NCBI RefSeq assembly: GCF_900105735.1
Contig: NZ_LT629793.1
Coordinates: forward strand, 1,302,001-1,366,000
DNA: 64,000 nt
Direction: 5' to 3'
Source: Pseudomonas yamanorum
GTDB taxonomy: Bacteria; Pseudomonadota; Gammaproteobacteria; Pseudomonadales; Pseudomonadaceae
This document shows positions 1-64,000 of the stretch, one piece after another. How positions within the stretch are numbered: position 1 is the stretch's first letter; each line of letters opens with the position of its first letter. Under the pieces are notes generated by a model. It had not been told where the DNA came from and ran no database searches. It saw nothing but the letters and a program-made list of their open reading frames with translations. The position numbers and the translations under genes are program-made.

Positions 1-110
1 TCACGCATGGGCTACCTCTATTGTTGGGGTTGTTGAGAGATGGATCGAGCATAGATCCCGCCCTCTTCAACCGCGACAATCATTCATCCCGCGTATGCAA
101 AAGCATGGCG

Positions 111-1628
111 CTACTTCTTCTTGCCCTTCTTGTCATGCTTGTCTGTCTTGTCGAACGCTTCCTCCAGCGCCCGGTTGATGGTGCGCAACACCTTCACCCG
201 CGCCCAGCGCTTGTCATTCGCCTCGACCAGCGTCCACGGGGCAATCTCGGTGCTGGTGCGGTCCACCATGTCGCCCACCGCCGCCCGGTAGTCGTCCCAC
301 TTGTCGCGATTGCGCCAGTCATCCTCGGTGATCTTGAAGCGTTTGAACGGGATTTCCTCGCGGGCCTGGAACCGCTCCAGCTGCGTCTGCTTGTCGATCG
401 CCAGCCAGAACTTGACCACGATCACCCCGGCATCCCGCAGTTGCTCTTCAAAGTCGTTGATCTCGCCGTAGGCGCGCATCCAGTCCGTCGGCGTGCAGAA
501 GCCTTCGATGCGTTCCACCAGCACCCGGCCGTACCAGGAGCGGTCGAACACGGTGAACATGCCCCGCGCCGGAATTTTCTGCCAGAAACGCCACAAGTAA
601 GGCTGGGCGCGTTCGTCTTCGCTGGGCGCGGCAATCGGTACGATGTGGTACTGCCGGGGATCGAGGGCTGCCGCCACGCGGCGGATAGCACCGCCCTTGC
701 CTGCCGCGTCGTTGCCTTCAAATACCGTCACCAACGCGTGTTTGCGCATGCGCTTGTCGCGCATCAGCCCGGAGAACCGCGCCTGTTCGGTAATCAGTTG
801 TTCTTCGTAATCGTCCTTTTCAAGGCTCAGGCTCATGTCCAGGCTGTTCAGCAAGCTCATCTGGTCAACCGCCGACGGCAGCGGCGCCGGGTTCATGCCG
901 CTGACTTTACCCTTGGGCACTTTCAAGGCGTTTTGCAGGCCTTCGAGCAGGATCTTGCCGACGGTCAGCCCGCGGTAGTGTGCATCGACCCCCTCGATCA
1001 CGTACCACGGCGCATAGTCACGGCTGGTGCGGCGCAGGATCCGCTCACCGAAATGCACAAACTTGTCGTAGGTCTTTGACTGCTGCCAGTCCAGCGGGCT
1101 GATGCGCCAGCTGTGCAGCGGGTCATCCTGCAAGGCTTTGAGCCGGGATTTCATCTGCTTTTTGGACAGGTGAAACCAGAACTTGAAGATCAGCGCGCCT
1201 TCGTCACACAGCATCTTTTCCAGGCGCTCGGCACCGGCGATGGCCTGGTCGAGCCGCGCGTCCTTGATCTCGCCATGCACGCGACTCTGCAGCATCTGGC
1301 TGTACCAGTTGCCAAAAAAGATCCCCATGCGGCCTTTCGCCGGCAGCTGGCGCCAATAGCGCCAAGCCGGCGGGCGGGCCAGTTCTTCGTCGGTCTGCTG
1401 GTCGAAGGTGCGTACTTCGATCAGGCGCGGGTCCATCCATTCATTCAGCAACTTGACGGTTTCGCCCTTGCCGGCGCCTTCGATGCCATTGATCAGGATG
1501 ATCACCGGGAAGCGCTTCTGCTGCTGCAGTTCGTACTGCACTTCCAGCAGGGCTTCGCGTAAGGCCGGCACTTCGGCGTCGTAGGTGTCTTTGTCGATGG
1601 CGTGACCGATTTCGGCAGATTCGAACAT
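111..1628 (-). CDS. pap: Polyphosphate:AMP phosphotransferase (two-domain PPK2 family)
   Basis: A cytoplasmic enzyme that transfers phosphate from polyphosphate to AMP, giving ADP. The 505-residue protein carries two tandem PPK2 kinase domains. The first has the Walker A-like GIEGAGKGE near residue 55 and the second has GNDAAGKGG near residue 305; this double arrangement is typical of the PAP subgroup (about 500 aa). The C-terminus is a Lys-rich tail (DKKGKKK). I start at the ATG giving MFESAEIGH. The frame is open for 27 more codons upstream, but that part does not look like family sequence and would reach towards the divergent mnmC promoter. The gene is monocistronic and divergent from mnmC. 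Confidence 0.93.
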   Translation of the reverse strand: MFESAEIGHAIDKDTYDAEVPALREALLEVQYELQQQKRFPVIILINGIEGAGKGETVKLLNEWMDPRLIEVRTFDQQTDEELARPPAWRYWRQLPAKGRMGIFFGNWYSQMLQSRVHGEIKDARLDQAIAGAERLEKMLCDEGALIFKFWFHLSKKQMKSRLKALQDDPLHSWRISPLDWQQSKTYDKFVHFGERILRRTSRDYAPWYVIEGVDAHYRGLTVGKILLEGLQNALKVPKGKVSGMNPAPLPSAVDQMSLLNSLDMSLSLEKDDYEEQLITEQARFSGLMRDKRMRKHALVTVFEGNDAAGKGGAIRRVAAALDPRQYHIVPIAAPSEDERAQPYLWRFWQKIPARGMFTVFDRSWYGRVLVERIEGFCTPTDWMRAYGEINDFEEQLRDAGVIVVKFWLAIDKQTQLERFQAREEIPFKRFKITEDDWRNRDKWDDYRAAVGDMVDRTSTEIAPWTLVEANDKRWARVKVLRTINRALEEAFDKTDKHDKKGKKK

Positions 1629-1782
1629 GGGCGGCTCCGTTCCAGAATGAGGCAAGACTAGCGGATTGGACGGTGCAACGCCGGAGGAAATTCCACACCC
1701 GGTTGTCATGGATCAATGACACCCCTGTTGATCAGCTAGAATGGCCGCCTTGTCTTTGCCTGCCGTATTTTATGAGCCGCCC

Positions 1783-3771
1783 ATGAACCCCGTATCCCAC
1801 GCCCAGCTCGACTGGGATGACCAAGGTCGCCCGCACTCGCGGGTGTTCGACGACGTGTACTTCTCCGACAAGTCGGGCCTTGAAGAAACCCGCTACGTGT
1901 TCCTTGAACAGAACCGTTTGCAGGAACGCTTTGCTGCGCTGCCGGTGGGTGGGCGCTTGGTGATTGGTGAGACCGGCTTTGGCACCGGGTTGAATTTTTT
2001 GTGCGTCTGGCAACTGTTCGAACAGCACGCGGTGCCGGGTGCGCGCCTGCATTTTGTCAGCGTGGAAAAGTACCCGCTGAGCCACGCCGACCTGCAACGC
2101 GCCCTCGCCCTCTGGCCGGAACTTGCACCGTTCGCCGAGCAACTGCTGGCGCAGTACATCGCGATCCATCAGGGCTTCCAGCGGCTGGTGCTGGATAACG
2201 GTCGCGTCACCCTGACCCTGTTGATCGGCGATGCCCTGGAGCAATTGCCACAGCTGGACGCTCAGGTCGACGCCTGGTTCCTCGACGGTTTCGCCCCGGC
2301 CAAAAACCCGGACATGTGGACTGCCGAGCTGTTCGCCGAACTGGCACGGCTGGCGGCGCCGGGCTCGACCATCAGCACCTTCACCAGCACCGGCTGGGTG
2401 CGCCGGCTGATCAATGGGGCCGGGTTCAAGATGAAGCGCACCCCGGGCATCGGCCACAAGTGGGAAATCCTGCGGGGTGAGTTTCTCGGCTGGCCCACTG
2501 AAACGCCCGCGCCTGCCTCGGCAAGACCCTGGTTTGCGCGCCCGCCTGCTGTTGCTGGTGAACGCCATGCGCTCGTCATCGGCGGTGGCCTGGCCGGTTG
2601 CGCCACGGCCGCCAGCCTGGCGGCACGGGGCTGGCGGGTCAGCTTGCTGGAACGCCACGCAGCGCTCGCACAGGAAGCCTCCGGTAACCCGCAAGGGGTG
2701 TTGTACCTCAAGCTTTCAGCCCACGGCACGGCACTGTCGCAATTGATTCTCAGCGGTTTCGGCCACACGCGGCGCCTGCTGGAACACCTGCAACGTGGCC
2801 TGGACTGGGATGGCTGCGGCGTGCTGCAACTGGCCTTCAATGCCAAGGAAGCCGAGCGCCAGGCACAGCTGGCCAGCGCTTTTGCCCCGGACCTGTTGCA
2901 CCTGCTGGATAAAGAGCAGGCCCAGGCGCGTGCCGGAATAACCCTGGAGCAAGGGGGCTTGTTCTTCCCCGAGGGCGGCTGGGTACACCCGCCCGCGCTG
3001 TGCCAGTGGCAAGCCAGGCACCCGCTGATCGAAGTGCTCCAGCACCACGACGCCCTGGAGCTCAAGCAGGTCGACGGTGAGTGGCAGGCGCTGCAGGGCG
3101 ATACGGTTCTGGCACAGGCCAGCGTGGTAGTGCTGGCCGGTGCCGCCGAGATCAAGCGGTTTTCCTTCAGCGCTGACCTCCCCCTCAAACGCATCCGCGG
3201 GCAAATCACCCGGCTGCCGCAAACAGCGCAAAGCCAGGCGTTGGCCACGGTGGTGTGCGCCGAGGGTTACGTCGCCCCGCCACGCCTGGGCGAGCACACC
3301 CTCGGCGCCAGCTTTGACTTCAAGAGCGACGACCTTACGCCCACGGTGGCCGAGCACGTGGGCAACCTCGAGATGCTGCGGGAAATCTCCCCCGACCTGC
3401 TGCAACGCCTGGGCGCCGACAGCCTGGTACCCGAACAGCTCGAAGGCCGCGCCGCGTTCCGCTGCACCAGCCCGGACTACTTGCCGATCGTCGGGCCGCT
3501 GGCGGAACGCGAGATGTTTGATCAGACCTACGCCGCCCTCAGCAAAGACGCCCGGCACGTCCCGGATGCACCATGCCCCTGGTTGCACGGCCTGTATATC
3601 AACAGTGGCCATGGCTCACGCGGCTTGGTCACCGCGCCCCTCTGCGCAGAGCTGCTGGCCGCCTGGCTCGACAATGAGCCGCTGCCGCTGCCGCGCAGTG
3701 TCAGCGAAGCCTGTCACCCCAATCGGTTCGCGCTTCGGGCGCTGATTCGCGGTAACCCAAGCAAATCCTGA
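1783..3771 (+). CDS. mnmC: Bifunctional tRNA 5-methylaminomethyl-2-thiouridine biosynthesis protein MnmC
   Basis: Makes the last two steps of mnm5s2U34 in tRNA: FAD-dependent removal of the carboxymethyl group, then SAM-dependent methylation. In the 662-residue protein the methyltransferase domain comes first (residues ~1-240, with GETGFGTGLNF as the SAM loop). The FAD oxidoreductase domain follows from about residue 260 (dinucleotide-binding VIGGGLAGCATAA). The chosen ATG opens MNPVSHAQLDWDDQG, the conserved family N-terminus; the ATG 14 codons upstream adds non-family residues. A perfect ACGGGC/GCCCGT hairpin without a T-tract lies just after the stop. Confidence 0.95.
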   Translation: MNPVSHAQLDWDDQGRPHSRVFDDVYFSDKSGLEETRYVFLEQNRLQERFAALPVGGRLVIGETGFGTGLNFLCVWQLFEQHAVPGARLHFVSVEKYPLSHADLQRALALWPELAPFAEQLLAQYIAIHQGFQRLVLDNGRVTLTLLIGDALEQLPQLDAQVDAWFLDGFAPAKNPDMWTAELFAELARLAAPGSTISTFTSTGWVRRLINGAGFKMKRTPGIGHKWEILRGEFLGWPTETPAPASARPWFARPPAVAGERHALVIGGGLAGCATAASLAARGWRVSLLERHAALAQEASGNPQGVLYLKLSAHGTALSQLILSGFGHTRRLLEHLQRGLDWDGCGVLQLAFNAKEAERQAQLASAFAPDLLHLLDKEQAQARAGITLEQGGLFFPEGGWVHPPALCQWQARHPLIEVLQHHDALELKQVDGEWQALQGDTVLAQASVVVLAGAAEIKRFSFSADLPLKRIRGQITRLPQTAQSQALATVVCAEGYVAPPRLGEHTLGASFDFKSDDLTPTVAEHVGNLEMLREISPDLLQRLGADSLVPEQLEGRAAFRCTSPDYLPIVGPLAEREMFDQTYAALSKDARHVPDAPCPWLHGLYINSGHGSRGLVTAPLCAELLAAWLDNEPLPLPRSVSEACHPNRFALRALIRGNPSKS

Positions 3772-3925
3772 GGGCCAAGACGGGCCCCCAGCCCGTCAAG
3801 GCTCATTGCCTTATAACGTATTGTTCTAAAACTCCCACAATTTACCCGGGTCAGTCTCTGGGTACCCGCCGTTTTGGCGGGCTGCATTTCTATCCCTCCC
3901 CAACGGAAAAACCGGTAAGGAATTT

Positions 3926-5698
3926 ATGTGCGGATTAGCTGGAGAGTTACGTTTCGATCACCAACCTGCCGACCTGGCAGCGGTGGAACGAATCACCCAT
4001 CACTTGGCGCCACGCGGTCCTGACGCGTGGGGCTTCCATGCTCAAGGGCCGATTGCCCTGGGCCATCGACGCCTGAAAATCATGGACCTGTCGGACGGCT
4101 CCGCCCAACCGATGGTCGACGCCCAACTGGGCCTGTCCCTGGCGTTCAACGGCGCGATCTATAACTTCCCGGAATTGCGTGAAGAGCTGGAAGCCCTGGG
4201 CTACGCCTTCTATTCCGGTGGCGACACCGAAGTGCTGCTCAAGGGCTACCACGCCTGGGGCGAAGCCTTGCTGCCCAAGCTCAACGGGATGTTCGCCTTC
4301 GCCATCTGGGAGCGCGATGCTAAGCGCCTGTTTATCGCCCGTGACCGCCTCGGCGTGAAGCCGCTGTACCTGTCGCGCACCGGCCAGCGCCTGCGTTTTG
4401 CTTCGGCATTGCCGGCGCTGCTCAAGGGTGGCGATATCAACCCGATCCTCGATCCGGTGGCCCTCAATCACTACCTGAATTTCCACGCCGTGGTGCCTGC
4501 GCCGCGCACCTTGCTGGCGGGCATTGAAAAACTGCCGCCTGCGTCGTGGATGCGCATCGACGCCGACGGCAAGACTGAACAGAAAACCTGGTGGACCCTG
4601 CCCTACGGCCCTCACGCCGATGAAGCCAACCTGACGCTCGAAGACTGGACCGACCGTGTGCTCGACAGCACCCGCGAAGCCGTGGCGATTCGTCAGCGGG
4701 CGGCAGTGGACGTGGGCGTGCTGCTTTCCGGCGGTGTCGACTCCAGCATGCTGGTGGGCCTGTTGCGGGAAGTCGGCGTGCAGGACCTGTCGACCTTCTC
4801 CATCGGCTTTGAAGACGCCGGTGGCGAGCGCGGCGACGAGTTCCAATATTCGGACTTGATCGCCAAGCATTACGGCACCCGGCACCATCAACTGCGCATC
4901 GCCGAAAGCGAAATCATCGAGCAATTGCCGGCCGCGTTCCGCGCCATGAGCGAGCCGATGGTCAGCCATGACTGCATCGCCTTCTACCTGCTGTCCCGGG
5001 AAGTCGCCAAGCACTGCAAGGTGGTGCAGAGCGGCCAGGGCGCCGATGAACTGTTCGCCGGTTACCACTGGTACCCGCAAGTGGACGGCGCCAGCGACCC
5101 GTATGCCGCCTACCGCGATGCGTTCTTCGACCGCAGCTACGACGACTACGCCGCCACTGTCGCGCCGAAATGGCTGACCGCGAATGACGCCGCCGGTGAC
5201 TTCGTTCGCGAGCATTTCGCCCAGCCCGGCGCGGATGCGGCGGTGGACAAAGCCCTGCGCCTGGACAGCACCGTGATGCTGGTAGATGACCCGGTCAAGC
5301 GCGTCGACAACATGACCATGGCCTGGGGCCTGGAAGCGCGCACGCCGTTTCTCGACTACCGCCTGGTGGAACTGTCGGCCCGCGTGCCGGGTAAATTCAA
5401 ACTGCCGGACGGCGGCAAGCAAGTGCTCAAGGAAGCCGCGCGCCGGGTGATCCCGAGCGAAGTCATCGACCGCAAGAAAGGTTATTTCCCGGTGCCCGGC
5501 CTCAAGCATTTGCAGGGCGATACCTTGAGCTGGGTGCGCGACCTGTTGCTGGACCCAAGCCAGGATCGCGGCCTGTTCAACCCGGCCATGCTCGACCGCC
5601 TGCTCACCGATCCCCAAGGCCAATTGACCCCGTTGCGCGGCTCCAAGCTGTGGCAACTGGCGGCGCTGAACCTGTGGCTCAGCGAACAAGGAATCTGA
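3926..5698 (+). CDS. N-acetylglutaminylglutamine amidotransferase (asparagine synthetase-like)
   Basis: Glutamine-dependent amidotransferase that amidates N-acetylglutaminylglutamine to the osmolyte NAGGN. The N-terminal nucleophile hydrolase domain begins with the catalytic Cys (MCGLAGE). The synthetase domain has the PP-loop LSGGVDSS near residue 270. At 590 aa it matches the AsnB-like NAGGN subgroup. It is followed after 3 bases by the GNAT/ATP-grasp ligase and then by an M42 peptidase, the arrangement that defines the NAGGN locus and separates it from ordinary asnB. The 154-base leader holds a CCCGCC-GTTTT-GGCGGG hairpin (3865-3881). Osmotic induction is known for the pathway and is not shown here. 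Confidence 0.92.
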   Translation: MCGLAGELRFDHQPADLAAVERITHHLAPRGPDAWGFHAQGPIALGHRRLKIMDLSDGSAQPMVDAQLGLSLAFNGAIYNFPELREELEALGYAFYSGGDTEVLLKGYHAWGEALLPKLNGMFAFAIWERDAKRLFIARDRLGVKPLYLSRTGQRLRFASALPALLKGGDINPILDPVALNHYLNFHAVVPAPRTLLAGIEKLPPASWMRIDADGKTEQKTWWTLPYGPHADEANLTLEDWTDRVLDSTREAVAIRQRAAVDVGVLLSGGVDSSMLVGLLREVGVQDLSTFSIGFEDAGGERGDEFQYSDLIAKHYGTRHHQLRIAESEIIEQLPAAFRAMSEPMVSHDCIAFYLLSREVAKHCKVVQSGQGADELFAGYHWYPQVDGASDPYAAYRDAFFDRSYDDYAATVAPKWLTANDAAGDFVREHFAQPGADAAVDKALRLDSTVMLVDDPVKRVDNMTMAWGLEARTPFLDYRLVELSARVPGKFKLPDGGKQVLKEAARRVIPSEVIDRKKGYFPVPGLKHLQGDTLSWVRDLLLDPSQDRGLFNPAMLDRLLTDPQGQLTPLRGSKLWQLAALNLWLSEQGI

Positions 5699-5701
5699 TT
5701 C

Positions 5702-7447
5702 ATGAAACCTCATGCCACGGCTTACAGCCAACGCTTGCTGCGGGGCCAGGCGCCCTCCTACGAGCGCCTGCAAGCCCGCTTCGCCGAAGACGGCAGCGAA
5801 CTGGACCCCACGCCGATTGCCGTGCATTGCGGTTGGGGTCGGCTGTTGATCGGCCACACTTTTCCGGACCCCGCGAGCCTGGCCCTGGAGTTGCTCAACG
5901 AGCAGCCCGGCGAGCGGGATATCGCGCTGTATGTGGCGGCGCCACAGCAGATCCTCGGGATTGATCCCCAGCAGTTGTTTCTCGACCCGTCCGACACCTT
6001 GCGCCTGTGGTTCACCGACTATCGTCCCGCGACCCGTGTGTTTCGCGGGTTTCGGATTCGCCGGGTGCAGAGCGAGGCAGACTGGCAGGCGGTGAACCAG
6101 CTGTACCAGGGGCGCGGCATGTTGCCGGTGGACCCGGCGCTGCTGACTCCACGTCATCAAGGCGGTCCGGTGTATTGGCTGGCCGAGGACGAAGACAGCG
6201 GCGCGGTGATCGGCAGCGTGATGGGCCTGAACCACCAGAAAGCCTTCCACGACCCGGAGAACGGTTGCAGCCTCTGGTGCCTGGCGGTGGACCCGCAATG
6301 CACCCGCCCCGGTGTGGGTGAAGTGTTGGTGCGCCACTTGATCGAACACTTCATGAGCCGTGGCCTGAGCTACCTTGACCTGTCAGTGCTGCACGACAAC
6401 CGCCAGGCAAAAAGTCTCTACGCCAAACTCGGCTTTCGGGCGCTGACCACCTTCGCTATCAAGCGCAAGAACGGGATCAACCAGCCGCTGTTCCTCGGCC
6501 CCGGCCCGCAGGCGGAGTTCAATCCCTATGCGCGGATCATCGTTGAGGAAGCTCATCGGCGCGGGATCGATGTGCAGGTGGACGATGCCGATGCTGGGCT
6601 GTTTACCCTGAGCCATGGTGGCCGCCGGGTGCGCTGCCGCGAGTCATTGAGCGACCTGACCAGCGCCATCAGCATGACTTTGTGCCAGGACAAGAGCCTG
6701 ACCCACAAGGTGTTCAAGGCCGCCGGCCTGAACCTTCCGGCCCAGCAATTGGCCGGCAGTGCCGATGACAACCTGGAGTTTCTCGACGAGCACCAGCGCG
6801 TCGTGGTCAAGCCGCTGGACGGTGAGCAAGGCCAGGGTGTGGCGGTGGATTTGCAGACGATCGAGGACGTGCAGAAAGCGATTGAAGCTGCACGCCAGTT
6901 CGACTCGCGTGTGCTGCTGGAAAGCTTCCACGAAGGCCTCGACCTGCGGATTCTGGTGATCGGTTTTGAAGTAGTCGCTGCTGCCATTCGCCGCCCGGCG
7001 GAAGTCACCGGCGATGGCCAGCACTCCATCGGCGCGTTGATCGAGGCCCAGAGCCGCCGGCGCCAGGCCGCCACCGATGGCGAAAGCAAAATCCCCCTGG
7101 ACCACGAAACCCAACGCACCCTGCACGCTGCCGGGTACGACTACAGCAGCATCCTGCCCCGTGGCGAACGCCTAGCGGTGCGGCGTACCGCCAACCTTCA
7201 CACCGGTGGTTGCCTGGAAGACGTGACCGCCATCCTCCACCCGACCCTGGTGGACGCCGCCGTGCGCGCCGCCCGGGCCCTGGACATTCCCATGGTGGGC
7301 CTGGACCTGATGGTGCCGGCCGCCGGCCAACCGGACTACGTCTTTATCGAAGCCAACGAACGGGCCGGGCTGGCCAACCATGAACCGCAGCCGACGGCTG
7401 AAAAGTTCGTGGACCTGCTGTTTCCCCATAGCCAGCCGACGGCTTGA
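5702..7447 (+). CDS. ngg: N-acetylglutaminylglutamine synthetase (GNAT + ATP-grasp fusion)
   Basis: Makes N-acetylglutaminylglutamine, the dipeptide precursor of NAGGN. The 581-residue protein is a natural fusion. A GNAT acetyltransferase lies at about residues 110-270 (acetyl-CoA loop region LAVDPQCTRPGVGE). A C-terminal ATP-grasp ligase follows (VVVKPLDGEQGQGV near residue 370, metal-binding FIEANERAGL near residue 550). Translation is probably coupled to the upstream amidotransferase, since only 3 bases separate the stop and start. A REPIN separates it from the third gene of the locus. Confidence 0.92.
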   Translation: MKPHATAYSQRLLRGQAPSYERLQARFAEDGSELDPTPIAVHCGWGRLLIGHTFPDPASLALELLNEQPGERDIALYVAAPQQILGIDPQQLFLDPSDTLRLWFTDYRPATRVFRGFRIRRVQSEADWQAVNQLYQGRGMLPVDPALLTPRHQGGPVYWLAEDEDSGAVIGSVMGLNHQKAFHDPENGCSLWCLAVDPQCTRPGVGEVLVRHLIEHFMSRGLSYLDLSVLHDNRQAKSLYAKLGFRALTTFAIKRKNGINQPLFLGPGPQAEFNPYARIIVEEAHRRGIDVQVDDADAGLFTLSHGGRRVRCRESLSDLTSAISMTLCQDKSLTHKVFKAAGLNLPAQQLAGSADDNLEFLDEHQRVVVKPLDGEQGQGVAVDLQTIEDVQKAIEAARQFDSRVLLESFHEGLDLRILVIGFEVVAAAIRRPAEVTGDGQHSIGALIEAQSRRRQAATDGESKIPLDHETQRTLHAAGYDYSSILPRGERLAVRRTANLHTGGCLEDVTAILHPTLVDAAVRAARALDIPMVGLDLMVPAAGQPDYVFIEANERAGLANHEPQPTAEKFVDLLFPHSQPTA

Positions 7448-7473
7448 GAAAGGTGTTGCCTTGACTGGCGCTT

Positions 7474-7536
7474 TCGCGAGCAAGCCCGCTCCCACAGTGG
7501 AATGCATTCCAAATGTGGGAGCGGGCTTGCTCGCGA
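7474..7536. repeat. REPIN, inverted REP pair in reversed order
   Basis: Two REP sequences of the GTGGGAGCGGGCTTGCTCGC class face each other, about 20 bases apart. The order is reversed relative to the other pairs of this class here: the CGCGAGCAAGCCCGCTCCCAC arm comes first. It lies inside the NAGGN operon, between the ligase and the peptidase gene. Confidence 0.9.
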
Positions 7537-7617
7537 AGACGCCGGTACAGCCAACACAATCTCTGAGGCGCCCCTTTCATCGAAACCATCGATGCCCTCA
7601 ACTCATCAGGAGTTTCC

Positions 7618-8802
7618 ATGACCCGAACCATCCCCGAACCGGATCTCGCTTACCTGCAAAAAGTGCTGCTGGAAATGCTCGCCATTCCCAGCCCCACCGG
7701 GTTTACCGACACCATCGTGCGCTACGTTGCCGAGCGCCTCGAAGAACTGGGCATTCCCTTTGAAATGACCCGGCGCGGCACCATCCGCGCCACCCTCAAG
7801 GGCCAGAAAAACAGCCCTGACCGCGCCGTCTCCGCGCACCTGGACACCATCGGCGCCGCCGTGCGGGCAATCAAGGACAATGGCCGCCTGACCCTGGCAC
7901 CCGTGGGCTGCTGGTCCAGCCGCTTTGCCGAAGGCAGCCGTGTCAGCCTGTTTACCGATAACGGCGTGATCCGTGGCAGCGTGTTGCCGTTGATGGCCTC
8001 CGGTCACGCGTTCAATACCGCCGTGGATGAAATGCCCATCAGCTGGGACCACATCGAACTGCGCCTGGACGCCTACTGCGCCACCCGCGCCGATTGTGAT
8101 TCCCTGGGCATCAGCGTCGGCGATTTCGTCGCCTTCGACCCGCTGCCGGAGTTCACCGAGAGCGGGCATATCAGCGCCCGCCACCTGGACGATAAAGCCG
8201 GGGTTGCCGCACTGCTGGCGGCGCTCAAGGCGATTGTCGACAGCGGTCAACCGTTGCTAATCGACTGCCACCCGCTGTTCACCATCACCGAAGAAACCGG
8301 CAGTGGTGCGGCGGCGGCATTGCCGTGGGATGTGAGTGAGTTCGTCGGCATCGACATTGCGCCGGTGGCCCACGAGCAGCACTCCAGCGAACACGCGGTG
8401 AGTGTGGCGATGCAGGATTCCGGCGGGCCGTATGACTATCACCTGTCCCGCCACCTGCTGCGCCTGGCGGCGGAGAATGAGTTGCCGGTGCGCCGCGACC
8501 TGTTTCGCTATTACTTCAGCGACGCGCATTCGGCGGTGACCGCCGGCCACGACATTCGCACCGCACTGCTGGCATTCGGTTGCGATGCTACCCATGGCTA
8601 TGAGCGCACGCACATCGACAGCCTCGCCGCGCTGAGTCGCCTGCTGGGCGCGTACATCCTCAGCCCGCCGGTGTTCGCCAGCGATGCACAGCCGGCCAAA
8701 GGCTCCCTCGACCGGTTCAGTCACCAGATCGAACACGACACGCAAATGGAGAGCGATACCCGCGTGCCGTCGGTGGACAGCCTGGTGGGTCAAAAAACCT
8801 GA
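7618..8802 (+). CDS. M42-family peptidase of the NAGGN osmoprotectant locus
   Basis: A metallo-aminopeptidase-like hydrolase that co-occurs with the two NAGGN synthesis genes; its exact substrate is not established and turnover of the dipeptide osmolyte is a reasonable guess. The 394-residue protein shows the M42 metal-site pattern: SAHLDTIGA near residue 80, RHLDDKAGVAALL near residue 185, and TEETGSGAA near residue 225 with the catalytic Glu. A short tail follows the last conserved block. A ribosome-binding site (AGGAG) sits 6 bases before the ATG. It probably belongs to the same transcription unit as the upstream pair, with a REPIN in the 170-base gap. Confidence 0.9.
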   Translation: MTRTIPEPDLAYLQKVLLEMLAIPSPTGFTDTIVRYVAERLEELGIPFEMTRRGTIRATLKGQKNSPDRAVSAHLDTIGAAVRAIKDNGRLTLAPVGCWSSRFAEGSRVSLFTDNGVIRGSVLPLMASGHAFNTAVDEMPISWDHIELRLDAYCATRADCDSLGISVGDFVAFDPLPEFTESGHISARHLDDKAGVAALLAALKAIVDSGQPLLIDCHPLFTITEETGSGAAAALPWDVSEFVGIDIAPVAHEQHSSEHAVSVAMQDSGGPYDYHLSRHLLRLAAENELPVRRDLFRYYFSDAHSAVTAGHDIRTALLAFGCDATHGYERTHIDSLAALSRLLGAYILSPPVFASDAQPAKGSLDRFSHQIEHDTQMESDTRVPSVDSLVGQKT

Positions 8803-8816
8803 GACTGGCAACTCGG

Positions 8817-8843
8817 ATCCCGGCGCAGTAGCATCGCCGGGAT
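8817..8843 (+). terminator. Hairpin after the M42 peptidase
   Basis: Perfect 9-bp stem ATCCCGGCG/CGCCGGGAT with a 9-base loop, just after the stop codon. The following bases are only weakly T-rich, so it may be a terminator or an mRNA-stabilising hairpin. Confidence 0.5.
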
Positions 8844-8861
8844 TCCTTAGCCGAGGCTTGT

Positions 8862-9089
8862 ATGCTGATTCCCTACGATGCACTTGAAGTCGACACCCTG
8901 ACCCGCCTCATCGAAGACTTCGTGACCCGCGACGGCACCGACAATGGTGACGACACACCCCTGGAAACCCGGGTGCTGCGGGTACGCCAGGCATTGACCA
9001 AGGGCCAGGCGCTGATTGTCTTCGACCCCGAGAGCGAGCAGTGCCAGTTGATGCTCAAGCACGATGTGCCCAAGCATCTGTTCGACTGA
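8862..9089 (+). CDS. YheU/UPF0270 family protein
   Basis: A 75-residue acidic cytoplasmic protein of the YheU (UPF0270) family. The N-terminus MLIPYDALEVDTL and the pattern LTRLIEDFVTRDGTD are characteristic, and the length equals the family norm. The function of the family is unknown. It lies about 60 bases after the peptidase gene, separated by a stable hairpin, and is convergent with the csrA paralogue only 3 bases away. Confidence 0.88.
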   Translation: MLIPYDALEVDTLTRLIEDFVTRDGTDNGDDTPLETRVLRVRQALTKGQALIVFDPESEQCQLMLKHDVPKHLFD

Positions 9090-9092
9090 TAC

Positions 9093-9302
9093 TCAGGGAT
9101 TGGGCACAGGCACTGGATGGGTGTTGGTCTGCTGCCCCTGGCGACTGAGGATCTTTTGATAGACCTCCGCCCGGTGCACATTGACCCCCACCGGCGCTTC
9201 CACACCCAGCTTCACTTGGGTGCCGTTCACTTCCAGAATGCGCAAAGTGATCTGGTCGCCCACCGAAATTATTTCACCTACCGCGCGGCTTAATACCAGC
9301 AT
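9093..9302 (-). CDS. csrA: CsrA/Rsm-family RNA-binding regulator (divergent paralogue)
   Basis: A small post-transcriptional regulator that binds GGA motifs in mRNA leaders. Leu4 and Arg44 (VHRAEVY), the main RNA-contact residues of the family, are kept, as is the MLVLSR start. It differs clearly from the RsmA/RsmE type: the middle reads [18 protein letters not shown], and the 69-residue chain has an extended polar, Pro-rich C-terminus (HPVPVPNP). It is therefore one of the extra Rsm paralogues of Pseudomonas rather than RsmA itself; I cannot name which one. It is monocistronic and convergent with the yheU-like gene. Confidence 0.88.
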
Positions 9303-9465
9303 GGGGTTCGTCCTTTTTAAGTTACCGAACCCCGACCATGCGCCCCCCGCCCATCGCCATCAATGGCCTTCAGGCTAAACAGGCATGCCTTACACGCGCA
9401 GGTAATTTGCCTTACAGACAAGCGATGACAAATCGCGAATTGCGCCTCAGAACTAAACGCGATGT

Positions 9466-10281
9466 TCAGGCTTTGAGCGACTGAGCCTTGGCCCGCATCT
9501 TGTCCGCCATCACGGTCATCTCGTCATACAGCAGTTGCGGGTTCTTCTGCTTCAGTGCCCAGGCCATGCGTCCCTGCTCGTGGGGCAGGATCATGAATTG
9601 CCCTTCAGCCACCTGCTGGTAGATGTAGTCGGCGATCTGTGCGGCGGTGATCGGCGAGCTTTCCAGCAGCTTGCCCACTTGGGCCTTCATCGCCGGCGTC
9701 GGCCCGCGGAACGAGTCCAGGAGGTTGGTCTGGAAGAAGGATGGGCACACCACGTGCACCCCGACTTCCTGCTGCTTGAGCTCCACCAGCAGGCTTTCCG
9801 AAAGCGCCACCACGCCGGCCTTGGCCACGTTGTAGTTGCTCATGGCCGGGCCCTGCATCAGGGCGGCCATGGAGGCGATGTTGATGATGCGGCCCTTGCT
9901 CTCCTCCAGCAGTGGCAGGAAGGCCTTGCAGCCCTTGACCACGCCCATGAGGTTGATTGCGATCTGCCAGTCCCAGTCTTCCAGGGACAGTTCGCTGAAG
10001 AACCCGCCCGATGCGACACCGGCGTTGTTGACGATCGCGTCGATGCCGCCGAGCTTTTCCTCACAGGCCTGCGCGAAGGCGGTGAGCTGGCTGTAGTCGC
10101 GCACGTCGCAACGCTGGGTGAAACCGTCACCGCCGGCCTGGCGCACCAGCTTGAGGGTTTCTTGCAGGCCTGCTTCGCTGACGTCCGACAAGGCCAGTTG
10201 CCAACCCTCACGGGCCCAGCGCAGAGCGATTTCGCGACCCAGGCCAGAACCGGCGCCGGTGATCATCATGCGATTTTGCAT
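9466..10281 (-). CDS. SDR-family oxidoreductase
   Basis: A 271-residue NAD(P)-dependent short-chain dehydrogenase. It shows the Rossmann cofactor motif TGAGSGLG near residue 12, NNAG near residue 85 and the catalytic YNVAK near residue 155. The substrate cannot be told from sequence. The chosen ATG gives MQNRMMITGAGSG; an open frame extends 57 codons further upstream, but a long N-terminal extension before the Rossmann fold is not expected. No partner genes are near. Confidence 0.9.
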   Translation of the reverse strand: MQNRMMITGAGSGLGREIALRWAREGWQLALSDVSEAGLQETLKLVRQAGGDGFTQRCDVRDYSQLTAFAQACEEKLGGIDAIVNNAGVASGGFFSELSLEDWDWQIAINLMGVVKGCKAFLPLLEESKGRIINIASMAALMQGPAMSNYNVAKAGVVALSESLLVELKQQEVGVHVVCPSFFQTNLLDSFRGPTPAMKAQVGKLLESSPITAAQIADYIYQQVAEGQFMILPHEQGRMAWALKQKNPQLLYDEMTVMADKMRAKAQSLKA

Positions 10282-10610
10282 AGGAAAGTAGCCTTGTGGT
10301 TCACGGAAGAAGTGAGCCGCAGTGTAGCGAAGGTTTTTCCTGCACCCACGCACCATCAGACTGCTGAATGCCCGAGGCAAACCGTGGGCCGGGTCGGATA
10401 GCGGGAAACCTGCCAAGTTCAATTTATTTGAACTAAGGGCGGTTATTTGCAACGGGGTTAAAGGAAATAAGCAAGTTAGCGAAAAGCTTTAAAAAAACAC
10501 GGAATTTTCTGCCAAACACATTGGTCGGAGTTATTAAGGCGTCCGTATCAGTTGTCGGGCCTATTCGTTAAATAACAGGTCTTTTCAGAAGACAATAAGG
10601 AAAACAAAAC
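10282..10610. other. 329-base intergenic region between SDR and DUF3309 genes
   Basis: No gene seen. AT-rich in its right half (AAGCTTTAAAAAAACACGG around 10482-10502). It must hold the promoters of both divergent genes. A loose AlgU-like pair (GAATTT, 17 bases, TCGGA at 10502-10529) is present but too weak to call. Confidence 0.6.
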
Positions 10611-10763
10611 ATGAGCCTCATTCTTATCATTATTCTGATCCTCCTGCTGGTCGGCGGTCTTCCCGTGTTTCCCCACTCACGCAACTGGGGTTACGGGCCA
10701 TCGGGTATTCTCGGTACTGTGTTGGTAGTGCTGCTGATTCTGTTGTTGCTCGGCAAGATATAA
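10611..10763 (+). CDS. DUF3309-family small membrane protein
   Basis: A 50-residue hydrophobic protein. An N-terminal helix of Leu/Ile residues (SLILIIILILLLVGG) is followed by the short conserved loop LPVFPHSRNWGYGPSG and a second helix (ILGTVLVVLLILLLLG). That layout is diagnostic of the DUF3309 family of unknown function. An AAGGA ribosome-binding site stands about 10 bases before the ATG, and a strong terminator follows the stop, so it is a free-standing gene. Confidence 0.9.
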   Translation: MSLILIIILILLLVGGLPVFPHSRNWGYGPSGILGTVLVVLLILLLLGKI

Positions 10764-10778
10764 CGCGTTCCAGCGTGC

Positions 10779-10813
10779 AAAAAAAAGAGGCCTTAAAAAG
10801 GCCTCTTTTTTTA
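10779..10813. terminator. Bidirectional rho-independent terminator
   Basis: Stem AAAAGAGGCC/GGCCTCTTTT with a short loop, flanked by an A-run on the left and a T-run on the right. It therefore serves the DUF3309 gene on the plus strand and the convergent LtaS-like gene on the minus strand. Confidence 0.92.
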
Positions 10814-10824
10814 TGCGCGGGTGT

Positions 10825-12912
10825 TTAATCCGGCTTGCCGTCCACTACACCTGCGGTGTTATCCAGCAGGCTCTTGGTAGCGGTCTGCAGGAACGATTCA
10901 AGCTTCTGCTTCAACGCAGCTTCGTCCGGCGATTCTGGAATCACCTTCCCGGTCGGGTTGGCGCCCAGTTCGTATTCCCACAACTTCGGTGGCATTTCCT
11001 TAGGCAGGACCAGCACGCGATCACCGGTGAGCAAGGCGACGGTCTGGTCGCTGCCCGACGGCTTGATCACGCCAAAGCCCTTGTCGCCTTCCGGCAGGTT
11101 GAGCAGGTCACGGCCCCAGCACTGGTGCAGGGTGTCACCGCCCAGGCGGCCCATGATGGTCGGCACGATGTCGATCTGGGTGCCCACGGTGTGGTCACGC
11201 TCGCCGAACTTCTCCTGCATGCCCGGTGCGATCATCAGCATCGGCACGTTGAAGCGGCCCAGGTCCATCTCGGTGATCTGCTGCTCGTTGCCGAAGCCGT
11301 GGTCGCCCACGATCACGAACAGGGTTTCCTTGAAGTACGGCTCCTTGCGGGCCTTTTCAAAGAACTGGCCCAAGGCCCAGTCAGAGTAGCGCATGGCGGT
11401 CAAATGCTCGTTGAGGCTGCCACGGTCGGTGACCTTCTCAACCGGCAATGGCGTCGGCAACGCGTACGGCGTGTGGTTGGACAGGGTTTGCAGCAGCGCA
11501 TAGAACGGCTTGCCGCCTTCACGCGCCTTCAACTCTTCCAGGCCACGGTTGAACATGTCCTGGTCGGACACGCCCCAGGTCGGGTCAGAAAACACCGGGT
11601 TGACGAAGTCATTACGCCCGATGAAGTTGGTCATGCCCTGGTTGCTGAAGAAGCCCGACTGGTTGTCCCAGGCGAAATCGCCGTTGTAGACATACACGTC
11701 GTCAAACTTGCGGGCGCTGAGCAACTGCGGCAGACCCGAGAGCTTGTGGCTGCCTTCCGGAGTCTGCATCAGGTATTCGAAGCCCGGCAGGTTCGGGAAG
11801 CACGCCATGGTGGCGAACATACCCTGGTGGGTGTGGGTGCCGTTGGAGAAGAAACGGTCGAACAGCAGGCCTTCCTTGGACAGTTTGTCGAAGTACGGCG
11901 TGATGTTGCCCGGACGACCCAGGGCGCCTACCGAGTGACCGGCGAAGCTTTCCATCAGGATAACCACGACGTTCTTGATCGGCAGGGTCTTCTCGGCCGG
12001 CGGCGTGAAGTCACGACGGACAGCGGCGGTGTCGGTGTCGACCAGTTTCTCGGTCGGCAGTACCAGCATGTCGCGCACAGTCTGGGTGGCCAACGGCTGT
12101 TCCAGGGTGGCTTTCCAGATGTTCGAGCGCTCTTCGGAGAAACGCGCCTTCGCCGCCGCGATCAGCGACAAGGTCCCGTTGAGGCCCAACTGGTTGGCAA
12201 AGTTCGAGTCGGTGGTGTACACGTCACCCCAACGCAGCGGCGGGCCCTGGCGCAGGGTGCCACGGATGGCGACCACGGCGACCAGCAGGCAGACCACGAA
12301 CACCGCGATGCGGGTGTACCACGGCGCCACCTGGCGGGTGCCGATGGTGCCGCCGCTGAACGGGCCACGTGGGCGCGTTGCACGGTCGGCGCCTTTAAAG
12401 GCGATGCTCAGGATCAGCGTACCCACGGCCCAGGCCAGCAGGTAGCGCACCACCGGGAAACCGTACCAGAGCATGCTCATCACGGTTTTCGGGTCTTCCT
12501 TCACATACTGGAAGACCAGGCCGTTGAGGCGCTGGTGGAATTCGCGGTAGAAGTCCATTTCCATCAGGCCCAGGAACAGGGCGATGCTGGACGCGACCGT
12601 CAGCCACAAGCGGAAAAACCCGCGCGCCGCCATGGCCCGCACGCTGAACAAGGCCAGCAGCAGCGGCACCAGCACGTACATCACCAGGCGGATATCCAGG
12701 CGCAGGCCGTTGGCGAACGCTTCAAGGAAGGTCGAGGCCGGTGTGTCGAGGATCATCTCGCGGTTGTAGACCAGCAGCGCCAGGCGCAGCAGGGAGAACA
12801 TCACCATCATGATCAAGGCACAAAGCAGCGTGTACGCCAGATGGGATTTGACGGTCGGTTGCAGCAAGCGATTAGAAGCTCGCTGCTGATTCAGGGCGTC
12901 CGGGTTTGCCAT
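10825..12912 (-). CDS. LTA synthase-family sulfatase (phosphoglycerol transferase-like membrane enzyme)
   Basis: A 695-residue inner-membrane protein with about five transmembrane helices in the first ~210 residues and a large periplasmic sulfatase-fold domain. Metal and nucleophile motifs are visible: VVVILMESFAGHSVG near residue 320, the Thr-rich SNGTHTHQG near residue 365 (catalytic Thr region) and FVIVGDHGFGNE near residue 540. In Gram-negative bacteria members of this family modify periplasmic glucans or other envelope glycans with phosphoglycerol; which one applies here is not visible. Monocistronic. Confidence 0.88.
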   Translation of the reverse strand: MANPDALNQQRASNRLLQPTVKSHLAYTLLCALIMMVMFSLLRLALLVYNREMILDTPASTFLEAFANGLRLDIRLVMYVLVPLLLALFSVRAMAARGFFRLWLTVASSIALFLGLMEMDFYREFHQRLNGLVFQYVKEDPKTVMSMLWYGFPVVRYLLAWAVGTLILSIAFKGADRATRPRGPFSGGTIGTRQVAPWYTRIAVFVVCLLVAVVAIRGTLRQGPPLRWGDVYTTDSNFANQLGLNGTLSLIAAAKARFSEERSNIWKATLEQPLATQTVRDMLVLPTEKLVDTDTAAVRRDFTPPAEKTLPIKNVVVILMESFAGHSVGALGRPGNITPYFDKLSKEGLLFDRFFSNGTHTHQGMFATMACFPNLPGFEYLMQTPEGSHKLSGLPQLLSARKFDDVYVYNGDFAWDNQSGFFSNQGMTNFIGRNDFVNPVFSDPTWGVSDQDMFNRGLEELKAREGGKPFYALLQTLSNHTPYALPTPLPVEKVTDRGSLNEHLTAMRYSDWALGQFFEKARKEPYFKETLFVIVGDHGFGNEQQITEMDLGRFNVPMLMIAPGMQEKFGERDHTVGTQIDIVPTIMGRLGGDTLHQCWGRDLLNLPEGDKGFGVIKPSGSDQTVALLTGDRVLVLPKEMPPKLWEYELGANPTGKVIPESPDEAALKQKLESFLQTATKSLLDNTAGVVDGKPD

Positions 12913-13308
12913 GTCGTTTTAGGACCCATTGGAAGTTTAAGTTGCGAATGAATACAGCGGCGCCCCGCCCTCGCCCAGGCAGGCTGGGGTAGACGGTGAA
13001 CGCAATGGCGCAAATGGTGCCCGATCAACGCCGGCAACGCCATTGATTACTCACTCCTGCAGTAGGTGGGCACTCGTTTTAGAGCACTCGACAGGGGAAA
13101 TAGCCGGCGAATTGTCTTGGATGGAATGTGAAAATTTTGTACAGCGAATATCTCGAAACACAATAACGGGACTACGGAAACAAATGTGGGAGCGGGCTTG
13201 CTCGCGAATACGGTAAATCAGTCAATACATCAGGTGACTGTTACACCGTATTCGCGAGCAAGCCCGCTCCCACACTTACTGTGCCCGCTCTGGATAGCGT
13301 CGTTTGGA
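12913..13308. other. 396-base intergenic region upstream of the LtaS-like gene
   Basis: No gene seen. It contains a REPIN in its right half and an 8-bp inverted repeat, CAATGGCG (13003) and CGCCATTG (13038), 27 bases apart, that could be a regulatory site for the leftward gene. Confidence 0.6.
13185..13274. repeat. REPIN (CGGGCTTGCTCGCG class)
   Basis: Two inverted REPs enclose a central palindromic spacer (ATACGGT...ACCGTAT). Both arms are intact TGTGGGAGCGGGCTTGCTCG copies. Confidence 0.93.
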
Positions 13309-13500
13309 TCAGATCCGCACGTTACCGCGCGGCCCGGCGATCGCCCAGATGATCAAACCCAACACCGGCAGCAGCAGGATCAGCAGGATCCACAGCACTT
13401 TGGCGCCGGTACTCGCGCCGCTTTTGAACACATTGATGATCGCCCAGATATCCAGCGCGAGGATGATCAACCCGATCAGACCATTAAAAGTGGAACCCAT
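13309..13500 (-). CDS. PLDc_N-domain small membrane protein
   Basis: A 63-residue protein with two transmembrane helices (FNGLIGLIILALDIWAIINV and LWILLILLLPVLGLIIWAIAG) and the terminal GPRG. This is the pattern of the phospholipase-D-nuclease N-terminal domain found alone in many small proteins. Function unknown. It stands alone, next to a REPIN at its 3' side. Confidence 0.87.
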   Translation of the reverse strand: MGSTFNGLIGLIILALDIWAIINVFKSGASTGAKVLWILLILLLPVLGLIIWAIAGPRGNVRI

Positions 13501-13568
13501 GGTGTCGCTCCTAAGTGAGGGCTTGCCTGCTTAGGATAGTCAGCCGTGGCCAGGGGTTCCGTTTTATT

Positions 13569-14099
13569 TCAGACGTGTACCGCAACCCGCAGGGCTTCCA
13601 GGGACGGTTCGCCCTTGATCCCGACTTCGGCACACAACTCCAGCACCCGCGGCACGTCATTGCTGTAAACCAGCACGGTCTGGATCTCGTCGTCCAGCAG
13701 TTGGCTGAAGTTCATCAGCACATAGCCGCCGTTCTCCGGATTAAGCGCGCTCATCTGGATCTGGATGCGGTTCAGCGCAGTCAGGGCTTCGGTCTTGGCC
13801 AGTTGTTTGGGCTTGAGGTTGAAGGCCACGCCCGGGCCGAACGAGGCGACGATCTGGGCGAACAGATCCAGGTAGGTGTCGGCCTGGAACAGCACGGTCT
13901 CGGGCAGGCTGCCGACAACGATCCACTCGCCCAGGGGAATCGGGAAAGTGTCGTCGTAGTTGATGTCGGGGTTGGCGGCAAGGAAAGCTTCAGGATCGGC
14001 GTAGGCCTGGGCCGCTTCGTCCGCCACCTTGGCGATCTCGGGTTCGCTCATGCAGCCGGAGCTGATTTTGCTGATGAGTTCGACGAGTGCGGTTTTCAT
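13569..14099 (-). CDS. Conserved hypothetical protein (176 aa)
   Basis: I do not recognise this protein. It is soluble and acidic, without signal peptide or membrane segment. An Ala-rich helical start (EPEIAKVADEAAQAYADPEAF) leads into an alpha/beta-looking body with GEWIVVGSLPETVLFQAD. It follows the ankyrin gene after 41 bases on the same strand, so the two are probably cotranscribed and may work together. The reading frame has normal codon use for the region and an intact start. Confidence 0.75.
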   Translation of the reverse strand: MKTALVELISKISSGCMSEPEIAKVADEAAQAYADPEAFLAANPDINYDDTFPIPLGEWIVVGSLPETVLFQADTYLDLFAQIVASFGPGVAFNLKPKQLAKTEALTALNRIQIQMSALNPENGGYVLMNFSQLLDDEIQTVLVYSNDVPRVLELCAEVGIKGEPSLEALRVAVHV

Positions 14100-14140
14100 G
14101 GGGTGGTCCTGTGGCGGGGCTGATTTTGAGGGCGCAAAGC

Positions 14141-14656
14141 CTACACCAGTTTTTGCAACTGCGCCGCCGTATCCACTGCGCCCATGGTCTGCGCGGCTGC
14201 CAGCGCGGTCACGCCCTGGGCATCGGTGGCCTTGGGGTTGGCGCCCTGGCTGATCAGGTAATCCACCATTTCGGTACGGTTGAACATCGCCGCCATCATC
14301 AAGGCTGTGCGGCCATCTGAGGATGCGCCTTCGACCAACGCACCGCCTTCGATCAACGCCTTGACCACCGGCAGGTTGCCCTTGAACGCCGCGCCGGCAA
14401 TCGGCAACTGGTTCTTGTCATTGGCAATCTGGGGATCGGCCTTGAATTCCAGCAGCACTTTTACCGCGTCCACGTGACCGTGGTAGGCCGACAGCATCAA
14501 CAGCGTATCGCCATTGTGGTTACGCAGGTTCGGCGGCAAGCCTTTGGCCAGCAATGCAGCCAGCATCGCGGCATCACCCTTGCGCGCCACGTCGAACACT
14601 TGCTCGGCAAATTCGGCGGCTTCGTCTTCGGTCATTTGTTTGGCTTGGTCTGACAT
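14141..14656 (-). CDS. Ankyrin-repeat protein
   Basis: A 171-residue cytoplasmic protein built of about four ankyrin repeats (for example GDTLLMLSAYHGHVDAVKVL near residue 55, and DGRTALMMAAMFNRTEMVDY near residue 120) after an acidic helical start. There is no signal peptide, unlike the periplasmic AnkB type linked to catalase. Ankyrin repeats mediate protein contacts; the partner is unknown. The downstream 176-aa gene is the nearest candidate. Confidence 0.9.
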   Translation of the reverse strand: MSDQAKQMTEDEAAEFAEQVFDVARKGDAAMLAALLAKGLPPNLRNHNGDTLLMLSAYHGHVDAVKVLLEFKADPQIANDKNQLPIAGAAFKGNLPVVKALIEGGALVEGASSDGRTALMMAAMFNRTEMVDYLISQGANPKATDAQGVTALAAAQTMGAVDTAAQLQKLV

Positions 14657-14752
14657 GTGGGGCTCCTTGTCTGGTGTTTCATAAGGCGCCCAGTCTCGCG
14701 ATGGAGTTCCCCACTGTCATGCCTTTTTTCCCAAAAGCGCCAATAGGCAGAA

Positions 14753-16579
14753 TCAATAACGGAACTTGCCCCCCTGGATTTCCGCCAGCAGTTGCCCGGT
14801 CACCGGCACGTAACTGTCCGATCCCGGCAGCCAGGCAAAGATCGGATCATCACCGGCCTTGCCTGGGTCGAACGCCTCCTCCTTGAGTTTCACCTTCTGG
14901 TATTTGAAGGTGCCGGTGGTTTCCATCTTCACTTTGATCCGCAGGAACAACGGCACCGCATACGCGGGCAGTTGCCCATGGGCAAACGTCAGCAGTTCGC
15001 GCATGTCCAGGGACGCCAGGGATTCCGCAGGGGTGATGGCGGCCATGCCAGCGCGGCCATTGGTGTTTTCAATCTCCACCCCGTAGGCCACCACTTCGGA
15101 GATCTGCGGGTGCTGCAGGAAGATGTTCTCGACTTCGGTGGTGGAGACGTTTTCACCTTTCCAGCGATAGGTATCCCCCAGGCGGTCGACGAATTGGGCA
15201 TGGCCGAAGCCGATGTTGCGCAACAGATCGCCGGTGTTGAAGTAGCGGTCGCCCTTCTCGAACACATCGCTGAGTACCACCTTGCGATTCTTCTCGGGGT
15301 CGGTGTAGCCGTCGAACGGTGCCTTGTCATCAATCCTGGCCAATAGCAGCCCTTGGCCGCCTTTCGGCACTTCGCGCATGAAGCCGTCAGTGCCGCGAAT
15401 CGGCTCACAGCTGTCATGGGCGTAGTCCACCAGTGCCCAGTGCATCAGGGAAAAGCCGATGGTGTTGTCGAAATTCAGCACGTTGGTGAAACCGATATTG
15501 CCGTCACTGGCGGCGTACAGCTCGCAGATGTGATCGACGCCAAAGCGCTGCTTGAATTCGGCCCAGACGCCAGGGCGCAAGCCGTTGCCGATCATCTTCG
15601 TCACCCGGTTATCCCGGTCCTGCTCGCTGACAGGCTGGTCGATCAGGTAGCGGCACAGTTCGCCGACGTAACCGAGGGTGGTCGCATTGAATCGGCGCGC
15701 ATCGTCCCAGAACTGGCTGGCGCTGAACTTGCGGCGAATCGCAAACCCCGACGCCCCAGCAATCGCTGAACCCCAGCACACGCACAGGCCGGTGGCGTGA
15801 TACAGCGGCAAGGTGCAATACACGACATCCTCGGGGCCCATATCCAGGGCGATGGTGCCGAAACTGGCCGAGGTCCTCATCCAGCGGCCGTGTTTGAAAA
15901 TACCGGCCTTGGGCAAGCCGGTGGTGCCGGAGGTGTAGATATAGAAGCAAGGGTCGTTGAAGTAGATCTGCTGGGTGCTGGCGGGGTTTTCCACCGGGCA
16001 ATCGGCGCTGGCGGCCATCAGGTCTACGTAATTCGGCGGCACGTGGGTGTGCTGCTGATCAGCAATAAACCAGGTGTTATCGGCCTCAATTGCCACCTGG
16101 CTGCGCACAGCGTCGTAGGCGCCTACCAACTCGGCCCCCACAACAATCGCCGCCGGCGTCACCAGGTTAAGGCTGTGGACCAGCGCCGCCTGGGTTTGCG
16201 AGGTATTGAGCATGGCGCAAATGCCGCCCACCTTGGCCACGGCCAGCACGCTGAGCAACAACTCGGGGCGGTTCTCGATAAACAAGGCCACCACGTCGCC
16301 CTTGCTGATCCCCTGCTGCTGCAGGTAATGGGCCATGCGGTTGGCTTGCTGGTTGGCCTGGCAATAGCTGAGCACGCGTTCGCCATACAGCAGCGCAGCG
16401 CCATCGGGATTGCGTTGAGTGGCTTGCTCGAACGTCCAGCCCAGGCCGCACGGTTGCGCCGGGTCTGTGACGTTGGCGGCGCGCATACCGCGGACCAGGC
16501 GCGGCAGGGCACGGACAATGGTGGGCACCTTACGCAGCATCTTGCCCCAGGTGATCATGTCACTCGGCGGGTGGTTCAT
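14753..16579 (-). CDS. Long-chain acyl-CoA synthetase (FATP/FadD-like, AMP-binding)
   Basis: A 608-residue adenylate-forming enzyme that activates fatty acids to acyl-CoA. The P-loop YTSGTTGLPKA lies near residue 205 and the late conserved block YFNTGDLLRNIGFGHAQFVDR contains the ATP-contact Asp. The length and the C-terminal KVKLKEEAFDPGKAGDDP resemble the fatty-acid-transport-protein (very-long-chain synthetase) subgroup. Start at the ATG giving MNHPPSDMITWGKML; the frame is open 37 codons further up but lacks family sequence. Confidence 0.9.
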   Translation of the reverse strand: MNHPPSDMITWGKMLRKVPTIVRALPRLVRGMRAANVTDPAQPCGLGWTFEQATQRNPDGAALLYGERVLSYCQANQQANRMAHYLQQQGISKGDVVALFIENRPELLLSVLAVAKVGGICAMLNTSQTQAALVHSLNLVTPAAIVVGAELVGAYDAVRSQVAIEADNTWFIADQQHTHVPPNYVDLMAASADCPVENPASTQQIYFNDPCFYIYTSGTTGLPKAGIFKHGRWMRTSASFGTIALDMGPEDVVYCTLPLYHATGLCVCWGSAIAGASGFAIRRKFSASQFWDDARRFNATTLGYVGELCRYLIDQPVSEQDRDNRVTKMIGNGLRPGVWAEFKQRFGVDHICELYAASDGNIGFTNVLNFDNTIGFSLMHWALVDYAHDSCEPIRGTDGFMREVPKGGQGLLLARIDDKAPFDGYTDPEKNRKVVLSDVFEKGDRYFNTGDLLRNIGFGHAQFVDRLGDTYRWKGENVSTTEVENIFLQHPQISEVVAYGVEIENTNGRAGMAAITPAESLASLDMRELLTFAHGQLPAYAVPLFLRIKVKMETTGTFKYQKVKLKEEAFDPGKAGDDPIFAWLPGSDSYVPVTGQLLAEIQGGKFRY

Positions 16580-16973
16580 GGCAGGAACGTCCTTTTTCTT
16601 ATTGTTCGTATGACCTCCAGCATCCTTCACCGTAAGACCGGCGCCGAATGCCTTGCAGGAAAATACGCCTGCCATTCTTCGGCTGTACACGCAGGATTTG
16701 AAAAGTTTTGTATCCCAAAAGGAAAAGGAATTTAACGGCCGGTGACGCGGTCACTATGGAAGACCTGCCTCGCCCACCCGTGGCGAAACAATTGGCAAAA
16801 CCCCGCAAAATGCAGGATGCACGATGGCCATTCATGCAAATTGCACGAAACTGAAAATCTAAAAATTTTATAACTTACTGATTTACAACGATTTTTTAAG
16901 ACATCCAATACTGGCACAATCACTGCACCTATCACTCCACGCTGCAAAACATGAGCAAACGGAGCTGATAGAT
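16580..16973. other. 394-base divergent intergenic region
   Basis: Lies between the acyl-CoA synthetase and DUF3509 genes. The right half is AT-rich (16860-16900) and ends in a sigma-54-type promoter. No gene is seen. Confidence 0.65.
16912..16927 (+). promoter_or_regulatory. Putative sigma-54 promoter of the DUF3509 gene
   Basis: TGGCACAATCACTGCA: GG and GC elements exactly 10 bases apart, with TGGCAC perfect and TTGC changed to CTGC. A start of transcription near 16938 would leave a leader of about 35 bases before the ATG. Confidence 0.6.
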
Positions 16974-17252
16974 ATGAGCCTGATCCAAGATAAATTTTCT
17001 TCTGTGTTCTCCAATTTCGACGTCACCACCCAGGCCCGTCCTGATGGCGGCATTCTGCTGACCTTGCGTAACAGCGAAGGCAAGCAGATCAAACGTTCGA
17101 TCTCTTATCAGCAACTGCACACGGCCGACCAACTGACGTGGGTCATCAGCGCGATTCGTCGCGACCTGGCTGAACAAGCCAGCGATTTGCCACAGATTTC
17201 GATGCTGCAAAGCCAGAACCGCTTTGCCCTGCCGACTTACCATTCGGCTTGA
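16974..17252 (+). CDS. DUF3509-family protein
   Basis: A 92-residue soluble protein of the Pseudomonas DUF3509 family, of unknown function (MSLIQDKFSSVFSNFDV start). A GGAG ribosome-binding site is 8 bases upstream, a sigma-54-like promoter precedes it, and a strong terminator follows. It is therefore a self-contained small gene, probably under nitrogen, flagellar or stress-type activator control. Confidence 0.85.
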   Translation: MSLIQDKFSSVFSNFDVTTQARPDGGILLTLRNSEGKQIKRSISYQQLHTADQLTWVISAIRRDLAEQASDLPQISMLQSQNRFALPTYHSA

Positions 17253-17276
17253 TTGACATGCAGGACCCGAACAGGT

Positions 17277-17308
17277 CGTGGTGCCGTTGCGCACCACGGC
17301 CTTTTTTT
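17277..17308 (+). terminator. Rho-independent terminator of the DUF3509 gene
   Basis: Perfect stem CGTGGTGC/GCACCACG, 6-base loop, then GGCC and a run of seven T. The T-run touches the stop codon of the convergent LuxR-type gene. Confidence 0.9.
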
Positions 17309-17591
17309 ATTCGCACAATCCCTGCTTGATCGCCTCGTTCACAGCCTGGACGCGGTTAGTCACCTGCAACTTGCCGTAGATATTGCGCAGGTGAAACTTC
17401 ACCGTAGCCTGGGAAATTGAGCGAATCCTGCTGATTTCCCACACCGTCTTACCCTCGACCGCCCAATGCAGAATTTCCCGTTCCTTTGGGGTCAAGGGCT
17501 TACCCGACAACATCGCACGCGTCTTGCGGCTGGCAACCGGTGCGTTATCAGTGTGCGTGGACGGTTGTTCCTGTGGCTCTGTACCGCTCAT
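17307..17591 (-). CDS. LuxR-type HTH-only transcriptional regulator
   Basis: A 94-residue protein that is little more than a GerE/LuxR DNA-binding domain (LTPKEREILHWAVEGKTVWEISRIRSISQA region, residues ~32-90). A polar N-terminal tail of 30 residues precedes it. There is no receiver or autoinducer domain, so it resembles the GerE/short orphan LuxR type and must get its signal in another way. It is free-standing and convergent with the DUF3509 gene; targets unknown. Confidence 0.88.
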   Translation of the reverse strand: MSGTEPQEQPSTHTDNAPVASRKTRAMLSGKPLTPKEREILHWAVEGKTVWEISRIRSISQATVKFHLRNIYGKLQVTNRVQAVNEAIKQGLCE

Positions 17592-17783
17592 GCAGGCCTC
17601 CTCTTCATATGGGTCTTGTAACGCCCGAAGTCGGATTCCTCCTATTGACAGGCGAGTAAATATTTCGACCAGAGAGAGTTACACAAAGAGAGGAAGTATT
17701 AAGTAAGGCCAAAGATAAACAGCTGTTGCCCACAAACTTTAAAGTTTATTCCTACAGTGATTTCCAACCAGCAGGAATTGAAC

Positions 17784-17813
17784 TAAAAAAAATGCCCCCT
17801 ATTCAGGAGGCAT
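17784..17813 (-). terminator. Rho-independent terminator (minus strand) after the ARD-like gene
   Basis: Read on the minus strand: stem ATGCCTCCT/AGGGGGCAT with one mismatch, loop GAAT, then a run of eight T. It lies 13 bases after the stop. Confidence 0.8.
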
Positions 17814-17825
17814 TGGCAGGCAACC

Positions 17826-18371
17826 TTAGTCCTCAAGCCGGGGAAAACCCTCGGCGATCGCGTCGCCGGTCAGGTTGACCGCCAGCCCTTCAGGATCACT
17901 GAACAGGCGGATCGCCACAAAATGCGGGTTCTCCCCCATATCAAACCAGTGTGGGATGCCGCCCGGCACCGAGATCAGGTCGTTTTTCTCGCAGAACACC
18001 GCGTACACATAGTCTTCGATGTGCAAGGTAAACAGCCCACGGCCCGCGACGAAGAAACGTACGTGATCTTGGGCCATGCGGTGTTCGTCCAGCCGCTCGG
18101 CGCGCAATTCGGCTTTTTGCGGGTGATCGTTGCTGACGCGGATCACATCAACGGTGGTGTAGCCGCGCTCGGTCATCAGCGTGTCGATGGGCGCCTGGTA
18201 GGCCGCGATGATCTCAATCTCGCTGGCGTCCGCCTCAAGCCGGGTAGCGGCCTGCCAGCGGTCAAACCCCACGCCCAGCTCGGCCAGGGTCGAGACAATG
18301 TCGTCCTGGTGAGTCAGGACCTTGTTCGGGGTATCGGGGGTGGAGACGTGGTAAACCGCGAGATAGCTCAT
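17826..18371 (-). CDS. Acireductone dioxygenase homologue with altered metal ligands
   Basis: A 181-residue cupin that aligns along its whole length with MtnD, the acireductone dioxygenase of methionine salvage (DVIRVSNDHPQKAEL, VRFFVAGRGLFTLHI and HWFDMGENPHFVAIRLF are family blocks). In the Klebsiella enzyme the metal is held by His96, His98, Glu102 and His140. Here the matching residues are His97, Met99, His103 and His141 (HRMAQDHVRFF), so two of the four ligands differ. No mtnB or mtnC is adjacent, although the three usually cluster. The ATG follows a GGAAG site by 6 bases. The MFS gene lies 28 bases upstream. Either a paralogue with a new reaction or an impaired enzyme. Confidence 0.85.
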   Translation of the reverse strand: MSYLAVYHVSTPDTPNKVLTHQDDIVSTLAELGVGFDRWQAATRLEADASEIEIIAAYQAPIDTLMTERGYTTVDVIRVSNDHPQKAELRAERLDEHRMAQDHVRFFVAGRGLFTLHIEDYVYAVFCEKNDLISVPGGIPHWFDMGENPHFVAIRLFSDPEGLAVNLTGDAIAEGFPRLED

Positions 18372-18399
18372 CAAATTCTTCCTCTGTCACGGGAGCCGC

Positions 18400-19554
18400 T
18401 CATGGCCGCTCCTCTTGCAATCGAATGCCAATGGTTAGGGCGGCGGCCAGGGCCGCAATGCTGGCAATGCTGAAGGTCAGGGTCGGCCCCAGCAGGTTCC
18501 AGCTGTAACCTGAATAGAGTGCGCCCAGCGCACCGCCGGTACCGGCCAATGCGGCATACAGTGCCTGGCCCTGGCCTTGCTGGCGAGCGCCAAAGCTGCG
18601 TTGCACGAACTGGATGGCCGCCGCGTGAAAACTGCCGAAGGTCGCCGCGTGCATCACCTGCGCCAACAACAGCACCCAGAAGAATTCGGCAAATGAACCC
18701 AGCAGCAACCAGCGCAGCGCTGCCAGCAGGAAACTCGCCATCAGCACCCGCCGTACTGAAAAGCGCGTGAGAATCCGGCTCATGGCCAGGAACATCAAGA
18801 CTTCCGCCACCACGCCCAGCGCCCACAGCATGCCGATCACACCACGGCTGTAACCGAGGTGTTCAAGGTGCAAGGTCAGGAAGGTGTAGTACGGGCCGTG
18901 GCTCATCTGCATCAGCGCCACGCAGGCATAAAACGCGAGGACGCCGGGGCTGCGCAGTTGCCGCAAAAAGCCGTCACCGGCCAGGCGGTTGCCCTGGGCC
19001 GGCGGCTGCGCATTCGGTACCCACAGGCTCGCGCCGATGATGCCGGCCATGATCACCACGATCACCACCGGGTAGATGTCCAGGCTCAGCCAGTCGAACA
19101 GGCGGCCCATGATCACCACGGTGAGGATAAAACCGATGGAGCCCCACAACCGTACCTGGCTGTAGCGCGAGGTCTGGCCTTGCAGGTGCGCGAGGGTGAT
19201 GACTTCAAACTGCGGCAGTACCGCGTGCCAGAAGAACGCGTGCAAGGCCATGACCAACGCCAGCCAGGCGTAGGTCTTGCTGACAAAGATCAGCGAGAAA
19301 CTCACCAGGGTGCACACCGCGCCAAAGCGCACGATGGCCAGGCGCCGGCCGGTGTAGTCCCCCAGCCAGCCCCACAGGTTGGGGGCCACGCAGCGCATCA
19401 ACATGGGGATGGCCACCAGCTCGCCAATGCGCGCGCTGGAGAACCCCAGGTGATCGAAGTACAACGCCAGGAACGGCGCCGTCGCCCCCAGCAGGGCGAA
19501 ATAGAACAGGTAGAAGCTGGAGAGTCGCCAGTATGGAAGGCCTTGCGTCAGCAT
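18400..19554 (-). CDS. MFS transporter, HcaT/3-phenylpropionate type
   Basis: A 384-residue inner-membrane carrier with 12 predicted helices of the MFS_1-like/HcaT group. It starts LPYWRLSSFYLFYFALLGA, has the cytoplasmic loop GWLGDYTGRRLAIVRFG near residue 65, and RLWGSIGFILTVV near residue 135. Substrates of this group are poorly known; phenylpropionate is the reference. It is the first gene of a likely two-gene unit with the altered acireductone dioxygenase homologue. Confidence 0.85.
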   Translation of the reverse strand: MLTQGLPYWRLSSFYLFYFALLGATAPFLALYFDHLGFSSARIGELVAIPMLMRCVAPNLWGWLGDYTGRRLAIVRFGAVCTLVSFSLIFVSKTYAWLALVMALHAFFWHAVLPQFEVITLAHLQGQTSRYSQVRLWGSIGFILTVVIMGRLFDWLSLDIYPVVIVVIMAGIIGASLWVPNAQPPAQGNRLAGDGFLRQLRSPGVLAFYACVALMQMSHGPYYTFLTLHLEHLGYSRGVIGMLWALGVVAEVLMFLAMSRILTRFSVRRVLMASFLLAALRWLLLGSFAEFFWVLLLAQVMHAATFGSFHAAAIQFVQRSFGARQQGQGQALYAALAGTGGALGALYSGYSWNLLGPTLTFSIASIAALAAALTIGIRLQEERP

Positions 19555-19561
19555 AAGTGAC

Positions 19562-19696
19562 TTGTGGCGAGCGAGCCTGCTCGCGCTGGGGCGCGAAGCG
19601 GCCCCACTAGAAGCGCCGCAGTTCTCCAGGTACTACCGGGTTGCAGGCTTTGGGGCCGCTTCGCTGCCCAGCGCGGGCAAGCTCGCTCGCCACACA
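19562..19696. repeat. Long imperfect inverted repeat (GTGGCGAGCGAGC class)
   Basis: Outer arms TGTGGCGAGCGAGC and GCTCGCTCGCCACA, with inner arms GCGAAGCGGCCCC and GGGGCCGCTTCGC, span about 135 bases. This is a REP-type palindrome of a different class from the others in the window, placed between aroC and the MFS gene. Confidence 0.85.
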
Positions 19697-19699
19697 CGG

Positions 19700-20791
19700 T
19701 CACAGCTGGCCCAATACCGGAGTACTGACTTTTACGTCGGCGTTTTGCCCACGATGGCGCAGCAGGTGGTCCATCAACACAATGGCCATCATCGCTTCGG
19801 CAATCGGCGTGGCACGGATGCCGACGCACGGGTCGTGACGACCCTTGGTGATCACGTCCACCGGGTTGCCGTGCACATCAATCGAGCGGCCCGGCGTGGT
19901 GATGCTGGACGTCGGCTTGAGGGCCAGGTGCGCAACAATCGGCTGGCCGGAGGAGATGCCACCGAGAATGCCGCCTGCGTTGTTGCTGAGGAAACCTTCC
20001 GGGGTCATCTCGTCACGGTGCTCGGTGCCACGCTGGGCGACGCAGTCGAACCCGGCGCCGATTTCCACGCCCTTGACCGCGTTGATGCTCATCAGCGCGT
20101 GGGCCAGTTCGGCATCAAGGCGGTCGAAAATCGGCTCGCCCAGGCCGGGCATTACGCCTTCGGCGACCACGGTGATCTTGGCGCCGACGGAATCCTGGTC
20201 ACGGCGCAACTGGTCCATATAGGCTTCCAGCTCCGGCACTTTGTCCGGGTCTGGGCAGAAGAAAGCGTTGTCTTCGACGCTGTCCCAGGTCTTGAACGGG
20301 ATTTCGATCGGACCCAGCTGGCTCATGTAGCCGCGGATCACGATGCCCTGGGTCGCCAGGAACTTCTTGGCAATCGCACCGGCCGCCACACGCATCGCGG
20401 TTTCCCGCGCCGAACTGCGGCCACCGCCACGATAGTCGCGCTCGCCGTATTTGTGGTGGTAGGTGTAGTCGGCGTGGGCTGGGCGGAACAGGTCCTTGAT
20501 CGCCGAGTAGTCCTTGGACTTCTGGTCGGTGTTGCGAATCAGCAGGCCGATGGCGCAACCGGTGGTGCGGCCTTCGAACACGCCGGAGAGGATTTCGACT
20601 TCGTCGGCTTCCTGGCGCTGGGTGGTATGGCGGCTGGTACCGGGCTTGCGGCGGTCGAGGTCACGCTGCAGGTCTTCCAGGGACAACTCGAGGCCCGGCG
20701 GGCAGCCGTCGACAATGGCGACCAACGCCGGGCCATGGCTTTCGCCCGCGGTGGTAACAGTGAACAGCTTGCCGTAGGTATTGCCGGACAT
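19700..20791 (-). CDS. aroC: Chorismate synthase
   Basis: Converts 5-enolpyruvylshikimate-3-phosphate to chorismate, the end of the shikimate pathway, using reduced FMN. The 363-residue protein has the family signatures [14 protein letters not shown] at the N-terminus, [23 protein letters not shown] near residue 125 and the late [13 protein letters not shown] block. The ATG giving [16 protein letters not shown] is the standard start. Monocistronic here. Confidence 0.97.
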
Positions 20792-20934
20792 GCAGGGCGC
20801 TCCGTGAAATCAGTTGAATCAAGTCAACCGTAATAACTTAAGGCGGCCAGTATACGCAGGCTAACCGACTAGTTCATCCTCGAAACCTTACCGGTAGACG
20901 TTGGTCCAACCGGCACCTTCCTCATGATGGCGCG

Positions 20935-21897
20935 ATGATGCTGCGAGTTTTGCTTTTGACCCTTACCCTGTTTTCCAGCCTTGGCTTCGCCGCCTCCCCT
21001 GTCGTGCTGCAACAGCCCATCAGCCTGGACACCGGCAGTGGTGAGCTGTTTGGCTCGTTGTTGTTACCCAAATCCGACAAGCCCGTGCCGGTGGTGCTGA
21101 TCATCGCCGGCTCCGGGCCCACCGACCGCAACGGCAACAGCGCCGACGGCGCACGCAACGACAGCCTCAAGCGGCTGGCCTGGGTGCTGGCCAGGCACAA
21201 CATCGCCAGCGTGCGCTACGACAAGCGCGGTGTAGCCGCCAGCCTTGCCGCCACCCCCGATGAACGCAACCTGACCCTGGACGCCTACGTCTCCGACGCC
21301 GTGGCCTGGGGCAAGTTGCTCAAGGCCGACCCGCGCATGGGTCCGTTGATTGTGCTGGGCCACAGTGAAGGCGCGCTGGTAGCCGCTCTCGCCGCCCCGC
21401 AGCTGAATCCGGCCGGGGTGATTTCCCTGTCGGGCAGTGCACGCCCGGTGGACCAGGTTATCCGCCAGCAACTGGCCGACCACATGCCTCCCGCACTGTT
21501 GCTGCGCAGCAACCAGATTCTCGATCACCTCAAGGCCGGCCAAGTGGACGCCGATGTGCCTACACCGCTTGAGGGCATCTTCCGACCCAGCGTGCAGCCT
21601 TATCTGATCAGCCTGTTCCGAGCCGACCCTTCGGCAGCATTTGCCAAACTGAAGATGCCGGCGCTGATCGTCCAGGGCACCAATGACCTGCAGGTCGGCG
21701 TGGCCGATGCGCAACGATTGCAGAAGGCCAAGCCCGACGCCGAGCTGACGGTGATCGAGGGCATGAACCACGTGATGCGGATCGTGCCCAATGACGTGAA
21801 GCAGCAATTGGAGTCCTACAACGACCCACAGCTCCCGCTGGCTGCCGAACTGGGCACACGCCTGGTTCGCTTTATCGACGGACTTCGCGCCAGTTAA
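20935..21897 (+). CDS. Exported alpha/beta hydrolase
   Basis: A 320-residue serine hydrolase with an N-terminal signal peptide (MLRVLLLTLTLFSSLGFAAS, probable cleavage after FAA). The oxyanion-region motif is IIAGSGPTDRNG near residue 65, the nucleophile elbow is GHSEG near residue 145, and the final His is in EGMNHVMR near residue 280. It belongs to the dienelactone/YqiA-like peptidase group often annotated as alpha/beta fold hydrolase; the substrate is unknown and location is periplasmic. Confidence 0.87.
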   Translation: MMLRVLLLTLTLFSSLGFAASPVVLQQPISLDTGSGELFGSLLLPKSDKPVPVVLIIAGSGPTDRNGNSADGARNDSLKRLAWVLARHNIASVRYDKRGVAASLAATPDERNLTLDAYVSDAVAWGKLLKADPRMGPLIVLGHSEGALVAALAAPQLNPAGVISLSGSARPVDQVIRQQLADHMPPALLLRSNQILDHLKAGQVDADVPTPLEGIFRPSVQPYLISLFRADPSAAFAKLKMPALIVQGTNDLQVGVADAQRLQKAKPDAELTVIEGMNHVMRIVPNDVKQQLESYNDPQLPLAAELGTRLVRFIDGLRAS

Positions 21898-21997
21898 GCG
21901 AGTATTCCCCCTCCAGTCCTGAGCAAAACGGCCGATAAGCCCTGGGTCGACAGCAAAAAGCCTGTCGGCCCGCAGAGCTTGGACAGGATCGCGCCGA

Positions 21998-22801
21998 ATG
22001 ACGAACACCGAAGCAACACCCGAACCTACCGCCGACACCACGGCAGACACCGAGGCCGCCGCATCGGCCGCGTTACCGTGGGCGGAGGTACAGGCCGAAC
22101 ATTTCAAGATGCTGCGCCTGGCCCCTTTGGCCACCGACCGCGCCACCGGCGTGCGGCCCCTGCGCTTTGTGCAGTTTGGCTGGGCCGAACGCAACAACAA
22201 GGACCACAGCCTGCTGCGCATGGTCATCCAATTGCCGGGCCAGCGGGTGCGCCGGGAACAGAACCATTTGGATATCTGGGTCGATCACGCGACCCATCGG
22301 GTGCACTTTGGCCCGGGCAACAGCCTGGAGATCGAGCCGGCTAACCGCGGCATCGGCCGCTTCCTCGTGGCCCAGGGCGCTGCCTGGGCGAAAAAGAAGT
22401 GGTCGCACTACCGCGTTGATGGCGTCGACCTGGCCAACAAGGACGCGTTGAATGAAGCCACGCGCCTGCGCCGGGATCACTTCCTGCGTATCCAGGGCTT
22501 TGATGTGGCGTATGCCGATGTCCAGCATTTGAAGGGCAACGTGCAACCGGGCAAGGTCAGCGATGTGCTGGACAGCTGGAACACCGAAAAGCTGCAGTTC
22601 GTGGAGATTCTGGAAGCGGCGCAGATGCTGCAACAGGCCGAGCAGAACCTGGCCGAACAGGAAGTGAAGCTGCGCAAGGAAGAGGAAAAGGTCACCAAGT
22701 TCAAGCGCGAAGACAGCGGGTTGCGCTTCACGATTACGTGTTTGGTGGCGTTTACCGTGTTTCAGGCGGGGTTGTTGATCTGGATTGCGACGCATCGGTA
22801 A
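21998..22801 (+). CDS. Conserved hypothetical membrane-anchored coiled-coil protein
   Basis: I do not recognise a named family. The 267 residues divide into an Ala/Thr-rich tail (1-30), a compact soluble domain (30-190, with FVQFGWAERNNKDHSLLRMV), a strongly charged coiled coil (AEQNLAEQEVKLRKEEEKV, about 205-235) and one C-terminal transmembrane helix (FTITCLVAFTVFQAGLLIWI). It is thus likely a tail-anchored inner-membrane protein facing the cytoplasm. The preceding hydrolase ends 100 bases upstream, so they may be cotranscribed. Confidence 0.75.
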   Translation: MTNTEATPEPTADTTADTEAAASAALPWAEVQAEHFKMLRLAPLATDRATGVRPLRFVQFGWAERNNKDHSLLRMVIQLPGQRVRREQNHLDIWVDHATHRVHFGPGNSLEIEPANRGIGRFLVAQGAAWAKKKWSHYRVDGVDLANKDALNEATRLRRDHFLRIQGFDVAYADVQHLKGNVQPGKVSDVLDSWNTEKLQFVEILEAAQMLQQAEQNLAEQEVKLRKEEEKVTKFKREDSGLRFTITCLVAFTVFQAGLLIWIATHR

Positions 22802-22831
22802 TCCGGTTTATCAATTGAAACCGGATCAAAA

Positions 22832-22921
22832 TGTGGGAGCGGGCTTGCTCGCGAATGCGGTGTGTCAGTCACCGGATATCTTGACTGAGCCACCGCATTC
22901 GCGAGCAAGCCCGCTCCCACA
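22832..22921. repeat. REPIN (CGGGCTTGCTCGCG class)
   Basis: Two intact inverted REPs with a palindromic middle (CGAATGCGGTG...CACCGCATTCG), between convergent genes. Confidence 0.93.
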
Positions 22922-22948
22922 CTGACCGCGTTACCCGCTTGGAAGCGG

Positions 22949-23857
22949 TTAAACCCTCGCGGCAAACACCGCCTGATGCGCCCGGCATTGCTCTGCCGTC
23001 AACATGAACACGCCATGCCCACCGCGCTGGAAGTCCAGCCAGGCAAAGTCCACCTCCGGGTACAGCGCCTCGACGTGAACCTGGCTGTTGCCCACTTCGA
23101 CAATCAGCAAGCCCTTCTCGGTCAAGTGATCCGCCGCTTCGGCCAGCATCCGTCGAACCAGGTTCAAACCGTCATCCCCGCAGGCCAGGCCCAGTTCCGG
23201 TTCGTGCTGGTATTCATCCGGCATGTCGGCGAAGTCTTCGGCATCGACATACGGCGGGTTGGACACGATCAGGTCAAAACGCTGGCCCGGCAAACCATCA
23301 AAGCCGTCGCCCTGAACGGTGTAGACGCGCTCGTCGACACCATGGCGCTCGATGTTCTGGTTGGCCACTTCCAAGGCTTCAAAGGACAGGTCACCCAGCA
23401 CTACTTCGGCGTCCTGGAACTCGTAGGCGCAGGCTATACCGATGCAACCGGAACCGGTGCACAGGTCCAGAATGCGGGCCGGCGGTGTGCCCAGCCACGG
23501 TTCGAAGCGGTTTTCGATCAGTTCGCCAATCGGTGAGCGTGGAATCAGCACGCGCTCATCAACGATAAACGACATGCCGCAGAACCAGGCTTCCTTCAGC
23601 AGGTAAGCGGTAGGCACCCGCTCATGGATGCGGCGGTGCAGCAACCGTTGCACGTGGGAGATTTCCTCTTCTTCCAGGTTGCAATCCAGGTAGCTGTCGG
23701 CAATTTCCCACGGCAGATGCAGGGCGCCGAGCACCAGTTGCCGGGCTTCGTCCCAGGCGTTGTCGGTGCCATGGCCAAAAAACAGGTCTTCCCCATGGAA
23801 ACGGCTGACGGCCCATCGGATGTGGTCGCGCAAGGTGCGCAGGCGAGAAGTGATCAC
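22949..23857 (-). CDS. prmB: 50S ribosomal protein L3 N5-glutamine methyltransferase
   Basis: SAM-dependent methyltransferase that modifies a glutamine of ribosomal protein L3 during ribosome assembly. In the 302-residue protein the SAM-binding [14 protein letters not shown] is near residue 135 and the glutamine-recognition NPPY near residue 200 ([13 protein letters not shown]). The start is GTG, with a GGAG about 9 bases upstream. The N-terminal helical domain ([18 protein letters not shown]) matches PrmB rather than PrmC. It is not cotranscribed with aroC here; a REPIN lies after its stop. Confidence 0.93.
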
Positions 23858-24097
23858 GGGGGCAAGCTCCTGGAAAAAACGACCGGCGATTCTAACAGTC
23901 TTAAGCTGTACCGACGATGTACGAAAAAACCCTTTGCCGCACGTCGGATTTCATCTTAAACACGGTTTTTGCCTAAACGTAGTGCCCTATTGACATCGCT
24001 ACACGCCAACAACGGCGTACCTTACGATGGTAGCGATTCACAGAAGCGCTCAGCCAGAGGACAATGTCACAAAAGCCCCACTCACAGGAGCCCCAGA

Positions 24098-24688
24098 ATG
24101 TCCGTTCCAAAGACGATGTTTCAACTCAGCGGTCGTGGTTACGCAGCGGCGAACCTGAACCATGCGACCCTCGTGATCATCGACGCCCAGAAGGAATACC
24201 TCAGCGGTCCCCTCGCCCTTTCGGGCATGGACGCTGCTGTCGAAAACATCAAGCAACTCGCCGCTGCCGCGCGCAACGCCGGGCGCCCGATCGTGCACGT
24301 GCGCCACTTGGGTACGGTCGGCGGGCTGTTTGATCCCCAGGGCGAGCGCGGTGAGTTCATTCCAGGCCTCGAGCCCCAGGCCGATGAAACCATCATCGGC
24401 AAGTTGCTGCCCAGCGCCTTCCACGGCACCGGCCTGGAGAAGCACCTGCAAGACCTCGGCTCCCTGGACCTGATTGTCTGCGGCTTCATGAGCCACTCCA
24501 GCGTCAGCACCACCGTGCGCGCGGCGAAGAACCTGGGCTTTCGCTGCACCCTGGTAGAAGACGCCTGCGCCACCCGCGACCTGCCTTACAAGGGCGGCAT
24601 CCTCAGCGCCGACCATGTGCAGCAGACTGAAATGGCCATCATGGCCGACAACTTCGCCACCCTCGCCTTGACCAAAGATCTGATCTGA
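24098..24688 (+). CDS. Isochorismatase-fold hydrolase with Ser at the nucleophile position
   Basis: A 196-residue protein of the isochorismatase/cysteine hydrolase superfamily. Asp29 (LVIIDAQKEY) and Lys102 (IIGKLLPSAFHGTGL) of the usual Asp-Lys-Cys triad are present. The position of the nucleophilic Cys is Ser135 (GFMSHSSVSTTVRAA, where amidase members read THMCV or similar). True isochorismatases also lack the Cys, but they carry a different context. The substrate is unknown. An AGGAG site precedes the ATG; an in-frame ATG 43 codons upstream has no family sequence. A GATGAGCGGG/CCCGCTCATC hairpin follows the gene. Confidence 0.87.
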   Translation: MSVPKTMFQLSGRGYAAANLNHATLVIIDAQKEYLSGPLALSGMDAAVENIKQLAAAARNAGRPIVHVRHLGTVGGLFDPQGERGEFIPGLEPQADETIIGKLLPSAFHGTGLEKHLQDLGSLDLIVCGFMSHSSVSTTVRAAKNLGFRCTLVEDACATRDLPYKGGILSADHVQQTEMAIMADNFATLALTKDLI

Positions 24689-24818
24689 TCGACCTCAGAT
24701 GAGCGGGTAGCCGCCCGCTCATCCGCAAAAACCTGTCATTTGCTGCAATTGCCTCTGTACCCGGAACAACCTGTGTATCTTCCGGTCGAAGGGCCGATAC
24801 CCTGGAGGAAAGGTCGGA

Positions 24819-25139
24819 ATGAAGATATCCGATGGTTTTGATGCTCGTCGTTTGCGCCCCAAGGGCCCGAGCAACTGGCGTCTGCGCATCGGCGCCGGCT
24901 TTGCCGCGCTGTTGGCGATAGGTGGCGTACTACTGGCAATTGCCGGCGGCGCTGGTTTGGTTGGACATTCACCGGCCTTGGGCGAACTGAACGCCAGCCC
25001 TGGTGGTTCTGCAATACTGTTGGTCATCGGCCTGTTGGTGCTGTGGTTTGGCGTATGGCTGTGGCGCCGTTGCCGTCGGCGCATGCGCCAGCCCCTGTCA
25101 CTGAACATCGCCTCGCACCTGATGAAAAAGCACGACTGA
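24819..25139 (+). CDS. Hypothetical two-helix membrane protein
   Basis: A 106-residue protein I do not recognise. A basic N-terminus (MKISDGFDARRLRPKG) is followed by two transmembrane helices (GFAALLAIGGVLLAIAGGAGLVG and AILLVIGLLVLWFGVWLW), then an Arg-rich cytoplasmic tail. The loop between the helices is short and polar. A GGAGGAAAGG ribosome-binding stretch sits well before the ATG, which supports translation. It is isolated between the isochorismatase-fold gene and the smr gene. Confidence 0.75.
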   Translation: MKISDGFDARRLRPKGPSNWRLRIGAGFAALLAIGGVLLAIAGGAGLVGHSPALGELNASPGGSAILLVIGLLVLWFGVWLWRRCRRRMRQPLSLNIASHLMKKHD

Positions 25140-25214
25140 TGGCATCCAGTTAGCGTTTGTTGCGCATCAAGCCGCCGCGATTAGGTAAACTGCCCGCCCT
25201 TCGCGGAGGCTGAC

Positions 25215-25772
25215 ATGCAAGACGACGATTTTTCCCTATTCAAGAACGAGCTGCGCGGCGTCAAGCCGATCAAGCACGATCGCGCCGACACCGGCAAACC
25301 CAAGACCGACCGCGCCCAGATCGCCAAGCTGCGCCAGGCCGCGACCGTGCGTACGGACGCCACCACCGTGGACGGTCTGTCGGATCAGTTCGTTATCGAT
25401 GTAGGCCCCGAAGACGAGCTGATGTGGGCCCGCGACGGCGTGCAGGAAAGCCAAATGCGCAAGCTCAAGGTCGGCCAGATCCCGTTCGAAGGCAGCCTCG
25501 ACCTGCACGGCATGACCGTCGAAAAAGCCCGTGAAACCCTCTGGGCGTTCCTCGCCGAAGCCACCAAATTCGAAATCCGCTGCGTGCGCGTCACCCACGG
25601 CAAGGCCGTGCGCCTGGACGGCAAGCGGCCGATGATCAAAAGTCACGTCAACACCTGGCTGCGCCAACACTCCCAGGTGCTGGGTTTTACCTCTTGCCAG
25701 CCACGTCACGGCGGTGCTGGCGCGGTGTATGTGATGCTCAAGCGCACCATGATGGAAGGCCGCGACGAGTAA
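25215..25772 (+). CDS. Smr/MutS2-C-domain endonuclease-like protein
   Basis: A 185-residue cytoplasmic protein with a charged N-terminal region and a C-terminal Smr domain (residues ~95-180). The Smr signatures are [15 protein letters not shown], then VRVTHGKAV and the final [11 protein letters not shown]. Homologues such as SmrB cleave mRNA on collided ribosomes, but sequence alone does not show which activity applies here. The start [18 protein letters not shown] is the typical proteobacterial Smr start. It precedes folE by about 80 bases and may be cotranscribed. Confidence 0.9.
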
Positions 25773-25851
25773 CAAGTGCCATCGTCAGGCTTGCAGCGAT
25801 GTGTTGGCCGCCGTACCCTTGCCCTTTGCGAAAATCCCACTAGGTAGTTTC

Positions 25852-26397
25852 ATGTCCCTGGAACAGAATTACACCGCGATCCTCGGCCAGCTCGGCGAGG
25901 ACGTTTCCCGCGAGGGCCTGCTCGACACGCCAAAACGTGCCGCCAAGGCCATGCAGTATCTCTGCCGCGGTTATGAACAGACCCTCGAAGAAGTCACCAA
26001 CGGTGCCTTGTTCAGCTCTGACAACAGCGAAATGGTGCTGGTCAAGGACATCGAGTTGTACTCGCTGTGCGAACACCACCTGCTGCCGTTTATCGGCAAG
26101 GCTCACGTCGCGTATATCCCGAGCGGCAAAGTGCTGGGCCTGTCGAAGGTCGCGCGTATCGTCGATATGTATGCCCGCCGCCTGCAGATCCAGGAAAACC
26201 TCAGCCGCCAGATCGCCGATGCGGTCCAGCAGGTCACCGGCGCCCTGGGCGTTGCAGTGGTGATCGAGGCCAAGCACATGTGCATGATGATGCGCGGTGT
26301 GGAGAAGCAGAATTCGTCGATGATCACGTCGGTGATGCTGGGTGAGTTCCGCGAAAACGCGGCGACCCGCAGCGAGTTTCTCAGCCTGATCAAGTAA
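25852..26397 (+). CDS. folE: GTP cyclohydrolase I (FolE)
   Basis: Converts GTP to 7,8-dihydroneopterin triphosphate, first step of folate synthesis. The 181-residue length and the zinc/active-site motifs [10 protein letters not shown] and [13 protein letters not shown] (Cys and His ligands) are classical for the zinc-dependent type I enzyme. Pseudomonas genomes usually have more than one folE copy; this one sits between smr and a glutaredoxin gene. I chose the ATG giving [11 protein letters not shown] over an upstream GTG in frame, because it has the family start. Confidence 0.95.
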
Positions 26398-26411
26398 TAC
26401 GCAGCACCTGG

Positions 26412-26440
26412 AAAAACCGGCGTTCATCGCCGGTTTTTTT
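26412..26440 (+). terminator. Rho-independent terminator of folE
   Basis: Stem AAAAACCGGCG/CGCCGGTTTTT, 5-base loop, followed by further T. It begins 14 bases after the stop. Confidence 0.93.
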
Positions 26441-26500
26441 TCGCCTGTGAAAAATCAGGTAAGCTGCGGCCCCTTCAGTCTAGGGCAAGAGGTTTCAGCC

Positions 26501-26872
26501 ATGTTCGTCAAAGCACTTCGAGTGGGCCTCGGCCACGTCATCATCGCCGGCGACTTCCTGACCCGTCCGCGCAAAAAGCAGCGCCCTGCCGAACAGCAGG
26601 CGCAGGTGAACGCAGCGGCCAAGGACCTGACCCTGTATCAATTCCACGCCTGCCCGTTCTGCGTGAAGACCCGCCGCACCCTGCACCGCCTGAACGTGCC
26701 GGTGGCCTTGAAGGACGCGAAGAACAACGAACAGGATCGCCAGACCCTGCTGGAACAAGGCGGCAAGATCAAGGTGCCATGCCTGCGCATTGAAGAGAAC
26801 GGCCAGACCACCTGGATGTACGACTCCAAGGTGATCATCGATTATCTGGACAAGCGGTTTGCGGCGGTCTGA
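26501..26872 (+). CDS. Glutaredoxin-domain protein
   Basis: A 123-residue protein. A hydrophobic/basic N-terminal segment (MFVKALRVGLGHVIIAGDFLTRP) leads into a glutaredoxin fold with the redox motif CPFC at FHACPFCVKTRR, near residue 55, and the cis-Pro stretch IKVPCL. Members with this N-terminal extension are common in gammaproteobacteria; their partners are unknown. The start with MFVKAL follows an AGAGG site. A terminator lies just upstream, so it has its own promoter. Confidence 0.9.
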   Translation: MFVKALRVGLGHVIIAGDFLTRPRKKQRPAEQQAQVNAAAKDLTLYQFHACPFCVKTRRTLHRLNVPVALKDAKNNEQDRQTLLEQGGKIKVPCLRIEENGQTTWMYDSKVIIDYLDKRFAAV

Positions 26873-26890
26873 CAAACAGCGAGGATCCAA

Positions 26891-26980
26891 TGTGGGAGCG
26901 GGCTTGCTCGCGAAAGCGGTGGGTCAGCCAATACATAGGCTGGCTGATCCACCGCATTCGCGAGCAAGCCCGCTCCCACA
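26891..26980. repeat. REPIN (CGGGCTTGCTCGCG class) abutting a stop codon
   Basis: Both inverted REPs are intact. The right arm ends at CCCACA, directly against the TAA stop codon (minus strand) of the next gene, so the repeat reaches the very end of that coding sequence. Confidence 0.93.
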
Positions 26981-27301
26981 TTAGTTTGGTATTGCCAATT
27001 CAATATCCAGTAACGCTGAGCCCAGGCACTTGCCATGGGCATCCAGCGCCAGCGACCGCGTCACCCCGCCCCGCAAGATGCCCGGCAACACGAAGTTCAG
27101 CGCCTGCACATTGGGCAACTCATAACGCCGCACTGGTGCAGCGCCCGCCTCCAGTAACGGCGCAAAAAATGCCGCCACCACCTCAGCCGTCAATTGCTCG
27201 CAGAGCAGCGAATAATCCTCGGCCCGATACGCAATGATCGAGATGTTCGAGGTGTCGCCCTTATCGCCGGTACGGGAGTGGGCCAGGGTGTGCAGTTTCA
27301 T
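26981..27301 (-). CDS. AtuA C-terminal-domain-like protein
   Basis: A 106-residue protein equal to the separate C-terminal domain of AtuA-family proteins (start MKLHTLAHSRTGDKGDTSNIS, a signature of that domain). Its ATG overlaps the stop of the larger AtuA-like gene by 4 bases, so the two chains are made together and probably form one complex. In other organisms both parts occur fused. The family is named after acyclic terpene utilisation, but the chemistry is unknown. A REPIN begins right after the stop. Confidence 0.87.
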   Translation of the reverse strand: MKLHTLAHSRTGDKGDTSNISIIAYRAEDYSLLCEQLTAEVVAAFFAPLLEAGAAPVRRYELPNVQALNFVLPGILRGGVTRSLALDAHGKCLGSALLDIELAIPN

Positions 27302-28629
27302 GACTCGATCCTCGGGTTGACCGCGTTACGGGGCAACAGCAACGACGCCACCGCCACCACCTGGCGCAGGCTCTTGCTGGCACCACCGCCGCCGGACGGG
27401 CCGTTGGTGTAGAGGGTTTCCACTTCATTGCCGACGCGCACCGCCTCGCTGCGCTCTTCGCAGCGGGCGGCAATGCGCAGGCGGACTTCCCACGGTTCAA
27501 CCGTGCTGCGCGGGCCATGCAACGAGTCGATGCCGATCAGTTCGGCACGCACGTCCTGCATGCGCACGCCGGTCAATTCCAAGCGTTTCAGGACTACATC
27601 GCGAGCCAGTTGCGCACGAGCGACCGCGCCCGGGCCGCCGTAGGAAATCTGCCCCTCACCGATCCAGCCGTCCAGATAACCGACGCTGACTTTCAACGCT
27701 TCGGGACGGGGCCGTCCGCTCGCACCGTGGGCACGCACTCGGTCCGCGGCTTCTTCGGTAAACGCCACCCCGGAAAAATCCGCGCACACGTCCGGCGTAA
27801 CGTAGGCGGCCGGATCATGCACTTCGTAGATCAGTTGTTCGGTGCACGTGGCCCGGCTGACCCGCCCGCCGGAACCCGCGACCTTGGTAATCAACGCCTC
27901 TCCGTCGGCATCAATCTCGGCCAACGGAAAGCCCAGGCGTGCCAGGTCGTCCACGTCCTTGAAGCCCGGATCGGCAAAGTAGCCACCGCTGACCTGCCCG
28001 GCACACTCCAGCAAATGCCCCACCAACGTGCCGCGTCCCAGCCGTTGCCAATCATCCGCAGCCCAGTCGAATTCAAACATCTGCGGCGCCAGGAACAACG
28101 AAGGGTCTGCCACCCGGCCGGTGATCACCACGTCGGCATCGGCGCGCAAGGCGTCGATAATGCCCTCGGCGCCCAGGTAGGCGTTCGCGGAAATCAGCCG
28201 GTCGCCCAATGAACCAAGGGTCTGGCCGTTGTCGAGCAACTGCTCCGGCTGGCCCCGCAACGTCTCGAGTACGTCATCGCCAATCACCGCCAGCACCTTG
28301 AGGTTCAGCCCCAGCTCACCGGCAATCCGGCGCACTTCCACTGCCGCCGCCACCGGGTTGGCCGCGCCCATATTGGTGATCACCCGCAAGCGCCGGCGCC
28401 CGTCGGGCCGGCCGACAAAGGGCAGCACGCGGCGCATGCGCTCACTCAACAGCGGGTCGTAACCGCCTTGTGGATCGCTGATCCGCGCGTGTTGCGCCAG
28501 GGCGATGGTGCGTTCAGCCAGGCATTCGAAGACCAGGTAATCCAGGTCACCCTGTTCGGCCAATTCCACCGCAGGTTCGATACGGTCGCCGGAGTAGCCG
28601 GCGCCGGAACCGATGCGCAAGGTTTTCAT
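27298..28629 (-). CDS. AtuA-like (DUF1446) family protein
   Basis: A 443-residue cytoplasmic protein of the DUF1446/AtuA family. It opens with RIGSGAGYSGDRIEPAVELAEQG, which is characteristic, and contains VITGRVADPSLFLAPQ near residue 165. The AtuA C-terminal domain is encoded by the next, overlapping gene. It lies 1 base after the CitMHS carrier gene and under a divergent LysR regulator, so it probably works on a compound imported by that carrier. A link to hydroxylated tricarboxylates is inferred from that context; terpene use is not supported by any neighbour. Confidence 0.87.
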   Translation of the reverse strand: MKTLRIGSGAGYSGDRIEPAVELAEQGDLDYLVFECLAERTIALAQHARISDPQGGYDPLLSERMRRVLPFVGRPDGRRRLRVITNMGAANPVAAAVEVRRIAGELGLNLKVLAVIGDDVLETLRGQPEQLLDNGQTLGSLGDRLISANAYLGAEGIIDALRADADVVITGRVADPSLFLAPQMFEFDWAADDWQRLGRGTLVGHLLECAGQVSGGYFADPGFKDVDDLARLGFPLAEIDADGEALITKVAGSGGRVSRATCTEQLIYEVHDPAAYVTPDVCADFSGVAFTEEAADRVRAHGASGRPRPEALKVSVGYLDGWIGEGQISYGGPGAVARAQLARDVVLKRLELTGVRMQDVRAELIGIDSLHGPRSTVEPWEVRLRIAARCEERSEAVRVGNEVETLYTNGPSGGGGASKSLRQVVAVASLLLPRNAVNPRIES

Positions 28630-28630
28630 G

Positions 28631-29923
28631 TCAAATCACTCCCAGGAGCAAAGCCGTCAGGGTCATCAACACCGACGCAGCAAACAGAAAGGGGATGGTG
28701 AAGCGCTGGTGATCGGCCAGTTCGATCTTGCACAGGCCCACCAGCAGGAAGGTCGCGGGCGTCAGGGGGCTGACCGGGAAGCCGGTGGTGTGCACGCCCA
28801 GCAATGAGGCCTGGGCCACTTGCAGCGGGTCGACGCCCAGGGCTTTGCCGACTTCGGCGATCACCGGCATCACGCCGAAATAGTAGGAATCAGGGTCAAA
28901 CAGCATGCTCAACGGCATCGACAGGAAGCCCACCACCGCCGGGATCAACTTGCCGTGGCCCGCCGGAATCTGTGCCACCGCCACTTCGGCGATGGCCTTG
29001 AGCATGCCAGTGCCTTGCATGATGCCGGTGAACACACCGGCGGCGAGCAGGATGCTGGCCATGGTCAGGGCGGTTTTTGCGTGGGCATCGATCCGCGCGC
29101 GCTGGGCGTCGACGTTCGGGTAGTTGATGCACAGCGCCACCACGGTGCCGAGCATGAACATCACCACCGGGTCGACCCAGCCGGCAATCATCACCACCAT
29201 CACCAGTACGGTCAGGATCAGGTTGACCCAGAACAGCCGCGGGCGACGCAGGGCAATATCATCGTCGCTGAGCACCCGTTGCGGCACGGCGTCCACGCTG
29301 GAACCAGCGCCCAGCCCCAGGCGTTTTTCTTCACGGTGGCCCAGCCACCAGGCGCAGGCAAACACAAAGACCAGGCCGACGATCTGCACCGGGATCAGCG
29401 GCTGGAACAAGTCCGCCACCGGCACATGCAGCGCCGCCGAGGAACGCAGTACCGGGCCGGTCCACGGCAGGAAGTTGACCCCCGCCGCCATCGCCGCCAC
29501 ACAGGCGAGGATGCGTTTATCAATCCCCAGCCGCGTGTACAGCGGCAGCATCGCCGGCACCGTCACCAGAAAGGTCACCGCGCCGGAGCCGTCCAGGTGC
29601 ACCAGCAGTGCCAGCGTCGCGGTACCGACGACAATCCTTGTAGGACGCGTCCCTACCGTGCGCAGGATGCGATCAATGATTGGATCCAGCATGCCGGCAT
29701 CGGTCATGATCCCGAAAAACAGGATCGCAAACACAAACATGCCCACCACGGGGGCGACGTTCTTGATGCCGGTGATGATGAAGGCACTGGTTTGCAGGCC
29801 GAAACCGCCGAGCAGTGCAGCGATGATCGGCAAGGCGATCAGGGCCACCAGTGGCGACAGGCGCTTGCTCATGACGGCGGTGAGCAGGCACAGGATGGTG
29901 ATGACACCCAGGGTAGCGAGCAT
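28631..29923 (-). CDS. CitMHS-family citrate-metal/proton symporter
   Basis: A 430-residue inner-membrane carrier with about 12 helices, of the CitMHS family (reference substrates: citrate complexed with Mg2+ or Ca2+). The start LATLGVITILCLLTAVMSKRLSPLVAL and the block PFDPDSYYFGVMPV-like stretch (residues ~345-365, MLFDPDSYYFGVMPVIAEVG) fit the family. First gene of the AtuA-like operon and divergent from the LysR gene. I start at the ATG giving MLATLGVI; 37 further open codons upstream would run into the LysR-binding region. Confidence 0.9.
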   Translation of the reverse strand: MLATLGVITILCLLTAVMSKRLSPLVALIALPIIAALLGGFGLQTSAFIITGIKNVAPVVGMFVFAILFFGIMTDAGMLDPIIDRILRTVGTRPTRIVVGTATLALLVHLDGSGAVTFLVTVPAMLPLYTRLGIDKRILACVAAMAAGVNFLPWTGPVLRSSAALHVPVADLFQPLIPVQIVGLVFVFACAWWLGHREEKRLGLGAGSSVDAVPQRVLSDDDIALRRPRLFWVNLILTVLVMVVMIAGWVDPVVMFMLGTVVALCINYPNVDAQRARIDAHAKTALTMASILLAAGVFTGIMQGTGMLKAIAEVAVAQIPAGHGKLIPAVVGFLSMPLSMLFDPDSYYFGVMPVIAEVGKALGVDPLQVAQASLLGVHTTGFPVSPLTPATFLLVGLCKIELADHQRFTIPFLFAASVLMTLTALLLGVI

Positions 29924-30002
29924 GGGGTAGCTCCAGAACGGCGTTTTCGGCCGGTTATTGTTTTCCCTGGAGTATTGGAATCGCGTTAGGCTTTGTAAAT
30001 TG

Positions 30003-30024
30003 GAATATTCGGCACTCCATATTC
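30003..30024. promoter_or_regulatory. Putative LysR operator
   Basis: GAATAT, 10 bases, ATATTC: a perfect 6-bp inverted repeat with a TATTC-like core in the short gap between the divergent citMHS and lysR genes, as expected for a LysR-type activation site. Confidence 0.5.
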
Positions 30025-30054
30025 GAAAAAACAAAACGCTCGAGCAAAATAAAA

Positions 30055-30951
30055 ATGAAAAATTCGATCCAGCATATCCAGGCGTTTCTCGCCGTTGCTC
30101 GTACGGGCAGCTTTACCAAGGCGGCCAACGAACTGCATCTATCGCCCTCAGCCCTGACCGTACAGGTGCAACAACTGGAGGAATGGCTGGGGGTTGCTCT
30201 GCTCGACCGCAGCCCGCGCCACGTCAGCATCACCGCCGCCGGCCTGGACGCACGCGGGCCGATGGAGAAGCTGTTGCTGGACCTGGACAACATCGTCACC
30301 GGCTCCCGCGACCTCGCTGCCTTGCGCCGGGGCGTGGTGACCATCGCCGCCCTGCCCTCCGTGTGCGCCGGTGCATTGCCGCCTGCCCTACGGCTGTTTC
30401 GCGAGCGTTTTGCCGGGATCGAGGTGCGCTTGCATGACCTGGTTGCTCACCGCATTCATGCACAAGTGCGTTCGGGCGAGGTGGATTTCGGTATTGGTGT
30501 GCGGGCGAGGCTGAGCCATGGGCTGGCGTTTGTGCCGGTGCTGAATGACCGGTTGTGTGCGTTTGTGCCGCTGGATCATCCGCTGACGCGCTATGCCAAG
30601 CTAAGCCTGGAGCAACTGGCCGAGCAACCGATCATCCTCACCGGCCGCGACAGCAGCGTGCGGGAACAGGTGGACGCGTTGTTCGACGAGACGCGCCTGA
30701 CGATGCTCGCTGGGATGGAGGCCAATTACATGTCGACCGTGTTGGCATTGGTGCGGCAGGGCTTGGGGATCAGTGTGTTGCCGGAATCGGCGGCGGACAG
30801 TCTGGAGGGGTTGAAGCGGATTACGATTGATCATCCGGGGGTGAACCGGGAGATCGGGCTGATCAGTCGCAGTGGGCAGCCGTTGAGCCCGGCGGCGCAG
30901 CGCTGTTTTGAGTTGCTCAGTGAAGAATTACCTGGCGCACCGCAAAACTAA
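30055..30951 (+). CDS. LysR-family transcriptional regulator
   Basis: A 298-residue regulator. The N-terminal winged HTH is residues 1-60 (HIQAFLAVARTGSFTKAANELHLSPSALT) and the effector domain follows from about residue 90. It is divergent from the CitMHS/AtuA-like operon and very likely controls it; the inducer would be the transported acid. The gene ends one base before a REPIN. Confidence 0.92.
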   Translation: MKNSIQHIQAFLAVARTGSFTKAANELHLSPSALTVQVQQLEEWLGVALLDRSPRHVSITAAGLDARGPMEKLLLDLDNIVTGSRDLAALRRGVVTIAALPSVCAGALPPALRLFRERFAGIEVRLHDLVAHRIHAQVRSGEVDFGIGVRARLSHGLAFVPVLNDRLCAFVPLDHPLTRYAKLSLEQLAEQPIILTGRDSSVREQVDALFDETRLTMLAGMEANYMSTVLALVRQGLGISVLPESAADSLEGLKRITIDHPGVNREIGLISRSGQPLSPAAQRCFELLSEELPGAPQN

Positions 30952-30952
30952 A

Positions 30953-31042
30953 TGTGGGAGCGGGCTTGCTCGCGAAGGCGGTGGATCAGCCAATACATAC
31001 GTTGGCTGATCCACCGCCTTCGCGAGCAAGCCCGCTCCCACA
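30953..31042. repeat. REPIN (CGGGCTTGCTCGCG class)
   Basis: Intact inverted REP pair with a palindromic middle (GGCGGTGGATCAGCCAA...TTGGCTGATCCACCGCC), between the lysR stop and the GST gene. Confidence 0.93.
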
Positions 31043-31057
31043 TTTTTGACCGCATTG

Positions 31058-31660
31058 TCAGCCCAGCATCGGCACATGCTTTGGATGGCTGGCCACACGC
31101 TTCAACCACGCCTGCACTCCCGGATAAGCGCCAAGGTCAAAACCACCTTCATCCGCCACATGGGTGTAGGCATACAGCGCCACATCGGCAATCGAGAACT
31201 GGTCGCCCACCAGATACGGTGTCAACTGCAACTGGCGCTCCATCACCTTCAGGGCCTTGTAACCGCCCTTGTGCAGCTTCTTGTATTCCTCCAGCCGATC
31301 TTCCGGCAGCCCCAGGTAAAACTGAATAAACCGCGCCACCGCGATGTACGGCTCATGGCTGTACTGCTCGAAAAACTGCCACTGCAGCACTTGGGTGCGC
31401 AGGCGCGGTTCGGTGGGCAGGAACTCGCTGCCGTCGGCGAGGAAGTTGAGGATCGCGTTGGATTCCCACAGGCAGGTGCCGTCTTCGAGCTCCAGCACCG
31501 GGATCTTGCCGTTGGGGTTCTTGGCCAGGAACTCCGGAGTCTGGGTATCGCCCTTCAGGATGTCGATATCAATCCACTCATAGTCGATGCCCAACAGGCT
31601 GAGCATGAGTTTGACCTTGTAGCAGTTGCCCGATTTGTAATCGCCGTAAACCTTATACAT
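31058..31660 (-). CDS. Glutathione S-transferase family protein
   Basis: A 200-residue GST. The N-terminal thioredoxin-like domain begins MYKVYGDYKSGNCYKVKLML and includes the glutathione-binding NPNGKIPVLELEDG and LWESNAIL (the Glu-Ser pair); the C-terminal helical domain follows from about residue 85. The exact class and substrate cannot be told. Ten bases separate it from the upstream aminotransferase gene, so the two form an operon. A GGAG site lies 5 bases before the ATG. Confidence 0.92.
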   Translation of the reverse strand: MYKVYGDYKSGNCYKVKLMLSLLGIDYEWIDIDILKGDTQTPEFLAKNPNGKIPVLELEDGTCLWESNAILNFLADGSEFLPTEPRLRTQVLQWQFFEQYSHEPYIAVARFIQFYLGLPEDRLEEYKKLHKGGYKALKVMERQLQLTPYLVGDQFSIADVALYAYTHVADEGGFDLGAYPGVQAWLKRVASHPKHVPMLG

Positions 31661-31670
31661 GGAGGCTCCC

Positions 31671-32837
31671 CTATGCCGCTTGCGCGTGCTGTGCTTGACG
31701 GACCACCGCAGCGAGACGCTTGAGACCTTCGTCCAAGCGCGCCGGGTCGATATGGCTGAAATTGAGCCGCAAGTGACCGTGATGGTTATCCGGCTCGGAA
31801 AAGAACGGCTCACCGGGCATGAACGCGATGTCCTGGTCGAGCGCAGGTGCCAACAAGGTGCGGGTATCGAGCGGCTGTTTCAAGGTCAGCCAGAAGAATA
31901 ATCCGCCCTGGGGTATTTGCCAGTCGGCCAGGTCGCTGAAATGCCGCGCCAGTGCAGCCTGGAATGCATCGCGGCGGCCTCGGTAGAAACTGCGCAGTTC
32001 CACCAGGTGGTGCTGGTATTTCTCGGTGCCGATCCATTGCATTGCCTGCCACTGGCCAACGCGGTTGGTGTGCAGGTCCGCCGATTGCTTGAGCTTGAGC
32101 AGGTGCGGGAACAGGTCCGGGCTGGCGATCAGGTAACCGACCCGCAGGCCGGGCAGCAGGGTCTTGGACACGGTGCCGGTGTAGATCCAGCTGGCCTTCT
32201 TCAACCGGCTGACGATGGGTTGCGCACTGCCGCCGTCGAAGGTCAGTTCGCGGTAGGGCTCGTCCTCGACCAGGGTCACGCCGAACTCGTCCAGCAGCGC
32301 GGCGACGGCCTCGCGCTTGGCCTCGCTGTAGCGCACGGCCGAGGGGTTCTGGAAGGTCGGGATCAAGTAGACGAAGGACGGACGGTGCTGCTCAAGGCTG
32401 TTGCGTAGCGCCTTAAGGTCCGGACCGTCCGCCTCAAGCTGCACGGTCAGGCAATCAGCGCCGAACAGTTGGAATATCTGCAACGCCGCCAGGTAGGTCG
32501 GGCCTTCCAGCAGGATTTTGGTGCCCTTGTCGATGTACAGCTTGGCCGCCAGATCCAGGGTTTGCTGGGAGCCGCTGACCACCATGATGTGACGGGCCTC
32601 GCACGGAATACCCAGCACCCGCGCCTCGGCCGCCAGCAGTTCACGCAACTGCGGCTCGCCTTCGCTCATGCCGTACTGGCCGATGTTCAGCGGCATGTCC
32701 GTCCAATCCAGCTTGGGCAGCATCACTTCGGCCGGCAGGCCACCGGCGAAGGACATCACCTGCGGTTTTTGCGCTGCCGCGAGGATTTCACGGATCAAGG
32801 AGCTTTTAAGGCGCGAAACACGTTCTGAAAAGGCCAT
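31671..32837 (-). CDS. PLP-dependent class I/II aminotransferase
   Basis: A 388-residue fold-type I PLP enzyme, without the GntR domain of MocR proteins. The PLP lysine is in GTVSKTLLPGLRVGY near residue 230; NP of FQNPSAVRYS and the YREL stretch are further cofactor contacts. The sequence groups with the 2-aminoadipate/valine-pyruvate-like transaminases; the substrate is not certain. I start at ATG (MAFSERVSRLKSS); the upstream TTG would put the start inside a MarR-type palindrome. Operon with GST, divergent from the MarR gene and probably regulated by it. Confidence 0.9.
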   Translation of the reverse strand: MAFSERVSRLKSSLIREILAAAQKPQVMSFAGGLPAEVMLPKLDWTDMPLNIGQYGMSEGEPQLRELLAAEARVLGIPCEARHIMVVSGSQQTLDLAAKLYIDKGTKILLEGPTYLAALQIFQLFGADCLTVQLEADGPDLKALRNSLEQHRPSFVYLIPTFQNPSAVRYSEAKREAVAALLDEFGVTLVEDEPYRELTFDGGSAQPIVSRLKKASWIYTGTVSKTLLPGLRVGYLIASPDLFPHLLKLKQSADLHTNRVGQWQAMQWIGTEKYQHHLVELRSFYRGRRDAFQAALARHFSDLADWQIPQGGLFFWLTLKQPLDTRTLLAPALDQDIAFMPGEPFFSEPDNHHGHLRLNFSHIDPARLDEGLKRLAAVVRQAQHAQAA

Positions 32838-32871
32838 AAGGGTCACCGGTAGCGAAGCCTGAGGGAAATAC

Positions 32872-32886
32872 GTCAAACTAGTTGAC
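32872..32886. promoter_or_regulatory. Putative MarR operator 1
   Basis: GTCAAACTAGTTGAC, that is GTCAA-N5-TTGAC, in the divergent promoter region. A second copy begins exactly 42 bases further (four helical turns). Confidence 0.65.
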
Positions 32887-32913
32887 CGAAATTACGACGA
32901 CTTGGGCAAATAC

Positions 32914-32928
32914 GTCAATATGCTTGAC
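32914..32928. promoter_or_regulatory. Putative MarR operator 2
   Basis: GTCAATATGCTTGAC, again GTCAA-N5-TTGAC and flanked by the same ACG...CC bases as operator 1. It overlaps the likely start codon of the MarR gene, so binding would repress the regulator itself. Confidence 0.65.
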
Positions 32929-33354
32929 CTTAAAAACCAGACCAGCCAACAAACCGCCATGGAAGCTTTCTTCTTCGGCTACCAAGCGTTCACCGCCAAG
33001 GCCGACGAAATGCTTGAACGTCGCGGCTTGAGCCGGGTGCATCAACGCATTGTGTTTTTTATCGCGCGCTACCCGACCTTGAGCGTCAAGGAGTTGCTGG
33101 AATTGCTCGGGGTGAGCAAACAGGCGTTGAACATGCCGCTGCGCCAACTGCAGGAAATGCACCTGGTAAACAGCGTGGCGTCCGAGACCGACAAACGTAA
33201 GCGCTTGCTGGAGTTGACCGAGGAAGGTCAGCGTTTCGAACAATCCCTGCGGCGCGAGCAAGTGAAGCTGCTGCAACGGGCGTTTGCCGAGGCTGGCGAA
33301 ACGGCAGTAGAAGGCTGGCTGGCGGTAAACAAGGCACTCAGTGGCCAATCCTGA
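32920..33354 (+). CDS. MarR-family transcriptional regulator
   Basis: A winged-helix regulator of 144 residues from the ATG (MLDLKNQTSQQ). The recognition region is VKELLELLGVSKQALNMPLRQL, and the wing contains SETDKRKRLLELTEEG. There is no good ribosome-binding site for any start. The TTG at 32902 and the ATG at 32959 (MEAFFFGYQ) are alternatives, and the latter would put operator 2 wholly upstream of the gene. Divergent from the aminotransferase-GST pair, which it probably controls together with itself. Confidence 0.88.
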   Translation: MLDLKNQTSQQTAMEAFFFGYQAFTAKADEMLERRGLSRVHQRIVFFIARYPTLSVKELLELLGVSKQALNMPLRQLQEMHLVNSVASETDKRKRLLELTEEGQRFEQSLRREQVKLLQRAFAEAGETAVEGWLAVNKALSGQS

Positions 33355-33404
33355 ATTGCCTTTCATCCTTTTCGCACACAAAATACAAAACATTATTTGC
33401 TTTA

Positions 33405-33416
33405 TTTGTATACAAA
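33405..33416. promoter_or_regulatory. Purine-regulon palindrome upstream of the NCS2 permease
   Basis: TTTGTATACAAA, a perfect 12-bp palindrome in an AT-rich stretch 129 bases before the permease start. Related sites stand upstream of uraH and puuE. GntR-type regulators bind such sequences; the regulator itself is not in the window. Confidence 0.5.
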
Positions 33417-33544
33417 AGCATAATTCGCTTCGTGCGAGTTCCTGACCTATTGGTCAACAAAACCCGCTGGTACCTCAAAGCGCTGCTGCCCACTCATGTG
33501 TCCGGCGCTGGAAATAACAATAAAACTCTTGAGGAGTACTTGCT

Positions 33545-34891
33545 GTGGAAAGCCGCAAATCCGAAGCCCCTACGCTCGACCTCTCGCCAACCCACAACGG
33601 TTGGCTGGAACGCCTGTTCAAACTCCGCTTGCATGGCACCACAGTGAAGACCGAGCTGATCGCTGGCCTCACGACCTTTATCACCATGGCCTACATCATC
33701 TTCGTCAACCCCAACATCATGGCCGACGCCGGCATCGATCACGGCGCGGCGTTTGTCGCCACCTGCATCGCCGCCGCGCTGGGTTGCCTGCTGATGGGGC
33801 TCTACGCCAACTGGCCAGTAGGCCTGGCGCCGGGCATGGGCCTGAACGCGTTTTTCACCTACACCGTGGTCGGGACCATGGGCTACAACTGGGAGACCGC
33901 ACTGGGTGCGGTATTTATCTCCGGGGTGTTGTTCATGATCCTGACGCTCTCGCGTATTCGCGAGTGGCTGCTCAACAGCATTCCGGTGAGCCTGCGCCAC
34001 GCGATGGGCGCCGGTGTCGGGCTGTTTCTCGGGGTGATCGGCCTGAAAACCGCCGGCATCATCGTGCAAAGCCCGACCACCCTGATCAAGCTCGGCTCCC
34101 TGCATGAACCCGCTCCGCTGCTGGCGGCCATCTGCTTCCTGCTGATTGCGATCCTCAGCTACCACCGGGTATTCGGCGCGATCCTGATCAGCATCATCGC
34201 CGTGACCCTCGCCGGCTGGGGCCTGGGCCTGGTGGAATACCACGGCATCATGGCCACCCCGCCAAGCCTGGCACCGACCTGGATGGCGATGGACGTGATG
34301 GGCGTGTTCAACGTCAGCATGATCAGCGTGGTGTTCGCCTTCCTGTTTGTGCACATGTTCGACACCGCCGGCACCTTGATGGGCGTCGCCCAGCGCGCAG
34401 GCCTGGTGAATGCCGACGGCAAGATCGAAAACCTTTCCCGCGCCCTGAAAGCCGACAGTGCCTCCAGCGTGTTCGGCGCCATGGTCGGCGTGCCGCCCGT
34501 CACCAGTTATGTGGAAAGCGCCGCCGGGGTGGCCGCCGGTGGCCGTACCGGGCTGACCGCCGTCACCGTGGGTGTGCTGTTTATCGCAGCGATGTTTTTC
34601 GCGCCGCTGGCTGGCATGATTCCGGCCTATGCCACCGCAGGCGCGTTGATCTATGTGGCGATGCTGATGATGAGCGGCATGGCCCATATCAATTGGGACG
34701 ACGCCACCGACAGCATTCCGGCGATCGTCACGGCGATCATGATGCCTCTGACCTTTTCCGTCGCCGATGGCATCGCGTTGGGTTTTATCACCTACGTGGC
34801 GCTGAAGGCCGGCACCGGTAAACACAAGGAAATTTCCATCAGCCTGTGGGTGCTTTGCGCGATCTTCATCGCCAAGTTCGCGTTCCTGTAG
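33545..34891 (+). CDS. NCS2-family guanine/hypoxanthine-type purine permease
   Basis: A 448-residue inner-membrane symporter of the AzgA/GhxP branch of NCS2. TTFITMAYIIFVNPNIM near residue 45 and GVPPVTSYVESAAGVAAGGRTGL near residue 320 are the signatures of that branch; the usual substrates are guanine, hypoxanthine or adenine. The start is GTG after GAGGAG. A terminator follows. It lies about 7 kb left of the urate-to-glyoxylate genes and shares a palindrome with them, which suggests joint control. Confidence 0.92.
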   Translation: MESRKSEAPTLDLSPTHNGWLERLFKLRLHGTTVKTELIAGLTTFITMAYIIFVNPNIMADAGIDHGAAFVATCIAAALGCLLMGLYANWPVGLAPGMGLNAFFTYTVVGTMGYNWETALGAVFISGVLFMILTLSRIREWLLNSIPVSLRHAMGAGVGLFLGVIGLKTAGIIVQSPTTLIKLGSLHEPAPLLAAICFLLIAILSYHRVFGAILISIIAVTLAGWGLGLVEYHGIMATPPSLAPTWMAMDVMGVFNVSMISVVFAFLFVHMFDTAGTLMGVAQRAGLVNADGKIENLSRALKADSASSVFGAMVGVPPVTSYVESAAGVAAGGRTGLTAVTVGVLFIAAMFFAPLAGMIPAYATAGALIYVAMLMMSGMAHINWDDATDSIPAIVTAIMMPLTFSVADGIALGFITYVALKAGTGKHKEISISLWVLCAIFIAKFAFL

Positions 34892-34909
34892 GCCAACCTG
34901 CTTGACCCT

Positions 34910-34935
34910 GCCTCACCCCGTCGGGTGGGGCTTTT
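34910..34935 (+). terminator. Rho-independent terminator of the NCS2 permease
   Basis: Stem GCCTCACCC/GGGTGGGGC (one G-T pair), 4-base loop CGTC, then four T. Confidence 0.8.
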
Positions 34936-34954
34936 GTACGAATGGAGGAATGCA

Positions 34955-35581
34955 ATGAGTCTGGAAACCTGGCTGCTGTTCAGCGGCGCTGCGCTGGTGG
35001 TGATCCTGATCCCCGGCCCCCTGTCCTTGCTGATGATCAGCAACAGCCTGAACTACGGCCTGCGCCGTTCGTACCCGGCCTTTCTCGGTGGGGTGATCGC
35101 TTCCATCTGCCTGTTGAGCGCTTCGGCGCTAGGATTGGGTGCGTTGTTGCTGGCATCGGAACAACTGTTCAGCGCCCTGAAGATCGTCGGCGCGCTGTAC
35201 TTGTTCTACCTTGCCTGGCAGAGCTGGCAGCAATCGCGGCAACCGTCCCACGGTTCCGACGTACCACAAGTGGCGGCGACTCCGCGTTTTCGTGCGCTGT
35301 TCGGGCGCGCCTTTGTGCTGGGCGCCAGCAACCCGAAGGACATTCTGTTTTTCGCCGCCTTCCTGCCGCAATTCCTCAGTGCCCAGCAGGCCTTTTTGCC
35401 GCAGTTGCTGATCATGATCGCCACCTGGACCGTGCTCGACCTGCTGTGCAAACTGGCCTACGGCCTCGGCGCCCATGGTGCCGCGCGCTACCTGCGCAGC
35501 GGCAGAGGCCAGAGCTGGTTCAACCGGATCAGCGCCGGGTTGTTCAGTGGCGCGGGGGCGGCCTCTTTATTGAGTCGCTGA
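34955..35581 (+). CDS. LysE-family exporter
   Basis: A 208-residue inner-membrane protein of the LysE/RhtB export family, with about six helices. PGPLSLLMISNSLNYGLRRS near residue 20 and ASNPKDILFFAAFLPQF near residue 125 are the two family motifs. The exported compound (amino acid or metabolite) is unknown. Start at the ATG after TGGAGGAA. It is convergent with the giant toxin-like gene, 38 bases away. Confidence 0.92.
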   Translation: MSLETWLLFSGAALVVILIPGPLSLLMISNSLNYGLRRSYPAFLGGVIASICLLSASALGLGALLLASEQLFSALKIVGALYLFYLAWQSWQQSRQPSHGSDVPQVAATPRFRALFGRAFVLGASNPKDILFFAAFLPQFLSAQQAFLPQLLIMIATWTVLDLLCKLAYGLGAHGAARYLRSGRGQSWFNRISAGLFSGAGAASLLSR

Positions 35582-35619
35582 CCCGCCTGGCCCGGTGGCG
35601 CCGACGCTACCGGGCCCGC

Positions 35620-38600
35620 CTAGAAACGCTCCATTTTGACAAAGAACACCGTCACCGGATTACCTTGCCCGATCTGTTGAATGCCCCCAATTATCCGGAC
35701 CAGACGCCCCTCCTCCAGTGCCCGTATGATCGGCGTGTAAATCTGCGGTTGCTGCTGGGCGCTATGGCGCAACCAAGCGTCAGACAGTTGCACCATGCGG
35801 CCCGAGTTCAGACGAACGTTCGACGAGTCGCTCCAGCGCGTCAATACGTAATACAGGTTGCTGGACTTCGGATGCGTGCACGATAAGTTGTACAGTCCTG
35901 CGGTGCTGCTTTTGTGTATTTTTTTAATGGCAAAGCCCTGACGCTCCAGCACCTGTAACACCGCATGCTGGGCAACGATCGGCCGAGCGTGACCGGAGCC
36001 CTCGGCAGGTTTGATGAGTACGTCGGAGGCGATCGGCGTCAACGGCACGAAATCGACCCGCTCAAGCCCCGGTGTTGTCCCCTCCCGGCCAATATTGACG
36101 CTCAATTTTTGCCGTCGCGTGAGTGGCCTGAGCATGCGAAACAGGTCGTCGGTCTGGCCCGACGCCTCGGGAAAAGGTGGCAGCCACTCATCCAGGGTTG
36201 CGCGAATGTTCAGCATGCGGGTGGCAGTCATCGAACGGCCGGTGTCGGTTATTTCCAGCAGCCGTGTGGTGACGAAATAGCGACTGGCCGGCGTCAGGTC
36301 GGGAAAAGCGTCGCCAACGTAATCCGCAATGGGCCGGGTGAAGAGCGGCGCACGTGGGGTCCATAACTGATCGGCGCCAAAGGTGGCCGGGATCGGCTGC
36401 TCGCGCGGGCCAGGCAGCATCCACCGCGTTAACTCATCCCTGATCGCTACAGGAAGCAACTCGGGCTGCTTTAAAAATATGATGCCCGCTGGAGCCGTCG
36501 AACCATTGGGCAACAATTCATAATATTTATCCCCAAACCTGACCGCGTCGTAGGGCCTCTCTCCCTGAATGCGATACAACCTCCGTGACGGCGATATCTC
36601 CTGGATTCCAGGCCCTTCCAACCCTTGGCCCCAGGCTTGCCAATGACTGGAAGCCAACGGCGGTTGCCGGGCCAGGCGCTCAGTATGTGGCACAACCGGG
36701 GCAATCCATTCACTCCCTACCTGCGGCGCTTCCCACGGCCGATAGATTCCGGAACTGGGCCCGGGCCGGGGTTCGGGCGCATCGGCTCCCAGCAATCGCT
36801 CGCCGGATTGCTCCACGTACAGCAGCAGCTCGTCCTGGCCTTCGTTGTGGGTATTTTTCAAGCGCAGGGTTTGTTCAGAATTACGACGGTACACCGGGTA
36901 CGCGGAATCCCCGTCGAGGATAAATTGCTCGCCGCCCTTGACGTAGCTGCCCTTGTTGACCGGTCCATGCAATGTCACGGCCTCCTCGATCACTGGTGGC
37001 TTCTTGAACGCGTCCAACCCTTTGAGGTTTCTGACCGGGGATGGCAGACGCAGGTTGCCAACACCACCGTCCTGCAGCCATTGGCGGTGTCTGACCCGGG
37101 TTAGCAGCGCCCCCAACCTGGGGCTGGCTTTGCCCTGAGGCGCCAAAGACAGGGCCACATCAGCCAACAATACCAATGCCGCAAAACCGGCGGCCACCGC
37201 ATCCGCTGGGTCGCCACTGTGATGGGCACGGCGGGCGGCGAGCAACAGCTCATACAGATTGACTCCGATACTCACGCCCGGAATAAACGATAACAAGCCC
37301 CGCGCACGCGCCGCCGACTGTTCGTCGAGGCGCAGCTGACGGTAGTCTTGCAGCGCACGGCGTGAATTGGCCATGGCTCGCACCTCCCGGTGCAGGCCCA
37401 GCAATTGGCCATGGGCGAGGATTCGCAACATGTCGCTGCCCGTGGTGCGGGTAATACCCAGCCACTGCCGGGGATCCTGTTCGATCTGCTCGCCAATCTC
37501 CTGCTCAGTCTCCGCCAAGGTGGTGGCCGGTTGCTGGCGACGCACGGCGAACCATCGCTTAATCACGTTATAGGTCAACATGAGGCCGTCAAACAGTGAA
37601 CCGGGAAGCCGCCGGCTCAACGGCGGGATCGCCGTGCGCCAGTCAAACGTCCACGGCTGGGGGCTGACCGGCACCGGATAGCCTGCCAGCGCGTCCTCCT
37701 CCCACCCCGGCGCAATCTGTAGCGCCAATTGCACACGATTTTCCGGGCGCGCCGCCAGGTCTATCAACACCTGCATCGCCGCCGCGAGGCTGGCATGTTC
37801 ACTCAGTGGTGCATGGCCCTTGACCTGGGGCCAGTAGAGCAGCGTCACCGCCGAGACCTGGTCATGGATCAGCAGCATACCGGCGACATGCCGAGGCAAT
37901 TTGAGGGTCAGCGCCGCCAGATGCACGAAGCACAGTTGTAGCGCGTGCCCGTTTTTCTGCAGGTCCTGCGGCGTGCGTGCAGCCAGCGCGGTCGCGAACA
38001 AGCTTTGGCCCGCCGCACTCAGGCCTTGTTGAGTGGCACTAAATAAAGCCAGCCGTGCCTGTTGGCTCAGGGGCCTTTCGACCAGCGCTGGCGGTAACGC
38101 CGACGTCTCATCCTTTGTGGGGTAAAAGGCCCGGATGACCAACTGCTCGTACTGTCCGGCCACATCCAGGCTGGAAATCAGCTCGATCAACGCGTTTGCC
38201 GGCAATTGCCTGGACCAGTGCGCATTCAGGTAACGGCTGTAGTGCAGGCGCAGCTCAGTCCAGGGCGCCTCTGCATCCAGGTTGTGCAGTGCCAGTTGCA
38301 ACAGGCTGTAGGTGTTGCGTTGCGGGCTGACCACCACCCGCACCCCGGAATCCCCCGCCGGCCGTTGAGGGTGAGACTGCCAATGGGAGCTGACATCGTC
38401 GGGCATGTCGAGAAAGGGCTCGTCGATGTCAAGTTGCGGGTGAAGCCTGTCCTTGTGCAAACGCTCGATTAAGGTGGCTCGAGCAAAGGCCTCCAGGCTC
38501 GGCAAGGCCAACGCCAGCTGTTGTTCAAGTACCGCGCAGCTTTCGAGGTGCTGGAGCGATTGTCGCTGATAACGCTTGCGCAACGCCTGGCCGGCACCGG

Positions 38601-40752
38601 CCAGCCACGCTGGCATGACTTTCACGTGCGCCGCCGCCAGCCGCAGCATGCTGACATTGGCCAACGCCACCGCCCGGGCGGCACTGTCCGGCACGTGTAG
38701 CTGATGCGCCAGCTCCAGGGACAACAACGTACGCGCCAACCCGGTATCGCTGACCTCGCTGAACGGCCGCCCGCCGGCGTCCACCCAACGCAGGTGCTGC
38801 TGCGCACGCCGGATGCATGCCTGAAAACTCTCGGACAGGAGGTTGCCCTCTATCACCTGAAAGTAGACCAGCACCGGTGTAGCAACGCCTGGGCCGCGCA
38901 CCAGCTCCCGCGCAGATTGCCGCTGGTCACGGCTTACACAACGCCATAATGCAGAGCCATCCGGGCTTTTGAGACTGGCATCGAGGCTGGCAGAGAGATC
39001 GTCCAGGGAAGTAAACGTCTGCAATCCGCCCTCCTTGCCCGGCACCTGCAACAGCACGGGCTCCGGCAGTGCCGGCTGGCTCAGGCCCTGAGGCGTGGTG
39101 ACGACAAACACTCCATGCAACGGGAAAAGCGGTTGCCCGGACTGGCCAAAGGACAGGCTTAACACACGGCAACTGCGGGGCGCGTCGCCTTTGTTCAGGG
39201 CCTCTTTCAGCGCCGCCAGATTGGCCTCGGTGATCAGCCCCAACCGTCGCTGCAAGTGCGCCTCGTGGAGCATGGCGTTGCGCTGCCCGCTCAACAATTG
39301 CGCAACCCGGTTATGCGCGCTTCCGGCTGGCGTCTGTAGCCAGAACTCACGCACGGCCAGTTGCGCCTCCTGGCCTTCCAGCAGTGTAGAAACCACTGAC
39401 ACCTGCTCCTGCCATTGAGTTTGCAGGGCGATGAAGCCGTCATACGGCGGGCAGTCCCTGAGCAAATCCTTCGAGTCCAGCAACGCCAGCACACCCCGCT
39501 CATGGCGCTGCACCAGCGCCTCACGGGTTCGTACCGCCATGCCGGGATGAAGCAGCCCACAGGTGATTTCCCTGGCGCGACGCTTGTGGTCCCACACCAA
39601 CAATTGCTCGATGGCCTGGTTCAACAAAGGCGAGCCGGTCACGGGCCGCCGCGCGCGCTCCACTTGGTGCAGGCGCTGTTGCAAACTCAAGCCGGGTGAT
39701 GTCCCGCCTGCACGCCGGAGATCGAGGCACTCCCACTCGTTGTCGCCCTGAACCTGGATCTGGACCCATGCACTGTGCCGCAGGGCATCGGCGGTCAGTT
39801 CAGTCCCACGGGTTACCCTGAAAGGCTGTGTTGCCCATTCATCTTGGCGGCGCAGCGGCAAACTCGCGTGTCCGAGTTCGAGAATCACCGCCGGCAGGTC
39901 ACGCTGCATCGCCGCCCAACTGGCAAACTCATAAAACCCCTGGGCCGCGCCGGGCAGGTAAACCACTTGCCGAAGGTCCTGGCCCGCGCCACGCCGGCAC
40001 AGGTGCAGCGCGCCGCCCAGTGGCACTGCGCCCCACTGCAATTCACTGGCGTACAAGGATGCCCAGTCGCCGCCCGCACGCTGCCGCGCTTGCGGTGTGG
40101 AAGCATCGACCAGGCCCAGGACCATGTCGAGGCCGTCGTCCGACAGTTGGCACAGGGCATGGGCCAGCAGGGCCTTATCCACCCAAAAACGGCGCTGCAA
40201 CTGCACACAGTGCTCGGTGCGCGACAACGCGCTGCCAGGCGACAAGCCCTGCCAATAGTCCGCCCTTGCCGCACCGATACGCGCCGGAAGGTCCAGCGCA
40301 TTCACCCGGTTCAGGATTTCCCGCGGGGTCAACCGTACGCTGGCGGCGGGTTCGCCCTGGAGGCTCAAGCGCGTGAATTGATTGATGTTGAGGGGAAACA
40401 CCCGCACGTGCAGCAAGGCCATGGCCCGCTCCGTCAGGCTGTCCACCCGGCCAGGCTGGCCGGGCAGTGCTGCGACGGTGAACCACAGGGTGTCGGGGTC
40501 CAGGCTGAAATGCTCACGCAGCACTCCACGCACCAGCCGCTGGATTCGTGGTGCGTGGTACATGATCCGGCGCAGTTGCCGACCCGACTCGTTGCAGCGC
40601 CCATGGGCGGCGTGCAGGTTGTTGATAAAGCGACTGGGCGCAGGGCTGGCGTTGAGCCGGCGCATCAGGCTATGGCGGATGCGCGCCAGGTCCATCGCAG
40701 GCAGGTCCTGCCCTTCGTCCGCAGGCTCAGGTTGATCGGGTTCCATGGTCAT
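35620..40752 (-). CDS. Giant toxin-like protein (1710 aa; DUF6543/dermonecrotic-toxin-N-like)
   Basis: One uninterrupted 1710-codon frame. The overall make-up resembles the very large Pseudomonas proteins with a dermonecrotic-toxin N-terminal (ToxA_N/DUF6543) region; I infer this from style, not from a clear motif. Visible parts: a Leu/Arg-rich helical N-terminal half; two hydrophobic segments at about 1152-1178 (LLSFIPGVSIGVNLYELLLA) and 1183-1206 (AAGFAALVLLADVALSLAP) that could insert in membranes; a beta-looking part around 1268-1291 (YVKGGEQFILDG, AYPVYRR); and a distinct C-terminal 130 residues (from KPAEGSGHARP) ending in FFVKMERF. There is no signal peptide and no catalytic motif I know. 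A GGAG stands 11 bases before the ATG. No immunity or secretion gene is adjacent. The 3' part has AT-richer patches (35880-35930, 36470-36540). Confidence 0.7.
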   Translation of the reverse strand: MTMEPDQPEPADEGQDLPAMDLARIRHSLMRRLNASPAPSRFINNLHAAHGRCNESGRQLRRIMYHAPRIQRLVRGVLREHFSLDPDTLWFTVAALPGQPGRVDSLTERAMALLHVRVFPLNINQFTRLSLQGEPAASVRLTPREILNRVNALDLPARIGAARADYWQGLSPGSALSRTEHCVQLQRRFWVDKALLAHALCQLSDDGLDMVLGLVDASTPQARQRAGGDWASLYASELQWGAVPLGGALHLCRRGAGQDLRQVVYLPGAAQGFYEFASWAAMQRDLPAVILELGHASLPLRRQDEWATQPFRVTRGTELTADALRHSAWVQIQVQGDNEWECLDLRRAGGTSPGLSLQQRLHQVERARRPVTGSPLLNQAIEQLLVWDHKRRAREITCGLLHPGMAVRTREALVQRHERGVLALLDSKDLLRDCPPYDGFIALQTQWQEQVSVVSTLLEGQEAQLAVREFWLQTPAGSAHNRVAQLLSGQRNAMLHEAHLQRRLGLITEANLAALKEALNKGDAPRSCRVLSLSFGQSGQPLFPLHGVFVVTTPQGLSQPALPEPVLLQVPGKEGGLQTFTSLDDLSASLDASLKSPDGSALWRCVSRDQRQSARELVRGPGVATPVLVYFQVIEGNLLSESFQACIRRAQQHLRWVDAGGRPFSEVSDTGLARTLLSLELAHQLHVPDSAARAVALANVSMLRLAAAHVKVMPAWLAGAGQALRKRYQRQSLQHLESCAVLEQQLALALPSLEAFARATLIERLHKDRLHPQLDIDEPFLDMPDDVSSHWQSHPQRPAGDSGVRVVVSPQRNTYSLLQLALHNLDAEAPWTELRLHYSRYLNAHWSRQLPANALIELISSLDVAGQYEQLVIRAFYPTKDETSALPPALVERPLSQQARLALFSATQQGLSAAGQSLFATALAARTPQDLQKNGHALQLCFVHLAALTLKLPRHVAGMLLIHDQVSAVTLLYWPQVKGHAPLSEHASLAAAMQVLIDLAARPENRVQLALQIAPGWEEDALAGYPVPVSPQPWTFDWRTAIPPLSRRLPGSLFDGLMLTYNVIKRWFAVRRQQPATTLAETEQEIGEQIEQDPRQWLGITRTTGSDMLRILAHGQLLGLHREVRAMANSRRALQDYRQLRLDEQSAARARGLLSFIPGVSIGVNLYELLLAARRAHHSGDPADAVAAGFAALVLLADVALSLAPQGKASPRLGALLTRVRHRQWLQDGGVGNLRLPSPVRNLKGLDAFKKPPVIEEAVTLHGPVNKGSYVKGGEQFILDGDSAYPVYRRNSEQTLRLKNTHNEGQDELLLYVEQSGERLLGADAPEPRPGPSSGIYRPWEAPQVGSEWIAPVVPHTERLARQPPLASSHWQAWGQGLEGPGIQEISPSRRLYRIQGERPYDAVRFGDKYYELLPNGSTAPAGIIFLKQPELLPVAIRDELTRWMLPGPREQPIPATFGADQLWTPRAPLFTRPIADYVGDAFPDLTPASRYFVTTRLLEITDTGRSMTATRMLNIRATLDEWLPPFPEASGQTDDLFRMLRPLTRRQKLSVNIGREGTTPGLERVDFVPLTPIASDVLIKPAEGSGHARPIVAQHAVLQVLERQGFAIKKIHKSSTAGLYNLSCTHPKSSNLYYVLTRWSDSSNVRLNSGRMVQLSDAWLRHSAQQQPQIYTPIIRALEEGRLVRIIGGIQQIGQGNPVTVFFVKMERF

Positions 40753-40840
40753 GTTGCCAACCGCTCCAGATGAAAACTGCGAGGGTAGGCACTGCGTTCA
40801 CCCGGCGGGCCTTACATAGATAGGGCCCGATCAGCAGGCG

Positions 40841-40866
40841 AAAAAAAGCCCGCAGTGTGAGCGGGC
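40841..40866 (-). terminator. Rho-independent terminator of uraH
   Basis: On the minus strand: stem GCCCGC/GCGGGC with a 7-base loop, then seven T. It isolates the giant gene downstream from uraH transcription. Confidence 0.88.
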
Positions 40867-40911
40867 GAAAAACCAACGAAGAGCTTTGGGGGTGTGAAGC
40901 GCGGTGACGAC

Positions 40912-41265
40912 TCAGCTACCGCGATAGGTGGAGTAGCTGTAAGGCGAAATCAGCAAAGGCACGTGGTAGTGATCCTGTTCAGCGCTGATGCCGAAGCGCA
41001 GCACTACCACATCGAGAAACGCAGGTTCGGGCAGTTGCACACCGCGGGCGCGGTAGTAATCGCCGGCGCTGAACTGCAACTGATAGACACCGCTGCGGTA
41101 GTCATCGCCTTGCAGCAGGGGTGCATCGCAGCGGCCGTCGCTGTTGGTCAGGGTGCTGGCGACCAGCTCAAGCTGTGCGCCCTCGACACGGTACAACTCA
41201 ACCTTGATCGCGCTGCCGGGGCAGCCATGTGCGGCGTCCAATACGTGTGTGGTCAAACGTCCCAT
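40912..41265 (-). CDS. uraH: 5-Hydroxyisourate hydrolase (transthyretin-like)
   Basis: Hydrolyses 5-hydroxyisourate, the product of PuuD, to OHCU. The 117-residue protein shows the TLP signatures: THVLDAAHGCPG at the N-terminus with the first catalytic His, HYHVPLLISPYSYSTYRGS at the C-terminus with the second His and the diagnostic YRGS tail. It has no signal peptide, so it is cytoplasmic. It runs divergently from puuE, and a palindrome (41365) lies upstream. A GGGAGG site precedes the ATG. Confidence 0.96.
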   Translation of the reverse strand: MGRLTTHVLDAAHGCPGSAIKVELYRVEGAQLELVASTLTNSDGRCDAPLLQGDDYRSGVYQLQFSAGDYYRARGVQLPEPAFLDVVVLRFGISAEQDHYHVPLLISPYSYSTYRGS

Positions 41266-41364
41266 AGCGTCTGCGCGCCTCCCGAAGTCAGTAAAGTGAA
41301 AGACCGCACCTTTTCAGGTCACTGAAAAAGCCGGCGATGGCTGATTAAGACACTTTTCAAAAAA

Positions 41365-41376
41365 ATTGTACACAAT
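41365..41376. promoter_or_regulatory. Purine-regulon palindrome upstream of uraH
   Basis: ATTGTACACAAT, the TTGTATACAA pattern with one central mismatch, 100 bases before the uraH start on the divergent side. Confidence 0.45.
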
Positions 41377-41417
41377 AAATTCAACAAGCCCGCTCTCCGT
41401 TACTGACGCCGATTCTG

Positions 41418-41517
41418 CAGGAGCGAGCGTGCTCGCGAAGATCGTCAACGATAACGCAGCGCTTCAGGGTTACCGAGGCGTTCTCCGGTTTTTCGCGAAC
41501 AAGCACGCTCCTACAGT
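41418..41517. repeat. Degenerate REP-type inverted repeat
   Basis: Arms CAGGAGCGAGCGTGCTCGCGAA and the partly diverged TTCGCGAACAAGCACGCTCCTA, about 55 bases apart, between uraH and puuE. Less well conserved than the REPINs elsewhere. Confidence 0.75.
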
Positions 41518-41550
41518 GAATGAGTTTTTTTTCAATTTAGCTGACCAGTC

Positions 41551-41566
41551 AGGCAGGTTTCTTGCA
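41551..41566 (+). promoter_or_regulatory. Putative sigma-54 promoter of the puuE operon
   Basis: AGGCAGGTTTCTTGCA: GG and GC 10 bases apart, TTGCA perfect, with two mismatches in the -24 box. It would leave a leader of about 150 bases that contains the palindrome at 41632. Confidence 0.45.
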
Positions 41567-41631
41567 GTGCTACTCTGCAAAGACCCTGCGGAAAAAATGC
41601 AGAAATACAGGCTTACAAAGTGCGCACTAAG

Positions 41632-41641
41632 TTGTATACAA
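41632..41641. promoter_or_regulatory. Purine-regulon palindrome upstream of puuE
   Basis: TTGTATACAA, a perfect 10-bp palindrome 85 bases before the puuE start, same core as the site before the NCS2 permease. Confidence 0.5.
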
Positions 41642-41725
41642 TCAGTCATCGTTGTGACGCCACCCAGTCTTTCCGCTGCCCGGCCGCCACACACACCGCT
41701 ACCACGAACAAGAAGGAAGACTGCA

Positions 41726-42652
41726 GTGAGCGCTGACTACCCACGCGACCTGATCGGTTACGGCAGTAACCCTCCTCACCCACACTGGCCGGGCAAGGCC
41801 CGTATCGCCCTGTCGTTCGTACTCAACTACGAAGAAGGTGGCGAGCGCAACATCTTGCACGGCGACAAAGAGTCGGAAGCCTTCCTCTCGGAAATGGTCT
41901 CGGCGCAACCGCTGCAAGGCGAGCGCAACATGAGCATGGAGTCGCTGTACGAATACGGCAGCCGGGCCGGCGTGTGGCGCATCCTCAAGCTGTTCAAGGA
42001 ATTCGATATCCCGCTGACCATTTTCGCCGTGGCCATGGCCGCCCAGCGCCACCCGGACGTGATCCGCGCGATGGTCGCCGCCGGCCACGAGATCTGCAGC
42101 CACGGCTACCGCTGGATCGACTACCAATACATGGATGAGGCCCAGGAACGCGAGCACATGCTCGAAGCGATCCGCATCCTCACCGAACTCACCGGCGAAC
42201 GCCCTCTGGGCTGGTACACCGGGCGCACCGGCCCCAACACCCGGCGGCTGGTGATGGAGGAAGGCGGTTTCCTTTACGACTGCGACACCTACGACGACGA
42301 CCTGCCCTACTGGGAACCCAACAACCCGACCGGCAAGCCGCACCTGGTGATCCCCTATACCCTGGACACCAATGACATGCGCTTCACCCAGGTCCAGGGT
42401 TTCAACAAGGGCGACGACTTTTTCGAATACCTCAAGGACGCCTTCGACGTGCTGTATGCCGAAGGCGCGGAAGCACCGAAGATGCTCTCCATCGGCCTGC
42501 ACTGCCGCCTGATCGGCCGCCCGGCACGCCTGGCCGCCCTCAAGCGTTTTATCGAATACGCCAAGGGCCATGATCAGGTGTGGTTTACCCGCCGCGTGGA
42601 CATCGCCCGTCACTGGCATGACGTGCACCCTTTCCAGGGAGCCGCCAAATGA
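41726..42652 (+). CDS. puuE: Allantoinase PuuE (polysaccharide-deacetylase fold)
   Basis: Cofactor-independent allantoinase: allantoin to allantoate. The 308-residue protein has the NodB-type fold, with ALSFVLNYEEGGERN near residue 35, GHEICSHGYRWIDYQ near residue 120 and LHCRLIGRPAR near residue 255. The start is GTG, behind GAAGGAAGA, giving MSADYPRDLIGYG, the family start; the frame is open for 120 codons upstream through the divergent promoter region but is not family sequence. It overlaps uraD by 4 bases (ATGA). Confidence 0.95.
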   Translation: MSADYPRDLIGYGSNPPHPHWPGKARIALSFVLNYEEGGERNILHGDKESEAFLSEMVSAQPLQGERNMSMESLYEYGSRAGVWRILKLFKEFDIPLTIFAVAMAAQRHPDVIRAMVAAGHEICSHGYRWIDYQYMDEAQEREHMLEAIRILTELTGERPLGWYTGRTGPNTRRLVMEEGGFLYDCDTYDDDLPYWEPNNPTGKPHLVIPYTLDTNDMRFTQVQGFNKGDDFFEYLKDAFDVLYAEGAEAPKMLSIGLHCRLIGRPARLAALKRFIEYAKGHDQVWFTRRVDIARHWHDVHPFQGAAK

Positions 42653-43164
42653 CTGCGTTCCAGACCTTGAAACCCTCGACCCTGAGCCGCGACGCGTTCG
42701 TCAAAGCCTTCGCCGACATCTACGAACATTCGCCATGGGTGGCCGAAAAGGCCTTCGACCTGGGCCAGGACGCTTCGATCGACGAGATCGAAACCCTGCA
42801 CCAGCGCATGAGCGACATCCTGTTGAGCGCTGATCACACCAGTCAACTGGCCCTGATCAACGCTCACCCGGACCTGGCGGGCAAAGCGGCCGTCCAGGGC
42901 CAGTTGACCGAAGCCAGCACTAATGAACAGGCTGGCGCCGGTATTCACCAATGCACGGCCGAAGAGTTTTCTCGCTTCACCGAGCTGAACGATGGCTACA
43001 AGGCCAAGTTCAAGTTTCCCTTCATCATGGCGGTAAAAGGCAGCAACCGGCACCAGATCCTCGCCGCGTTTGAAACGCGCATTCACAACTCGGTGGAAGC
43101 CGAGTTCAAATGCGCGCTGGCCGAGATCAATAAAATCGCGTTGTTCCGATTACTGACCCTTTAG
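42649..43164 (+). CDS. uraD: OHCU decarboxylase
   Basis: Decarboxylates OHCU to S-allantoin, after UraH and before PuuE. In the 171-residue all-helical protein the conserved [12 protein letters not shown] (catalytic His) and [11 protein letters not shown] are clear. Its ATG overlaps the puuE stop, so translation is coupled, and the fixed order of the two products suggests matched amounts. Confidence 0.95.
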
Positions 43165-43244
43165 CAGACCTCGCCCGAGCGGTTCATGAACGCCCAGGGC
43201 CTGGCGAGCATCCCAAGCCACTTACTTTAAGGCAGACAAGAAGA

Positions 43245-44240
43245 ATGAAAGCTTACGCCGTACCTTTCGAGAAGTTCGTCAACCTGGCCGACGCCCGCCT
43301 GGGCACCAAGATCATCTCTGTCACCGATGACTGGTTCGCCGACGCCAACCGCCTGTTCCAGCCGACCCCGGCCGTGTGGAAGGAGGGCGTTTTCGATGAC
43401 AACGGCAAGTGGATGGACGGCTGGGAGTCGCGCCGCAAGCGCTTCGAAGGCTACGACAGCGCGGTGATCCGCCTGGGCGTACCGGGTTCGATCAAAGGCG
43501 TGGACATCGACACTTCATTCTTCACCGGCAACTTCCCGCCATCGGCGTCCCTGGAAGCCTGCTTCCTCGCGAGCGGCGAGCCGGATGACAACACCCAGTG
43601 GGTTGAAGTGCTGTCGGCTGTAGAGCTGCAAGGCAACAGCCATCACTTCCACGAGATCAACAACGACCAGGCGTTCAGCCACCTGCGCTTCAACATCTAC
43701 CCGGACGGTGGTGTGGCCCGTCTGCGTGTGTACGGCATTCCGTTCCGCGACTGGTCGGCGGTGGGCGACAACGAACAGGTGGACCTGGCTGCTGCATTGA
43801 ACGGCGGCCGCGCACTGGCCTGCTCCGATGAACACTTCGGGCGCATGAGCAACATCCTCAACCCGGGCCGTGGCATCAACATGGGCGACGGCTGGGAAAC
43901 CGCACGTCGTCGTACGCCGGGCAATGACTGGGTGATCGTCGCACTGGGCCACCCGGGCGAGATCGAGAAGATCGTGGTCGACACCCTGCACTTCAAGGGC
44001 AACTACCCGGACACTTGCTCGATCCAGGGTGCGTTCGTGAAGGGCGGCACCGACAGCCAGATCGAAACCCAATCGCTGTTCTGGCGCGAACTGCTCCCGG
44101 CGCAGAAACTGGAAATGCACGCTGAACACACCTTTGCCGAGCAGATCAAGGCGCTGGGCCCGATCACCCACATTCGTCTGAATGTGTTCCCGGATGGTGG
44201 TGTGAGCCGCCTGCGGGTTTTGGGCAAGGTCTCGAAGTAA
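43245..44240 (+). CDS. alc: Allantoicase
   Basis: Hydrolyses allantoate to ureidoglycolate and urea. The 331 residues form two internal repeats, each with the pattern [10 protein letters not shown] or [11 protein letters not shown], then the run of Gly/Asp-rich strands and [16 protein letters not shown] or [16 protein letters not shown]. That duplication is the family hallmark. It follows uraD in the same direction after 80 bases. A complex inverted repeat separates it from allA. Confidence 0.96.
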
Positions 44241-44245
44241 CACCC

Positions 44246-44352
44246 GATCGTTCCCACGCTCTGCGTGGGAATGCATACCGTGACGCTCTGCGTCACAAGA
44301 GCGGACGCAGAGCGTCCAGGGCGGCGTTCCCGCGCAGAGCGTGGGAACGATC
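44246..44352. repeat. MITE-like complex inverted repeat
   Basis: The ends GATCGTTCCCACGCTCTGCG and CGCAGAGCGTGGGAACGATC are perfect inverted repeats. Inside are the shorter palindromes GACGCTCTGCGTC and GACGCAGAGCGTC. It has the structure of a small non-autonomous mobile repeat and lies between alc and allA. Confidence 0.85.
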
Positions 44353-44377
44353 CATACACAAGATTAAGAAGACAGCC

Positions 44378-44881
44378 ATGCGCACACTGATGATCGAACC
44401 CCTGACCAAAGAAGCCTTCGCCCCTTTCGGAGACGTTATCGAAACCGATGGCAGCGATCACTTCATGATCAACAACGGGTCGACCATGCGCTTTCATAAA
44501 TTGGCGACGGTGCAAACCGCCACGCCAGAAGATAACGCGATCATCAGCATCTTCCGCGCCGACGCGCAGGACATGCCGCTGACCGTGTGCATGCTGGAAC
44601 GACACCCGCTGGGCAGCCAGGCTTTCATCCCGCTGCTCGGCAACCCCTTTCTGATCGTGGTCGCGCCACTTGGCGATGAACCTGTATCGGGCTTGGTCCG
44701 CGCCTTCGTTACCAACGGCAGGCAGGGCATTAATTACCATCGCGGCGTCTGGCACCACCCGGTGCTGACGATCGAAAAGCGGGATGACTTCCTGGTGGTT
44801 GATCGCAGTGGCACAGGCAATAACTGCGATGAGCATTTTTTCAAAGAGGATGAGCGGTTGATCCTCGCCCCCCACCAATAA
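44378..44881 (+). CDS. allA: Ureidoglycolate lyase
   Basis: Releases urea and glyoxylate from ureidoglycolate, the last step of allantoin use. The 167-residue cupin has FAPFGDVIETDG near the start and NYHRGVWHHPVLTI near residue 120, both typical for AllA. Member of the plus-strand purine operon, after the MITE-like repeat. Confidence 0.94.
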   Translation: MRTLMIEPLTKEAFAPFGDVIETDGSDHFMINNGSTMRFHKLATVQTATPEDNAIISIFRADAQDMPLTVCMLERHPLGSQAFIPLLGNPFLIVVAPLGDEPVSGLVRAFVTNGRQGINYHRGVWHHPVLTIEKRDDFLVVDRSGTGNNCDEHFFKEDERLILAPHQ

Positions 44882-44931
44882 GAGAAGGTCTGATCACTCG
44901 ACGACAGAGTGACAGGCGAGAGGTAAAGACT

Positions 44932-46233
44932 GTGGAAGCACATTTAATGGAATGGCTGAACCTGAGCGTGCGCTGGGTTCACATGATCACCGGCGTCGCC
45001 TGGATCGGCGCTTCGTTCTACTTCGTCTGGCTGGAAAACAACCTCAATCGCGTGAACCCCAAGGACGGCCTCGCCGGTGACTTGTGGGCGATCCACGGTG
45101 GCGGTATCTACCACCTGGAAAAATACAAACTGGCCCCGCCGACCATGCCGGACAACCTGCACTGGTTCAAATGGGAAGCCTATTTCACCTGGATGTCCGG
45201 CATCGCGCTGCTGTGCGTGGTGTTCTATGCAAACCCGACCTTGTACCTGCTGGCCCCGGGCAGCAGCCTCAGCGGTCCGGAAGGTGTGTTGCTGGGCCTC
45301 GGCTCGCTGCTGGCCGGCTGGTTCATCTACTCCTTTCTCTGCGACTCGGCACTGGGCAAGCGCCCCGCCCTGCTCGGCCTGATCCTGTTCGTGCTGTTGA
45401 TTGCCGCCGCGTACGGCTTCAGCAAGGTGTTCAGCGGTCGTGGTGCGTACCTGCACGTGGGCGCCGTGATCGGCACCATCATGGTGGGCAACGTGTTCCG
45501 CATCATCATGCCGGCCCAGCGTGCGCTGGTGGCGGCCATCGCGGAAAACCGCACGCCCGACCCGGCACTGCCGGCCAAGGGTTTGCTGCGTTCGCGTCAT
45601 AACAACTACTTCACCTTGCCGGTGCTGTTCATCATGATCAGCAACCACTTCCCGAGCACCTACGGCAGCCAATACAACTGGCTGATCCTGGCGGGCATCG
45701 CGGTGGCGGCCGTGTTGGTGCGTCACTACTTCAACACCCGTCATAACAGCCAGAAATATGCCTGGACCTTGCCGGTTGGCGCGCTGGCGATGATTTGCCT
45801 GGCCTACGTGACCGGTCCAAAACCGGTGGCGACTGCACCGGAAGTGGCCAAGGCACCGGCGGCCATCGAGTACCAGCCGCTGCCGGAAACGGCGCTGGGT
45901 GGCGGGCTTAAACCGGCTGCACCCGCGGCACCTGCACCGGCGCCTGCCGAAGCAGCACCGGCCCAGGCCTCGATTGATTTTGACAAGGTCCATGGGGTGA
46001 TTCAGGAGCGCTGTGCGGTGTGCCATTCGGCCAAACCGACAAGCCCGCTGTTCAGCACCGCACCGGCCGGGGTGATGTTTGATACGCCGCAGCAGATCCA
46101 GCAGATGGCCCCGCGCATTCAGGCGCAGGCCGTGGCCAGCCAGATCATGCCGCTGGGCAATATTACCCAGATGACCCAGCAGGAACGGGACTTGATTGGC
46201 ACCTGGATCAATCAGGGGGCGCGTACCAACTGA
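44932..46233 (+). CDS. puuD: Membrane urate hydroxylase PuuD with cytochrome c domain
   Basis: Oxidises urate to 5-hydroxyisourate and passes the electrons to the respiratory chain, the entry of the pathway. The 433-residue protein has an N-terminal membrane domain of about eight helices (residues 1-290, starting WLNLSVRWVHMITGVAWIGASF). A Pro/Ala-rich linker follows at about 320-345, then a cytochrome c domain with CAVCH as the haem site near residue 363 and Met ligand candidates near MPLGN. The start is GTG after GAGAGG. This type replaces the flavin enzyme HpxO and the copper uricase. Confidence 0.93.
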   Translation: MEAHLMEWLNLSVRWVHMITGVAWIGASFYFVWLENNLNRVNPKDGLAGDLWAIHGGGIYHLEKYKLAPPTMPDNLHWFKWEAYFTWMSGIALLCVVFYANPTLYLLAPGSSLSGPEGVLLGLGSLLAGWFIYSFLCDSALGKRPALLGLILFVLLIAAAYGFSKVFSGRGAYLHVGAVIGTIMVGNVFRIIMPAQRALVAAIAENRTPDPALPAKGLLRSRHNNYFTLPVLFIMISNHFPSTYGSQYNWLILAGIAVAAVLVRHYFNTRHNSQKYAWTLPVGALAMICLAYVTGPKPVATAPEVAKAPAAIEYQPLPETALGGGLKPAAPAAPAPAPAEAAPAQASIDFDKVHGVIQERCAVCHSAKPTSPLFSTAPAGVMFDTPQQIQQMAPRIQAQAVASQIMPLGNITQMTQQERDLIGTWINQGARTN

Positions 46234-46253
46234 CTGATTAACGCAGGACCCAA

Positions 46254-46325
46254 TGTGGGAGCTGGCTTGCCTGCGATAGCGATGTTGAATTCACCGCCGC
46301 TATCGCAGGCAAGCCAGCTCCTACA
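46254..46325. repeat. REPIN (GCTGGCTTGCCTGCGATAG class)
   Basis: TGTGGGAGCTGGCTTGCCTG and its inverted copy (right end CTCCTACA) around a short spacer, between puuD and the permease gene. Confidence 0.92.
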
Positions 46326-46414
46326 GTTGAGATCTGCGGTGTGCTTTGACGAATGAGTTCCACCCGGCAATTGAATGCCGAACAACACAACAATAAAAAG
46401 ATCCGAGGTGTTGC

Positions 46415-47767
46415 ATGTCCCAGCTAGAAACGCAGACTCCTGCCGCGCCCGCCATGGTGCGGCTGCCCCTCTTGCAACTGATTCTGGTAGGCCTGCAACA
46501 CGTCTTGCTGATGTACGGTGGCGCCGTCGCCGTGCCTTTGATCATCGGCCAGGCCGCAGGCCTGAGCCGTGAAGAAATCGCCTTCCTGATCAACGCCGAC
46601 CTGCTGGTGGCGGGCATCGCAACCATGGTCCAGTCATTCGGCATCGGCCCGGTGGGCATTCGCATGCCCGTGATGATGGGCGCCAGTTTCGCCGCAGTCG
46701 GCAGCATGGTCGCCATGGCAGGCATGCCCGGCATCGGCCTGCAAGGGATCTTCGGTGCGACCATCGCCGCCGGCTTTTTCGGCATCCTGATCGCGCCGTT
46801 CATGTCCAAGGTCGTACGCTTCTTTCCGCCGCTGGTGACCGGCACTGTGATCACCGCCATTGGCCTTTCGCTGTTTCCCGTCGCGGTCAACTGGGCCGGC
46901 GGTGGCGCGGCGGCGTCCACGTTTGGCTCACCGATTTACCTGGCGATTGCCGCGCTGGTGCTGGCCACTATCCTGCTGATCAACCGTTTCATGCGCGGCT
47001 TCTGGGTGAATATCTCGGTGCTGATTGGCATGGCGCTTGGTTATGGGTTGTGCGGGATGATCGGCATGGTCGACCTCAGCGGCCTGGCCCAGGCACCGTG
47101 GGTGCAAGTGGTGACGCCACTGCATTTCGGCATGCCGAAGTTCGAGTTGGCGCCGATTCTGTCGATGTGCCTGGTGGTGGTGATTATCTTCGTCGAGTCC
47201 ACCGGGATGTTCCTCGCCCTGGGCAAGATCACCGGCCAGGAAGTCACGCCGAAGATGCTGCGTCGCGGCCTGTTGTGTGATGCCGGCGCGTCGTTTTTTG
47301 CCGGCTTCTTCAACACTTTTACCCACTCCTCGTTCGCGCAAAACATCGGCCTGGTGCAGATGACCGGTGTGCGCTGCCGTTCGGTGACGATCATGGCCGG
47401 GGCGTTTCTGATCGTGCTGAGCCTGCTGCCCAAGGCCGCGTTCCTGGTAGCGTCGATTCCACCCGCAGTGCTGGGGGGTGCGGCGATTGCCATGTTCGGC
47501 ATGGTGGCGGCCACCGGGATCAAGATCCTCCAGGAAGCCGACATCGCCGACCGCCGTAACCAGTTGCTGGTGGCGGTGAGTATCGGCATGGGTTTGATCC
47601 CGGTCGTGCGTCCCGAGTTCTTTGCGCAGTTGCCACTGTGGATGAGCCCGATCACTCACAGCGGCATCGCCATGGCCACCCTCAGCGCGCTGTCGCTGAA
47701 CCTGTTATTCAACATTCTGGGCGGCGCCGAACGCGCGGCCGCAAGCGCTCACGCACACCCACATTGA
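46415..47767 (+). CDS. NCS2-family urate/xanthine-type permease
   Basis: A 450-residue inner-membrane symporter of the uracil/xanthine branch of NCS2 (QHVLLMYGGAVAVPLIIGQAAGL near residue 30; TGVRCRSVTIMAGAF near residue 325). This branch differs from the hypoxanthine/guanine permease at 33.5 kb. Its position after puuD argues for urate or xanthine uptake. It is probably part of the purine operon despite the REPIN in the 180-base gap. Confidence 0.9.
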   Translation: MSQLETQTPAAPAMVRLPLLQLILVGLQHVLLMYGGAVAVPLIIGQAAGLSREEIAFLINADLLVAGIATMVQSFGIGPVGIRMPVMMGASFAAVGSMVAMAGMPGIGLQGIFGATIAAGFFGILIAPFMSKVVRFFPPLVTGTVITAIGLSLFPVAVNWAGGGAAASTFGSPIYLAIAALVLATILLINRFMRGFWVNISVLIGMALGYGLCGMIGMVDLSGLAQAPWVQVVTPLHFGMPKFELAPILSMCLVVVIIFVESTGMFLALGKITGQEVTPKMLRRGLLCDAGASFFAGFFNTFTHSSFAQNIGLVQMTGVRCRSVTIMAGAFLIVLSLLPKAAFLVASIPPAVLGGAAIAMFGMVAATGIKILQEADIADRRNQLLVAVSIGMGLIPVVRPEFFAQLPLWMSPITHSGIAMATLSALSLNLLFNILGGAERAAASAHAHPH

Positions 47768-48202
47768 TTCCTGCGTCACAACAAAAACAATAACGATCAG
47801 GGAACACACCATGCACGCCATTCACCCGGGGCCGGCCACGCGCCGTGCCCCATTCTCGCCCCGCGCGCGCTGTAACAGCGCACTTGAGCACCGGCTTCGG
47901 AGTCAGTATTCTCGGCGCCCGCTCAAATCGACTCAAAAAAAAACAGCGAATGTAAAAGCTGACTGCAAGGCCAACTTACCCGGGCCCCAAGTCCGCAGCC
48001 AACGTGTGCAAAAACTCTCCGAATTCGACTGTGTTCATCACAGCCGACGGGGATTTTTTGGCTTTTTAAACACCTTGGCGCAGCTCTTGCTAAAAGCATT
48101 AAAGCTGACCGAACAGACGATTTTTGCGGCAAGCAAAAAGACGCCACACCAGAGCGTCCGCTTAGAAAAAAAACCAGAAACCTTTACCTCGGGAGCAACC
48201 GA
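47768..48202. other. 435-base leader region upstream of the Tsx-like gene
   Basis: An open frame with an ATG at 47811 covers most of it, but its make-up is Arg/Lys-rich and fits no protein family; I do not count it as a gene. The right part holds the palindrome CTGTG-N5-CACAG (48029-48043), 47 bases before a sigma-54-type promoter. Confidence 0.55.
48076..48091 (+). promoter_or_regulatory. Putative sigma-54 promoter of the Tsx-like gene
   Basis: TGGCGCAGCTCTTGCT preceded by T: GG and GC are exactly 10 bases apart, YTGGC and TTGCT match the consensus, and only the A of the -24 box differs. Expected leader about 100 bases. Confidence 0.62.
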
Positions 48203-48988
48203 ATGAAACGTACTGTGAACAGCCTGATGCTGGCAGGATCCCTGCTGGCCGGGGGCCAGGCCATGGCCGGTGATCTGCTGCAGTGGCAGAACAACAGCCT
48301 GACTTATCTGTGGGGCAAGAACTTCACTGTTAACCCGCAGATCCAGCAAACCGTGACCTTCGAACACGCCGACGCGTGGAAGTACGGCGACAACTTCTTC
48401 TTCCTCGACCGCATCTTTTACAACGGCAAGGAAGACGGCAATGTCGGCCCAAGTACTTACTACGGCGAGTTCAGCCCACGCTTGTCGTTCGGCAAGATCT
48501 TCGACAAAGACTTGTCGTTCGGCCCGATCAAGGACGTGTTGCTGGCGTTCACTTACGAGTTCGGCGAAGGCGACAACGAGTCGTACTTGCTCGGCCCGGG
48601 CTTCGACTTGGCAATCCCTGGTTTCGACTACTTCCAGCTGAACTTCTACCAGCGCCAGACCGAAGGCAACCGCCCGGGTGATGGGGTGTGGCAGATCACA
48701 CCGGTGTGGTCGTACACGATCCCGGTGGGCAACTCCAATGTGCTGATCGACGGCTTTATGGACTGGGTCGTGGATAACGACAAGAACGCCCGTGGTACTT
48801 ACCACGCCAACCTGCACTTCAACCCACAGATCAAATATGACCTGGGCAAGGCGCTGCATTGGGGCGAGAAGCAGTTGTATGTCGGTATCGAATACGACTA
48901 CTGGAAGAACAAGTACGGGATCCAGGACAGCGGCGCGTTCGAGACCAATCAGGACACGGCGAGTTTGTTGGTGAAGTACCACTTCTAA
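48203..48988 (+). CDS. Tsx-like nucleoside-specific outer-membrane channel
   Basis: A 261-residue outer-membrane beta-barrel of the Tsx family. It has a signal peptide (MKRTVNSLMLAGSLLAGGQAMAG, cleavage after AMA), an aromatic-rich barrel of alternating strands, and a terminal Phe (VKYHF) as the assembly signal. Family members pass nucleosides; here the purine operon suggests urate, xanthine or nucleosides as cargo. It follows the urate-type permease and would supply the outer-membrane step. Confidence 0.9.
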   Translation: MKRTVNSLMLAGSLLAGGQAMAGDLLQWQNNSLTYLWGKNFTVNPQIQQTVTFEHADAWKYGDNFFFLDRIFYNGKEDGNVGPSTYYGEFSPRLSFGKIFDKDLSFGPIKDVLLAFTYEFGEGDNESYLLGPGFDLAIPGFDYFQLNFYQRQTEGNRPGDGVWQITPVWSYTIPVGNSNVLIDGFMDWVVDNDKNARGTYHANLHFNPQIKYDLGKALHWGEKQLYVGIEYDYWKNKYGIQDSGAFETNQDTASLLVKYHF

Positions 48989-49005
48989 GTAACACCGCGC
49001 CTCCA

Positions 49006-49092
49006 TGTGGGAGCTGGCTTGCCTGCGATAGCATCACTGCGGTGTAACTGAAACTTCGAGGTGCCTGCATCGCAGGCAAGCCAGCTCCCACA
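49006..49092. repeat. REPIN (GCTGGCTTGCCTGCGATAG class)
   Basis: Inverted pair (TGTGGGAGCTGGCTTGCCTG and CAGGCAAGCCAGCTCCCACA) at the convergent junction of the Tsx-like gene and the patatin gene. Confidence 0.92.
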
Positions 49093-49108
49093 CAAGCCAG
49101 CCCCACAT

Positions 49109-50260
49109 TCAGTTCGGTGTCAGGCCTAGAAACCGCTGCAACTCTTCGCGCTTGGCCAGCGCATCCCGCCTTCCCAATTCGATCAATTCGCTGCAATACC
49201 CCGCCTCGAACAGCAGGTAACTGAGCACGCCCGCGCCACTGGTTTTAGTCGCCCCCGGCCCGCGCAGAAACAGGCGCAATGCCGCAGGCAATTCCTGGCG
49301 ATGACGCGCCGCGATTTCGTCGATCGGTTGGCTTGGTGCAATCACCAGCACCTCCACCGGCGCCAAACCTTGTATCGCCGCGTTGCTCGGCAACACATGA
49401 CTGAACTGGTTCAGGCGCTCGAGCAATTCAATATCGCTTTCCAGGCTGTCGATGAACGTGCTGTTGAGCATGTGCCCACCGATCTGCGCCAAGGTCGGCT
49501 CCTGGCCGGTGAAGGTACGTGCCGGGTTCGAAGGGTCGTTGCCGCGCGGGTTGCCACTGACGCCCACCACCAGCACGCGGCTGGCTCCCAGGTGCAGCGC
49601 GGGGCTGATCGGTGCCGATTGCCGCACTGCACCGTCACCAAAATATTCCTGATCGAGTTTGACCGGGGCAAACAGCAATGGAATCGCCGAGCTGGCCAGC
49701 AGGTGTTCAACGGTCAGTTGGGTGGGAATACCGATACGCCGATGTCGCAGCCAGGCGTCGATGGTGCCGCCGCCCTGGTAGAAGGTCACGGCTTGCCCGG
49801 ACTCGTACCCGAAGGCGGTTACAGCCACGGCGTGAAGGTGTTTTTCGCGAATCGACTGCTCGATGCCTTCCAGGTGCAGCTTGTCACGCAACAAATCCCG
49901 CAACGGCGAACTGTTGAGCAGCGCCACCGGCACCTGTGCCCCCAGCCCCAGCAGGCTGTGGATAAGGAATCGACTGGCCTGGCTGATCACCCCGGGCCAA
50001 TCACTGCGCAGCACCAGGTGGCTGCGAAAGCCTTGCCAGAAACCGGTCAGGCGCTCGATGGCAGCGGTAAAGTCCATGGCGCCACTGGCCAGGCTGACCG
50101 CATTGATCGCCCCGGCCGAGGTGCCGACAATCACCGGAAACGGATTGGCGGCCCCCGGCGGCAACAGCTCGGCAATCGCCGCCAATACCCCCACTTGATA
50201 GGCGGCCCGCGCCCCGCCGCCGGAAAGAATCAAGCCTGTGACCGGTTCAGCTGAGCGCAT
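49109..50260 (-). CDS. Patatin-like phospholipase
   Basis: A 383-residue lipolytic acyl hydrolase with the Ser-Asp dyad. The oxyanion loop is LILSGGGARAAYQVG at the N-terminus, the nucleophile elbow is GTSAG near residue 47, and the catalytic Asp is in DGAVRQ near residue 210. There is no signal peptide. It resembles the RssA/YchK group. It ends near a REPIN and its start lies 32 bases after the stop of the LPS acyltransferase gene, so the two are likely cotranscribed. Confidence 0.92.
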   Translation of the reverse strand: MRSAEPVTGLILSGGGARAAYQVGVLAAIAELLPPGAANPFPVIVGTSAGAINAVSLASGAMDFTAAIERLTGFWQGFRSHLVLRSDWPGVISQASRFLIHSLLGLGAQVPVALLNSSPLRDLLRDKLHLEGIEQSIREKHLHAVAVTAFGYESGQAVTFYQGGGTIDAWLRHRRIGIPTQLTVEHLLASSAIPLLFAPVKLDQEYFGDGAVRQSAPISPALHLGASRVLVVGVSGNPRGNDPSNPARTFTGQEPTLAQIGGHMLNSTFIDSLESDIELLERLNQFSHVLPSNAAIQGLAPVEVLVIAPSQPIDEIAARHRQELPAALRLFLRGPGATKTSGAGVLSYLLFEAGYCSELIELGRRDALAKREELQRFLGLTPN

Positions 50261-50292
50261 TGCATCACTCCATGGTGCTTGGGGACTTCAGA

Positions 50293-51228
50293 TCAACGAC
50301 GGCGTTTTTCATACAGCTTAGGCTCACCTGGCGGCCGGCTCTTGAAGCGGCGGTGGGTCCACAGGTATTGCTCGGGGCATTCGCGCACGGAGGCTTCGAC
50401 CCACTGGTTGATGCGCAGGCAATCGATCTCGTCGGTTTCACCGGGGAAGTCGGTCAGCGGCGGATGAATGACCAGGCGATAGCCGCTGCCGTCAGCCAGG
50501 CGCTCCTGAGTGAACGGCACCACCAGCGCCTTGCCCAGACGCGCAAATTTGCTGGTGGCCGTGACGGTAGCGGCCTGAATGCCGAACAACGGCACGAAGA
50601 TACTTTGCTTGGCGCCGTAGTCCTGGTCCGGTGCGTACCAGATCGCACGGCCGGCCCGCAGCAGCTTGAGCATGCCGCGCACGTCTTCGCGCTCTACGGC
50701 CAGGGAATCAAGATTGTGCCGCTCGCGGCCACGGCGCTGGACGAAATCGAACAATGGGTTGCCGTGCTCGCGGTACATGCCATCGATGGTGTGCTTCTGC
50801 CCGAGCAAGGCGGCGCCGATTTCCAGGGTGGTGAAATGCAGGGCCATCAGGATCACGCCCTTGCCTTCCAGTTGCGCCTGCTTGAGGTGCTCCAGCCCTT
50901 CGACATGGGCCAGGCGCGCCAGGCGCGGCTTGGACCACCACCAGCTCATGGCCATCTCGAAGAAGGCGATGCCGGTGGACGCGAAGTTTTCCTTGAGCAA
51001 ATGTTTACGCTCTTTGGCAGACTTTTCCGGGAAGCACAGTTCCAGGTTTCGCGCGGCAATGCGTCGACGTTCACCGGCCACCCGGTACATTCCCGCACCC
51101 AAGGCACGGCCAATCCCCAGTAAAGCCCGGTACGGCAACTGCACAACCAGCCACAGCAAACCGAGCCCCAGCCATAGCAGCCAGAAACGCGGGTGAAAAA
51201 ATACTGCTCGAAAACGCGGGCGATCCAT
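50293..51228 (-). CDS. Lipid A lauroyl-type acyltransferase (LpxL/HtrB family)
   Basis: Late acyltransferase of lipid A synthesis, anchored to the inner membrane. In the 311-residue protein an N-terminal hydrophobic helix (FWLLWLGLGLLWLVVQLPY) precedes the LPLAT domain, with the catalytic HFTTLE (H-X4-E) near residue 125 and APDQDYG near residue 205. The ATG at MDRPRFRAVFF has an appropriate GGAA; an upstream in-frame start is unlikely. Divergent from minC, likely sharing the promoter gap with it. Confidence 0.92.
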   Translation of the reverse strand: MDRPRFRAVFFHPRFWLLWLGLGLLWLVVQLPYRALLGIGRALGAGMYRVAGERRRIAARNLELCFPEKSAKERKHLLKENFASTGIAFFEMAMSWWWSKPRLARLAHVEGLEHLKQAQLEGKGVILMALHFTTLEIGAALLGQKHTIDGMYREHGNPLFDFVQRRGRERHNLDSLAVEREDVRGMLKLLRAGRAIWYAPDQDYGAKQSIFVPLFGIQAATVTATSKFARLGKALVVPFTQERLADGSGYRLVIHPPLTDFPGETDEIDCLRINQWVEASVRECPEQYLWTHRRFKSRPPGEPKLYEKRRR

Positions 51229-51346
51229 TAAAGATTCCGGTAAAGACAACGGCCGCGCATTCTACAACGGTTCGACCCGGCTTGCGGCTAGCGGATGTTC
51301 TCGTTATAAGTCTCGACACTTTTCGTGACAAGCCGCTTTGCCGACC

Positions 51347-52084
51347 ATGAGCCAAACCGAACCGCTAGACCAAGATCCCGTGTTCCAGTTGAAAGGCAGC
51401 ATGCTCGCCATTACCGTGCTGGAACTGGCCCGCAATGACCTTGACGCCCTGGACCGCCAGCTCGCCGCCAAGGTCGCCCTCGCGCCGAACTTCTTCAACA
51501 ATGCGCCGCTGGTGCTGGCCCTGGACAAACTCCCCGCCGGCCAAGGCGCTGTCGACCTGCCCGGATTGATGCGTGTGTGCCGCCAACATGGCCTGCGCAC
51601 CCTGGCGATTCGTGCCAGCCGTATCGAAGACATTGCCGCCGCAATCGCTATTGAATTGCCAGTACTGCCGCCGTCGGGTGCCCGCGAGCGTCCGCTCGAC
51701 CCGTTGGTCGGCGAAGAGAAGAAAAAACCGGAGAAACCGCCGGAGCCGACGGTCAAGCCTACAAAGATCATCACCTCTCCCGTACGGGGCGGGCAGCAGA
51801 TTTACGCCCAGGGTGGCGACCTTGTCGTCATCGCCCCGGTAAGCCCGGGGGCGGAACTTCTTGCCGACGGAAACATCCATGTATACGGCCCCATGCGCGG
51901 TCGTGCACTGGCCGGCATAAAGGGTGACACCAAGGCCCGTATTTTTTGCCAGCAGTTGACCGCTGAGCTAGTGTCCATCGCAGGCCAGTACAAGGTTTCG
52001 GAAGATTTGCGCCGCGATCCGCTGTGGGGGGCCGGGGTACAAGTCAGCCTGTCGGGCGATGTGTTGAACATCATCCGTCTTTAA
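51347..52084 (+). CDS. minC: Septum site-determining protein MinC
   Basis: Inhibits FtsZ ring assembly away from mid-cell. The 245-residue protein has the N-terminal MinC_N domain ([18 protein letters not shown]) and the C-terminal beta-helix domain that binds MinD ([34 protein letters not shown], in part). A Pro/Lys-rich linker ([15 protein letters not shown]) joins them. The ATG giving [10 protein letters not shown] is preferred over the upstream TTG. First of minC, minD, minE; minD begins 200 bases later. Confidence 0.96.
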
Positions 52085-52284
52085 CGGATACTGCCGCATT
52101 TTCCAAGCATCTCTAGACTCTGATAGCACAGCGAAACCGGCAATACTTGTGTAGGAATAATTGAAAGTTGGCGTTTCCCCTACGGAAACCACATCTTTTT
52201 CCTACAAAGGCTGTCCGCCTGCAGCGAGTTTCAAGAGATGTTTTTCAGGGACTGAACGTCCTTTTTCCTTAGGGGTGAAACACC

Positions 52285-53097
52285 TTGGCCAAGATTCTCG
52301 TGGTTACATCCGGCAAGGGTGGTGTGGGTAAGACCACCACCAGCGCCGCTATCGGTACCGGCCTCGCTCTGCGCGGCCACAAGACAGTCATCGTCGACTT
52401 CGACGTCGGCTTGCGTAACCTCGACCTGATCATGGGCTGTGAACGCCGCGTGGTGTACGACTTCGTCAACGTGGTCAACGGCGAAGCCAACCTGCAACAG
52501 GCCCTGATCAAGGACAAGCGCCTTGAGAACCTGTACGTGCTGGCCGCCAGCCAGACCCGCGACAAAGATGCGTTGACCAAGGAAGGCGTAGGCAAAGTCC
52601 TCGCTGAACTGAAGGAAACCTTCGAATACGTAGTGTGCGACTCCCCGGCAGGTATCGAAACCGGCGCTCACCTGGCGATGTACTTCGCCGACGAAGCCAT
52701 CGTCGTGACCAACCCTGAAGTGTCGTCGGTACGTGACTCGGACCGCATGCTCGGCCTGCTGGCCAGCAAGTCCCAGCGTGCCGAGAAAGGTGAAGACCCG
52801 ATCAAGGAACACCTGCTGCTCACCCGCTACAACCCGGAGCGCGTCAGCAACGGCGAAATGCTCGGCGTTGAAGACGTCAAGGAAATCCTCGCCGTGACCC
52901 TGCTGGGTGTGATCCCGGAATCCCAGGCCGTCCTGAAGGCATCCAACCAAGGCGTGCCGGTGATTCTTGACGACCAGAGCGACGCCGGCCAGGCGTACAG
53001 CGATGCGGTTGATCGCTTGCTGGGCAAGACCGTGGAACATCGCTTCCTCGATGTTAAGAAGAAGGGATTCTTCGAGCGTATCTTTGGAGGCAACTAA
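52285..53097 (+). CDS. minD: Septum site-determining ATPase MinD
   Basis: Membrane-bound ATPase that recruits MinC and oscillates with MinE. The deviant Walker A is GKGGVGKTTT at residue 10, and the C-terminal amphipathic helix is KKGFFERIFGG. 270 residues, the normal length. The start is TTG (AKILVVTSG) behind AGGGGTGA, as in other Pseudomonas minD genes. It is followed after 3 bases by minE. Confidence 0.97.
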   Translation: MAKILVVTSGKGGVGKTTTSAAIGTGLALRGHKTVIVDFDVGLRNLDLIMGCERRVVYDFVNVVNGEANLQQALIKDKRLENLYVLAASQTRDKDALTKEGVGKVLAELKETFEYVVCDSPAGIETGAHLAMYFADEAIVVTNPEVSSVRDSDRMLGLLASKSQRAEKGEDPIKEHLLLTRYNPERVSNGEMLGVEDVKEILAVTLLGVIPESQAVLKASNQGVPVILDDQSDAGQAYSDAVDRLLGKTVEHRFLDVKKKGFFERIFGGN

Positions 53098-53100
53098 ACA

Positions 53101-53355
53101 ATGAAATTTCTCGACTTCTTTCGCGCCAACAAAAAGCCAAGTACCGCGTCGGTAGCGAAAGAGCGTCTACAGATCATCGTGGCGCACGAACGCGGCCAAC
53201 GCAGCACCCCGGATTACCTGCCAGCCTTGCAGAAGGAACTGGTGGAGGTGATCCGCAAGTACGTCAATATCGGTAACGATGACGTGCATGTCGCCCTGGA
53301 AAATGACGGCAGCTGCTCGATTCTGGAACTCAATATCACCCTGCCTGATCGTTGA
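53101..53355 (+). CDS. minE: Cell division topological factor MinE
   Basis: Stimulates MinD ATPase and drives pole-to-pole oscillation. In the 84-residue protein the anti-MinCD segment ([19 protein letters not shown]) and the C-terminal topological-specificity part are complete. The start [12 protein letters not shown] is the membrane-targeting helix. Tightly coupled to minD. Confidence 0.97.
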
Positions 53356-53368
53356 TCGAAAAGGCGGT

Positions 53369-53437
53369 CGCCACGGCGGCTCGGTTACCTGGCTCCCCTC
53401 ACGGGGCCGGGTGAGCGAGCCGCCGTTGGCGTTTGTT
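53369..53437 (+). terminator. Long hairpin after minE
   Basis: CGCCACGGCGGCTCG pairs with CGAGCCGCCGTTGGCG (one bulge) around a GC-rich inner palindrome, followed by TTTGTT. It likely ends the minCDE transcript and may also feed the pseudouridine synthase gene. Confidence 0.65.
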
Positions 53438-53451
53438 ACGAGGCTGTTTTA

Positions 53452-54087
53452 ATGCCGTTGTCCAATGTCCACATCCTTCATCAGGACGCCGCTGTCCTGG
53501 TGGTGAACAAGCCTACCCTGCTGCTCTCGGTGCCCGGTCGCGCCGAAGACAACAAGGACTGCCTGATCACCCGCCTGCAGGAAAACGGCTACCCCGAAGC
53601 CCGCATCGTCCATCGCCTGGACTGGGAAACGTCGGGGATCATCCTGCTGGCCCGTGACGCGGATACCCACCGTGAACTGTCGCGCCAGTTTCATGACCGG
53701 GAAACCGAAAAGGCCTACACCGCACTCTGCTGGGGCCAACCGGAACTGGACAGCGGCAGCATCGACTTGCCATTGCGCTATGACCCGCCGACCAAGCCAC
53801 GGCACGTGGTGGACCATGAGTTCGGCAAGAACGCGCTGACCTTCTGGAAAGTCCTGGAGCGTTGCGGCGACTGGTGCCGGGTTGAGCTGACGCCGATTAC
53901 CGGCCGCTCACATCAACTGCGTGTGCATATGCTGTCCATCGGGCATCCGTTGTTGGGCGATGGCTTGTACGCCCATGAGCAGGCCTTGGCTGCCTGGCCG
54001 CGCCTGTGCCTGCACGCCAGCATGTTGAGTTTCACCCATCCCCAGAGCGGCGAGCGCCTGCGCTTCGAGTGCCCCGCACCGTTTTAA
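53452..54087 (+). CDS. RluA-family pseudouridine synthase
   Basis: A 211-residue rRNA/tRNA pseudouridine synthase with catalytic Asp in HRLDWETSGI near residue 50 and the RluA second block RSHQLRVHMLSIGHPLLGD. It is short and lacks an S4 domain. It resembles small RluA-like proteins acting on tRNA or 23S rRNA, but the target is not determined. It starts 97 bases after minE. Confidence 0.92.
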   Translation: MPLSNVHILHQDAAVLVVNKPTLLLSVPGRAEDNKDCLITRLQENGYPEARIVHRLDWETSGIILLARDADTHRELSRQFHDRETEKAYTALCWGQPELDSGSIDLPLRYDPPTKPRHVVDHEFGKNALTFWKVLERCGDWCRVELTPITGRSHQLRVHMLSIGHPLLGDGLYAHEQALAAWPRLCLHASMLSFTHPQSGERLRFECPAPF

Positions 54088-54105
54088 CCTGTAAACCCGA
54101 TCAAA

Positions 54106-54194
54106 TGTGGGAGCTGGCTTGCCTGCGATAGCAGTGTGTCAGCCCCCCTATTTTTCACGGACAGACTGCTATCGCAGGCAAGCCAGCTCTCACA
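54106..54194. repeat. REPIN (GCTGGCTTGCCTGCGATAG class)
   Basis: Inverted pair; the right arm ends TCTCACA, one base off the usual TCCCACA, so this copy has begun to drift. Confidence 0.9.
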
Positions 54195-54283
54195 TTGGTT
54201 TTGTGTCCTTCTCAAGACAGCAGCTTCCCTCCAAATTCTGAGCCAATACGGTAAACTCGCGCCATTGCTGTCTGGAGCTACTT

Positions 54284-55573
54284 ATGCGCGAAGAGTTGAA
54301 CCAAGGCCTGATCGACTTCCTCAAGGCCTCCCCTACCCCATTCCATGCCACCGCCGCCCTTGCACAGCGCCTGGAAGCGGCCGGTTTCCAGCGTCTTGAC
54401 GAGCGCGAGACCTGGACCACCGAGGCCAACGGTCGCTACTACGTCACCCGCAACGACTCCTCGATCATCGCCTTCAAACTCGGCCGTCACTCGCCCCTGC
54501 AAGGCGGTATTCGCCTGGTCGGCGCCCACACCGACAGCCCGTGCCTGCGGGTCAAGCCACAGCCCGAACTGCAACGCCAGGGCTTCTGGCAACTGGGTGT
54601 GGAAGTGTACGGCGGCGCGTTGCTGGCACCGTGGTTCGACCGCGATCTGTCCCTGGCCGGCCGTGTGACCTTCCGCCGCGACGGCAAGGTCGAAAGCCAA
54701 CTGATCGACTTCAAGCTGCCCATCGCGATCATCCCCAACCTGGCCATTCACCTGAACCGTGAAGCCAACCAGGGTTGGGCGATCAATGCCCAGACCGAGC
54801 TGCCACCGATCCTCGCGCAGTTTGCCGGTGACGAGCGTGTGGACTTCCGCGCGGTGCTTACCGAGCAATTGGCCCGTGAACACGGTTTGAACGCTGACGT
54901 GGTGCTCGACTATGAGCTGAGTTTCTACGACACCCAGAGCGCCGCTGTGATTGGTCTCAATGGCGACTTTATCGCCGGCGCCCGCCTCGACAACCTGCTG
55001 TCGTGCTACGCCGGCCTGCAAGCCCTGCTCACCGCCGAAACCGACGAAACCTGCGTGCTGGTGTGCAACGACCACGAAGAAGTTGGCTCATGCTCCGCCT
55101 GTGGTGCCGACGGCCCGATGCTGGAGCAGACATTGCGCCGCCTGCTGCCGGAAGGTGATGAATTCGTACGCACCATCCAGAAGTCGCTGCTGGTGTCTGC
55201 CGACAACGCTCACGGCGTGCACCCCAACTACGCCGAGAAGCACGACGCCAACCACGGCCCGAAACTCAATGCCGGCCCGGTGATCAAGGTCAACAGCAAC
55301 CAGCGCTACGCCACCAACAGCGAAACCGCCGGGTTCTTCCGCCACCTGTGCATGGCCGAAGAAGTGCCGGTGCAGAGCTTTGTGGTTCGCAGCGACATGG
55401 GTTGCGGCTCGACCATCGGCCCGATCACCGCCAGCCACCTGGGCGTGCGCACTGTGGATATCGGCCTGCCGACGTTTGCCATGCACTCGATTCGCGAGCT
55501 GTGCGGCAGCCACGACCTGGCGCACCTGGTGAAGGTGTTGAGTGCGTTTTACGCGAGTCGTGATTTGCCTTGA
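54284..55573 (+). CDS. apeB: M18-family aspartyl aminopeptidase
   Basis: A 429-residue zinc aminopeptidase. [13 protein letters not shown] near residue 80 and NDHEEVGS near residue 265 supply the metal ligands and the catalytic Glu, and the [17 protein letters not shown] block is family-specific. Length and motifs equal the bacterial M18 ApeB type. Cytoplasmic; cleaves N-terminal acidic residues. The ATG follows GGAGCTACTT. Between two REPINs and transcribed alone. Confidence 0.94.
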
Positions 55574-55596
55574 TTGCAGGATGAACACAAATCAAA

Positions 55597-55686
55597 TGTG
55601 GGAGCGGGCTTGCTCGCGAATGCAGAAGGTCAGTCAACACATCGGGCGACTGATCCACCGCTTTCGCGAGCAAGCCCGCTCCCACA
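55597..55686. repeat. REPIN (CGGGCTTGCTCGCG class)
   Basis: Intact inverted pair at the convergent junction of apeB and moeA. Confidence 0.93.
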
Positions 55687-55716
55687 TTTTGATTTTCATT
55701 GTTTGATAGACCGGGC

Positions 55717-56943
55717 TCAGTTCAAGACTTCACTCAACGGAATGAAGTTGACCCGATCACCGATCTCCAGCGTCGTGCCTTCCAGCACCTCGACCAAACC
55801 TTCAGCCCACGCCGCACTGCGCAGCACACCCGAGCTCTGGTTGCGATAGATGATCGCCTTGCCCTGCTCAAGCCGCCCGCGCAAATACTCACGGCGATTC
55901 CCCGGCTTGGCCCAGACAAATCCCACCGGGACTTCTATGCGCAATGGCTGCACGTCTTCCACACCCTGGCGGCGCAACAGGTAGGGCCGCGCCAGCAAGG
56001 CAAAGGTCACCAGGGTCGACGCCGGATTACCCGGCAAGCCGATCACCGGTACACCACGGAAATGCCCGAACGTCAGCGGCTTGCCCGGCTTGATCGCCAG
56101 CTTCCACAGCGCCAGCTCGCCCTCTTCCCGCAGCGCAATCCCGAGAAAATCCGCCTCGCCCACCGACACACCGCCAGTGGACAGAATCAGGTCAACCGAG
56201 CCCAATGCACCCAGGCGCTCGCGGGTCTTTTCCAGATCATCCGGCAGGATCCCGGCATCTACCACTTCGCAACCCAGGCGCTCCAGCCAGCTGCACAGCA
56301 CCCGGCGATTACTGTTGTAGATCTGACCGGGACCCAGCGGCAGGCCCGGCTCGATCAACTCGTCGCCGGTGGACAGCACGGCCACGCGGGCGCGTCGCAC
56401 CACCTCCAGCCGATCACGACCCAGTGAAGCCGCCAGGCCCAACTCGATCGGGCCCAGGCGTGTACCTGCTGGCAACACCAACTCGCCCACCGTGGTTTCC
56501 TGGCCTTGGGGACGGATGTTTTGATCCACCTGCAACGCTTCGGTGAAGCTCACCCGCTGATCGGGGTGGACCACTGCGTTTTCCTGCATCTCAACGCAGT
56601 CCGCGCCTTCCGGCACCGGGGCACCGGTGAAGATTCGCGCACAGGTGCCGGCGGCCAAAGGCTCCGGTGCCGTGCCTGCGAAAATGCGCTGGCTGACTAC
56701 CAATGGCTCGCCGGTCCAGTCCGCCAGGCGCAGGGCGTAACCGTCCATGGCGCTGTTGGGCCAGGGCGGCAAGTCCAGGGTAGAGATCAGCGCCTGCGCC
56801 AGCACACGACCATCACACTCGGCCAGCGGCAACGTTTCCTGCTCACGAATCGGCGCGGCTTCAGCCATCGCCAGCAGTTGTTCGAGGGCATCTTCCACCG
56901 GCATCAACGCGCCGGTCTTGCCCGGCTTACCCACGGGATTCAC
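55717..56943 (-). CDS. moeA: Molybdopterin molybdotransferase MoeA
   Basis: Inserts molybdate into adenylylated molybdopterin. The 408-residue protein has [14 protein letters not shown] at the start, [14 protein letters not shown] near residue 185, and [15 protein letters not shown] near residue 245 (MoCF_biosynth substrate loop). It overlaps moaB by 17 bases, so the two are cotranscribed and probably translationally coupled. Confidence 0.95.
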
Positions 56944-57466
56944 AGGGCTCGGCCTGCTTCAAATGCGGAACGAAGTTGCACGGGCGGTGACGGTTATCCA
57001 GTTGCTCGGCGAGAATCCCGTCCCATCCGGTGCGCACCGCGTTGGTGGAGCCCGGCAGGCAGCACACCAGGGTGCCATTGGCCAGGCCGGCCAGGGCGCG
57101 GGACTGCACGGTGGAGGTGCCGATATCGGCCACGGAGATTTGCCGGAACAGTTCGCCGAAACCATCCACCTGTTTATCCAGCAGGCAGCTCACCGCTTCC
57201 GGGGTGCTGTCGCGGCCGGTGAAGCCGGTGCCGCCGGTGATCAACACCACTTGCACCACGTCTTCGGCAATCCAGTGCGCCACTTGCGCACGGATTTTGT
57301 ACAGATCATCTTTAAGCAACACGCGCTCGGCCAGCAGGTGGCCGGCGGCGGTCAGGCGGTCGACGAAGACCTGGCCCGAGGTGTCGGTTTCCAGGGTGCG
57401 GGTGTCACTGACCGTCAATACAGCGATATTCAGGGGTACAAAGGGCGCATCAGCCTTGGCTTTCAT
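56927..57466 (-). CDS. moaB: Molybdenum cofactor biosynthesis protein MoaB
   Basis: A 179-residue MoaB/Mog-type protein that adenylylates molybdopterin before molybdate insertion. [20 protein letters not shown] near residue 95 is the conserved loop, and a Lys/Asp-rich N-terminal part is normal. It is first gene of a moaB-moeA pair and divergent from mobA, with 75 bases between. Confidence 0.95.
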
Positions 57467-57541
57467 GGCTCGGTCCGGTTGTCGAAGGAACAGCCCGATG
57501 TTATATCACAGGCCCCCATTTCACTGCCCGCTGGAGCTGCC

Positions 57542-58144
57542 ATGCCAAGCCATTCCTCCCCACTGCCCTGCTCCGTCCTGTTGCTGGCCGGCGGCCGTGG
57601 CCAGCGCATGGGCGGCCTCGACAAGGGTCTTCTCGACTGGCACGGACAGCCGCTGATTGCGCACCTGCATCGCCTGGTACGGCCTTTGACCGACGACCTG
57701 ATCATCTCCTGCAACCGTAACCAGCCGCAGTACGCGGCCTACGCCGATCAATTGGTCGGCGATGACAGCCCGGACTTCCCGGGGCCACTGGCCGGCATTC
57801 GTGCAGGACTGGCAGTGGCGCAGCATGGGCATCTGCTGGTATTGCCGTGCGATGTGCCGCAGATCGACGCGCGATTGCTCGCCGACCTGCGCAGCACAGC
57901 GCAGCAGAATCCATTGCTGCCGGTGATGGTGCGTCACGGCGATTTCTGGGAGCCTCTGCTCTGCGTCATACCGACGCTGCTGCGCGAGCGGTTCGATGAA
58001 GCCTGGGCAGCCGGCGAGCGCAGCCCGCGCCGAATCATGCAGGCACTGGGGGCCAAAGCCCTGGATTGCCCCGCCGACGACTCACGCTTGGCCAACCTCA
58101 ATACACCTGAGTTGTTGCACCGCCCGCCCAGCGTGTCAGAATGA
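57542..58144 (+). CDS. mobA: Molybdenum cofactor guanylyltransferase MobA
   Basis: Attaches GMP to Mo-molybdopterin to form the bis-MGD cofactor. The 200-residue protein has the nucleotide-binding [20 protein letters not shown] at its start and PCDVPQID near residue 100 with the metal Asp. The ATG follows GGAGCTGCC. An open frame continues 265 codons upstream through the opposite-strand moeA/moaB region, but it is not coding. Functionally one with moaB-moeA. Confidence 0.95.
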
Positions 58145-58224
58145 ACATCGAACAAGGAACTTTGCCGACGTTGCACACGTCACAAGGTCAGTACTCAACA
58201 AAGCATTCTCTCGGAGACAAACTC

Positions 58225-58446
58225 ATGACTCAACGGACCATCGCCGCTCTCATGCTTGCACTGGGCCTCGCTACCCTTGCCGGTTGCGCCTCGCCTACAG
58301 TGATCACCCTGAATGACGGTCGCGAAATCCAGGCCGTCGACACTCCTAAATTCGATAAGTCCACCGGCTTCTACGAATTCGAACAACTGGATGGCAAGCG
58401 CACCCAGATCAACAAGGATCAGGTTCGCACCGTTAAAGACCTGTAA
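58225..58446 (+). CDS. YgdI/YgdR-family lipoprotein
   Basis: A 73-residue small lipoprotein. The signal peptide ends in the lipobox LAGC (Cys at residue 19) and the mature part is a short SH3-like fold (VITLNDGREIQAVDTPKFDK). The function of the family is unknown. The ATG (MTQRTIAALML) follows CGGAGA. A terminator lies just after the stop. Confidence 0.92.
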   Translation: MTQRTIAALMLALGLATLAGCASPTVITLNDGREIQAVDTPKFDKSTGFYEFEQLDGKRTQINKDQVRTVKDL

Positions 58447-58464
58447 GTCTTAACGCCAGATACG

Positions 58465-58491
58465 AAAAGCCCGCGTAATGCGGGCTTTTTC
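58465..58491. terminator. Bidirectional rho-independent terminator
   Basis: AAAAGCCCGC/GCGGGCTTTT with a 5-base loop, and T-runs readable on both strands, between the convergent lipoprotein and pseudouridine synthase genes. Confidence 0.92.
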
Positions 58492-58502
58492 GTTCCTGGG
58501 GT

Positions 58503-59387
58503 TTACCAGTCCAGGCTGATCTCGCTGCGGAAGTTTCGCTCCAGACCGGTGACCGGGTCGATGAAGCGCACGCCTTGGGCCAGCAGCTTGAGTGGGTTGG
58601 CGTAATCGTCCTCGGCATCCTTGATGACGTCGGGGTAGAACGGATCGTTGCAGATACTCGCGCCTAACGCCGTCATGTGCACCCGTAACTGATGTTTCTT
58701 GCCGGTCACCGGAAACAGGCCATAGCGCCACAGGTCGCCATTTTTTTCCCGCACCTCGACCGCCGTCTCGGTATTGCTCGCCCCCTCGCCTTCCTGCATG
58801 CGAAAGAACGGCTCGCCGTCCACCAACCGGCTTTTATGCACCAGCGGAAAAGTCCGCCCAGGCAATGCCGGAGCAATGGCTTCGTAGAACTTGTCGATCT
58901 TGCGCGTGGGAAACAGCTGTTGATACGCCGAGCGCGTCTGAGGGTTTGCCGAAAACAGCACCAGCCCCGCGGTATGCCGATCGATGCGATGCAGCGGCAC
59001 CAGAGACGGGTTGTCCAGGCGACGGATCAAACGCCGCAACAGGGTCTGCTCGACGTACTCGCCGGCAGGCGTGACCGGCAGGAAGTGCGGCTTGTCGGCC
59101 ACCACCAGGTGTTCATCGGCGTAGAGGATCGTCTCCTGCACCGGGATCACTTTCTCGTTCGGCACTTCGCGGAAGTAGTAGATGCACAGGCCTTCGCGGT
59201 AGGCCAGGTCCTGAGTGATAGGTGCACCGTTGATGTCCAGCACCCGGCCCCGGGCGATGCGGTCCAGCCATTGTTCGCGGCTGATGGCCGGGAAGTGCTC
59301 GCACAGGCAATCCAGCACGGTCGCCCAGGCGCCCGGCGGCAGGTACAAGGTGCTGGCTTGATGCTGGGCAGCGGAAAAAACGGACAT
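58503..59387 (-). CDS. RluA-family pseudouridine synthase (second copy)
   Basis: A 294-residue pseudouridine synthase of the larger RluA-like type. The catalytic Asp is in LHRIDRHTAGLVLF near residue 150, with His-Arg-Ile-Asp in place of the more usual His-Arg-Leu-Asp; Lys-His-Gln-Leu-Arg-Val near residue 240 is the second block. The N-terminal ~95 residues (S4-like) precede it. Target RNA unknown. Start at MSVFSAAQHQAST; two further in-frame starts upstream are weaker. Confidence 0.88.
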   Translation of the reverse strand: MSVFSAAQHQASTLYLPPGAWATVLDCLCEHFPAISREQWLDRIARGRVLDINGAPITQDLAYREGLCIYYFREVPNEKVIPVQETILYADEHLVVADKPHFLPVTPAGEYVEQTLLRRLIRRLDNPSLVPLHRIDRHTAGLVLFSANPQTRSAYQQLFPTRKIDKFYEAIAPALPGRTFPLVHKSRLVDGEPFFRMQEGEGASNTETAVEVREKNGDLWRYGLFPVTGKKHQLRVHMTALGASICNDPFYPDVIKDAEDDYANPLKLLAQGVRFIDPVTGLERNFRSEISLDW

Positions 59388-59458
59388 GGGCAGGCTCAAA
59401 GCGTGGACATACAGGCGGGCATTATCCCGCATGCAACCGGATCAGGCCCAGCACAGAT

Positions 59459-59794
59459 TCAGGCCTTGGCCAATTCCCCACGCAGCACTGGCGACGCACT
59501 GGCTGCTTCGGTGAATTCCTTGAGCCAGCGCAGCACATCCACCGCTTCCCAGCGGCCCGGATCGTAAAGCGCATACAGCAAGCCCTGATAGCCCACCACA
59601 TCCAACTGCTTGTGATAACCGGCACGCTGAAACAGCGCTTCGATCTCGGCAAAGCAGGTATTGAAATGCACTTTGTTAAACGGCGTCTTGCCTTCCGTGA
59701 CCAGGCCATCGAGGCGCAGCTCGTTCACCGCATCGCGCACGACGTCGGCGGACATGCGATTGACGCTGCTTTTCAGTTGTTCAACATTCACCAC
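59459..59794 (-). CDS. Conserved hypothetical protein (111 aa)
   Basis: I do not recognise a family. The 111-residue soluble chain is mainly helical: MVNVEQLKSSVNRMSADVVRDAV, then a segment with FNTCFAEIEALFQRAGYHKQLDVVGY, and a Trp-containing part (GRWEAVDVLRWLKEFTE). No signal or membrane segment. Its start is followed on the left by the RluA-family gene (72 bases), and a DUF836 gene lies 75 bases to the right on the same strand. Confidence 0.72.
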   Translation of the reverse strand: MVNVEQLKSSVNRMSADVVRDAVNELRLDGLVTEGKTPFNKVHFNTCFAEIEALFQRAGYHKQLDVVGYQGLLYALYDPGRWEAVDVLRWLKEFTEAASASPVLRGELAKA

Positions 59795-59868
59795 GGGCGT
59801 TCCCTCTCATTCAATCGCTGTACAAACATACAGTAACTGAATAATCGGGAACTCGCCATCGCCGAGTA

Positions 59869-60105
59869 CTAGAGGAGAAAGCTCACCACCTGCGCTTCAT
59901 CGAACGGCCAGTCCAGCTCAGCGCCCGTGTCCACCCGGCGCAGCACCGGAATCCGCAGGCCGTAGGCTTCGAACAAGGCCTCGGAATCGGCGATATCCAC
60001 TAACTCCACCAGCAGGCCGTGTTCGACCAACGGCATGATTTCCGCTTCGGCAAATTCGCAAAGATGGCAGCCCAAGGTGCCGAACAACTGACATTCAGGA
60101 AGCAT
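59869..60105 (-). CDS. Glutaredoxin-family (DUF836) protein
   Basis: A 78-residue thioredoxin-fold protein with the redox pair in GTLGCHLCEFAE (CHLC) near residue 12 and the cis-Pro stretch RIPVLRRVD, matching DUF836/glutaredoxin-like family members. Partner unknown. It is free-standing on the minus strand, with 145 bases between it and the oxygenase operon to its right. Confidence 0.9.
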   Translation of the reverse strand: MLPECQLFGTLGCHLCEFAEAEIMPLVEHGLLVELVDIADSEALFEAYGLRIPVLRRVDTGAELDWPFDEAQVVSFLL

Positions 60106-60250
60106 GGCAAAGGGTCCGAGAAGAATCAGGTGCCTATTCTAACAGCGTCGGGACAGTGCAGATCAGCATGGCCAACAACAGGAGCCACCACGGGTGGATG
60201 AGCTACACCCGGATATCGGCTCTTGGCAACACGACCCCATCCTCATGCCC

Positions 60251-61252
60251 CTAGAGCCAGATCTCCAGCTTCCGCTCGGCAAAGACCAGTGGCTGGCCGT
60301 GCTCCAGCAACTGCCGAATGCTCGGCCCAAGCAGGTCTTGCGGCCCATCCAAGGGCGTCGCAGGTGTGGTGTGAAAGCGCACTCGATTAGCGCTGACACG
60401 CTCCAGGATCTGACGGTCCTGGCGCAAGATCACCCGGAACAACCGGCGCAATACCAACCGTTTGAGTAGCCCCGGCAATACCCCGCGCGTCGTGGCAATC
60501 CGGGCAAACAAGCGCACTTGGCCATCGCCATCCGGCGTCATCCAGGCGCTGACCAGCAGGTTAAGTCCGCCGCGCGCATCGCGATATTCGATCTCTGCCA
60601 AACCCGGCAAGCGAAAGCGTCCCATGCTGACGCCACGCTCCCCCTCGAACCAGCGCGAGATCAACCCTGATTGCTTGCCCTCTTCGCTATAGACTGCCTC
60701 GACACCATCTGCGAGGGCGCGCACACGAACACTGAGTTTTTGCCGCTGCCTGTCGTGGCGTATCCACCCGGCATGCACGAAATGCGTGTGAAAACCGTCG
60801 AGAAAATTCTCCGCAGCGTCTTGTAGTGAACACTGCACCTGATCGGTCATCCAGAACGTGTCCAGATCCTGCTGTTGCGGGGCAGGCGCAGTGGGAGGTG
60901 TTTGAGGACGCTCAGGACCAAGACTGACCCATACCAGCCCGTCGGCCTCGCAACTATGCCAGCTATCCAGCAACGGCTTGCTGCAGGTTGCCAGTTTTGT
61001 GCCCGGCACCCGCGTACAACGTCCATCGGCGGCAAATCGCCAACCGTGATAGGGGCATTCGATCTGCCCATCGCGAACCTTGCCTGCGCTCAATGGCGCA
61101 AAGCGATGCGGGCAGCGATCAGGTAAAGCAGCGACGTCCCCACCTTCACCCCGAAACAGCACCAACGGCAGGCCAAATAACTGGCGTGCCAACGGCGCAT
61201 TTCGCAGCTCGTGGCTCAAGGCTACCGGCCACCAGCCGTTTACTTGACTCAT
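60251..61252 (-). CDS. Rieske-type non-haem iron oxygenase
   Basis: A 333-residue oxygenase alpha-subunit-like protein. The Rieske [2Fe-2S] ligands are in CPHRFAPLS (residues ~47-50) and CPYHGW (residues ~67-70). The mononuclear iron site is in NFLDGFHTHFVH near residue 150. It resembles vanillate-demethylase/PaO-like oxygenases. No reductase gene is adjacent, so electrons must come from elsewhere. Its ATG overlaps the GNAT stop by 4 bases (ATGA), making it the last gene of an overlapping operon, where it probably hydroxylates or desaturates the pathway product. Confidence 0.9.
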   Translation of the reverse strand: MSQVNGWWPVALSHELRNAPLARQLFGLPLVLFRGEGGDVAALPDRCPHRFAPLSAGKVRDGQIECPYHGWRFAADGRCTRVPGTKLATCSKPLLDSWHSCEADGLVWVSLGPERPQTPPTAPAPQQQDLDTFWMTDQVQCSLQDAAENFLDGFHTHFVHAGWIRHDRQRQKLSVRVRALADGVEAVYSEEGKQSGLISRWFEGERGVSMGRFRLPGLAEIEYRDARGGLNLLVSAWMTPDGDGQVRLFARIATTRGVLPGLLKRLVLRRLFRVILRQDRQILERVSANRVRFHTTPATPLDGPQDLLGPSIRQLLEHGQPLVFAERKLEIWL

Positions 61253-62388
61253 AGTTTTAACTTACGCATCAAGGGCACACCGATGCCATGCAACAGGTGG
61301 CTCAGGACATGCCACACCCACCTGCGACCCCAGGACAAATGGGCGACATGGATGAGGCTGTACTCGATCTGCGGCTGGCCCCCGCGCAAGCGTTTGAACT
61401 CGGCAGCGCCCGAGCTGAAGTTCAACACCACGCCGCGCTCAACCGCCTCTTGCAAGCACAACCGCGTGAGTTGGCGATACAACCCGGCCCGCTGCGGCAG
61501 GGCGGTGTCGTAACCCACTATCGGGGTGCTGAGCGTCCCAGCGTTGGCAAACCAGCCAAGGGCACCGTCAATGCGCCCCTCAGCATTGCGTAAAGCCCGC
61601 ATCTCCAACCAACCTTCACGTTGGCCGCGCTGCATCCACTGGGCGCTATAGTGCGGGTTCAGCCTGCAATACTTGTTCAGGTAAAGCAGGTTATAAAGAT
61701 GCTCGATGCGTTGAAAGTCAGCGTCATCCAGCGCCGCGCCCGGCACCACTTCATAGGGGCTGCGGCGCAGCAACGTGGCGTCCAGCCGAGTGTTGTGGTG
61801 CTTAAGAAATGAAGCCTGCGCCCCAGCCCGTCCATCGAACAGATAGACCTGTCGGCTGGGAATACTCAGGTAGCCAAGGCTTTCCAGATTCAGGCGTAGC
61901 TCCCGATTGCTGAAGTCATTCAGAGAGCGAAAACCAAACCCATGATCGGGAAACGTTCGACGCAACAAGGCGGTGATCGCCGACAGTTCGGTGATGTCCC
62001 AGTCGCCTGGGTAGAGGTTGGTGGACAGCAGCCAGTTGTTGACCTGCACCAGTTTGTCGACATTGGCCCGGCGCAGCAGATGGTTCACGCCCTGAGTCAG
62101 GATCTTAAGCGGCCAAGTCAGCCAGGGCCGGCCAAGGCGTTTGATCTCTTCACGGGCGTAGCCGCTATAAGCAGTTTGAGGCGACACCACGTAGCAGTTG
62201 TCATCCGGCTCAAGGCCCTCGGTGATACTGACGGGAAACTGCTGCGTCCCTGTGTCGAGCAGCGCCATGCGGGTAATGACGTTGCCGATCAGCGCGCCGC
62301 CGGCACACGTACGCACATAGCGCCGGGCGAGGCTGTCGTGGGCGCGGACGGGCTCACTGAGCAGTTGCTCTTCGAGTAGCAATCTCAT
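61249..62388 (-). CDS. FemAB/CelD-type GNAT acyltransferase
   Basis: A 379-residue protein of the GNAT superfamily in the FemAB/CelD (Acetyltransf_6) manner. VLNFSSGAAEFKRLRGG near residue 325 is the tell-tale late block (fold-specific Gly/Lys), and IPSRQVYLFDGRA with LRLNLESLGYLSIPS lie earlier. It ends with a short hydrophobic/basic tail. ATG overlaps the stop of the ATP-grasp gene (ATGA). A role in joining an acyl or aminoacyl group to the ATP-grasp product is inferred. Confidence 0.78.
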   Translation of the reverse strand: MRLLLEEQLLSEPVRAHDSLARRYVRTCAGGALIGNVITRMALLDTGTQQFPVSITEGLEPDDNCYVVSPQTAYSGYAREEIKRLGRPWLTWPLKILTQGVNHLLRRANVDKLVQVNNWLLSTNLYPGDWDITELSAITALLRRTFPDHGFGFRSLNDFSNRELRLNLESLGYLSIPSRQVYLFDGRAGAQASFLKHHNTRLDATLLRRSPYEVVPGAALDDADFQRIEHLYNLLYLNKYCRLNPHYSAQWMQRGQREGWLEMRALRNAEGRIDGALGWFANAGTLSTPIVGYDTALPQRAGLYRQLTRLCLQEAVERGVVLNFSSGAAEFKRLRGGQPQIEYSLIHVAHLSWGRRWVWHVLSHLLHGIGVPLMRKLKL

Positions 62389-63533
62389 GGCAGGTCCTCG
62401 CTCAACGGCTGGCCGTTCCACTCGATGTCTGCGGTGGACGCGGCCAGCAGGCCGCAACGCCGGGAAGCGGCGCGCGCGATAATTTCAGCCAGGCTCAGCA
62501 CTTGCGCGGTCAGCGGCCAGAAATCACCTTTGCGGGTAATCACATCGCGGGCATCGGCATAGTCACGCCAGAACCCCGCGTTCAACACCTGCTTTGGCGC
62601 CACCAGCAGGAGCATCGCCAGCGCAATCATCCGGGGTTCGCAGGTCGGCTCAAGCACGCCGCTGCCACTCAGGCTGGCGACCAGTTGCCTGCGCTGATTA
62701 TCGAACAGATGCACACCACTGGTGGCTCGTGGGTTGCACTCCAACACATGAAAATGTCCAGCCGTATCTTCAATAAAGTCGAAACCCACCTGCCCGGTGT
62801 AGCCAGTTTCGCGACCGAATTGTTCGAGGAACTGGCGCACCGGCGCCGGTGCGCAAGGCTCGAAATAAATCCCCGACCCACGTCCCACCCGGTAGCGCGG
62901 GTGGTAGCAGCTATGGGCGCGCAACTCACCGTCGATCATGACGCTGAAACTGCAATATTCACGGCCCTCGATAAACCGCTGCGCCACCCAAGGCGCCGCT
63001 TCACTGGGCTGTACCTTTGCCAGTTGCCTGACTGTCGGGCGGATCAACGTCTGGGAGGCAAAGCGCGAATATGCCGGCTTGAACACCCACTGGCTCGCTT
63101 CACACGTCAATGCCTGTACCTCCAGGCGATCAGTCAACAGGCGGGTTTCAGGAGCCGCCAACGCCCAGCCCGCCGTCATGGCTGCGAAACGACCCTTGTG
63201 ATGCAAGCGATGCAGCAAGGCAAAATCGCCGGTCAACACCCTGCAAAGCGGCGCCAGGCGTTCGAGACCGTGGGCCAGGTAAAACACTTCCTCGCAGGTG
63301 GGCAGCAGTAAATCGATGCGCTGCGCCTGGATCACCTGTGCCAATGCCGTGATCCAGGCTGCTGGATTTTGTCGAGGTTCCGGCAGGCGTACAAAGTGCT
63401 GCACCGAACAACTGAAACGGCTCAGCGGCTGGCCCAAGGAATCCCCCACGCTGACCGTCCAGCCCGCCTCATCAAAGGCCCGCGCCCATTCCAGGCAGGC
63501 TGGGGCGCGCGCGCCAAGAATCAGTACATGCAT
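62385..63533 (-). CDS. ATP-grasp ligase
   Basis: A 382-residue carboxylate-amine/thiol ligase-type protein. The pre-ATP-grasp Rossmann start is MHVLILGARAPACLEWARAF, ATP contacts are in WVFKPAYSRFASQ near residue 165, and the metal site is FHVLECNPRATSGVH near residue 270. It overlaps the upstream adenylate-forming gene by 13 bases and the downstream GNAT by 4. The likely reaction is formation of an amide or peptide bond on a small carboxylic acid; the substrates are unknown. Confidence 0.88.
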   Translation of the reverse strand: MHVLILGARAPACLEWARAFDEAGWTVSVGDSLGQPLSRFSCSVQHFVRLPEPRQNPAAWITALAQVIQAQRIDLLLPTCEEVFYLAHGLERLAPLCRVLTGDFALLHRLHHKGRFAAMTAGWALAAPETRLLTDRLEVQALTCEASQWVFKPAYSRFASQTLIRPTVRQLAKVQPSEAAPWVAQRFIEGREYCSFSVMIDGELRAHSCYHPRYRVGRGSGIYFEPCAPAPVRQFLEQFGRETGYTGQVGFDFIEDTAGHFHVLECNPRATSGVHLFDNQRRQLVASLSGSGVLEPTCEPRMIALAMLLLVAPKQVLNAGFWRDYADARDVITRKGDFWPLTAQVLSLAEIIARAASRRCGLLAASTADIEWNGQPLSEDLP

Positions 63534-64000
63534 GGCATACCCTCGGGCAGTTGCAGCAGTTTCAGGCGGCGGCGCTTGGCATACGCCGGCGGCGGCTGCC
63601 ACTGGCCAAAGCTCAATGCGGGAAGTTGCAGCCCCTGTTGGCAGCACAATGCGTGAATGCTCTGCATCAAGGCCTGGCACAGGTCGGCGTAGTTGGCAGC
63701 AGATTGCACGTTGATCTGCCAGTGCAAGCCCTGCTGATGGATTTCATACTCCTGCAAGCACTCGCCATGCATCAGTAAGGTGCGCCGCAGCACATCCGGA
63801 TAGAGCGCTCGCAATTGAACACCGCTCAAGTCGGGTAGCCAAAGAATGTCATCCACACGGCCCTCGACGGCGGCAATCGCACGCTCGACACGCCCACAAG
63901 CGCAAGGCGCCTGGGCAACCCGGAGAACGTCGTTGAGACGGTAACGCACGATCAACTGGGTTCGTCGGGAGAAGTCGGTGATGATCGGCTGAAAACGTGT
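63521..64000 (-). CDS. PaaK/coenzyme F390 synthetase-like adenylate-forming enzyme (partial)
   Basis: The 3' end of a gene that continues past the right edge, so the true start is not in the window. About 160 codons are visible. The block TRFQPIITDFSRRTQLIVRY followed by RLNDVL is the typical late core of PaaK/CapK/F390-synthetase proteins (acyl-adenylate, then CoA thioester or amide). Cys-rich CACGRVERAIAAVEGRVDDIL is the matching hinge region. It is upstream in an overlapping operon with ATP-grasp, GNAT and Rieske genes. Confidence 0.8.
   Translation of the reverse strand, partial: TRFQPIITDFSRRTQLIVRYRLNDVLRVAQAPCACGRVERAIAAVEGRVDDILWLPDLSGVQLRALYPDVLRRTLLMHGECLQEYEIHQQGLHWQINVQSAANYADLCQALMQSIHALCCQQGLQLPALSFGQWQPPPAYAKRRRLKLLQLPEGMPCMY

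Follow-up and report, generated by a model that had tools for sequence, protein, structure and literature searches.

A conserved seven-gene operon in Pseudomonas yamanorum with a candidate role in building a tailored lipid

The Ole gene set clusters a ketosynthase, an OleD reductase and an ATP-dependent carboxylate-activating enzyme, and its OleC and OleB proteins belong to kinds other than PaaK/F390-like and MBL enzymes. FemX, FemA, MprF and L-PGS, which are relevant to a further gene described below, are aminoacyl-tRNA-dependent enzymes. In OleA and PpyS the catalytic glutamate (E117 and E105, respectively; PMC4578411) is supplied from the partner subunit. Passages of PMC2922099 describe peptide-ligase operons in which ATP-grasp and Rieske genes also occur but whose gene set differs from the one described here, and passages of PMC10849742, PMC9823363, PMC5467263 and PMC5501837 only mention an adenylate-forming or F390-synthetase gene. 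No published account of the present gene set or its pathway was found in the open-licence PMC literature, a scope in which absence is weak evidence; within it, the statement of a first-pass annotation that it knew of no named Pseudomonas pathway with its exact set of four genes is supported. We consider an undescribed pathway assembled from known kinds of enzyme credible.

Layout and insertion site of the operon

The window, that is, the whole 64,000-nucleotide stretch of DNA that was analysed, had been annotated as holding a single unit of four leftward genes. The minus-strand reading frames bear out its overlaps of 13 (D/E), 4 (E/F) and 4 bases (F/G), with ATGA at the latter two junctions. 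The annotation also allowed for more genes past the right edge, and the flanking sequence shows three in the same orientation (C, B and A), with overlaps of about 11 (D/C), 4 (C/B) and 1 bases (B/A), so that all six gene junctions overlap. The set therefore comprises seven genes rather than four, in the order A-B-C-D-E-F-G (60251 to about 67746, minus strand). Its defining A-B-C-D core lies mostly beyond the window, and the four genes inside are one core gene (D) plus a tailoring cassette (E-F-G). Positions right of the window are taken from the locus sequence L002 (window position = L002 position + 59000).

60251..61252, minus strand: G, Rieske non-haem iron oxygenase, 333 aa (PF00355 and PF19112 (VanA_C) over cut-off)
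61249..62388, minus strand: F, FemX/MprF-type tandem-GNAT transferase, 379 aa (predicted fold)
62385..63533, minus strand: E, ATP-grasp ligase, 382 aa (predicted fold)
63521..64000 in the window, whole gene L002:4521-5879 (63521-64879), minus strand: D, F390-synthetase-related adenylate-forming enzyme, 452 aa (TIGR02304)
L002:5869-6723 (64869-65723), right of the window, minus strand: C, MBL-fold hydrolase, 284 aa (PF00753)
L002:6720-7727 (65720-66727), right of the window, minus strand: B, OleD-like extended SDR, 335 aa (OleD models)
L002:7727-8746 (66727-67746), right of the window, minus strand: A, ketosynthase III, 339 aa (PF08545 and PF08541)

Comparison of L002 with L117, L118 and L119 by blastn placed the left synteny break at 60152..60160 and the right one at L002 8839-8842, at the amt stop. 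An antiporter gene occupies the operon's place in five relatives examined; the best match to this antiporter in G000 is 38% identical. The amt gene was ruled out as a member of the operon, since a close amt is present in 130 of 149 Pseudomonas genomes and stands without the operon in the same five relatives. The operon was probably gained as one block. The two edge stretches, each about 260 bases long, share no direct repeat longer than 8 bases, and therefore we propose no mobile element; nor did the base composition of the operon differ in a way that would mark it as foreign. Flanking genes are partly shared among near relatives and differ between more distant species. No Rfam match was found in L002 900-10500, promoter and terminator scans gave fewer matches than the shuffled mean, and a defence system was ruled out, as none of the seven operon proteins had a PADLOC match at E up to 1e-5.

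Distribution of the core and its cassettes

All seven genes occur in identical order in 21 of 24 loci compared (54-89% identity), which supports one conserved biosynthetic unit. The remaining three are L003, which ends at a contig end inside G, L008, which shows no G, and L025, a decayed copy. The loci with this order come from Pseudomonas and a Hydrogenophilales MAG; the set is not specific to Pseudomonas. This conservation across loci rules out a chance neighbourhood.

Counting our own locus, 53 of the 54 compared have the complete A-B-C-D core; the exception, L096, has a weak D match (93.6 bits, under the family cut-off of 251.9). Because all loci except our own were picked directly or indirectly via D, this count shows that A, B and C accompany D and not how frequent the core is. 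The order A-B-C-D was kept in 52 of 53 loci, with B-C-D-A in Fusobacterium, and the core was found in Pseudomonadota, Bacillota and Fusobacteriota. Core DNA was detected in 672 of 5426 E. coli genomes, and among 298 Pseudomonas genomes D passed the cut-off in 18, one of them ours, a patchy distribution. Pairwise distances between the core proteins correlated across 44 loci (rho 0.82-0.91; 0.36-0.69 among distant pairs). The 54 loci include at least one double (L024 and L056, at zero distance in the D tree and probably one species), and L031 was omitted because it duplicates the E. coli locus of L042; motif rows, distance correlations and core-presence counts exclude L001, L043-L052 (short pieces) and L057. 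Of 58 plasmid records, 15 were examined (H1-H3, H8-H12, H14, H16, H18, H19, H21, H22 and H24); the entries below H26, which are distant (<30% identity) and for the most part bear the name phenylacetate-CoA ligase, were left out.

Judged from sequence, the cassettes other than E-F-G are mostly lipid-modifying. PAP2, FA_hydroxylase and FA_desaturase genes lie beside the core in L042, L053-L055, L087-L089 and L034, and in E. coli the three take the place of E-F-G. Elsewhere the core is accompanied by a sulfotransferase (L028, L029, L036), a GT21-family glycosyltransferase (L041) or DUF3419 (L040), and in some other hosts TetR and MerR regulators adjoin it. We tentatively suggest, at somewhat less than even odds, that A-B-C-D is an undescribed lipid-building plug-in module, present in three phyla or more and in roughly one in eight E. 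coli genomes. Its core would make an activated fatty acid, and swappable cassettes would turn this into lipids with different head groups, using amino acids from aminoacyl-tRNA in one branch and hydroxylation, desaturation, sulfation or glycosylation in others. A conserved four-enzyme core with exchangeable cassettes, in hosts as different as Fusobacterium, E. coli and many Pseudomonas, marks a testable gap in bacterial lipid or natural-product chemistry, and the KAS III - OleD-like - MBL - F390-related gene set provides a search rule for the system. The NCBIfam models for the A, D and E families are silent on a pathway, and a single experiment would therefore put names to enzymes across many genomes.

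Enzyme classes and the proposed pathway

A is a ketosynthase III in the broad sense, with both KAS III domains (PF08545 and PF08541) over cut-off and Cys-His-Asn motifs kept in 44/44 rows, one of which (L025) is a copy with a stop. Against the beta-ketoacyl-ACP synthase III model PRK07204/NF005541 it scored 393.2 bits, under the cut-off of 402; the Paenibacillus A passed with 424.9 and the E. coli A reached 333.4. The closest solved chains are the 'ketosynthase' 4v2p (214 bits), which we take to be MxnB, CorB (206) and then a FabH (197). All 53 A proteins have M, L or I at the place of OleA E117/PpyS E105, which was set from the 4v2p and CorB alignments and the V94/E105 equivalence given in PMC4578411. 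Lacking this glutamate, A does not match an OleA-type ketosynthase, and head-to-head condensation was demoted from first choice. B scored 177.9 and 169.9 bits against two OleD models (cut-offs 580), followed by HpnA at 87; OleD was also best for the E. coli and Paenibacillus B proteins (154 and 241 bits, HpnA second with 101 and 122). On these scores B is related to the OleD 2-alkyl-3-oxoalkanoate reductase without being a member of that equivalog. C keeps the HxHxDH metal motif in 44/44 rows, as an AHL lactonase would, and lies far under the equivalog cut-offs, with 64.1 bits for the AHL lactonase AttM (cut-off 390) and 51 for 4-pyridoxolactonase. D belongs to the F390-synthetase-related family TIGR02304 (394.5 bits, cut-off 251.9); its [ST]GTSG, Yxx[ST]EG and GRxD[DE] motifs are kept in 44/44 rows, CxCG is lost in two of the 44, and RYRLND is present with variation.

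The enzyme classes given in the first-pass annotation were supported for all four genes of the window. E has a predicted ATP-grasp fold, and F a predicted tandem-GNAT fold over its whole length. In G, the Rieske CxH-CxxH [2Fe-2S] ligands and the 2-His-1-carboxylate iron site are in place; DRCPH-, CPYHGW- and DxxHxxxxH-type motifs occur in 27 of 28 rows, the row from L003, at a contig end, falling short of them. By eye, no reductase or ferredoxin partner for G was seen in or next to the operon. The earlier remark that no reductase is visible in the window holds for a Rieske reductase; the OleD-like reductase B lies in the operon beyond the window. Inspection by eye showed no carrier protein or exporter in the operon or directly around it, as had been noted for the window.

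We propose, with a probability of about 0.5, that this is a seven-gene biosynthetic operon in which A-D build and activate a long-chain acid and E-F-G build its head; substrates, step order, tRNA use and product are what we infer from the enzyme kinds. A would be acylated at its cysteine and would join this acyl group to a malonyl or beta-ketoacyl thioester in a condensation, B would reduce the 3-keto group, and C, as a metal hydrolase, would release the acid from its carrier or open a lactone. D would then activate the carboxylate as an acyl-adenylate, yielding an activated, probably 3-hydroxy, fatty acid. E would couple a carboxylate to an amine using ATP, in the manner of amino-acid ligases; it may instead carry out a carboxylation, because carboxylases such as PurK share the ATP-grasp fold. 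F would pass an amino acid onto the product as FemX and MprF do, with aminoacyl-tRNA the probable donor, and G would oxidise a single C-H bond. We regard an aminoacylated, oxidised lipid or lipo-amino acid as the most likely product.

Three other readings were weighed against this one. F could be an ordinary acyl-CoA-dependent N-acyltransferase (BioF2-like), the operon then making an N-acyl amino acid without tRNA. This seems unlikely, given that the best 15 structural matches of F by Z are all Sbb17, Sba18, FemX, FemA, MprF or L-PGS chains, all aminoacyl-tRNA-dependent enzymes (for Sba18/Sbb17, according to their structure titles). Should F indeed act on a lipid with aminoacyl-tRNA as donor, one would have in it a soluble counterpart of MprF. 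The product could also be a branched (mycolate-like) acid, a beta-lactone or an olefin, which would accord with the resemblance of B to OleD, seen also in E. coli and Paenibacillus, with the family of D as an ATP-dependent carboxylate activator, and with the kinship of A to 4v2p and CorB, ketosynthases that join two acyl chains (PMC4578411). However, the residue replacing the OleA/PpyS glutamate in A (M, L or I; likewise V in MxnB/CorB), the 178 of 580 bits that B reaches for OleD, and the PaaK/F390-like and MBL kinds of D and C, unlike OleC and OleB, make such a product distinctly improbable.

Rather doubtful, too, is a secreted low-molecular compound (a metallophore, antibiotic, plant-active compound or signal) with a short acyl part, in which C, resembling a lactonase, forms or opens a lactone. 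C is closest to AHL lactonases, the distribution in Pseudomonas is patchy, and several of the carriers there are plant-associated. Yet by eye the unit has no exporter, receptor or regulator, distant species do not share its flanking genes, and membrane-lipid enzymes form the cassettes elsewhere. This compound would be close to the acylated amino acid of the first-pass annotation. An acylated amino-acid product is still plausible; a lipid is what the cassettes found in other hosts suggest.

Comparison with known systems

Like OleABCD, the long-chain olefin and beta-lactone system, the operon clusters a thiolase-fold ketosynthase, an OleD-family reductase and an ATP-dependent carboxylate activator. 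Differences are the missing OleA/PpyS glutamate in A, the PaaK/F390 type of D, an MBL hydrolase as C, and the additional tailoring genes. The alpha-pyrone ketosynthases MxnB and CorB are the closest solved structures to A and share a hydrophobic residue at the PpyS-E105 place; in contrast to their systems, the operon has no PKS, and its product would be reduced and activated rather than released as a pyrone.

E is 10-17% identical to the ATP-grasp enzymes PylC, GAR synthetase, PurK and L-amino-acid ligases and, unlike them, has its own NCBIfam model without function (NF005315). F is 8-15% identical to FemX/FemA, MprF and Sbb17/Sba18 and lacks the membrane domain of MprF. G has the Rieske + VanA_C architecture and iron ligands of DdmC/SxtT, with DdmC as the closest solved chain (88 bits), but the sequence match spans only about the first half, and no reductase partner was seen in its operon. 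An unnamed accessory cluster of E. coli between narI and purU has the same A-B-C-D core and differs by its PAP2/hydroxylase/desaturase cassette in place of E-F-G.

Operon layout and conservation

The operon is a real, conserved biosynthetic unit, undescribed as far as the literature searched goes, and its novelty lies in a core of four genes (A–D) together with its exchangeable cassettes, the tailoring genes that adjoin it. The first-pass annotation had claimed an overlapping four-gene set in the window, and all four reading frames are present on the minus strand, with overlaps of 4 (G–F), 4 (F–E) and 13 (E–D) bases:

Window 60251–61252, minus strand: G, Rieske oxygenase gene
Window 61249–62388, minus strand: F, GNAT-like gene
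Window 62385–63533, minus strand: E, ATP-grasp gene
Window 63521 to past the right edge, minus strand: D, adenylate-forming enzyme gene, 3' part

The window (G000:C1:1302001–1366000) belongs to a 7.09 Mb single-contig genome, and 20 kb spanning its right edge were examined (L002; window position = L002 position + 59000). The four genes form a real unit but only the tail of the operon, as three more lie to the right of the edge, encoding an MBL-fold protein (C), an extended SDR (B) and a ketosynthase III (A). Their overlaps are about 11 bases (C–D), 4 bases (B–C, ATGA) and 1 base (A–B, TGATG), and amt, an ammonium transporter gene, lies 98 bases upstream of the operon. To its left, MoeA-, MoaB- and MobA-like frames (molybdenum cofactor, judged by eye) occupy window 55717–58144.

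Scanning a genome collection with D returned 24 loci, 21 of which carry all seven genes in the same order at 54–89% identity. A contig end cuts G in L003, and G was not seen in L008. The copy in Candidatus Dactylopiibacterium carminicum (L025:7218–12099) is decaying, with a stop within A, a shortened E and neither F nor G. Genes flanking the operon vary among more distant species, while some are common to near relatives.

The surroundings of D relatives were also examined in 15 of 58 plasmid-collection records and in other genomes. In the final count, which includes this genome's locus, A, B, C and D occur together in 53 of 54 loci; since the loci were selected via D, this means that A–C accompany D. 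The sole locus lacking the core, L096, has a D match of just 93.6 bits; in L093–L095, D scores under the family cut-off (155–190 bits) and the core is nonetheless present. The 54 loci comprise A–G (29), A–D alone (14), A–F (3), A–E (3), A–E with G (3), A–D with F (1) and D alone (1). Core order is A-B-C-D in 52/53 and B-C-D-A in Fusobacterium. On the Pseudomonas sp. Leaf58 megaplasmid (L033), the core genes, together with a split E, are spread over about 13 kb and interrupted by hypothetical genes, forming no tight operon. Pairwise distances of the core proteins correlate across 44 loci (rho 0.82–0.91; 0.36–0.69 for distant pairs) and, because shared ancestry is uncontrolled, serve only as supporting evidence that A–D may be co-inherited. 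Among distant pairs, E distances did not correlate with those of F and G (-0.14 and -0.02).

Cassettes beside the core

The cassette of this operon, E-F-G (Type I), also occurs in Shinella, Rhizobium and Roseateles records (with E reversed) and in Paraburkholderia; Paenibacillus has Type I minus G. Type II consists of PAP2, FA_hydroxylase and FA_desaturase genes and is found in E. coli UPEC 26-1:

L042:9001–15882: core plus the three Type II genes, between narI and purU

tRNA-Tyr genes adjoin this cluster. By near-identical DNA search, the E. coli core is present in 672 of 5426 complete genomes, at a single place in each, and no account of it was found in the literature searched. Type II was likewise found in Burkholderia stagnalis (L034), in three genomes of another family (L087–L089) and in three Pseudomonas genomes with high-scoring D (L053–L055), those fetched with wider flanks; a fourth genome of the L087–L089 family (L090) has the core without Type II genes within the 11.9 kb examined. 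Pseudomonas, where the E-F-G type occurs, also has a second, E. coli-like lineage (L043–L047 and L053–L055; D about 580–603 bits against TIGR02304), whose loci include genes for PAP2 and a fatty-acid hydroxylase.

Ketogulonicigenium and two Paracoccus have a sulfotransferase gene adjoining the core. In Rhizobium NIBRBAC, genes beside the core encode an F homologue and a DUF3419 protein. In Fusobacterium vincentii (L041:4267–11210), genes for a Glyco_transf_21 protein (48.5 of 310 bits against the HpnI model) and another SDR lie directly upstream. Glyco_transf_21 is presumably the ceramide-glucosyltransferase family, and the locus suggests a glycolipid product. Mainly because most cassettes other than E-F-G (PAP2/hydroxylase/desaturase, sulfotransferase, Glyco_transf_21, DUF3419) are of lipid-modifying kinds, the core may, by this indirect argument, be lipid-building.

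Origin of this copy

Five comparison genomes (G059, G095, G048, G017 and G119) were chosen from those with amt 95–99% identical. In all five, 1.8–2.0 kb separate amt from a glutaredoxin-like gene, the next after the operon in this genome, without any of A–G. DNA similarity of G059, G095 and G048 to this genome ends at L002 1152–1160 and restarts at 8839–8842; these breaks are both operon edges. A single type of gene fills the place in 5/5 relatives:

L117:1242–2975: Na/H exchanger with TrkA-N domain, 577 aa

Its counterparts in the other four relatives are 89–96% identical, and its best match in this genome is 38% identical; the operon thus stands where five relatives have another gene. That the operon is so patchily distributed across Pseudomonas suggests that it may have been gained here rather than lost elsewhere. 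The base composition of the operon does not differ from its surroundings. TIGR02304 scores above cut-off in 18/298 Pseudomonas and 7/398 Pseudomonadota genomes, this genome counted in each. PMC9823363 tabulates a Pseudomonas syringae pv. actinidiae transposon screen in which one of the genes hit is named 'Coenzyme F390 synthetase'.

Enzyme families and proposed chemistry

Of the chemistry, only the enzyme classes of A–G are established; the reaction steps are proposed. D belongs to TIGR02304 (F390-synthetase-related; 394.5 bits, cut-off 251.9) and has a phenylacetate-CoA ligase as a weakly similar solved relative. E falls within PRK06849 (named 'hypothetical protein'; 422.7 bits against a cut-off of 406) and has no solved relative by sequence. 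The top models for B are two OleD models (178 and 170 bits, far below their cut-offs of 580; next family 87), its solved relatives being other, weakly similar SDRs. C is closest to AHL lactonase models, at scores far below their cut-offs, and lactonases are its solved relatives. G has Rieske and VanA_C domains and is related to DdmC and SxtT. The family search gave no match for F, nor was a convincing solved relative found by sequence; of the 44 sequences aligned for F, 19 hit Acetyltransf_6. Both KAS III domains are present in A, which scores 393 bits against PRK07204 (slightly under the cut-off of 402) and has as solved relatives 4v2p ('ketosynthase', taken as MxnB), CorB and then a FabH.

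Catalytic motifs are kept: Cys-His-Asn in A and HxHxDH in C (44/44 rows each), adenylate-forming motifs in D with small variation (CxCG absent in 2/44), and the ligands of G in 27/28 rows, all those covering the sites. A–D would carry out condensation, reduction, release and activation in turn, followed by putative ligation (E), aminoacyl transfer (F) and oxidation (G).

According to PMC4578411, a Glu of OleA (E117) and PpyS (E105) is Val in MxnB/CorB. Placed via this equivalence and sequence alignments, the corresponding position of A is Met, Leu or Ile in 53/53 proteins. Judged by this one feature, the missing Glu, A is not OleA-type. Better suited to A would be condensation of the malonyl type, or use of an activated beta-keto partner like the one reportedly proposed for MxnB.
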